The translations under genes were made by a program, and so were the position numbers. Positions 1 to 25,334 of a DNA stretch of 25,334 nucleotides are shown in pieces (within the stretch, counting starts at the first letter, position 1; every line of letters begins with the position of its first letter). The DNA comes from a virus: IMG/VR virus record IMGVR_UViG_3300030109_000288, positions 11,498 through 36,831 of that record; one strand, 5' to 3'. Below the pieces are notes generated by a model, which worked only from the letters and a program-made list of their open reading frames with translations, was not told the origin of the DNA and ran no database searches.

Positions 1-485
1 GAAATAAGCTCTTTCTGAATACAAATGCAACTACTGCATCTGATGCTAACATGTGGCAGAACACAGCGCCTACTAGCACTGTTGTTTCAGTTGGCACAGC
101 ACAGACATCTAATGAGCAGAATATTGCATATTGCTTTGCCGAGGTGGAAGGCTTCAGCAAGTTTGGTAGTTACACTGGCAACGGTAATGCAAACGGTCCC
201 TTTGTTTACACAGGTTTTGCCCCCTCCTTCATAATTTTTAAGAATATTTCCGTCTCTTATAATTGGGATATGAGGGATAATAAAAGAGACCCTTTAAATC
301 CAAACACCTTTTATCTTTCGCCATCACAGATAGGTGATGCTGAAGTAACAACTTCGGATGCCGTTGATTTTCTTTCAAACGGGTTTAAATGGCGGAGTAG
401 TGGTGCAACTAATAATGGAAGCGGCAACACGATAATATATATGGCTTGGGCTGAGTCGCCCTTCAAAACAGCGACAGCACGATAG
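1..485 (+). CDS. Tail fibre/appendage protein, C-terminal end (5' partial)
   Basis: The frame is open from the window edge (first full codon at 3) to the stop at 483-485, so only the C-terminal ~160 residues are present. The segment EGFSKFGSYTGNGNANGPF followed by VYTGFAPSFIIFKN, and the ending GSGNTIIYMAWAESPF, match a beta-rich C-terminal domain I recognise from many marine phage tail-fibre-like proteins (I believe DUF7483; the number is from memory). Such domains probably contribute to host-surface contact at the fibre tip. The next gene starts 12 nt downstream and looks fibre-associated. The N-terminal attachment domain lies outside the window, so the fibre type cannot be judged. The ATG at 51 is internal to the longer frame and is not the true start. 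Confidence 0.8.
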   Translation, partial: NKLFLNTNATTASDANMWQNTAPTSTVVSVGTAQTSNEQNIAYCFAEVEGFSKFGSYTGNGNANGPFVYTGFAPSFIIFKNISVSYNWDMRDNKRDPLNPNTFYLSPSQIGDAEVTTSDAVDFLSNGFKWRSSGATNNGSGNTIIYMAWAESPFKTATAR

Positions 486-497
486 GAGAATAAACTA

Positions 498-1067
498 ATG
501 TGGAAACATAATGGCAGAACAATTCGAGAGTTTAAATCTTGGGTTGATGACAGTGGAATAACACATCCGAAAAACTGGCACATCTGGTCGCCATCAGAAA
601 AAGCTGCTGCTGGTCTTACAGAAATTGTAGAAGAAACACCTCCTGATAGCCGTTTGTATAGGTGGTCTATGGGTTCAGATGGCAAGATAAGTAAAACTGC
701 TAAGAATTTAGCAGATACTGATGCTGTAGATGGCGCGGGAAATAAGATTAAAGATGAAGATGGTAATCAGGTAATTAATCGTGGCGTTAAATGGAATCTA
801 AAACAAGAAGTTAAAAATCAACAAGGTTCTTTGCTTTCTCAAACTGATTGGGCAGTAGTTCGTAAGGCTGACAATGGAACAGCCATACCAAGTAATATTC
901 AAACATGGAGAGACGCTATTCGCACTAAAGCTACCGCAATGGAGAGTGCTATAGATGACGCGGCTAATACAGATGCAGTTGCAGCTTTGTTCTTAACGCA
1001 TACACTTAACGATGATGGCAGCATAAGCAAGGCTGGAATTCTATATGACTGGCCTGAAATAGAATGA
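498..1067 (+). CDS. Fibre-associated / tail assembly chaperone-like protein
   Basis: This is a 189-aa soluble protein starting at an ATG preceded by TAGGAGAATAAACTA, a good ribosome binding site. The N-terminal half (KNWHIWSPSEKAAAGL) resembles the small proteins encoded beside tail-fibre genes. The segment LLSQTDWAVVRKADNGTAIP followed by NIQTWRDAIRTKATAMESAI resembles the conserved 'LxxTDWxxxR...W..YR..LR' signature of phage tail-fibre assembly chaperones and DUF4376-type domains. Its place directly after the fibre gene agrees with fibre assembly or a fibre-tip role. The stop overlaps the next start in an ATGA junction. The functional call rests on motif and context and is moderate. Confidence 0.55.
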   Translation: MWKHNGRTIREFKSWVDDSGITHPKNWHIWSPSEKAAAGLTEIVEETPPDSRLYRWSMGSDGKISKTAKNLADTDAVDGAGNKIKDEDGNQVINRGVKWNLKQEVKNQQGSLLSQTDWAVVRKADNGTAIPSNIQTWRDAIRTKATAMESAIDDAANTDAVAALFLTHTLNDDGSISKAGILYDWPEIE

Positions 1068-1369
1068 CTGGGCGCATTTGGATTGTATTTATTGCGGCGG
1101 TAATTGTCGCAGCTTTTTGTGTGCGTAGTCCAGTCGCAAAAGCACAAGAACAATACTGCTTCCCTAGCTTAAAAGCAGCAGCCAAAGAAATTTCAAAGCA
1201 CGGGGAAACACTTAGATACACAGTGGTTATGAAAATTGGGGCATTGGCTCACATTTATATGGGGGCTGACAGCATGACAATTTTAGTTGAAAACCCTTCG
1301 GGAGTGGTTTGCACTGGACCGGCGCTGTTGGGAGACATTATTAACACTGTTAAAGAAACTTGCGCGTAA
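1064..1369 (+). CDS. Small exported protein, unknown function (lysis region)
   Basis: The product is 101 aa. It has a clear Sec-type signal peptide: basic MTGR, a hydrophobic core (IWIVFIAAVIVAAFCV), and a probable signal peptidase I site after AKA (about residue 27). The mature part is ~74 residues with three cysteines (YCF, VVCTG, ETCA), which could pair in the periplasm. The Cys at about residue 19 is not in a good lipobox (AAFC), so an o-spanin lipoprotein is not supported. It overlaps the previous gene by ATGA and the next by TAATG. Its place just before the holin and lysozyme suggests an accessory lysis role or superinfection exclusion at the envelope. No family was recognised. Confidence 0.7.
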   Translation: MTGRIWIVFIAAVIVAAFCVRSPVAKAQEQYCFPSLKAAAKEISKHGETLRYTVVMKIGALAHIYMGADSMTILVENPSGVVCTGPALLGDIINTVKETCA

Positions 1370-1731
1370 TGGATGGTGCAATTGATCTAAGACTGGTTTT
1401 AACTCTTGGAGGAATCTTATTCAGTGTAGCATCTGCCGCTGGAGTGGCCCGTCTACAAATCCGTCAATTGGCCGACGAGTGTCGAGAGCTTACTGTGATG
1501 ATTCGCAAGTTGGATGCAAGGTACGACAAACTACACACGCTGACCGAAACACAAGAACAACGAATTGACGTTCTAGCAAAAATGAACTCACCTGATAAAT
1601 TAGAATCCCGAAACCGTGAAATTTCTAGGCTGTTGTCAGATACTGCTAACGCACTAGAACGGGTAAAACATTTGGAAGTGATGCATAATACAAAACATCC
1701 ACCAGTAGCAAACGAAAGAAAGGCAGATTAA
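1369..1731 (+). CDS. Membrane-anchored coiled-coil protein (possible spanin-like)
   Basis: I chose the ATG at 1369, which forms a TAATG junction with the previous stop; a TTG three codons upstream is also open. The 120-aa product has one N-terminal transmembrane segment (about residues 8-30, LRLVLTLGGILFSVASAAGV). A charged, heptad-rich stretch follows (IRQLADECRELTVMIRKLDA onward to about residue 105) that should form a coiled coil. One N-terminal membrane anchor plus a coiled coil is the architecture of inner-membrane spanins (Rz type), but small phage membrane proteins of other function look alike. No partner o-spanin with a lipobox was found nearby. It ends in another TAATG junction with the holin gene. 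Confidence 0.6.
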   Translation: MDGAIDLRLVLTLGGILFSVASAAGVARLQIRQLADECRELTVMIRKLDARYDKLHTLTETQEQRIDVLAKMNSPDKLESRNREISRLLSDTANALERVKHLEVMHNTKHPPVANERKAD

Positions 1732-2165
1732 TGTTAAGTTTAATAGGATCACTTCTTGGGTTTGCTACCTCAACCGGCCCCGGTCTTTTCAAAATGTATA
1801 TGGAAAGCAAACAGGATGTCAGGGATAAAGAACATGAACTAAAAATTATGTCTCAACAATCTCAAGATCGTAGAGACGAGGCTGTAATTACCAGTGTGGG
1901 TGACACTAACATAGCGGTACATAAAAATGCCGATGAACATACTAAGCGTGCTAGTCGATGGGTAGTCAACCTGTCTGCTACGGTACGCCCTTTGATTACC
2001 TATTTTTTCTTTCTTGAGTTTGTCCTTCTAACTTTTCTCTCAGCCTTTGATCTTATCAATATAGAACTTTTTGAAAAACTTTGGTCAGATGAAATTGTAG
2101 GAATCTTTAGCGTCATTGTTAGTTTTTGGTTTGGTCAACGTCTGGTTAGCAAGTGGTCTAAATGA
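1731..2165 (+). CDS. Holin, 3TM/GTA-holin type
   Basis: The product is 144 aa. The N-terminus (MLSLIGSLLGFATSTGPGLF) is hydrophobic, followed by a charged helix (residues ~25-75). Two strong membrane segments follow: LITYFFFLEFVLLTFLSAFD and EIVGIFSVIVSFWFGQRLV. The RPL entry into the first segment and the FWFGQR ending are typical of the PF11351-type holin family found in marine phages and gene transfer agents. Holins permeabilise the inner membrane at a set time so that endolysin reaches the peptidoglycan. The endolysin gene follows immediately with a 4-nt ATGA overlap, which supports the call. Confidence 0.8.
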   Translation: MLSLIGSLLGFATSTGPGLFKMYMESKQDVRDKEHELKIMSQQSQDRRDEAVITSVGDTNIAVHKNADEHTKRASRWVVNLSATVRPLITYFFFLEFVLLTFLSAFDLINIELFEKLWSDEIVGIFSVIVSFWFGQRLVSKWSK

Positions 2166-2623
2166 TAAACAAAAGAGGTCTGGAGTTAATCGAAAGCTTC
2201 GAAGGTTTTCGTTCTGAACCTTACACAGACGTAGCTAATATTTGGACAATAGGTGTAGGATCAATATATGGACTAGACGGCAGTAGAGTTACTAGAAATC
2301 ATAGATCGATTACAAAAAAAGAAGCTTTTGGTTTGATGGAACGAGATTTAAAAACAACGATAAACAGACTGGGAAACTTAATTAAAGTACCAGTAAATGA
2401 AAACCAGTTAGCTGCCCTAGTTAGTTTTGTCTACAACATAGGATCAGGAGCGTTTCAACGAAGCACAGCAAGAATGAAGCTAAACAGAAAAGATTACTTC
2501 GGTTGTGCTGATGAGTTTCTTAAGTGGAAGTATGCAAACAAAAGAGTTATCGCTGGTTTATTAAGAAGAAGAGAAGCAGAGCGGCAGCTATTTTTAGATG
2601 AGGAATTAACTAATGAGCTATAG
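2162..2623 (+). CDS. Endolysin, GH24 lysozyme (muramidase)
   Basis: The product is 153 aa, the usual size of a single-domain T4/P22-type lysozyme. The catalytic triad of glycoside hydrolase family 24 is readable: Glu14 in IESFEGF, Asp23 in EPYTDVA, Thr29 in WTIGVG. The later segments NENQLAALVSFVYNIGSGAF and RREAERQLF are also typical. It cleaves the glycan strands of peptidoglycan. There is no N-terminal signal or SAR segment, so release depends on the holin encoded just upstream (ATGA overlap). Its 3' end overlaps the next start by 11 nt, joining the lysis genes to the tail genes. Confidence 0.93.
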   Translation: MINKRGLELIESFEGFRSEPYTDVANIWTIGVGSIYGLDGSRVTRNHRSITKKEAFGLMERDLKTTINRLGNLIKVPVNENQLAALVSFVYNIGSGAFQRSTARMKLNRKDYFGCADEFLKWKYANKRVIAGLLRRREAERQLFLDEELTNEL

Positions 2624-3269
2624 AACTGTTATAGACAAGGTTTTAACGAGGCTTAGAGAAGACACCATAGGCTCTGATTGGGTAGGGGCTATCTCTTCTG
2701 CATCTGAAGTAGATTCTTATCAGAAGCTTATCGGAGAGTTTGTAAACGAAGCTAAAGATATTGCTGAAGATTCTTGGAACTGGACATCTCTACGTTCTGT
2801 TGAGACAGTTACTACATCAGCTTCTACGGCTACATACGATATGTCTAACATTAACAACAGATCAAGAGTGCTTCAAGTTTTAGACAATACAAACGATAAT
2901 GTTTTAAAACAGATAAGCGATAATCACTTTTATAATTACACATATCTTGGAAGCACTCAAACTGCTAATCCTAGCTACTATCGTTTAAATGATAATGACA
3001 TTTCTTTTTGGCCCACTCCAGATGCTGTGTATGATATTAAAGTACACGCAGTTATTCCTCAAGGTGATCTTACAACAGCTGCCTCTACTTTTACTTTACC
3101 AGAAAATATGATCGTTCTCGGAGCGTACTCGTTAGCGTTAGCAGAACGTGGAGAAGATGGGGGAACAACTTCTGACCTTGCTTTAAAACGATTTCAACAA
3201 GCAATCTCAGATGCTATTGCACAAGATGAAAACAGAACTGTAGATGAGACAACGTGGTATGCCAGCTAG
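2613..3269 (+). CDS. Head-tail adaptor protein (podovirus gp11/SU10-adaptor-like)
   Basis: The 218-aa product begins MSYRTVIDKVLTRLRED and has helical ends around a central beta-rich part (SISFWPTPDAVYDIKVHAVI type strands, then TFTLPENMIVLGAYSLALAE). The features 'NEAKDIAEDSWNW', 'NNRSRVLQVL' and 'FWPTPDAVYDIKV' are typical of the adaptor (tail tubular A-like) proteins of podoviruses, which form a 12-subunit ring between portal and tail nozzle. It overlaps the lysozyme gene by 11 nt. The nozzle-like protein starts inside its 3' end, and that gene order is usual for podoviruses. The family call is from recognition of motifs and order. Confidence 0.75.
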   Translation: MSYRTVIDKVLTRLREDTIGSDWVGAISSASEVDSYQKLIGEFVNEAKDIAEDSWNWTSLRSVETVTTSASTATYDMSNINNRSRVLQVLDNTNDNVLKQISDNHFYNYTYLGSTQTANPSYYRLNDNDISFWPTPDAVYDIKVHAVIPQGDLTTAASTFTLPENMIVLGAYSLALAERGEDGGTTSDLALKRFQQAISDAIAQDENRTVDETTWYAS

Positions 3270-4833
3270 CCCAGTCAAGCCTGTAATTCTTACGGGTATA
3301 GGTTCAAAAGGACTTAATACCCAGACTCAAAGTGCTACGCTTGGTCCTGAGTTTTTAACTGAGGCCAATAACGTAGTTTATGACTTAGAAGGTCGTATGG
3401 GTCCAAGGAAAGGCATAAAACAAATTACAAGCGCAGTAGCCTCTCCTGTAAAATCTATAGGAGAGTACGTCAAACCTGACCGTACTAGAGAATACTATGC
3501 AGGTTCTGGCTCAACTGTTGTAAAGTTAAACAAAGCAACCAGCCCTGATACACTTGTTACTCAAACTTTCTCAGGTAGTCCCCAAACTATTTCAGACAGC
3601 AATTGGCAATGGATTAATTTTAATGATGAATTTTGGGGTGTTCAATCTGGTCACAAAGCTATTAACTTTGACGGTACAACTTGGAAAGATATAGATGATC
3701 TTTCTGCATATATTGCTCCTTCTGGAGTAACTACCTTTGATCCTAACTGCGCTCTCGGTGAGTTTGGCAGGATATTTTACGGTGGCATAACTGAAGCTAA
3801 AGGAACTTTATTTTATTCCGATAACCTAATAGGTGAAAAGTTAAACACAGGTGCTGCTGGTCAGCTTGATTTAAAAACTGTCTGGGGTAATGATGAGATA
3901 GTTGGTTTAGATTCTATAGAAAACAAAATAGTAATCTTTGGTAAACAAAACATTGCTATTTATTCCGGTGCTACTAACCCAGCTACTATGGTTCTTGACG
4001 AACTTATTCGAGACGTAGGTTTAGCTGGTAGAGACAATATTGTATATGTTGATGCTGATGTGTTCTTTCTTAGTTATGAAGGTCTTCAGTCTCTTTCTCG
4101 CGTACAACAAAGCGACGGTAAAGCTCCTTTAGAAGGAGTGTCTATTTTTGTTCGTAACGACCTTACACGTTTATTATCTCAAGCAGATGTAGCTAACATA
4201 AAAAGTGTTTACTATCAAAAAGAAGGTATTGTAATTACTTTCATGCCTGATAATAATAAAGCTTATGTCTTTGATTTTTCTCAGGGTAAAAGAACTTTTC
4301 CTCGTATAACTACATGGACATTTAAAGACAACCCTCTTTGTGCCGTAAGCACTATAAGCGGTGAACTTTATATGGGACTATCAAATTGTGTTGCGGAGTA
4401 TGAAGAGTATTATGATGTAGCTTTAGATGGTGGCGGCAACGCTGTTAATAGTAATTACAACTGGCTTTTTCAAAGTCCTTGGTTAGATTTTAACGATCCT
4501 GTTTTTACCAAAATACTTAAGGCAGGTTTGTTTACGATTACAGGCGGAGAGGGAGCGGCAGCTACTGTAGAAATTTCTAAAGATTATGAAGAAGATTCTA
4601 AGTTTTCTAAAGCATTTAATCTTACTAGCGATGCAATAAAGTTTTTATACGGAGCTTCAAATTCATTATATGGAGCAGCTAAGTACGCTCCCGCTGCTAG
4701 TCCAAAAGAGTATAAAGTGTCTCTTGCTAGAACTGGTAAAACAATTAGACTTAAAATGACATTTGAAGTAGCAGGGCATTACTCAAGCTTAATTAACACA
4801 ACACTTCTTACCAAAAAAGGTAAGGCTAGATAA
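3244..4833 (+). CDS. Tail nozzle / tail tubular B-like structural protein
   Basis: The product is 529 aa (524 if the ATG at 3259 is used; neither ATG has a strong ribosome binding site). It overlaps the adaptor gene by 26 or 11 nt. The N-terminus holds FLTEANNVVYDLEGRMGPRK, a signature of podovirus nozzle proteins where 'NV..D..GR...R.G' recurs. The body is a series of short beta motifs (EFWGVQSGHKAINFDGTTW, ALGEFGRIFYGG, NKIVIFGKQNIAIYSG, DVFFLSYEGLQSLS) that suggests a beta-propeller. Position after the adaptor supports a tail-tube tip role. I infer function from this layout; T7 gp12 is the nearest functional analogue. Confidence 0.7.
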   Translation: MRQRGMPASPVKPVILTGIGSKGLNTQTQSATLGPEFLTEANNVVYDLEGRMGPRKGIKQITSAVASPVKSIGEYVKPDRTREYYAGSGSTVVKLNKATSPDTLVTQTFSGSPQTISDSNWQWINFNDEFWGVQSGHKAINFDGTTWKDIDDLSAYIAPSGVTTFDPNCALGEFGRIFYGGITEAKGTLFYSDNLIGEKLNTGAAGQLDLKTVWGNDEIVGLDSIENKIVIFGKQNIAIYSGATNPATMVLDELIRDVGLAGRDNIVYVDADVFFLSYEGLQSLSRVQQSDGKAPLEGVSIFVRNDLTRLLSQADVANIKSVYYQKEGIVITFMPDNNKAYVFDFSQGKRTFPRITTWTFKDNPLCAVSTISGELYMGLSNCVAEYEEYYDVALDGGGNAVNSNYNWLFQSPWLDFNDPVFTKILKAGLFTITGGEGAAATVEISKDYEEDSKFSKAFNLTSDAIKFLYGASNSLYGAAKYAPAASPKEYKVSLARTGKTIRLKMTFEVAGHYSSLINTTLLTKKGKAR

Positions 4834-4852
4834 CCTAATAGAGGAAATAGAT

Positions 4853-5629
4853 ATGTCTTCACTTTTTGATATAGTAGGACCAGCGCTTAGTTTTTTTGGT
4901 CAACGAGAGCAAGCTTCAGCCGCACGGGAAGCTGCAGAGGCTAATGCACAGGCAGCTGTAGACAGAGCAAGGGCTGCAACAGATGCTGCTACGCCCTACA
5001 CTGTAGCATCTCTTGGTGGTATATCAGAGTTTGATCCAGATAAACAAGCAGCACTGCTTTCTCTTTCTCCACAACTGTCAGATATTTATCAAGCGGGTTT
5101 AGATCGTAGCGGGTTGTTTGGTAATCAGGCTGCTGAGTATGCCTTTATGGATCCTTTTGAAGCAGGAGATAAATTTTATCAACAAATGCAACCTTTCTTT
5201 CAAGAAGATGAAGATAAACTTAGAACTGATTTAGAAACACGTTTGCTTGCACAGGGACGCCTTGGTAGTACCGGTGGTGCGGAACAACAAAGGTCTTTAG
5301 AAGAAGGTATTTTAAGGAGTCAGGCAGGTCGTAGAACAGCAGGATTTACTCAGGCTCAATCTTTGATCGATACTCTTCTTGGTAGACAGGGAGGTGATGT
5401 TGCTAAGTCTATTAGTCTTCTGGAAGTTCCTTTTGCACAGGCTAATATTGGCCGTGGTATTGGTGGTTCTGTGGGACAGGTAGCTGCTGCTGGTCTGACC
5501 TCCCAAGCAGCGTCTCAGAAACTTCTTGCTCAAACTCGCGCACTAGACCCCGGTTTGTTTGGTGCAGCAGCAGGAGCAATTGGAAATACTTTACAACGAA
5601 ACACTCTTCTTAAACGTTTAGGAACATAG
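4853..5629 (+). CDS. Probable internal virion / ejection protein (gp14-like position)
   Basis: The 258-aa product is Ala/Gln/Gly-rich. It opens with a hydrophobic-amphipathic segment (SSLFDIVGPALSFFGQ), then a coiled coil rich in Ala and charged residues (REQASAAREAAEANAQAAV; about residues 17-45). Further on, GRLGSTGGAEQQRSLEEGI and Gly/Ala-rich C-terminal helices follow. This composition is common in marine podovirus proteins encoded after the nozzle, which correspond in position to T7 gp14 (ejected with the DNA to build the transenvelope channel). Its ribosome binding site is GAGGAAATAGAT before the ATG. No catalytic motif is seen. Assignment rests on position and composition. Confidence 0.55.
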   Translation: MSSLFDIVGPALSFFGQREQASAAREAAEANAQAAVDRARAATDAATPYTVASLGGISEFDPDKQAALLSLSPQLSDIYQAGLDRSGLFGNQAAEYAFMDPFEAGDKFYQQMQPFFQEDEDKLRTDLETRLLAQGRLGSTGGAEQQRSLEEGILRSQAGRRTAGFTQAQSLIDTLLGRQGGDVAKSISLLEVPFAQANIGRGIGGSVGQVAAAGLTSQAASQKLLAQTRALDPGLFGAAAGAIGNTLQRNTLLKRLGT

Positions 5630-5638
5630 GACTTTAAA

Positions 5639-6511
5639 ATGGCTCAAGAACTTCCTGAGTGGTTATCTTCTTATCTTAAGTCAAAGGGTTTATTCTCTGA
5701 TAGGTTTAATACTCCTGTTAAACAAGAAAAAGAAGAATTAAAACCAACCGCTTTTAAAAATACCGTTAGAAGAATTATAGAAAATGATGACTATAATTCT
5801 GAAGATGCGTTAACTTCTCTATTTAAAAGCTCTTCATCAACTCCTAATCAAGGATTATTTGGAAAGGAAGGAAGACTTCCTAATTTTTTAGAAGAGATGA
5901 AAAGACAAAGCATGGCTTCTATTGCGGGAGAAATTGTAAAAAATACTAACTATAATTTACAGGATCGAATTGGCGCTGGGTTGAGTTTAGCTGCCAGTGC
6001 TTTAATACCTTTTCCTCTTAGTTTATTTGGAATGGCAATGAACGCTTCTGGGTATGGCCCTTCATTTGACCCAGAAAAAAATACAAATCTTACAGTCGAT
6101 CCTCTTACGGGAATAGCGAAGTACGGTCAAAGAGAGTATACCGAGGAAGAGCCAGAAGTACCTAACTTTTCTCGTATGGATTTATTTGAGGAAATTCCTG
6201 AACTTTTAGCAACAGAAGCAGGAAGAAACACTCAAATAGGTCTTCTGGGTCCATTTAATACAACTTTAGAATTTTCACCCTATTCGTTTTTAGATCAATA
6301 CACTGCTACTCCTGAACAACAGGAAGAGCAAGCACAGCTACAAGCACTTGAAACGGACCTTGTTGTTGAAGCTGCTAAGGAGATCGGCGCAAAGGAGTTT
6401 CAAGACTTTAGTGACGCGGGTCTATCTGATGCTGCCTCTTCGGCAGCCGTAGCAGAAGAACTTGGGTACGATGCAGGGTTCGATGATATCGGTGATGAGG
6501 GTTTTTATTAA
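5639..6511 (+). CDS. Hypothetical virion-associated protein
   Basis: The product is 290 aa and is not recognised. The N-terminal half is polar with Lys/Glu-rich helices. A hydrophobic amphipathic stretch occurs at about residues 113-140 (LSLAASALIPFPLSLFGMAM), long enough to insert in a membrane. The C-terminal ~70 residues are strongly acidic and Ala-rich (EQQEEQAQLQALETDLVVEA, then GLSDAASSAAVAEELG). It sits between two probable ejection proteins, 9 nt after the preceding stop, with a weak ribosome binding site (TAGGACTTTAAA). I infer a virion-internal or ejection role from context only. Confidence 0.5.
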   Translation: MAQELPEWLSSYLKSKGLFSDRFNTPVKQEKEELKPTAFKNTVRRIIENDDYNSEDALTSLFKSSSSTPNQGLFGKEGRLPNFLEEMKRQSMASIAGEIVKNTNYNLQDRIGAGLSLAASALIPFPLSLFGMAMNASGYGPSFDPEKNTNLTVDPLTGIAKYGQREYTEEEPEVPNFSRMDLFEEIPELLATEAGRNTQIGLLGPFNTTLEFSPYSFLDQYTATPEQQEEQAQLQALETDLVVEAAKEIGAKEFQDFSDAGLSDAASSAAVAEELGYDAGFDDIGDEGFY

Positions 6512-6536
6512 TTAAGATTTAAGTGAGGAAAAAGAA

Positions 6537-7319
6537 ATGGCAAATGGTTTGTTTAGTAGCAGCAACAATGCTGCACAAGTGATGATGCAAATGGAGGCTG
6601 AAAAAGCCAAACGTATCAGGGACGCTGGTGCTGGTATGGACCCCATTGTTGCTTCTATGGCGAGAGCGCAAGCAGGTATGCGTGAGAGCATAGGTTCTCT
6701 GACGAGAACTGGCATGGGACTCTTTGGTATGGAAGTTTCTGAAGACCCTCGTATGACTATGGCTAAAAAGGTTGATGCAGATCGTACTGAAATACTTGCA
6801 AAAATTAAAGACTATGCTAGTGACGGAACTATTAATGAAAACGAAATGCGTAAGGGTTTTGCTCTTCTGGCTGAAAAAGGCTATATGAAGGAAGCTAAAG
6901 AGTTTCTTACTATGGCTCAGTCCATGAGAAAAGAAAACATAGAGGGAATGAAAGTAAACGCAGAGTTGCTTAAGGCAGCTAAAGACGCTGGAATGAAAGC
7001 TGCTGATTATAATGCAATAAGAAATTCAGCGGCAGACTCTTTAAATGCTGTGCTAATAACTGATTCAATAACTGGACAGACAAGTATGACTATAGGCGGA
7101 AATCCTATAGATACTCCTACTCGTAACAAGATAAACGCTGCGATAGAAAAAGGAGTACGAGCTTGGATTGACGCAGGGGGAGGAAGCAAAGGATGGAGTG
7201 CGGTTACCAAAACATTTCCTAAGAACAAGAGTAAAACTGACAGATCAAAACCAAATAAGACAGGAACAAAGAAAAAACCTCCTCCCCCTCCTCCCCCTCC
7301 TCCCGGTTTTGGTTCATAA
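6537..7319 (+). CDS. Hypothetical virion-associated protein with C-terminal polyproline tract
   Basis: The product is 260 aa, mostly helical, and starts after a good ribosome binding site (AGTGAGGAAAAAGAA). Residues ~1-190 are Ala/Met/Lys-rich helices (MMQMEAEKAKRIRDAGAGM). The C-terminus changes abruptly to Lys/Ser/Thr-rich sequence and then KKK, nine consecutive prolines and GFGS. The nine Pro codons are three perfect copies of a 9-nt unit. A run this long would be expected to stall ribosomes and need EF-P. It lies in the late block just before the 1386-aa protein. No family was recognised; a virion-internal protein is likely from context. Confidence 0.55.
   Translation: MANGLFSSSNNAAQVMMQMEAEKAKRIRDAGAGMDPIVASMARAQAGMRESIGSLTRTGMGLFGMEVSEDPRMTMAKKVDADRTEILAKIKDYASDGTINENEMRKGFALLAEKGYMKEAKEFLTMAQSMRKENIEGMKVNAELLKAAKDAGMKAADYNAIRNSAADSLNAVLITDSITGQTSMTIGGNPIDTPTRNKINAAIEKGVRAWIDAGGGSKGWSAVTKTFPKNKSKTDRSKPNKTGTKKKPPPPPPPPPGFGS
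7278..7304 (+). repeat. Perfect 9-bp x 3 tandem repeat encoding nine prolines
   Basis: The unit CCTCCTCCC occurs three times without a mismatch, in frame, near the 3' end of the gene at 6537-7319, giving nine consecutive prolines. It is preceded by an A-rich Lys stretch. Such repeats change copy number by slippage, so proline number may vary between relatives. Confidence 0.9.
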
Positions 7320-7328
7320 AGGTTAAGA

Positions 7329-10300
7329 ATGTCTGATACAGCTTTCAATCCAGAAACAAGACAAGCTGTTCGTTTAGAGAACAATAAGTGGGTTCCAACA
7401 GATGCTGCCTTTAATGACAAAGGAGAGGTAGCAATATGGGATGGCTCTAAATGGGTAGTTAGAAAAGTTACTCCAGAAACACCTGTTTCTGAAGACACTA
7501 TAGATACGCCTGAAGCTTCAGAAGATCAGGAACTTAGAACAGAAGACCCCTTTAAGAAAGAAATGGAGCTTCTTTCAAGTATAATTGATAAGGGTAAAAC
7601 TTCTGATCCAATGTCAATGATTGGAAATGCTCAGGTTGAAATTGGAAAAGCACATCAAGGGTCAGGCAAAATTTGGGCAAAGGTTTTTGAAAACATAGGG
7701 ACTTTTATTCCAGAAACTTTGCTAAACACTACAAAAGTATTAGCTCCAGAAACTGCGGAAAGCATAGAACAATCTGAAACTGGACAGGCCATCTCTACCT
7801 TTATAAACAATCTTAATCCTGTTACTAAAGAAGAGGACTTAGCTGCTACTCTTGTAACCTATATAACTCTTGTTGGTGCTGGAAGAAAATTAACCAAAGA
7901 CACTTTAGAACTTCTTGTGAATAGGTTTGGCTCTCCTAAGGCAAAGAAAATTGCTATTGAAATAAACAAGCAGATGGGAGGTAAAGCTAAAGATTTTCAG
8001 TCAAGAAGGCAACGTGTTGCCATAGGAACAGGAACTGCTGCGGGAACTGCTGCTACCTCTATTGCCGCAGATGTTTCTCTTCGCCCTGAAGACTTGATTC
8101 TATCCGCTGAACTGGTTGATAACTTTCCAGAAACTTTTGATTACATTGCCAGAGAAGTTCCTTTTGGTGATAGCTTTGTAAAGCTTGCCAATGACCTTCG
8201 CATTGCAGACACTGACAGTGAAAGAACTAAAGTTTTGAAACAGTACGGAGATGCGGCTCTTCTTGAGCTTCCTTTAAATGCTGTAGTACAGTCAATTTCC
8301 ACAGTTGCTAAGTATGGTCCTAAGGCAACTATGGAGGCTGCTAAGACAGGGGCCAAAACTAAACTAGGAAAGCGTATAGCCTCTGGTCTACGCCCTGTGA
8401 CGGAGACAGTTGCAAACATCAATACGAGAACTGGTAGAATTCTTACTTCAAGGGCAGCATTGCCAAGAATCAGTGACGATGATGAGATGATGCAAGCTGC
8501 TTTAACTCTTCAGAACAGCCGTAAGTATTTTGAAACTCAGGTAACCTTCCGTCTTAAGGAACTCCAGAGAGCGCAAAAGAGGTACGGAGTTTCCGATGAT
8601 GCTTTTAAAGACTACTTTAATACAGGTAAGGGTGGCATAAACTCTAACGTAAAAAAACTGGTGGATGATTTTAAGGTAGAGATAAACCGGAATGAGGCTG
8701 AGATTTCAAAGATTCTTGGGTACAAAGATGGAAACTTTGGAGTCCGTTCCGATGGTCAGAACTTCTATATAACACGCCAGTATTCTTCTGCTTTGAGTCC
8801 TAAAGACAACAAGAAAATGAAAAAGGCAATCCTTGCTTATGAAAATAAAAAGACTATTTCAGACGCCTCTCTTGAAAACAGGATCAACGGTGTTATAAAA
8901 CTAATAGACCCAAAGGATGAGCTTTCAAGAAGCCAGAGAGCCAACGTCATGTACAACATTATTGAAAACATGAGGGGTAATGAGGGTAGCTGGCATCGTA
9001 GCTTGTTTGATGGTGTAAGCGATAGACACGCTAGGTCTGTTGCAGAGGCAAACGCCAAGAGCTTGATGGCAAGAAAAGATTTACCTGAAGAATTCAGAGC
9101 TTTTCTAGGTCAGATTGACGACCCCTACAAGGGTATTCAATCGACTATCTTGGCTCAAGGTCAGGTGCTATCTCAGCTTAGGTACTACAAGGATATCCAG
9201 AGGATAGCCTCTCAGACAAAAGGGAAGGAGTTTGAGCTTCCCGGTCTTGTTCCCTTCCTTCCGTCTCGTAAGGAAACTTTTAAGGAAGGTGCCGGTGCTG
9301 GAGATAAATACCTAAGTGAACTCATGCGAGATGCTATGGGTAAGTTTGGAGGTGTTAATAACAAAAGAATTCTTGAAGACCCCGCAGTTGGTGAGTACTT
9401 TGCACGGATGATTTCAAGGGGTCTTGATGTATACGACGTTAATAACTCAAGTGGTCTAATGAGGGGTCTGTCTAAGATAGCCTCCTTTGGTCAGGCTCTC
9501 CAAACTACTCTAGATGCTCCTGCTTACCTGTTGAATACCTCAGGTATGCTTCAGATGATGGTAGCTAACGGTCATGCATTTAATCCTAAAAACTATGTAA
9601 GGGCTATATCAGAGATAAATACCCTAGCTCAGCAGGTTATTAAGAAAGACGCTAGAGCTATTGAAACACTAGCTACGCTTAAACGTCTTGGAGTTATTGA
9701 CCAAGATGTAACCGGCGAAATGATTGCTCAAAATGCACGTATCTTCGGAGACAAGCAGGGAAACATAGCAAGCAGGGCTTTTTCTAAAACAATGGAAAAG
9801 GCTGGTAGGCTCTATGGACAACCAGACTTGTATGGAAAGCTTGTCGCTTTTCAATCTGAAGTAGCTGCACAGAGAGCGATGTTCCCTAACCTATCTGCAA
9901 AACAGATAAACGAGAGAGCGGCAACTATTGTTAGGGACACCATGCCAACTTACGGTTCTGCTCCTGCTTTCTTCAGGCAGTTTTCTAGAATTCCTGTGGT
10001 AGGTAACTACACTCTGTTTCCTGTAGAACTCGTGAGAACTACAAAGAACGTAGCCAAGTATGGCGTTCGCGATCTTCAAGAAGGATTGAGAACAGGTAAT
10101 ATGCGTCAGGCAGCTACAGGACTACGAAGGCTTTCTGGTCTGTCCGCTGTTGCTATCGGCATGGATCAACTGTTTACTCAATCTAGAAACAAGTATGGCA
10201 TAACAGATGAACATCGTAAGGTTATGGCTATTCTAAGACCTGAGTGGGCTGCTGGATCAGACGATGTTTATATGGAACCTATTCATATAGATGAATTAGG

Positions 10301-11489
10301 TGCTGAAGCTATTACTCCTGAAACTGTTAAGTCACAGTTTTCTGAAGATGACTGGCCGGATATAAAAGAGAGGCTTGGGTATAAAGGAAACTACAAACAG
10401 TTTATAGCCCAGCGTGTTAAAGAACAGAAAGAAAATTACAAACCTTTCATTAGAACAAGAACTCTTAACTCTGCCGCTTTTAACACCTTTGACCAGATAG
10501 TCCGTCCTATAAAGCTTCTCACTGGGCGTATCTTTGGAGGTGAAACGCTGTCAGAAGAGGAACTAGAAGACCCTCTAGGAAAAGCTTTAAATGTAGCGTT
10601 AGGACAGTTCGTATCTCCTAAGATTGCTGTACAGGCAGGAATGAATGTTCTTACCGGAGTAGATAACAGAACTGGTAAGCCTGTATATGAAAACTATGCA
10701 GGTATAACTACCGAAGAAAAAATTTCAAACGCTTTAGAAACTCTTCTTAAACCTATAACCACTGGTGGAAGTTATAAAATTATAGATGAGTTTGCGAAAA
10801 CTCAAACAGCGGAGGAACTGCTGGGCTTAGGAAGGGCTGAAAGGGCCAACGGAAGACCTTTGAATGAAAACGATTTAATTTTCTGGGGAGCTACCGGCGG
10901 TCGTCCTCGAACAAGAAACCTTACTATGGAAATGGGATACAGTCTGTACAAAGATATGCTTCCCTTGACTGCTTCTAAACAACGTCTTCAGAATGAGATA
11001 AGACAACTGGAACCTCAGTTGTTGACTGAAGAAAAGATGAATGAGTTTGCAGAGCTATACAGAGACAGTCAGGAACGCAGTAGACAGGCGATGAGAAAAC
11101 TCAGTGGAAAAGTAGAGAACTTTGCCAGTGCGCCTGTTCAAGTTATAAGAAGGCGTAACGGCAAGAAGGTAGTGGATCAGGAAAGGGTAGGTATCCCTCG
11201 TGTTCTTGAGGCTGCTACCAGATCATTTACAACCACTGCTAATCCTAGACTGATAGAAAGTCTCCAAGCTTCTCTTACTCAACTAAACAACACAGTGAAC
11301 AACCAGAAAGACAGGTTTGATATTGCTTACATTCCTGATAATGTCCTAACTCAATCTTTTGTACAAGAGCTTCAAAGGAAAAGATTTACTGTTGAACAGA
11401 TAAATATGTTAGGAACAAAGCTTGGAAACATCATGAAAGAACAGGCGTCTAGACCTTTGTATCAAGACCCACCTGAGAAGGCTAAGTGA
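7329..11489 (+). CDS. Giant internal virion / ejection protein
   Basis: At 1386 aa this is the largest gene in the window. The extreme N-terminus has a small duplicated motif (VRLENNKWVPTD, then AIWDGSKWVVRKV), also seen at the N-termini of marine phage virion proteins. Several Ala/Gly-rich hydrophobic stretches follow, e.g. LAATLVTYITLVGAG (about residue 175) and IGTGTAAGTAATSIAADV (about 235). A later region (FSRIPVVGNYTLFPVELVRT, about residue 880) and a helical charged C-terminus complete it. Size, position and helical, partly membrane-compatible composition match the largest ejected protein of podoviruses (T7 gp16 analogue). No transglycosylase motif was recognised. The stop overlaps the next ATG (TGATG). 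Confidence 0.65.
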   Translation: MSDTAFNPETRQAVRLENNKWVPTDAAFNDKGEVAIWDGSKWVVRKVTPETPVSEDTIDTPEASEDQELRTEDPFKKEMELLSSIIDKGKTSDPMSMIGNAQVEIGKAHQGSGKIWAKVFENIGTFIPETLLNTTKVLAPETAESIEQSETGQAISTFINNLNPVTKEEDLAATLVTYITLVGAGRKLTKDTLELLVNRFGSPKAKKIAIEINKQMGGKAKDFQSRRQRVAIGTGTAAGTAATSIAADVSLRPEDLILSAELVDNFPETFDYIAREVPFGDSFVKLANDLRIADTDSERTKVLKQYGDAALLELPLNAVVQSISTVAKYGPKATMEAAKTGAKTKLGKRIASGLRPVTETVANINTRTGRILTSRAALPRISDDDEMMQAALTLQNSRKYFETQVTFRLKELQRAQKRYGVSDDAFKDYFNTGKGGINSNVKKLVDDFKVEINRNEAEISKILGYKDGNFGVRSDGQNFYITRQYSSALSPKDNKKMKKAILAYENKKTISDASLENRINGVIKLIDPKDELSRSQRANVMYNIIENMRGNEGSWHRSLFDGVSDRHARSVAEANAKSLMARKDLPEEFRAFLGQIDDPYKGIQSTILAQGQVLSQLRYYKDIQRIASQTKGKEFELPGLVPFLPSRKETFKEGAGAGDKYLSELMRDAMGKFGGVNNKRILEDPAVGEYFARMISRGLDVYDVNNSSGLMRGLSKIASFGQALQTTLDAPAYLLNTSGMLQMMVANGHAFNPKNYVRAISEINTLAQQVIKKDARAIETLATLKRLGVIDQDVTGEMIAQNARIFGDKQGNIASRAFSKTMEKAGRLYGQPDLYGKLVAFQSEVAAQRAMFPNLSAKQINERAATIVRDTMPTYGSAPAFFRQFSRIPVVGNYTLFPVELVRTTKNVAKYGVRDLQEGLRTGNMRQAATGLRRLSGLSAVAIGMDQLFTQSRNKYGITDEHRKVMAILRPEWAAGSDDVYMEPIHIDELGAEAITPETVKSQFSEDDWPDIKERLGYKGNYKQFIAQRVKEQKENYKPFIRTRTLNSAAFNTFDQIVRPIKLLTGRIFGGETLSEEELEDPLGKALNVALGQFVSPKIAVQAGMNVLTGVDNRTGKPVYENYAGITTEEKISNALETLLKPITTGGSYKIIDEFAKTQTAEELLGLGRAERANGRPLNENDLIFWGATGGRPRTRNLTMEMGYSLYKDMLPLTASKQRLQNEIRQLEPQLLTEEKMNEFAELYRDSQERSRQAMRKLSGKVENFASAPVQVIRRRNGKKVVDQERVGIPRVLEAATRSFTTTANPRLIESLQASLTQLNNTVNNQKDRFDIAYIPDNVLTQSFVQELQRKRFTVEQINMLGTKLGNIMKEQASRPLYQDPPEKAK

Positions 11490-13441
11490 TGGCTGACGAA
11501 AGAAATATGTTCGAGCGACGTTTCTCTCAGTTTATGGAGGGACTGAACAAGTACGGTAGGTATACTCCAGAAGGTTTGAACCCCAACGCAAACCAACTAA
11601 GAGCAACCTTAAGAACTACTGGTGCTGGCGCTGGGTTGTTTGGAGACATCCTTGCGTATCTTCCTGAACAAGCTATTAAAGCCATAACACCAGATAGCGT
11701 TAAGGAGGCTGCAAAAGAGGGTATTGATTATCTTATTAATGATACAGCTATCGGCAGAGGAATAGTTGAGCTTGCCAAGGAAAATCCAGAGGAAGCTAAA
11801 GATGTTCTTAATGCAGTTGAAATAGCAGGAGCTTTACCTATAGTAGGTATGTTTGGTAAAGGAGGGGTTGAAGCTACTCGAAGGGCAATGTCGGGCGGAA
11901 CTGCTAGACAAAAAGTAAAGCAGGGTCTGGGTGGAGCCTTAACTGCTTCTAGTTTTCCTATCATGAACGCTAGAAACATGAACACGTTAGTACGAGGCGG
12001 TATGTTTGGAGATATAGTTGATCTGGGAAAAGCTTTGGGTGGAAGCAACGGAGCTAAAAGAACTGTTGGAGAGATTGTTAGAAGAGAAGGCAGAGGACCA
12101 GATACGGGTATTCCTTTTTATGGTCCCTTTAAAGTAGCGGGGGGACTAGGAGAGATGGCAACCGCTCTTCCGTACACTTTTGCAAATATGTTAAAACCAA
12201 AAGAGGTAGCAAGGACCAGAGCAACTGGAATAACTACTGGTGCTAGAAGAGAAATAGAGACTGCTTCAAATCCCAGAGGCCCTGAGGTAATGCAAGCTCA
12301 AATGCGAGTGCAAGCAGGACAGTCTGTACCTCCCTTGATGAAGCCAAACTCGCCTATTATGTTACACTCAAGATTAATTGACGAAGTTGACTTGTTTGAT
12401 CCTAAGAATGATAAGGTAATTAGGGACACCATGTTTAAAGATGTTCCTGATTCAATAGCAACTCGACACCTTGACCACATAAAAGTGGTTCATGGACAAG
12501 ACCCTAATGTTCCTACCAACTTTGCTGTTAAACCTCCTAAATCAGATAGCGTAGGAAGAGAATCCTTAGGGTTAAACAGAACTGGACACTTCCTGATGCG
12601 TGAATTAAGCATGGGTAATCTTCTTAGCAACACTGCAAAAGTTTATGGTGTTGACAAGCTCAGTCCAAGACAGTTGATAGATGTAAATCAAATAGCTCTG
12701 GGTATGACTAAAGATGTAACTAAAAAAATAGCTGACACTGTTAAGGTTAAAAATTTAAAACCTAAAAATGCAGTAAACTTTGTTGTCAGAGCAAGGGCTA
12801 AACAAGCTTCTGGAAAATCCTTAAGTAAGAAAGAACAAGATTACCTAGATGCTTGGAAGCAAGCAGGAAGCCCTGTTAGAACTATCAAAGATGGAAATGG
12901 AAATGTAATTTCTAATTCAGATTACAGCAAGATTCCTGACAATGTAGACAGAGATACCATAACCTTTTCGGGAAGCTATCTTTCGTCAAACAAAGAACTG
13001 GGCGGTGTAAACTTTGTCTCTACCATAGATTTGAATACGAATAAAAACTACGTGACAACAAGCGATGCTTCGGATTTATTCGGGTTAAGCGGTGGACCTA
13101 AAGGAGCGCCTAACATTATTATCGGAGTACCTACTCAGGTTGTTGATTTGTATTCTACTAAAACTGTTAAAGGAACAACTCAGAGGCAGGAAAACTGGAG
13201 AACTCAACAGGATAGGCCGGACGTAGACAAGAAGATGAAAGAAGGTGCGGCTGATTTAGAGAAAACAACAGGTATAAAAAGACAGCCTAATGAAAGTCCT
13301 ATGAAGTACCATCAAAGAGTACTAAGAGAATATGATCCTAAAGTTACAAAAGAAGATATCCTATACTCTTTAGGCAAAGCAGCAAAGCTTTCGGCACTAA
13401 CCACTCAAATAGATGCACCACTGACAAGGGAAGATATGTAA
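11489..13441 (+). CDS. Large hypothetical virion-associated protein
   Basis: The product is 650 aa from the ATG at 11489, which overlaps the previous stop in TGATG; a GTG one codon upstream is also in frame. The N-terminus is charged (MADERNMFERRFSQFMEGL), followed by a hydrophobic patch (VEIAGALPIVGMFGKGG, about residue 115). The middle is helical, and the C-terminal part looks beta-rich (ITFSGSYLSSNKELGGVNFV, about residue 490). The last ~80 residues are charged (NWRTQQDRPDVDKKMKEGA). I do not recognise a family. It is translationally coupled to the giant protein upstream and to the small basic protein downstream (TAATG), so it is probably a late structural or ejection component. Confidence 0.55.
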   Translation: MADERNMFERRFSQFMEGLNKYGRYTPEGLNPNANQLRATLRTTGAGAGLFGDILAYLPEQAIKAITPDSVKEAAKEGIDYLINDTAIGRGIVELAKENPEEAKDVLNAVEIAGALPIVGMFGKGGVEATRRAMSGGTARQKVKQGLGGALTASSFPIMNARNMNTLVRGGMFGDIVDLGKALGGSNGAKRTVGEIVRREGRGPDTGIPFYGPFKVAGGLGEMATALPYTFANMLKPKEVARTRATGITTGARREIETASNPRGPEVMQAQMRVQAGQSVPPLMKPNSPIMLHSRLIDEVDLFDPKNDKVIRDTMFKDVPDSIATRHLDHIKVVHGQDPNVPTNFAVKPPKSDSVGRESLGLNRTGHFLMRELSMGNLLSNTAKVYGVDKLSPRQLIDVNQIALGMTKDVTKKIADTVKVKNLKPKNAVNFVVRARAKQASGKSLSKKEQDYLDAWKQAGSPVRTIKDGNGNVISNSDYSKIPDNVDRDTITFSGSYLSSNKELGGVNFVSTIDLNTNKNYVTTSDASDLFGLSGGPKGAPNIIIGVPTQVVDLYSTKTVKGTTQRQENWRTQQDRPDVDKKMKEGAADLEKTTGIKRQPNESPMKYHQRVLREYDPKVTKEDILYSLGKAAKLSALTTQIDAPLTREDM

Positions 13442-13638
13442 TGGCTAAAAGTAAATCTGTACCCAACGATCCATCTAAGTGGTCACAGGCAAAAGCCAAA
13501 GCTAAACGAAAGTTCAAGGTATATCCATCTGCCTATGCAAACGCTTGGGCTGCTAAAGAATACAAAAGAATGGGCGGAACTTGGAGAGGTGCCGATAACC
13601 GTGTCAAGAGAAAGACAAAAGCGAAGAGGAGAGCGTGA
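13441..13638 (+). CDS. Small basic protein, marine-phage family
   Basis: This 65-aa, very Lys/Arg-rich protein begins MAKSKSVPNDPSKWSQAKAK and contains KFKVYPSAYANAWAAKEYKRMGG. That 'YPSAYANA....YK..GG' pattern is one I recognise from small hypothetical proteins of marine phages. It starts in a TAATG junction with the 650-aa gene and ends in a TGATG junction with the next small gene. The strong positive charge suggests nucleic acid or capsid-interior binding, but no function is known to me. It is the first of three tiny basic proteins that close the late operon. Confidence 0.75.
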   Translation: MAKSKSVPNDPSKWSQAKAKAKRKFKVYPSAYANAWAAKEYKRMGGTWRGADNRVKRKTKAKRRA

Positions 13639-13814
13639 TGGCTAAGGGTGTAAAGCACTACTTTAAGGATGGAAAAGAACACAAAGGCGGTATGCACAAG
13701 ATGGCTAATGGTCATCTACACTCAGGTAAAACTCACGGCAAGACTAGCAAACGTCTGTACCACTTCGGAGAACTATCGAAGACAGCTAAGATAAAGGCGA
13801 GGAAACGTGGCTAA
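13638..13814 (+). CDS. Small basic His-rich protein (58 aa)
   Basis: This 58-aa frame uses the ATG in the TGATG junction at 13636-13640. It reads MAKGVKHYFKDGKEHKGGMH and ends LSKTAKIKARKRG, with many Lys, His and Gly residues (GHLHSGKTHGKTSKRLYHFG). The pattern 'MAKGVKHY..DGK...G..HKM.NG.LH.GK.H...S..L.HFG.LSKTAK.KA' recurs in marine phage genomes as a small hypothetical, which supports a real gene. The His and Lys content hints at metal or nucleic-acid binding; this is inference. The next gene's GTG start lies 8 nt inside its 3' end. Confidence 0.75.
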   Translation: MAKGVKHYFKDGKEHKGGMHKMANGHLHSGKTHGKTSKRLYHFGELSKTAKIKARKRG

Positions 13815-14040
13815 AAGTGGTCTAGGCAAATGGTTTGGTGAGGAATGGACTGACGTTAAGACAGGAAAGCCTTGTGGTCGCAGCGGTAAGGACGACAAAC
13901 GAGCTTACCCTGCCTGTAGACCTAAGTCCGTAGCCTCCCGTATATCTAAGATGGAAGCTAAGAAGAAAACTGGCCCCGGCAGGGTAAACTGGTCTGTCAC
14001 TGCGTCAGGTAAAAAACGTGGGATGTCCCAGAAAAGCTAA
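13807..14040 (+). CDS. Small basic protein (DUF5872-like), last late gene
   Basis: The product is 77 aa and starts at GTG (13807), overlapping the preceding gene by 8 nt. The N-terminus GLGKWFGEEWTDVKTGKPCG followed by RSGKDDKRAYPACRPKSVAS is characteristic of a small family frequent in marine phages: 'W..E.W.D.....CGR......YP.CRP'. I believe it is DUF5872, named from memory. Cys residues in PCGRS and PACRP are conserved there and might bind metal. The C-terminus is Lys-rich (VTASGKKRGMSQKS). Its stop codon overlaps, tail to tail, the stop of the opposing ribonucleotide reductase gene. A TGGGATGTCCCA palindrome lies within its last codons (14019-14030). Confidence 0.75.
   Translation: MAKSGLGKWFGEEWTDVKTGKPCGRSGKDDKRAYPACRPKSVASRISKMEAKKKTGPGRVNWSVTASGKKRGMSQKS
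14019..14030 (+). promoter_or_regulatory. Palindrome TGGGATGTCCCA at the convergent junction
   Basis: This is the same 12-nt palindrome found upstream of minus-strand starts, here inside the last codons of the final late gene and followed by GAAAA, as in the copy at 24400-24411. No start codon lies ~20 nt downstream on the plus strand. On the minus strand it lies just past the reductase stop and is followed by CGTTTTTT. It could be an operator, a relic copy, or a very weak terminator (4-bp stem, 4-nt loop). Its location exactly at the meeting point of the two transcription units is notable. Confidence 0.5.
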
Positions 14041-15737
14041 CCGCACTCCTTCTGTCCCGTCTCTGGATCAATAAAGCAAGCAGCACCCTCGTCAGTGTCC
14101 TTCTCCTCGCTGACGTTTAGGATACCATAACGTTTACCGGCTAGTCGGAAGGTTGTAACACCCTTGAGTTTACCCTTCCATCCCTTCAGGTACACTTCCT
14201 TAAACTCAGCAAACGTAACTGCGTCACCGACATTGATGGTCTTTGAACAAGCACTGTCAATGAACGGTTGAACTGCAATCTGAATATTAAGGTGATCGTC
14301 AGTCGTTAAGTCGCTGGTCTGTTCTCCTTTCTTCTCAAACATATTCCACACATAGTCCTTCATCTTCATTACAATCGGACCTTCGGGTAGCTGAACTGTG
14401 CGATCATACTCATGGGCAAACACAGGTTCAATACCACTGGACACGTTATCAGCACAGAAGCTGATGGTTCCTGTGGGTGCTATGGAAGTTAGGTGGCTGT
14501 TTCGTATACCCTGCTTTCGTATCTTATCCTGCAAGTCTTTAGGCAAACGTGAGATAAAACCACTAGCCATATAACCCTCTTCCTCGTACATAGGGAACGA
14601 TCCCTTCTCTACCGCAAGATCAGAGCTTGCCTCGTATGCGTTGTGGGTCAGTGTCTGCATGATCTTCTTCGTAAGCTTAATGGACTCTGGAGAGCCGTAG
14701 GACATCCCTAGAAGCGTGAAGGTATTTGCTAGGGCAGTGATACCCAAACCCATACGACGCTTATCCTGATGGTCTCTATACTGTTCCTCAAGGGGATATT
14801 TAGTACGATCAATAACATTGTCCATAGCCCGTACAACGTGAGGAATATCTTCTTTCATCTTAGCAAAGTTAAACTGATCGTCTTTTACATATTTAACGAG
14901 GTTGAATGACCCTAGAAGACAAGCACCAAAAGGAGGCAGGGGTTGCTCACCACATGGATTGGTTGCCGCGATCGTCTCACAGTAGTTCAGGGGATTATCC
15001 TCGTTGACACGATCAATAAAGATAACTCCCGGCTCTGCCCAATCCCAGTTGTTTCGCATAATTTCATCCCACAACATTCGAGCGTTAATAGTACGGTGCT
15101 TCTCTCCTCTGTATTCTAGATCAAAACTATCGTCCTTCTCAACAGCTTTCATAAACTCATCAGTGACTGCAACACTAACGTTGAAGTTAGTCAGGTCTTT
15201 ATCGTTCTTCTTGGCACGAATAAACTCTTCGATGTCTGGATGATCGACACGAAGCATACCCATCATGGCACCACGGCGGTGACCTGCTGATACTATCGTC
15301 CTGCATACCGAATCAAAGATGTGCATAAATGATACAGGACCACTGGCAGAACTATCAAGAGATACAATGCGAGAACCGCGAGGGCGAATAAGAGAGAAAT
15401 CGTAGCCAATCCCACCTCCGCGCCGCATAGTTTCAGCCGCCTCAGAAGCTCTTTGCATGATAGAGTCCATAGAGTCTTCAATTGTTCCACTGACGAAACA
15501 GTTAAGCGCTGTAACATCCCTCGGACTTCCCATAGCAGATTGGACCCTTCCAGCAGCGAGGAACCGCATATCCATAGTAATTTCTTTATACGCTCTACGA
15601 TGTTCTTCATCATCCGACATTACTCCTGCTTGTCTGTTAATGGCTTCTTCAAAGCTCTCATTCTGAAGACGGTACTTCATTGCATGAAGATCGTCGCATG
15701 GTTTGACCAGTGGTCCTACTGAGTTTCTTCCGTACAT
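14037..15737 (-). CDS. nrdJ: Ribonucleotide reductase, class II (adenosylcobalamin-dependent)
   Basis: The 566-aa enzyme reduces ribonucleotides to deoxyribonucleotides for phage DNA synthesis using adenosylcobalamin to create the thiyl radical. Visible hallmarks are Cys80 in LNCFVSGTIED, the active-site ATNPCGEQPLPPFGACLLGS with Asn260, radical Cys262, Glu264 and partner Cys273 (11-residue spacing, as in class II enzymes), and the phosphate loop APTGTISFCADNVSSGIEP. The C-terminus carries a redox pair, Cys-x10-Cys-Gly, for thioredoxin-type re-reduction. There is no N-terminal ATP cone and no small subunit gene. The start has AAAGGAG 11 nt upstream and overlaps the preceding gene by 22 nt. 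This is the last gene of the minus-strand unit. SIO1/cobavirus-type podoviruses carry such an enzyme. Confidence 0.95.
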   Translation of the reverse strand: MYGRNSVGPLVKPCDDLHAMKYRLQNESFEEAINRQAGVMSDDEEHRRAYKEITMDMRFLAAGRVQSAMGSPRDVTALNCFVSGTIEDSMDSIMQRASEAAETMRRGGGIGYDFSLIRPRGSRIVSLDSSASGPVSFMHIFDSVCRTIVSAGHRRGAMMGMLRVDHPDIEEFIRAKKNDKDLTNFNVSVAVTDEFMKAVEKDDSFDLEYRGEKHRTINARMLWDEIMRNNWDWAEPGVIFIDRVNEDNPLNYCETIAATNPCGEQPLPPFGACLLGSFNLVKYVKDDQFNFAKMKEDIPHVVRAMDNVIDRTKYPLEEQYRDHQDKRRMGLGITALANTFTLLGMSYGSPESIKLTKKIMQTLTHNAYEASSDLAVEKGSFPMYEEEGYMASGFISRLPKDLQDKIRKQGIRNSHLTSIAPTGTISFCADNVSSGIEPVFAHEYDRTVQLPEGPIVMKMKDYVWNMFEKKGEQTSDLTTDDHLNIQIAVQPFIDSACSKTINVGDAVTFAEFKEVYLKGWKGKLKGVTTFRLAGKRYGILNVSEEKDTDEGAACFIDPETGQKECG

Positions 15738-15877
15738 ATCTGGCTTTCTCCTTTCCGTTTGATTTCTTCTATGGTTCTGTCACAACCTATGCAGATATCT
15801 CCTTCTAGTTTACATACGCCTAAACATATTTTAATTTCAGTGGTGTGCAGTAAAGGAGATTTCTGAAAATTCTTCAT
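15716..15877 (-). CDS. Small Cys-rich protein, DUF1289-like
   Basis: The product is 53 aa from the ATG at 15877; a TTG ten codons upstream is open but less likely. The core IKICLGVCKLEGDICIGCDR followed by TIEEIKRKG matches the DUF1289 pattern 'SPCIGVC.LD....C.GCGRT..EI..W', with four cysteines that likely bind metal. DUF1289 proteins are widespread small bacterial proteins of unknown function. The gene overlaps the preceding gene by 41 nt and the reductase start by 22 nt, so it is translated within the same message. A role linked to reductase is suggested only by adjacency. Confidence 0.6.
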   Translation of the reverse strand: MKNFQKSPLLHTTEIKICLGVCKLEGDICIGCDRTIEEIKRKGESQICTEETQ

Positions 15878-16040
15878 CTTGATCCAAGTGTGCTTTGAAG
15901 TCTTCAAGTGCTTGTATAATAAAGTAACTAGTAGTTCTGTAGTTTAGAGCGGACATCTCTTCTATAAACATGAGAACATCCGGGTCTAACCCATCGTTTA
16001 CTAGAGCTTTAAAGTAGGCGTGTTCTATATACTCTTCCAT
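15837..16040 (-). CDS. Hypothetical acidic small protein
   Basis: This 67-aa protein begins MEEYIEHAYFKALVNDGLDP at an ATG that overlaps the previous stop (TAATG). It is acidic, rich in Glu/Asp and aromatic residues, and predicted mostly helical (DVLMFIEEMSALNYRTTSYF, then ALEDFKAHLDQDEEF). No family was recognised and no Cys or catalytic motif is present. It is sandwiched in an overlapping gene string between endonuclease I and the reductase. Confidence 0.6.
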   Translation of the reverse strand: MEEYIEHAYFKALVNDGLDPDVLMFIEEMSALNYRTTSYFIIQALEDFKAHLDQDEEFSEISFTAHH

Positions 16041-16324
16041 TATTTATCTCCATCTATTACTACCTTAGACATCTCTCCCGCTAAAGCACTATACCCACAG
16101 ATATCTACAAAACTATCTTCAGTGTATGAGTTCTGTAGTCTAGCTATTTTAACCATCATCATCATAACAGCTACATCTGTTGGTGTAAATAGAATCTTAT
16201 TGTCTATGTAGTTAGACCAGTAATCAGCAATACGTTTATGATTAAGCCAAGCATCACCGTAGTCCTTCTTACGATCTCCATTGATAAGTTCTTTAGCCTG
16301 TTCCAGTATCTTATCACGTTTCAT
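16040..16324 (-). CDS. DUF6378-like protein
   Basis: The product is 94 aa. The pattern DRKKDYGDAWLNHKRIADYW, then TPTDVAVMMMMVKIARLQNS and DSFVDICGYSALAGEM is typical of a phage family annotated DUF6378 ('R...YG....N...IA..W......T..DVA.MM...K.AR......D...DI.GYA.L'). The helical arrangement with conserved acidic residues recalls all-alpha NTP pyrophosphohydrolases (MazG-like), but that link is speculative here. It starts with an ATGA overlap and is followed by a TAATG junction. Confidence 0.75.
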   Translation of the reverse strand: MKRDKILEQAKELINGDRKKDYGDAWLNHKRIADYWSNYIDNKILFTPTDVAVMMMMVKIARLQNSYTEDSFVDICGYSALAGEMSKVVIDGDK

Positions 16325-16524
16325 TCGTCGTACTCCTTATTATACAACATAACGTCGTCAAAGTCAAGGTCATAAATCTCCCTAAAAACTTCTATACGAT
16401 CCTCAAGAACATCTGAGAACCTCTCTAGAATATCCTGACTAGACAACCCTAGCAACTCGCATAACAGAGGAGGATCAGTTACCTCCGACAGTCTCTCAGT
16501 AAACTCTTTAATTGGTAAAGACAT
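16321..16524 (-). CDS. Hypothetical acidic small protein
   Basis: I chose the ATG at 16524 because GGAGG lies 9 nt upstream; the frame is open further (to 16569) but without a good initiation site. The 67-aa product begins MSLPIKEFTERLSEVTDPPL and contains LLCELLGLSSQDILERFSDV followed by LEDRIEVFREIYDLD, an acidic helical protein. Similar 'LL..LGI.S.D.LERF.D..E.RI' proteins occur in phages, with no function known to me. It overlaps the endonuclease I gene by 17 nt and the next gene by ATGA. Confidence 0.65.
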   Translation of the reverse strand: MSLPIKEFTERLSEVTDPPLLCELLGLSSQDILERFSDVLEDRIEVFREIYDLDFDDVMLYNKEYDE

Positions 16525-16873
16525 CAGTAATATCCTCCAACGTATACCACTTGAACTTTTCCTTCTCACACCACTCAGCCATCGTCATCTTGCTACCCTT
16601 TCTAAGTTTCTTACTTGGGTTATACAGGAGGAAGACTAGCTGCTTCTTCTTAGGAAGACTGTCTCTGATGGCTTTGTACTTCTGAGTGTCCCCTACTCTA
16701 AAGAAACCTTTAGCTTCCACCAGAATATCAATCCTGTTCTTACTTCTTCCTACAAAATCAGGTATGTAATTTCGGTGAACAACGTAGGGGACTTTCTCAG
16801 GCTCGTACTTACAGTAGTCTTTTAGAAGAAGCCCTGCCGTCTCCTCAAATTTATTACGATACTTCGGAGGCAC
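16508..16873 (-). CDS. Endonuclease I, Holliday junction resolvase (T7 gp3-like)
   Basis: The 121-aa product matches T7 endonuclease I along its length: KFEETAG at residues 8-14, VPYVVHRNYIPDF at 28-40, DILVEAKGFFRVGDTQKYKA from 49, LVFLLYNPSKKLRKGSKMT and EWCEKEKFKW. The PD-(D/E)XK catalytic residues are Asp39, Glu53 and Lys55, with Glu10 or Glu11 as the N-terminal acid. T7 endonuclease I cuts four-way junctions and branched DNA, and in T7 also degrades host DNA. Translation starts at GTG (16873) with only a weak A-rich upstream site, overlapping the DUF1737-like gene by 20 nt. It is shorter than T7 gp3 (149 aa), mainly at the C-terminus. Confidence 0.9.
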   Translation of the reverse strand: MPPKYRNKFEETAGLLLKDYCKYEPEKVPYVVHRNYIPDFVGRSKNRIDILVEAKGFFRVGDTQKYKAIRDSLPKKKQLVFLLYNPSKKLRKGSKMTMAEWCEKEKFKWYTLEDITDVFTN

Positions 16874-17042
16874 TTTTCTTAGACTTATTAGTTTTAACTT
16901 CGCGGGTTAAAGCTTGGGTCATACCACCTGTCTGAGCTACAAAGGGACTACCCTGTAGTGTCCAACCTTCGTTGAGCAGTTCAGAAATTTGCTCCTCGAA
17001 GCGGTCATGTCGTGGTGTGTTTACTACTTTAAATTCAATCAT
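16854..17042 (-). CDS. DUF1737-like small protein
   Basis: The product is 62 aa: MIEFKVVNTPRHDRFEEQIS, then ELLNEGWTLQGSPFVAQTGG and MTQALTREV. The pattern 'KVV.......FE..V..LL.EGW.LQG.......Y.QAL.R' is typical of DUF1737-type small proteins. The C-terminal tail is Lys/Ser-rich. Function is unknown. It overlaps the exonuclease gene by 8 nt and endonuclease I by 20 nt, so all three are probably co-translated. Confidence 0.7.
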   Translation of the reverse strand: MIEFKVVNTPRHDRFEEQISELLNEGWTLQGSPFVAQTGGMTQALTREVKTNKSKKSASEVS

Positions 17043-17943
17043 AGTTGTTCTCCTGTTGGTCTAAGTTGATCTCAGGGTAGGGATTACCTTTTCGATTTTT
17101 TGGTACGTTTACGACGGTAGTTAAGAACTTGGGACCAGAGCCAGTATGAAAGGCGCGGACTTCTGGATAACAAATTCTCTTGTATTGGCAGTAAGAGCAG
17201 GTAGTACAGAGTTTTAAGTTTCCTGATTTCCCATCCTCCTGTGGAGAGTAACATCTTGAAGGTCGGTCTTCCTGCTTTACGGACTTTTTTACGTGTTCTA
17301 TCCTTTCCTCTATGTTATCTGAAAAATATTCGTGCATTGGATCAGCTTTATTATCAAGGTCATACTCAAGAACAGCAAGCTTCCCGCTATCACGATCCAT
17401 TGCCAGCCATGCCCACTTACGTTGACCCTCTGCGTGAGCGTATGCTTTGATCTGGTCAACATAACCGAAGTCATCCTTGGATGCTAGTGTTCGATCCTTG
17501 AACTTCATCAGTCCATACTTGGTGGTGGACTTAACGTCAGTTACAATGCCATTGATCTTACAGTCCATATGACCTACCACACCCCCGACAGAGACAGCCT
17601 TTTGCTCATCGGTCACCTCATGTCCAGCCAGACGGGTGAACAGAAGCAGCATCTCTTCAATCATGTGTCCATACATGAACTTGATAAGGGTGTAAGGCTT
17701 GATACGCTCACCACGGTAGCCGTTGTAGGAGAACCATTGAACTAGGTCGTTCTTTCCTACAGATGAGAGGCGAAGCTTACGACCGTCTCTGCCTTTGGTA
17801 GACGGTAGAAACTCCTTACGCATGATGTCCTTCATAGCCTCTCCGAAACGATCAATCTCAGATTCAACATCGACACTCTTATCCGAGTTACGATCCTTCA
17901 TTAAGGCGTAGATATCTTCTACAAGTGTGTCGATAGTCTTCAT
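17035..17943 (-). CDS. PD-(D/E)XK exonuclease, Cas4/RecB-like with cysteine cluster
   Basis: The 302-aa product has a RecB-type nuclease core: GHMIEEM (Glu96), VVGHMDCKINGIVTDVKST with Asp127, Asp136 and Lys138, and the QIKAYAH motif (Gln164, Tyr168). A C-terminal cysteine group follows (C246-x2-C249-x2-C252-x5-C258, with Cys231 just before) that resembles the iron-sulphur cluster region of Cas4/AddB nucleases. In T7-like phages an exonuclease removes RNA primers, degrades host DNA and supports recombination; this protein probably fills that role. It starts at an ATG after AGGAGATTGAA, 17 nt downstream of a conserved palindrome, and follows DNA polymerase. Confidence 0.82.
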   Translation of the reverse strand: MKTIDTLVEDIYALMKDRNSDKSVDVESEIDRFGEAMKDIMRKEFLPSTKGRDGRKLRLSSVGKNDLVQWFSYNGYRGERIKPYTLIKFMYGHMIEEMLLLFTRLAGHEVTDEQKAVSVGGVVGHMDCKINGIVTDVKSTTKYGLMKFKDRTLASKDDFGYVDQIKAYAHAEGQRKWAWLAMDRDSGKLAVLEYDLDNKADPMHEYFSDNIEERIEHVKKSVKQEDRPSRCYSPQEDGKSGNLKLCTTCSYCQYKRICYPEVRAFHTGSGPKFLTTVVNVPKNRKGNPYPEINLDQQENNYD

Positions 17944-17960
17944 TTCAATCTCCTATTTTA

Positions 17961-17972
17961 TGGGACATCCCA
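17961..17972 (-). promoter_or_regulatory. Start-associated palindrome upstream of the exonuclease
   Basis: Minus-strand reading gives AATC-TGGGATGTCCCA-TAAAATAGGAG, with the exonuclease ATG 17 nt after the palindrome. It occupies almost all of the 31-nt gap between the polymerase stop and the exonuclease start. It matches the copies at 21443-21455, 22441-22452 and 24400-24411 in palindrome, A-rich flank and spacing to ATG. It may be a protein-binding site on DNA, or an mRNA hairpin just before the ribosome binding site. Confidence 0.7.
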
Positions 17973-17974
17973 GA

Positions 17975-19705
17975 TTAGTGGGTAGCTGCCCAATTGTCTC
18001 CGACTTTGTATTCACCGTCCAATGGGCATCTCAGTTCTAAACCATCTCCAGCCGCCTTGATACACTCTACTGCCAACCATCCAAACTTTTCTGCTTGAGT
18101 ATCCCTAACCTCTACCTGAAACTCATCATGGATATTACCAACAAAGTTGTACTCTATACCATGTATATTAGCATACTCACTTAGTATTGTCAACGCTTTC
18201 TTCATAACAACCGCACCGGCTGACTGTAAAAGTGTATTCAAAGCTGCGTGTTCACTTCGGATTATCAGGCGTCTGCCGTCTAACCCCCTGAGGTGTCCTC
18301 TTTTGGTTGCCCGTATGACTCGTTCCCGTAGAGTTCGAAGAGATGGTGTGTTAGTGAGAAACTTTTCTTTAAGTTTTGCTCCGTCTCTACGAGAACCGCC
18401 GATAATGCTTCCGATCTTGGCATCTCCCGCGCCGTAGAGGAAAGCATAGATAAAAGTTTTAGCGTTGTCTCTTGTTGAAAGACCAGCAGCTTTCTGGTTT
18501 GCTGTATGTACGTCTCCGTTCGTGACTTCATGTGTATACTCCTCATCGTCCATGTAGTGTGCTAACATTCTTAGCTCCAGACCAGCGGCATCTACACCTA
18601 CCAATTTGAAACCTTTCGGTACTGTCCAACACCTGCGGCAATCAGTACCATACGGAGAGTAAGAGGCAGGAACCTGTGCCATGTTAGGGTTACTGTGCGT
18701 CATCCGTCCCGTGACTGCACCAATCGTATTGACCCTACCGTGCACTCTGCCGTCTTCCTCTACCGCTTCTATCCAAGACTGAACTTGTGCTGATCTCTTC
18801 TGTAGCAGTAGATACTCAGCGATTAGTTTGGCTTCGGGTATGTCCACCTCAGATAGAATACTCTCGTCAACAATGGCGTGTCCCTTTTCCGTAAAAGAGG
18901 AGGGCTTCCAACCGTAGAACTTCAAGTGCCTACCAATCTGTTGACGTGAACCTAGATTAAACTGAGGCCAATCTACCCGCGAAAATGGACCGTCAACGGT
19001 ATTGAAATCATCCCCAAGAAAGCGAAGCCCAACAGAACTGAGGGTGCCGTCTTTCTTAATTTTTGGATTGACTTCCTTAACAAATATCGGTAGCGGCGTG
19101 AACCTTTTATGTACTTCATCTTCAACCTCCATACTTCTCTGTTTCAAACGTGCTTGGATATCGAAAGCTTTCTCAAGGTCAAGCACCCACCCCTTGCGTT
19201 CCTGTTGAGATACTATCTCCTGAACCTTATGCTCCAGTTCAATAGACTCGCCGGGAAACTGAGTAAGCCTTTCGCAGAGGGTGGTGTATAGCTTAGTAGT
19301 TACCTCTACGTCACGCTCACAGTATTTAATCATCTCATCGGATAGCTTAGTCCAATCATCGTGGTCGCCCTTCTCAAAATGTAGGCGCTCACCCCATGCT
19401 CTCAAAGAATGTCCACCGTCTAGCTGTGGGTTGAACAAACGCGAGAGAACCAGAGTGTCTATAATCTTAACATTGTCAAAAGAAATTCCGAGGTGTTCTT
19501 CTAAAACGGGCCTATCAAAATTAATGATATTATGACCGATAACAATGTCAGCATCATTGATCTCCTTCTGTATTAAAGCAGTTTCTACATAGGGTTTCAA
19601 AAAATTCTTCTTGCTCTGTGTATTCAACTGCATCGTACCTACCATCCAGACCTTGCTTACGGGCAAAGCGGTAGTTTCGATATCTAGTATAAGCTTCTTT
19701 GTCAT
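17975..19705 (-). CDS. DNA polymerase, family A (T7 gp5-like)
   Basis: The 576-aa replicative polymerase has a 3'-5' exonuclease domain (Asp8 and Glu10 in LILDIETT; GHNIINFD with Asp64; YCERD with Asp132). The polymerase domain carries motif A GVDAAGLELRMLAHYM (Asp372), motif B RDNAKTFIYAFLYGAG (Arg412, Lys416, Tyr420, Tyr424) and motif C NIHDEFQV (Asp527, Glu528). It ends KVGDNWAATH, like T7. Tyr420 is the position equivalent to E. coli Phe762 and T7 Tyr526. The protein is ~130 residues shorter than T7 gp5: the thioredoxin-binding insertion is replaced by a ~35-residue stretch (about 214-248) and a smaller insertion near residue 470 is missing. The start is fixed by the exonuclease motif and by GGTGAG upstream. 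Confidence 0.96.
   Translation of the reverse strand: MTKKLILDIETTALPVSKVWMVGTMQLNTQSKKNFLKPYVETALIQKEINDADIVIGHNIINFDRPVLEEHLGISFDNVKIIDTLVLSRLFNPQLDGGHSLRAWGERLHFEKGDHDDWTKLSDEMIKYCERDVEVTTKLYTTLCERLTQFPGESIELEHKVQEIVSQQERKGWVLDLEKAFDIQARLKQRSMEVEDEVHKRFTPLPIFVKEVNPKIKKDGTLSSVGLRFLGDDFNTVDGPFSRVDWPQFNLGSRQQIGRHLKFYGWKPSSFTEKGHAIVDESILSEVDIPEAKLIAEYLLLQKRSAQVQSWIEAVEEDGRVHGRVNTIGAVTGRMTHSNPNMAQVPASYSPYGTDCRRCWTVPKGFKLVGVDAAGLELRMLAHYMDDEEYTHEVTNGDVHTANQKAAGLSTRDNAKTFIYAFLYGAGDAKIGSIIGGSRRDGAKLKEKFLTNTPSLRTLRERVIRATKRGHLRGLDGRRLIIRSEHAALNTLLQSAGAVVMKKALTILSEYANIHGIEYNFVGNIHDEFQVEVRDTQAEKFGWLAVECIKAAGDGLELRCPLDGEYKVGDNWAATH
18165..18193 (-). promoter_or_regulatory. Candidate sigma70-type promoter inside the polymerase gene
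   Basis: Minus-strand TTGACA (18193-18188), a 17-nt spacer and TAATAT (18170-18165), with TG one base before the -10. It lies about 190 nt before the end of the polymerase gene and would drive the exonuclease, endonuclease I and reductase genes. The same hexamers with the same spacing precede the SSB gene. It is coding sequence, so chance cannot be excluded. Confidence 0.45.
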
Positions 19706-19982
19706 TGATTAAAGTCTCACCATTTTTCAAAGCTACGTGTTCTAACCTGTGACAGTTACTACATAGTATAGCACACTTTGCTGCCTCTTGAAACACTTCT
19801 TTGTTCAACCTGTGTGATCTCCATTTAGAGGACTTCAAACCGAACTCTTTCTTAGACGGATCACGGTGATGGAACTCCAAGACCTCCTCTGGATACGTTT
19901 GACCGCATACCTCACAGGCGTAATTTGTTCTCATCTTGATATACAAAGAGCGGTTAAGTCTACCAAGTTCAGAACTCCTCAT
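19554..19982 (-). CDS. HNH endonuclease overlapping the polymerase gene
   Basis: I chose the ATG at 19982 (142 aa) because GAGG lies 6 nt upstream; the frame extends further (to 20042) inside the helicase gene. An HNH fold with a zinc-binding pair is readable: NYACEVCGQ (C23, C26), EFHHRDPSKKEFG (H38, H39) and CAILCSNCHRLEH (C74, C77, H78). Free-standing HNH endonucleases beside replication genes in phages are often homing nucleases. The gene overlaps the helicase 3' end by 14 nt and the polymerase 5' end by 152 nt in another frame. The overlapping C-terminal ~50 residues lie beyond the HNH core and may be a passive extension. Cleavage site unknown. Confidence 0.8.
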   Translation of the reverse strand: MRSSELGRLNRSLYIKMRTNYACEVCGQTYPEEVLEFHHRDPSKKEFGLKSSKWRSHRLNKEVFQEAAKCAILCSNCHRLEHVALKNGETLINDKEAYTRYRNYRFARKQGLDGRYDAVEYTEQEEFFETLCRNCFNTEGDQ

Positions 19983-21423
19983 CTGCAACCTCATGTACTT
20001 CAGGAGCGGCACCGGCAACCATCCTTCCCGTGTCCTCTTCATAGTACAGCCAGCCAGCGTGTCCTGTCCGTCCTGTGCGACGGCACTTCACAAGCTGCAC
20101 CTTAGTACAGTTACGGGTGTAGTCATCATCAGACATCTTGTCGCGACTCAGAAGCAGCGTGTTAAATGCTATCTGATTGATGGACCCTGACCCCTTCATG
20201 TCATATTCGTTGACATCGTGAGGGTCTTTCACACTAGGCTTGCGGAGATGGGATACGATTATGATTGACGCATTAGTTTCTTTGGAAAGTTTTAGGCACC
20301 TGTCCATAAAGCTATCAATCATTCCATTTTCGTTAGATGAAACCGCTGCTTGTAGTGGGTCAAGAATTATAACCTCACAGTCCATACCTTTAATTAGATA
20401 CCGCATACGAGAGAACAGATCATCAATATCAGAAGACCCCATGTGGTCATCAATGTGTATCCTGTCTGCCTCCTTCACCTCATCGTAGAACACACGGTAC
20501 TGACTGTAGTCTCTATTCTTTTCCTCTATAAGTCCGATGTTCACTCCTCCGATTACGCTAACTACATTTTCCGTAGTCTCACCTCTGTTCGACTCAAGGA
20601 ATACGGCACCGATCTTACGTTTAGTTTCTGTATACATACCGTACAGAAGGTTAGTCACGAACGTGGTCTTACCCACAGATGTTAAGGCACCTACTACAGT
20701 CACCTCCCCTGCCGCCATGCCACCGTTCATCATCTTGTTTAGCGTACCAAACGAGGAAGGGAAGGGGATAATCTCCGCTTTACCACGGTTCACGAACGCA
20801 TCCCAACAACTCTCATCTGATAGGGATACAACTCCAGCGGGTTTATAATCCTCCGCTCCCCACCATGACTTCACGAACTGCTGAACCTTACCACGTTGTA
20901 GCATCTCCCCTGCGTCCTTAAGTGGCAGGGATACCACCTTGGCTTTACCCGGTGAGAAGATCGACATCACCTCTTTCGAGGCTTGCTTTCCTGCCGCGTC
21001 GTTGTCGAAACAGATCACTACCTTTTCAAAAGACTCCAACCACTCTAAGCTTTCTTTAATATCCTTAGCTGCGGCAGCGGCCCCTCTTTTAAGACTAACG
21101 ACAGGATACTTTCCGTCAAACATTTCAGCTACAGCGAGCGCATCTACCTCGCCCTCCGTTACAGTGACGAACTTACCTCCCTTGTTCCATATGTTCTGGC
21201 CGAACAATCCTGTGCCTTGAAAAGTTCCTGTTGTATGGAAATTTTTGCTTGGGCAGTTTCGAACCTTAGTTCCCACCACTTCACCACCGTCCTGTGTGTA
21301 GTAGGGGTAGTGGTGCCTAAGTACCTGTCCACTTTCGTTGTCATACTCCAGAGTGACGCCGTAATCTTCGGCTATCCGCTGAGATATCTTCCTGTCAGTA
21401 ATTGGTCCTGATACACCAATCAT
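19969..21423 (-). CDS. Putative short helicase form from internal start (gp4B-like)
   Basis: The ATG at 21423 is codon 70 of the primase-helicase frame and would give a 484-aa protein lacking the zinc finger but keeping TOPRIM and helicase domains. T7 makes exactly such a form (gp4B) from Met64. Here the internal ATG is preceded by GAGAGGATTAGAA, a good ribosome binding site, and by the palindrome TGGGATCATCCCA whose last base is 19 nt before the ATG. The same element precedes true gene starts elsewhere in this genome. The call is a strong inference, not proof of expression. Confidence 0.6.
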   Translation of the reverse strand: MIGVSGPITDRKISQRIAEDYGVTLEYDNESGQVLRHHYPYYTQDGGEVVGTKVRNCPSKNFHTTGTFQGTGLFGQNIWNKGGKFVTVTEGEVDALAVAEMFDGKYPVVSLKRGAAAAAKDIKESLEWLESFEKVVICFDNDAAGKQASKEVMSIFSPGKAKVVSLPLKDAGEMLQRGKVQQFVKSWWGAEDYKPAGVVSLSDESCWDAFVNRGKAEIIPFPSSFGTLNKMMNGGMAAGEVTVVGALTSVGKTTFVTNLLYGMYTETKRKIGAVFLESNRGETTENVVSVIGGVNIGLIEEKNRDYSQYRVFYDEVKEADRIHIDDHMGSSDIDDLFSRMRYLIKGMDCEVIILDPLQAAVSSNENGMIDSFMDRCLKLSKETNASIIIVSHLRKPSVKDPHDVNEYDMKGSGSINQIAFNTLLLSRDKMSDDDYTRNCTKVQLVKCRRTGRTGHAGWLYYEEDTGRMVAGAAPEVHEVADEEF

Positions 21424-21630
21424 TTCTAATCCTCTCGTTTTATGGGATGATCCCAGATTTTCTGTGGGGAGTGTGGAGGGACCGATTGACCCCCCCGACA
21501 CTACATGACCACACTTGAAGCAGAACCCATGTCCGTCATCGTAGACTGCGAGGTTGTCACCTGAGTTATCCTCGCCGTTTTCTCTACACGCTGGACATGG
21601 AGCTTTGGCAATAAAGGTGGATTTCAACAT
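19969..21630 (-). CDS. DNA primase-helicase (T7 gp4-like)
   Basis: The product is 553 aa. It has an N-terminal zinc finger (C12, C15, C37, C40; FCFKCGH as in T7), a TOPRIM primase centre (TVTEGEVDAL, Glu159; ICFDNDAAGK, Asp209 and Asp211) and a RecA-like helicase domain. In the latter are Walker A GALTSVGKTTF with Lys321, Walker B VIILDPLQ with Asp424, IIIVSHLRKP with His461, and a likely arginine finger Arg496 in LLLSRDK. The C-terminus is acidic and ends DEEF; T7 gp4 likewise ends in an acidic tail with terminal Phe that docks on the polymerase. It starts in a TAATG junction with SSB. An internal ATG at 21423 (Met70) with its own ribosome binding site probably yields a zinc-less short form. 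Confidence 0.95.
   Translation of the reverse strand: MLKSTFIAKAPCPACRENGEDNSGDNLAVYDDGHGFCFKCGHVVSGGSIGPSTLPTENLGSSHKTRGLEMIGVSGPITDRKISQRIAEDYGVTLEYDNESGQVLRHHYPYYTQDGGEVVGTKVRNCPSKNFHTTGTFQGTGLFGQNIWNKGGKFVTVTEGEVDALAVAEMFDGKYPVVSLKRGAAAAAKDIKESLEWLESFEKVVICFDNDAAGKQASKEVMSIFSPGKAKVVSLPLKDAGEMLQRGKVQQFVKSWWGAEDYKPAGVVSLSDESCWDAFVNRGKAEIIPFPSSFGTLNKMMNGGMAAGEVTVVGALTSVGKTTFVTNLLYGMYTETKRKIGAVFLESNRGETTENVVSVIGGVNIGLIEEKNRDYSQYRVFYDEVKEADRIHIDDHMGSSDIDDLFSRMRYLIKGMDCEVIILDPLQAAVSSNENGMIDSFMDRCLKLSKETNASIIIVSHLRKPSVKDPHDVNEYDMKGSGSINQIAFNTLLLSRDKMSDDDYTRNCTKVQLVKCRRTGRTGHAGWLYYEEDTGRMVAGAAPEVHEVADEEF
21443..21455 (-). promoter_or_regulatory. Start-associated palindrome inside the primase-helicase gene
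   Basis: Minus-strand reading is AAATC-TGGGATCATCCCA-TAAAACGAGAGG. The palindrome has a 3-nt centre instead of 2 but the same flanks as the intergenic copies. It encodes residues 59-63 or so of the primase-helicase linker between zinc finger and TOPRIM domains, and sits 19 nt before the internal ATG at 21423. Its conservation inside coding sequence argues that it marks an initiation site. Confidence 0.65.
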
Positions 21631-22004
21631 TAGAAATCCTCGTCGTCAGCCCCGGCCATACCCTCTGCCATCTCAAGAACTTTGATCTTCTTGAAGTAGG
21701 GAGAGACGCCATGTTGTGGATGGGGCTTGCCCGGTTCCCACATTACACGAACCCTAGACCCATAAGGGATATACTTGGCGATCTGTTCGCCCTCCGAGTC
21801 AAGCACAGGGAAACCAGAGAACTTGGTAACAAACTTACGTTGTGCTTGGTTCTTGTACTCGCGGAGTTTAACACCCTCGTCCGACAGCTTGGCCGCTTCG
21901 TCAGGCTCCAACGTGAGGACGATAGAATACTTTCCAGTATCCTGTCCGTTATAACGCTCAGTGTCCTCAAGGTTTGAAAATGCAACTGTTCCTTCGGTAA
22001 TCAT
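21630..22004 (-). CDS. Single-stranded DNA-binding protein (T7 gp2.5-like)
   Basis: The 124-aa product contains VAFSNLEDTERYNGQDTGKY, then SIVLTLEPDEAAKL, GVKLREYKN and YGSRVRVMWEPGK, and it ends GMAGADDEDF. The 'F.NL.....YNG...GKYSI.L' opening and an acidic tail with a terminal Phe are traits of phage ssDNA-binding proteins of the gp2.5 type. In T7 that tail contacts polymerase and helicase. It is about half the length of gp2.5 (232 aa). It is the first gene after a TTGACA-N17-TAATAT promoter candidate and carries AAGGAG upstream of its ATG. It overlaps the primase start by one base (TAATG), which fits a replisome operon of SSB, primase-helicase and polymerase. Confidence 0.85.
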   Translation of the reverse strand: MITEGTVAFSNLEDTERYNGQDTGKYSIVLTLEPDEAAKLSDEGVKLREYKNQAQRKFVTKFSGFPVLDSEGEQIAKYIPYGSRVRVMWEPGKPHPQHGVSPYFKKIKVLEMAEGMAGADDEDF

Positions 22005-22058
22005 ATTCTAAGCTCCTTCTTCTATTGTATCATACATAGCGTTCATACTACACCTACT

Positions 22059-22087
22059 ATATTATCTAAAAAACTATCCATTGTCAA
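22059..22087 (-). promoter_or_regulatory. Candidate sigma70-type promoter for the replisome operon
   Basis: On the minus strand TTGACA (22087-22082), a 17-nt spacer and TAATAT (22064-22059) precede the SSB start by ~54 nt. The -35 overlaps the stop codon of the small gene 22084-22260, and the rest lies in a 79-nt non-coding gap, so the match is not forced by coding sequence. It is the best promoter candidate in the window. Confidence 0.6.
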
Positions 22088-22260
22088 CTACCTTTTTCAA
22101 TGGGAAACTCTTTTATATAGAAACCGTTCCACCTTTCATCTCCTAATTTTGTTATGTAGTCTCGATACTCAAGTGCCATCTGCACTGATGTAAAAACCTT
22201 TTGAATTTTAGAACTATCGTAGCCATCGTAAGCAAAGACAACCCATACTTTATCCATCAT
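22084..22260 (-). CDS. Hypothetical small protein (58 aa)
   Basis: The frame starts MMDKVWVVFAYDGYDSSKIQ and continues KVFTSVQMALEYRDYITKLG, ending FYIKEFPIEKGS. It has the look of a small alpha/beta phage protein ('VYVV...YDG....I..VF.S...A..Y'), a type common in phage early regions and without known function. Either of two tandem ATGs (22260 or 22257) may be used; both overlap the preceding gene's stop (11 or 8 nt), so translation is coupled. Its stop overlaps the -35 of the replisome promoter. Confidence 0.65.
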   Translation of the reverse strand: MMDKVWVVFAYDGYDSSKIQKVFTSVQMALEYRDYITKLGDERWNGFYIKEFPIEKGS

Positions 22261-22420
22261 CGTTACCCCTCATGTAATCCTTAAGCTCCCTGTCTACATC
22301 TTTAGCAGCCAACTTACTCTTCTGGCTACGAAACACCTTCCGCTTGTTGAACTTGTGCAACTCACGGGCCACAGGGTTCCTCTTTCTAGGTTCCTTGCGA
22401 CGAATATCTTTGATAGACAT
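22250..22420 (-). CDS. Hypothetical very basic small protein (56 aa)
   Basis: The product begins MSIKDIRRKEPRKRNPVARE and continues LHKFNKRKVFRSQKSKLAAK, ending acidic (DVDRELKDYMRGNDDG). It is very rich in Lys and Arg, which suggests nucleic-acid binding. The segment 'KR.P....L.KFNK..VF...K..' is familiar from small basic proteins of T7-like early regions, without a known function. A GAAAGGATTGGTT site lies before the ATG, and the conserved palindrome lies 20 nt upstream. It is the first gene after the AT-rich intergenic region at 22421-22524. Confidence 0.7.
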   Translation of the reverse strand: MSIKDIRRKEPRKRNPVARELHKFNKRKVFRSQKSKLAAKDVDRELKDYMRGNDDG

Positions 22421-22440
22421 AACCAATCCTTTCTATTTTA

Positions 22441-22452
22441 TGGGACATCCCA
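22441..22452 (-). promoter_or_regulatory. Start-associated palindrome upstream of the small basic gene
   Basis: Minus-strand reading is AAATC-TGGGATGTCCCA-TAAAATAGAAAGG, followed 20 nt after the palindrome by the ATG at 22420. It is nearly identical, including flanks, to the exonuclease copy (17961-17972). It would lie in the 5' leader of transcripts from the promoter candidate at 22522-22550. Confidence 0.7.
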
Positions 22453-22521
22453 GATTTCTTAGGTATCCTAAGGAGTATAACATTAATGATTAATATATAT
22501 ACATCCTTAGGGTTCTTAAGT
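22453..22521. repeat. AT-rich palindromic intergenic segment
   Basis: This is part of the longest gene-free stretch in the minus-strand region (22421-22524). It has an inverted repeat CTTAGG-TAT-CCTAAG (22458-22472), a second degenerate copy (22506-22520, CTTA...TAAG), and the palindrome ATTAAT-G-ATTAAT (22482-22494) followed by an AT run. CCTAAGGA (22467-22474) and TCCTTAGG (22504-22511) form an 8-bp inverted pair around the AT-rich core. An extended -10 like TGTTATACT (22482-22474, minus strand) is also present. It may be a regulatory region or replication origin. Confidence 0.5.
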
Positions 22522-22550
22522 ATACTACAGTTCTTCGTCCTCTTTGTCAA
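22522..22550 (-). promoter_or_regulatory. Candidate sigma70-type promoter before the small basic gene
   Basis: On the minus strand TTGACA (22550-22545), a 17-nt spacer and TAGTAT (22527-22522). The -10 overlaps the stop codon of the zinc-ribbon gene. It has the same -35 and spacing as the candidates at 22059-22087 and 18165-18193. It would produce a leader containing the AT-rich palindromes and the start-associated element. Confidence 0.45.
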
Positions 22551-22704
22551 GGACATAATTTATATCTCGGATAAAATCATACTCCTCAGTAGCTTCGTAG
22601 ATGGAACCAATGCACTTGTTGCAGGTGTCCATGTGATTACCTTCGACATCCTTTCGAAGTAATTCTGAATTATTTAGTTTAACATCACAGATTTTACATC
22701 GCAT
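22525..22704 (-). CDS. Small zinc-ribbon protein (59 aa)
   Basis: The frame starts immediately after the preceding stop (ATG at 22704). It reads MRCKICDVKLNNSELLRKDV, then EGNHMDTCNKCIGSIYEATE, and ends in an acidic tail (VLDKEDEEL). Two CxxC pairs (C3/C6 and C28/C31) form a compact zinc ribbon. Such small phage zinc proteins often bind nucleic acid or a host transcription factor; the partner here is unknown. Its last codons overlap the -10 of a promoter candidate. Confidence 0.75.
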   Translation of the reverse strand: MRCKICDVKLNNSELLRKDVEGNHMDTCNKCIGSIYEATEEYDFIRDINYVLDKEDEEL

Positions 22705-23226
22705 TTACTTGTCCTTTTCTTTAGTATTTACTTGATCCTCAAATCCGATGGTATACCAGATTGGTTCTGATGTAAACTGCCACCGGGCCATGTAAGATTT
22801 CTCGTTGATGTAGTAGTTACGGTACGCCATGATGGTATTCTCAGGCACCTTGCAGTAGTCGTGCATACACTGAGGTGGATCAGTGAAGGGACCGTTGCGT
22901 AATTCATACGGACAATTGCCCAAGTCCCTCACCATGCCGATCCTCTCGGTCTTGTGAACCTTTCCGTACCTCTTCGTGTACTCCTTACATAAACTATTAA
23001 GAAGGTTCCATAACCATGTGTAATTACTACGGTTTTCCCTAGCCCAGACTGCGCTTGGGTGGTTCTTATGGGTGGCCTTGTAGCAGTCAATGCTAGGCTC
23101 CCCGTCGATCTCATGGTGGGCAGTACTGAGTAGCTGGGCAGTCTCCAGTATCATTTTGACAACGTGCTTGTCGCAGTGCATCTTGGCGCACTGAACCGGA
23201 TCCCTGTCTAGGTAGAATATATTCAT
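22705..23226 (-). CDS. Conserved phage protein of unknown function (CDKHVVKM family)
   Basis: The 173-aa protein begins MNIFYLDRDPVQCAKMHCDK and continues HVVKMILETAQLLSTAHHEI. Later motifs are YKATHKNHPSAVWARENRSN, YTWLW, EYTKRYGKVHKTE and IMAYRNYYINEK. I recognise this combination from many phage genomes, marine ones included, as a conserved hypothetical family. The many invariant His, Cys, Asp and Lys residues suggest an enzyme, possibly acting on DNA or nucleotides. Its start overlaps the dCMP deaminase stop (ATGA). I do not assign a reaction. Confidence 0.75.
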   Translation of the reverse strand: MNIFYLDRDPVQCAKMHCDKHVVKMILETAQLLSTAHHEIDGEPSIDCYKATHKNHPSAVWARENRSNYTWLWNLLNSLCKEYTKRYGKVHKTERIGMVRDLGNCPYELRNGPFTDPPQCMHDYCKVPENTIMAYRNYYINEKSYMARWQFTSEPIWYTIGFEDQVNTKEKDK

Positions 23227-23678
23227 GCGTTTATAACCTCCATCTTAGCTTGGATAACCTGAACATTACCTTCTCTTAGAAAATCTAAACCTTCAGAACT
23301 TCGGTACTCTTCGGAGAAGATAACACAAACGATACCGGATTGCAAGATTAACTTGGCACACTGTAAGCACGGGGCATGAGTACATACTATCGTGGCACCC
23401 TCCCCACTTTCAGTAGCTCTTGCAAGCTTAGCTATTGCGTTGGATTCTGCGTGTAAGACTTGAGGTCTCGTAACCAGCTTCGGCTGTTCGTCCACATCAG
23501 TGCTATATAACTCTGACTCACAGTTATTATCCCAGCCCGATGGTGTACCGTTGTATCCGATGGATATGATACGTTCGTCTTTTACAACGATACATCCTAC
23601 TTTGAGTCTCCGCGCTGTGCTGCACTCAGCAAACGCATAAGCTGTTTCCATGTATGCAATTAAATGTTTCTCTTTCAT
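23223..23678 (-). CDS. Deoxycytidylate (dCMP) deaminase
   Basis: The 151-aa product has the zinc-dependent deaminase signature: HAESNAIAKL with His76 and catalytic Glu78, and APCLQCAKLILQ with Cys104 and Cys107. CSTARRLKVGCIVVKD and YNGTPSGWDNNCE are typical of dCMP rather than cytidine deaminases. It converts dCMP to dUMP, the substrate for thymidylate synthesis, and so complements the class II reductase encoded in the same unit. No thymidylate synthase is present in the window. It starts in an ATGA junction with a 30-codon membrane-protein gene. Confidence 0.93.
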   Translation of the reverse strand: MKEKHLIAYMETAYAFAECSTARRLKVGCIVVKDERIISIGYNGTPSGWDNNCESELYSTDVDEQPKLVTRPQVLHAESNAIAKLARATESGEGATIVCTHAPCLQCAKLILQSGIVCVIFSEEYRSSEGLDFLREGNVQVIQAKMEVINA

Positions 23679-23767
23679 AGGAACACCTCAATAATTATCA
23701 CGGTCACCAGTATAATCAGAAACACTGACAAGTCGTCGTTGATTGTTTTCATTATCTTTCTAAGCAT
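23675..23767 (-). CDS. Membrane microprotein (30 aa)
   Basis: This frame is far below usual calling limits but exactly fills the 88-nt gap between two genes. Its ATG forms TAATG with the upstream stop and its TGA forms ATGA with the dCMP deaminase start. The product MLRKIMKTINDDLSVFLIIL ending VTVIIIEVFL has a basic N-terminus and a hydrophobic segment (about residues 13-30), as in a single-pass membrane peptide. GGGG lies just upstream of the ATG; a second ATG (Met6) is possible. No homologue is known to me. Confidence 0.6.
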   Translation of the reverse strand: MLRKIMKTINDDLSVFLIILVTVIIIEVFL

Positions 23768-24021
23768 TAGCCCCAATCCTTCCTATCGTTTTCTTCACGC
23801 CAACCTTGCAAATACTCCGCAATCTGGGTCGCAGTCATCATCTCACGAGGTACTTTGTACCCGTTACTAGTTCCATTGGGCCAGTAGTGTGGGCTGTAGT
23901 TTCTGTTGTAGTACCTATCCGCTGAACCTCTGTCATATGGGCTTCCATGTGCGTGTTGCATTGCTATCTTTTCTCCTGCTTTCCGTAGTTTCGTTATGAT
24001 TTCCTGCGTTTCGTAGTTCAT
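23767..24021 (-). CDS. Conserved small phage protein (GSPYDRG...KDWG)
   Basis: The product is 84 aa. The N-terminal MNYETQEIITKLRKAGEKIA is a short helix that resembles the N-terminus of the neighbouring upstream gene. The rest, GSPYDRGSADRYYNRNYSPH, then YWPNGT, MTATQIAEYLQGW and the ending KDWG, fits a family I recognise from marine phages (PYDRG.AD.YY.R...PH....G). Function unknown. It begins in an ATGA overlap and ends in a TAATG junction. Confidence 0.75.
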   Translation of the reverse strand: MNYETQEIITKLRKAGEKIAMQHAHGSPYDRGSADRYYNRNYSPHYWPNGTSNGYKVPREMMTATQIAEYLQGWREENDRKDWG

Positions 24022-24233
24022 TCGTCATCCTCCTCTTGAAATAATCCATCCCAGTAATTCACAAGATACCCTCTTGTTCCTATCATTGCAACAAAAACTT
24101 TCTTACCCGGTTCGTATTCCTCTTCTGTCTCATACATTCCAGTGTTCCCCTTGGCCGGGATGGTGTACCCCGCCTTTCGAAGTGCCTTGATTGTTTCCTG
24201 TGTTTGTTCCTTGGTCCATATTCTAACAGTCAT
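24018..24233 (-). CDS. Hypothetical small protein
   Basis: The product is 71 aa: MTVRIWTKEQTQETIKALRK, AGYTIPAKGNTGMYETEEEY, and a C-terminal beta-like part (KKVFVAMIGTRGYLVNYWDG) with an acidic end (QEEDDE). The TQETIKALRKAG segment resembles TQEIITKLRKAG in the next gene. The product is probably a small alpha/beta protein. It is joined by ATGA overlaps to both neighbours. No family was recognised. Confidence 0.65.
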   Translation of the reverse strand: MTVRIWTKEQTQETIKALRKAGYTIPAKGNTGMYETEEEYEPGKKVFVAMIGTRGYLVNYWDGLFQEEDDE

Positions 24234-24379
24234 TCGTCGTCCTCCTCAATGGCATCCCTAAGGATAGTTCTAATATCAGCAAGGAATTCTTCTGCTTTTT
24301 TATTCCTACCAGCAACGATCATTAGCATCATTGCTTCAAGCTTGGATGTCAAATCCTCAGCCATTTCTTTCTTAGTCAT
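24230..24379 (-). CDS. Hypothetical small acidic helical protein (49 aa)
   Basis: I chose the ATG at 24379 (MTKKEMAEDLTSKLEAMMLM). GAAAGG precedes it and the conserved palindrome ends 20 nt upstream, as at other starts. The frame is open to an ATG at 24412, but that longer start would translate the palindrome itself. The product is helical and amphipathic (VAGRNKKAEEFLADIRTILR) with an acidic end (EEDDE). It overlaps the next gene by ATGA. Function unknown. Confidence 0.6.
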   Translation of the reverse strand: MTKKEMAEDLTSKLEAMMLMIVAGRNKKAEEFLADIRTILRDAIEEDDE

Positions 24380-24399
24380 GTCTTTACCTTTCAATTTTC

Positions 24400-24411
24400 T
24401 GGGACATCCCA
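24400..24411 (-). promoter_or_regulatory. Start-associated palindrome upstream of the 49-aa gene
   Basis: Minus-strand reading is AACA-TGGGATGTCCCA-GAAAATTGAAAGG, with the ATG (24379) 20 nt after the palindrome. The palindrome is identical to the copies at 17961 and 22441; the flanks have drifted slightly. It fills the gap after the DUF7227-like gene's stop (24416). Confidence 0.65.
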
Positions 24412-24415
24412 TGTT

Positions 24416-25096
24416 TTAATCGATAACGAATCCTGTCGTATCCTTCTTCGCTTTACCCTTCGCATATAATGCCACAACTACATTGTCGGGGTCAAGAAAT
24501 CTTAGATCATCCCTGTCGCCGTCGATAACCTGACGACCTAAAAATGTATCAGGAATACTTTCCTTGTCCCGAAATACTACCGCCATGTTGGCGCTATACT
24601 TGTTCGCATACTCTACTACCTTGTCGCGATACTGAATATTAGCTTCAGAATATGATAACGTCAAGTGATAGTTGTCCGGCCAGTTCTTCGCTACACGATT
24701 GTATACCTTTGTGTAGTCATAGAATTGTATATCGGGATAGTCTACGATCACATCTTTCCAATTGTAATCCGACGTTCCGTTGAGCCGGACCACAGGTTGT
24801 ATTCCCTTGCGTTGACAGTATCGCTGAAACTTGTCGAGATCGTCGCGCAGAAGATAGTTGAACCGATTAGGTAGTTTGATTAGCATCTCCGTCTTACGAT
24901 GACGCGCCTCCTGAACGGTATTCATGGCACCTCGTCCCGCCGTATTGAGACAACCTTCGCGACAACCTGCTAGGCGTGACAAGGGACACAAGTAATCGTC
25001 CGGCGTCAGGTATAAAATAGCTGTGAGATATTCGCTACCATCACCCTTTACAGTCTTGGCGTTATTACCTACACCTATAAGTTTATAGTTAGACAT
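24416..25096 (-). CDS. DUF7227 / gp88-like conserved phage protein
   Basis: The product is 226 aa from the ATG at 25096; the ATG at 25105 (229 aa) is also possible and neither has a strong ribosome binding site. Hallmarks are YLCPLSRLAGCREGCLNTAG with three Cys, then RGAMNTVQEARHRKTEMLI, VVRLNGTSDYNW, DIQFYDYTKVYNRV and YHLTLSYSEAN. I recognise this from phage proteins annotated gp88 or DUF7227 (names from memory). Function is unknown; the Cys cluster near the N-terminus suggests metal binding. It overlaps the preceding gene's 3' end by 8 nt and is followed by the palindrome upstream of the 49-aa gene. Confidence 0.8.
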   Translation of the reverse strand: MSNYKLIGVGNNAKTVKGDGSEYLTAILYLTPDDYLCPLSRLAGCREGCLNTAGRGAMNTVQEARHRKTEMLIKLPNRFNYLLRDDLDKFQRYCQRKGIQPVVRLNGTSDYNWKDVIVDYPDIQFYDYTKVYNRVAKNWPDNYHLTLSYSEANIQYRDKVVEYANKYSANMAVVFRDKESIPDTFLGRQVIDGDRDDLRFLDPDNVVVALYAKGKAKKDTTGFVID

Positions 25097-25277
25097 TGCT
25101 CTCATCCAGTTCTGTTACAGTTACGTTCATTAGATGCTCATGTGTATGGTATGCCATATCAAGTGCTTGCGTTGTGTTTATAGCTTTGACTACTACACTA
25201 TCAGGATAGAATATACCAATTGCACCCGCACGTCTACCCTTTTGCCATGATACTCTATAGGTTTTCATTGTCACCAC
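25089..25277 (-). CDS. Hypothetical small protein
   Basis: The product is 62 aa from GTG at 25277, chosen because GAGGAG lies 7 nt upstream; ATG at 25268 would give 59 aa. The sequence MVTMKTYRVSWQKGRRAGAI, then GIFYPDSVVVKAINTTQALD and MNVTVTELDES looks like a small beta-alpha-beta domain, of the kind common in phage early genes ('YRV.W.........V.A.N...A'). Function unknown. It overlaps the next gene. Confidence 0.6.
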   Translation of the reverse strand: MVTMKTYRVSWQKGRRAGAIGIFYPDSVVVKAINTTQALDMAYHTHEHLMNVTVTELDESNV

Positions 25278-25334
25278 CGAACTCCTCTATTAAAAATTCT
25301 ATTTCGTCATCATTTGCATTATGAAGATAATAAT
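25255..25334 (-). CDS. 3' end of an upstream small gene (partial)
   Basis: A minus-strand frame open from the window edge ends at TAG (25257-25255). The visible residues are LHNANDDEIEFLIEEFGGDN followed by ENL, an acidic C-terminus like those of neighbouring small proteins. It overlaps the next gene by 23 nt and contains that gene's GAGGAG site. Too little is present to identify it. Confidence 0.45.
   Translation of the reverse strand, partial: YYLHNANDDEIEFLIEEFGGDNENL

What the first reader, a model, noticed from the sequence alone, without database searches (positions are those of the whole stretch)
23675..23767. 30-codon membrane microprotein coupled on both sides
The frame fills the gap between two genes precisely, with TAATG on one side and ATGA on the other, and encodes a basic N-terminus and a hydrophobic helix. 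Such exact packing is unlikely for a random frame. It lies in an accessory part of the unit beside dCMP deaminase and could modify the host membrane or block superinfection.
Basis: partly seen in the sequence, partly recalled or inferred. Interest (0 to 1): 0.5.

Follow-up and report, generated by a model that had tools for sequence, protein, structure and literature searches.

The report
Tiny swappable phage membrane-protein gene
A 30-amino-acid membrane-spanning protein gene sits wedged between two genes of an uncultured phage; it is a real, selected gene found in a small group of relatives in several exchangeable versions, but what it does is not known.

Summary
Observation confirmed. Minus-strand frame 23767..23675 encodes MLRKIMKTINDDLSVFLIILVTVIIIEVFL, with TAATG to the upstream gene, ATGA to dCMP deaminase and its own Shine-Dalgarno (SD). 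All 14 closest relatives keep an intact 29-35-codon frame there (15 of 15 with the window). Selection acts on the protein: dN/dS <=0.17 within alleles; the most diverged homologous pair shares 18 of 28 residues (10.3 expected). Four sequence types share one plan: basic N-terminus, acidic pair, 18-residue transmembrane helix to the C-terminus.

New here: the gene is exchanged as a cassette. Phages 93-96% identical in dCMP deaminase differ at 43-54% of microprotein sites, while the window shares a 95%-identical microprotein with a phage whose deaminase is only 77% identical. One relative lacks dCMP deaminase but keeps the microprotein, so it is not that gene's leader or partner. The last codons double as the next gene's SD.

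Best reading: an accessory inner-membrane effector, N-in/C-out, docking on a host or competitor membrane protein. Superinfection exclusion is possible but untested. A new family of a known kind (phage small membrane proteins).

The parts
23675..23767 (-). 30-aa single-transmembrane microprotein gene (allele A)
   Evidence: intact in 15 of 15; purifying selection; one predicted helix, residues 2-29, mean pLDDT 89
23720..23737 (-). codons 11-16 (DDLSVF): acid pair and start of the transmembrane stretch; an acid pair before the helix is present in all alleles
23771..23784 (-). SD-like AGGAAGGATTGGGG of the microprotein, inside the R-K-D-W-G codons of the upstream gene
   Evidence: sequence; K, D, W and G invariant or nearly so in ten aligned upstream-gene relatives
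23684..23689 (-). GAGGTG: codons 27-28 (E-V) of the microprotein that also form the SD of dCMP deaminase
   Evidence: GTGAGG (V-R) in allele D of L092
23767..24021 (-). upstream 84-aa 'KDWG' family gene, unknown function; anchor of a variable slot
   Evidence: no Pfam, PHROGs or NCBIfam match
23223..23678 (-). dCMP deaminase
   Evidence: PF00383 E 3.9e-22; phrog_174 E 4e-50
22705..23226 (-). pyrimidine-dimer-glycosylase-like gene (PF03013; phrog_624 'DNA binding protein'); its homologue follows the microprotein directly in L088

Best explanation
The frame is a real gene for a single-span inner-membrane microprotein. Shown by sequence: conserved frame, selection on the amino acids, one hydrophobic helix, allele exchange. 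Inferred: it is made together with the replication and nucleotide-metabolism genes by translational coupling; the basic N-terminus stays in the cytoplasm (positive-inside rule, recalled) and the helix spans the inner membrane with almost nothing outside. It has no room for catalysis, so it most likely works by helix-helix docking on, or oligomerising around, another inner-membrane protein. The exchange of four alleles between otherwise similar phages suggests that the partner differs between hosts or competing phages: a host membrane or defence protein, or the entry apparatus of a superinfecting phage. My split: real gene 0.95; single-span membrane protein 0.9; accessory effector on a host or competitor membrane target 0.45, of which superinfection exclusion is perhaps 0.15.
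For: Intact in 15 of 15. dN/dS 0-0.17 in six within-allele pairs; L092/L088 share 18 of 28 residues against 10.3 expected, reached in 1 of 20,000 simulations (3 of 20,000 in the reverse direction); 52-61% of neutral simulations hit a stop. Shared plan in nine representatives: 2-4 basic residues, acidic pair, 18-residue helix with mean KD 2.2-3.1. Helix 2-29, pLDDT 89. Cassette exchange: L083/L093, L083/L084, L094/L084, L094/L093 and L093/L084 differ at 43-54% of microprotein sites but 4-7% of dCMP deaminase sites (Fisher p 2e-17 to 3e-24), and the reverse for WIN/L083 and WIN/L094 (p 1e-4 and 2.5e-4) (profiles). Kept without dCMP deaminase in L088.
Against: No homologue of known function: no match in PHROGs, Pfam or NCBIfam, none in PDB sequences, none in phage records (the low-complexity filter may hide hits). 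The whole region is mosaic, so exchange need not mean conflict. Alleles could differ by drift in a low-constraint helix; common descent of all four is not proven (WIN/L092 p 0.09). No expression, localisation or phenotype data. Host unknown. The positive-inside argument is weakened by the two acidic residues next to the membrane.
Confidence: 0.5

Rival explanations
1. Leader or coupling peptide: the frame is translated only to carry ribosomes to dCMP deaminase; the peptide has no role.
For: TAATG/ATGA overlaps; the last codons are the SD of the next gene.
Against: Retained when dCMP deaminase is absent (L088); amino acids, acid pair and hydrophobicity are conserved, not only the frame; direct overlap of the two neighbours would suffice, as at other junctions of the unit; no RNA structure.
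Confidence: 0.08
2. Lysis-related protein: an extra holin or antiholin, or a lysis-timing regulator.
For: Small single-span proteins are used in phage lysis (recalled).
Against: The endolysin (2162-2623, PF00959) lies on the other strand about 21 kb away, next to a 144-aa protein with hydrophobic stretches (1731-2165, phrog_6637 of unknown function) that could be the holin; the microprotein lies among replication genes.
Confidence: 0.1
3. Membrane-depolarising peptide like TisB or YohP that slows host metabolism.
For: Similar size: TisB 29 aa (passages of PMC8309996), YohP 27 aa with lowered membrane potential (abstract of PMC12719787).
Against: No Rfam RNA and no promoter-like site on the opposite strand over the gene; the helix is nearly uniformly hydrophobic instead of carrying the polar strip described for TisB; an infecting phage needs the host's energy (inference).
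Confidence: 0.12
4. Membrane tether for the phage's own replication or nucleotide-synthesis machinery.
For: Sits in the replication and nucleotide-metabolism unit.
Against: Allele exchange independent of the neighbouring enzyme; kept without dCMP deaminase; not found after the upstream gene in more distant phages (11 of the 25 loci, two of them cut off at the contig end).
Confidence: 0.12
5. Chance open frame without function.
For: A packed frame arises in 8.9% of shuffles.
Confidence: 0.03

Closest known systems
Phage small proteins (<100 aa) as a class (review PMC11323111, passages read; Fremin et al. 2022 seen only in its reference list, not held)
   Same: Very short phage gene missed by family libraries, in an accessory region.
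   Different: This family, its single-span plan and its allele exchange are not described in the passages I read, which deal mostly with soluble small proteins.
Phage superinfection-exclusion membrane proteins (T4 Imm, HK97 gp15; named in PMC11436027, passages read)
   Same: Small phage proteins; T4 Imm is listed there as inhibiting DNA injection.
   Different: No sequence match; 30 aa with one span here, the known ones being longer (recalled); no exclusion assay.
Bacterial single-span microproteins such as YohP (27 aa; abstract of PMC12719787)
   Same: Essentially one transmembrane helix, no catalytic room.
   Different: Phage-encoded; no sequence relation known; the stress role does not carry over.
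Membrane type I toxins, e.g. TisB (29 aa; passages of PMC8309996)
   Same: Size and helical membrane nature.
   Different: No antisense RNA found; different charge pattern.

Membership tests
Phage single-transmembrane small protein | Protein-coding frame under selection | tested here: met
Phage single-transmembrane small protein | One hydrophobic helix long enough to span the membrane | tested here: met
   18-residue stretch, mean KD 2.2-3.1 in nine representatives; helix 2-29
Phage single-transmembrane small protein | Located in the inner membrane | not testable with these tools
   Needs fractionation or a tag
Superinfection exclusion protein (Imm / HK97 gp15 type) | Profile relation to known families | tested here: not met
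   No family in PHROGs, Pfam or NCBIfam; a 30-aa query has little power
Superinfection exclusion protein (Imm / HK97 gp15 type) | Blocks DNA entry of a second phage | not testable with these tools
   Needs a plating assay
Type I toxin-antitoxin | Antisense RNA antitoxin | tested here: not met
   No Rfam match in the window; no promoter-like site on the + strand within 23675-23767 or the 1.1 kb before it; an unknown RNA or other promoter type is not excluded
Holin / lysis protein | Placed in the lysis cassette | tested here: not met
   Endolysin at 2162-2623, opposite strand
dCMP-deaminase-linked protein | Always with dCMP deaminase | tested here: not met
   L088; 2 of 68 distant deaminase loci with any abutting short hydrophobic frame

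The most novel reading that the evidence does not exclude
A roughly 90-base swappable specificity cassette: phages of this clade carry alternative membrane microprotein alleles at one locus, exchanged by recombination in conserved flanks whose coding sequence doubles as ribosome-binding sites at both ends. Each allele would be matched to a particular host membrane or defence protein, or to a competing phage, making it one of the smallest protein determinants of phage-phage exclusion or counter-defence.
Probability: 0.2. Interest if true: 0.65.

Novelty: new member of a known kind. Interest (0 to 1): 0.36.

Why it matters
If true, it shows that a 30-codon membrane gene can be under protein-level selection and exchanged as a unit between phages, with both ends built into the ribosome-binding sites of neighbouring genes. 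Such genes fall below usual annotation cut-offs, so a layer of phage-host membrane interactions may be unrecorded. The allele set gives a ready comparative test of whether the partner is on the host or on a rival phage.

Tried and rejected
Link to dCMP deaminase: rejected. RNA element over the frame: rejected. Homologues in bacterial genomes: the pattern for the A/D core hit 20 stretches in genome contigs; translated in frame, none is a comparable short membrane frame, so I treat all 20 as chance. Homologues elsewhere in viral contigs: the A/D core pattern hit 3 contigs and the allele-B pattern 9, all already known members; these patterns are narrow and cannot exclude diverged relatives. tblastn against phage records: no match. 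PDB sequences: none. Phage classification: polymerase 54% to pelagiphage HTVC103P, but terminase and capsid proteins are only distantly related to any record, so the host stays unknown.

Enrichment of short hydrophobic frames after the upstream 'KDWG' gene: 11 of 50 distinct ends; 5 of 44 outside the window clade against 5 of 330 control gene ends (Fisher p 0.003; 0.026 after collapsing to three families). The criteria were set after seeing examples, so I hold it as a lead only. (a loose start-stop pattern in the own record) taught nothing. Allele A against D is not better than chance in residue identity for WIN/L092 (11 of 29, p 0.09) though it is for WIN/L088 (11 of 28, p 0.002), so common descent of all four alleles is not proven. 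Nothing in print was found on this gene by the searches (listings and abstract starts; some passages and one abstract).

Full report
What is there. On the minus strand an ATG at 23767 opens a 30-codon frame ending TGA at 23675. The frame overlaps the stop of an 84-aa upstream gene (TAATG) and the start of dCMP deaminase (ATGA). Its SD-like sequence (AGGAAGGATTGGGG) is made of the last codons of the upstream gene, whose K-D-W-G end is invariant or nearly so in ten aligned relatives; the SD of dCMP deaminase (GAGGTG) is made of the microprotein's own E-V codons. dCMP deaminase is PF00383 / phrog_174; the next gene is pyrimidine-dimer-glycosylase-like (PF03013 / phrog_624); the microprotein and the upstream gene match no family.

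Is it more than chance? Exact packing alone is not striking: 8.9% of 20,000 dinucleotide shuffles of the gap still give a packed frame. Packing plus a hydrophobic helix is: 0.08%, and none as hydrophobic as observed. The comparative evidence is stronger. Searches with dCMP deaminase (80 loci, 12 of them at 81% identity or more) and the upstream gene (25 loci, 14 of them at 73% or more) give 14 distinct close relatives. All 14, and the window, keep an intact frame of 29-35 codons at this place. Seven of the 14 show the same allele-B stretch and look like near-identical phages, so nine representatives were used for comparisons.

Selection. Within alleles, changes are mainly synonymous: dN/dS 0.09, 0.17 and 0 for the three allele A pairs and 0, 0.06 and 0.08 for the three allele B pairs (few changes each). 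The informative pair is L092/L088, 31 of 84 bases different yet 18 of 28 residues the same; random substitution gives 10.3 on average and reached 18 in 1 of 20,000 runs, and puts a stop in the frame in 61%. WIN/L092 alone is not significant (p 0.09).

Architecture. In all nine representatives the first nine residues carry net charge +2 or +3, two acidic residues (DD, DE or EE) stand just before the membrane, and an 18-residue hydrophobic stretch runs to the C-terminus (in L088 the best-scoring stretch starts at the third D). AlphaFold2 gives one helix, residues 2-29, mean pLDDT 89. The charged residue late in the helix is E in alleles A-C and R in D. Both lie in the codons of the next gene's SD (GAGGTG read as E-V, GTGAGG read as V-R), so this charge may be a by-product of the ribosome-binding site (inference).

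Cassette exchange. Between L083 and L093, 34 of 78 microprotein sites differ but only 23 of 450 dCMP deaminase sites; for L094/L084 the figures are 41 of 78 and 21 of 450. Conversely WIN/L083 differ at 4 of 78 microprotein sites but 104 of 450 deaminase sites. Profiles in 45-base bins show identity falling at the microprotein and recovering on both sides in the first kind of pair. The upstream 1 kb also shows gene replacements, so this is a mosaic region and exchange is not unique to the microprotein. What is special is that, within this clade, the replaced unit is always another membrane microprotein of the same plan.

Not tied to dCMP deaminase. In L088 the microprotein is followed directly by the glycosylase-like gene. 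Of the 68 more distant dCMP deaminase loci, two (copies of one sequence) have any short hydrophobic frame abutting the deaminase; random anchors give 39 of 3400. More distant relatives of the upstream gene carry other genes in the slot (11 of the 25 loci, two cut by contig ends; 45 of the 55 loci inspected). Unrelated short hydrophobic frames follow this upstream gene in 5 of 44 distinct ends outside the clade against 5 of 330 control ends, a post-hoc lead.

The phage. The window is 11498-36831 of a 36,831-base IMG/VR record. Its DNA polymerase is 54% identical to pelagiphage HTVC103P; passages of PMC8528129 describe uncultured groups near HTVC103P-type phages, one of them with unknown hosts. 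Capsid and terminase point to no close cultured phage. The endolysin lies at 2162-2623 on the other strand. No tRNA, no Rfam family.

Mechanism. The sequence supports a single-span membrane protein co-translated with replication genes. The step to function is inference: with no soluble domain, docking of the helix on another membrane protein is the likeliest mode, and exchange of alleles suggests a variable partner. Host membrane or defence proteins and the entry machinery of rival phages are the candidates; T4 Imm (passages of PMC11436027) is a precedent for a phage protein that inhibits DNA injection. A depolarising peptide, a lysis regulator or a tether remain open at about 0.1 each.

Verdict. 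It is a new family of a known kind, with an unusual allele-exchange pattern.

Noticed in passing
L120:3909-4001, L121:349-444, L122 near 3683, L126:558-635, L128 near 1772, L129 near 3110, L130 near 1688, L131 near 2718 (all +): A second, unrelated family of 26-31-aa membrane microproteins (hydrophobic N-terminus, basic tail; e.g. MNIFASILAIFLGRAILIEQKLKGDR) in a related phage group. In five of these eight loci its stop overlaps the start of the glycosylase-like gene (ATGA or GTGA); in the others it stands before other genes. No PHROGs match for the two tested.
   Followed up: partly
window 23767-24021 (-) and 50 distinct relatives: Widespread phage protein family ending in near-invariant K-D-W-G (also HGSP.DRG.AD), no library match; its last codons AARGAYTGGGG form an SD-like sequence, and the gene that follows varies greatly between phages.
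   Followed up: partly
L327, L182, L240 (found as controls): Another 27-30-aa membrane microprotein family in phage contigs, e.g. MKGMIFLLSLLALAHMGIMFWMWSHAI.
   Followed up: no
L083, end of the upstream gene: One base fewer just before the usual stop extends the upstream protein by two residues past KDWG while the microprotein frame stays intact.
   Followed up: no
window 23223-23678: The window's dCMP deaminase gene is only 73-78% identical in DNA to those of the other clade members, some of which are up to 96% identical to each other: probably replaced separately.
   Followed up: no
window 19554-20042 (-): 162-aa frame with a C..C..H..C..C pattern resembling an HNH endonuclease (recalled), overlapping the end of the primase-helicase gene; possible homing endonuclease.
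   Followed up: no
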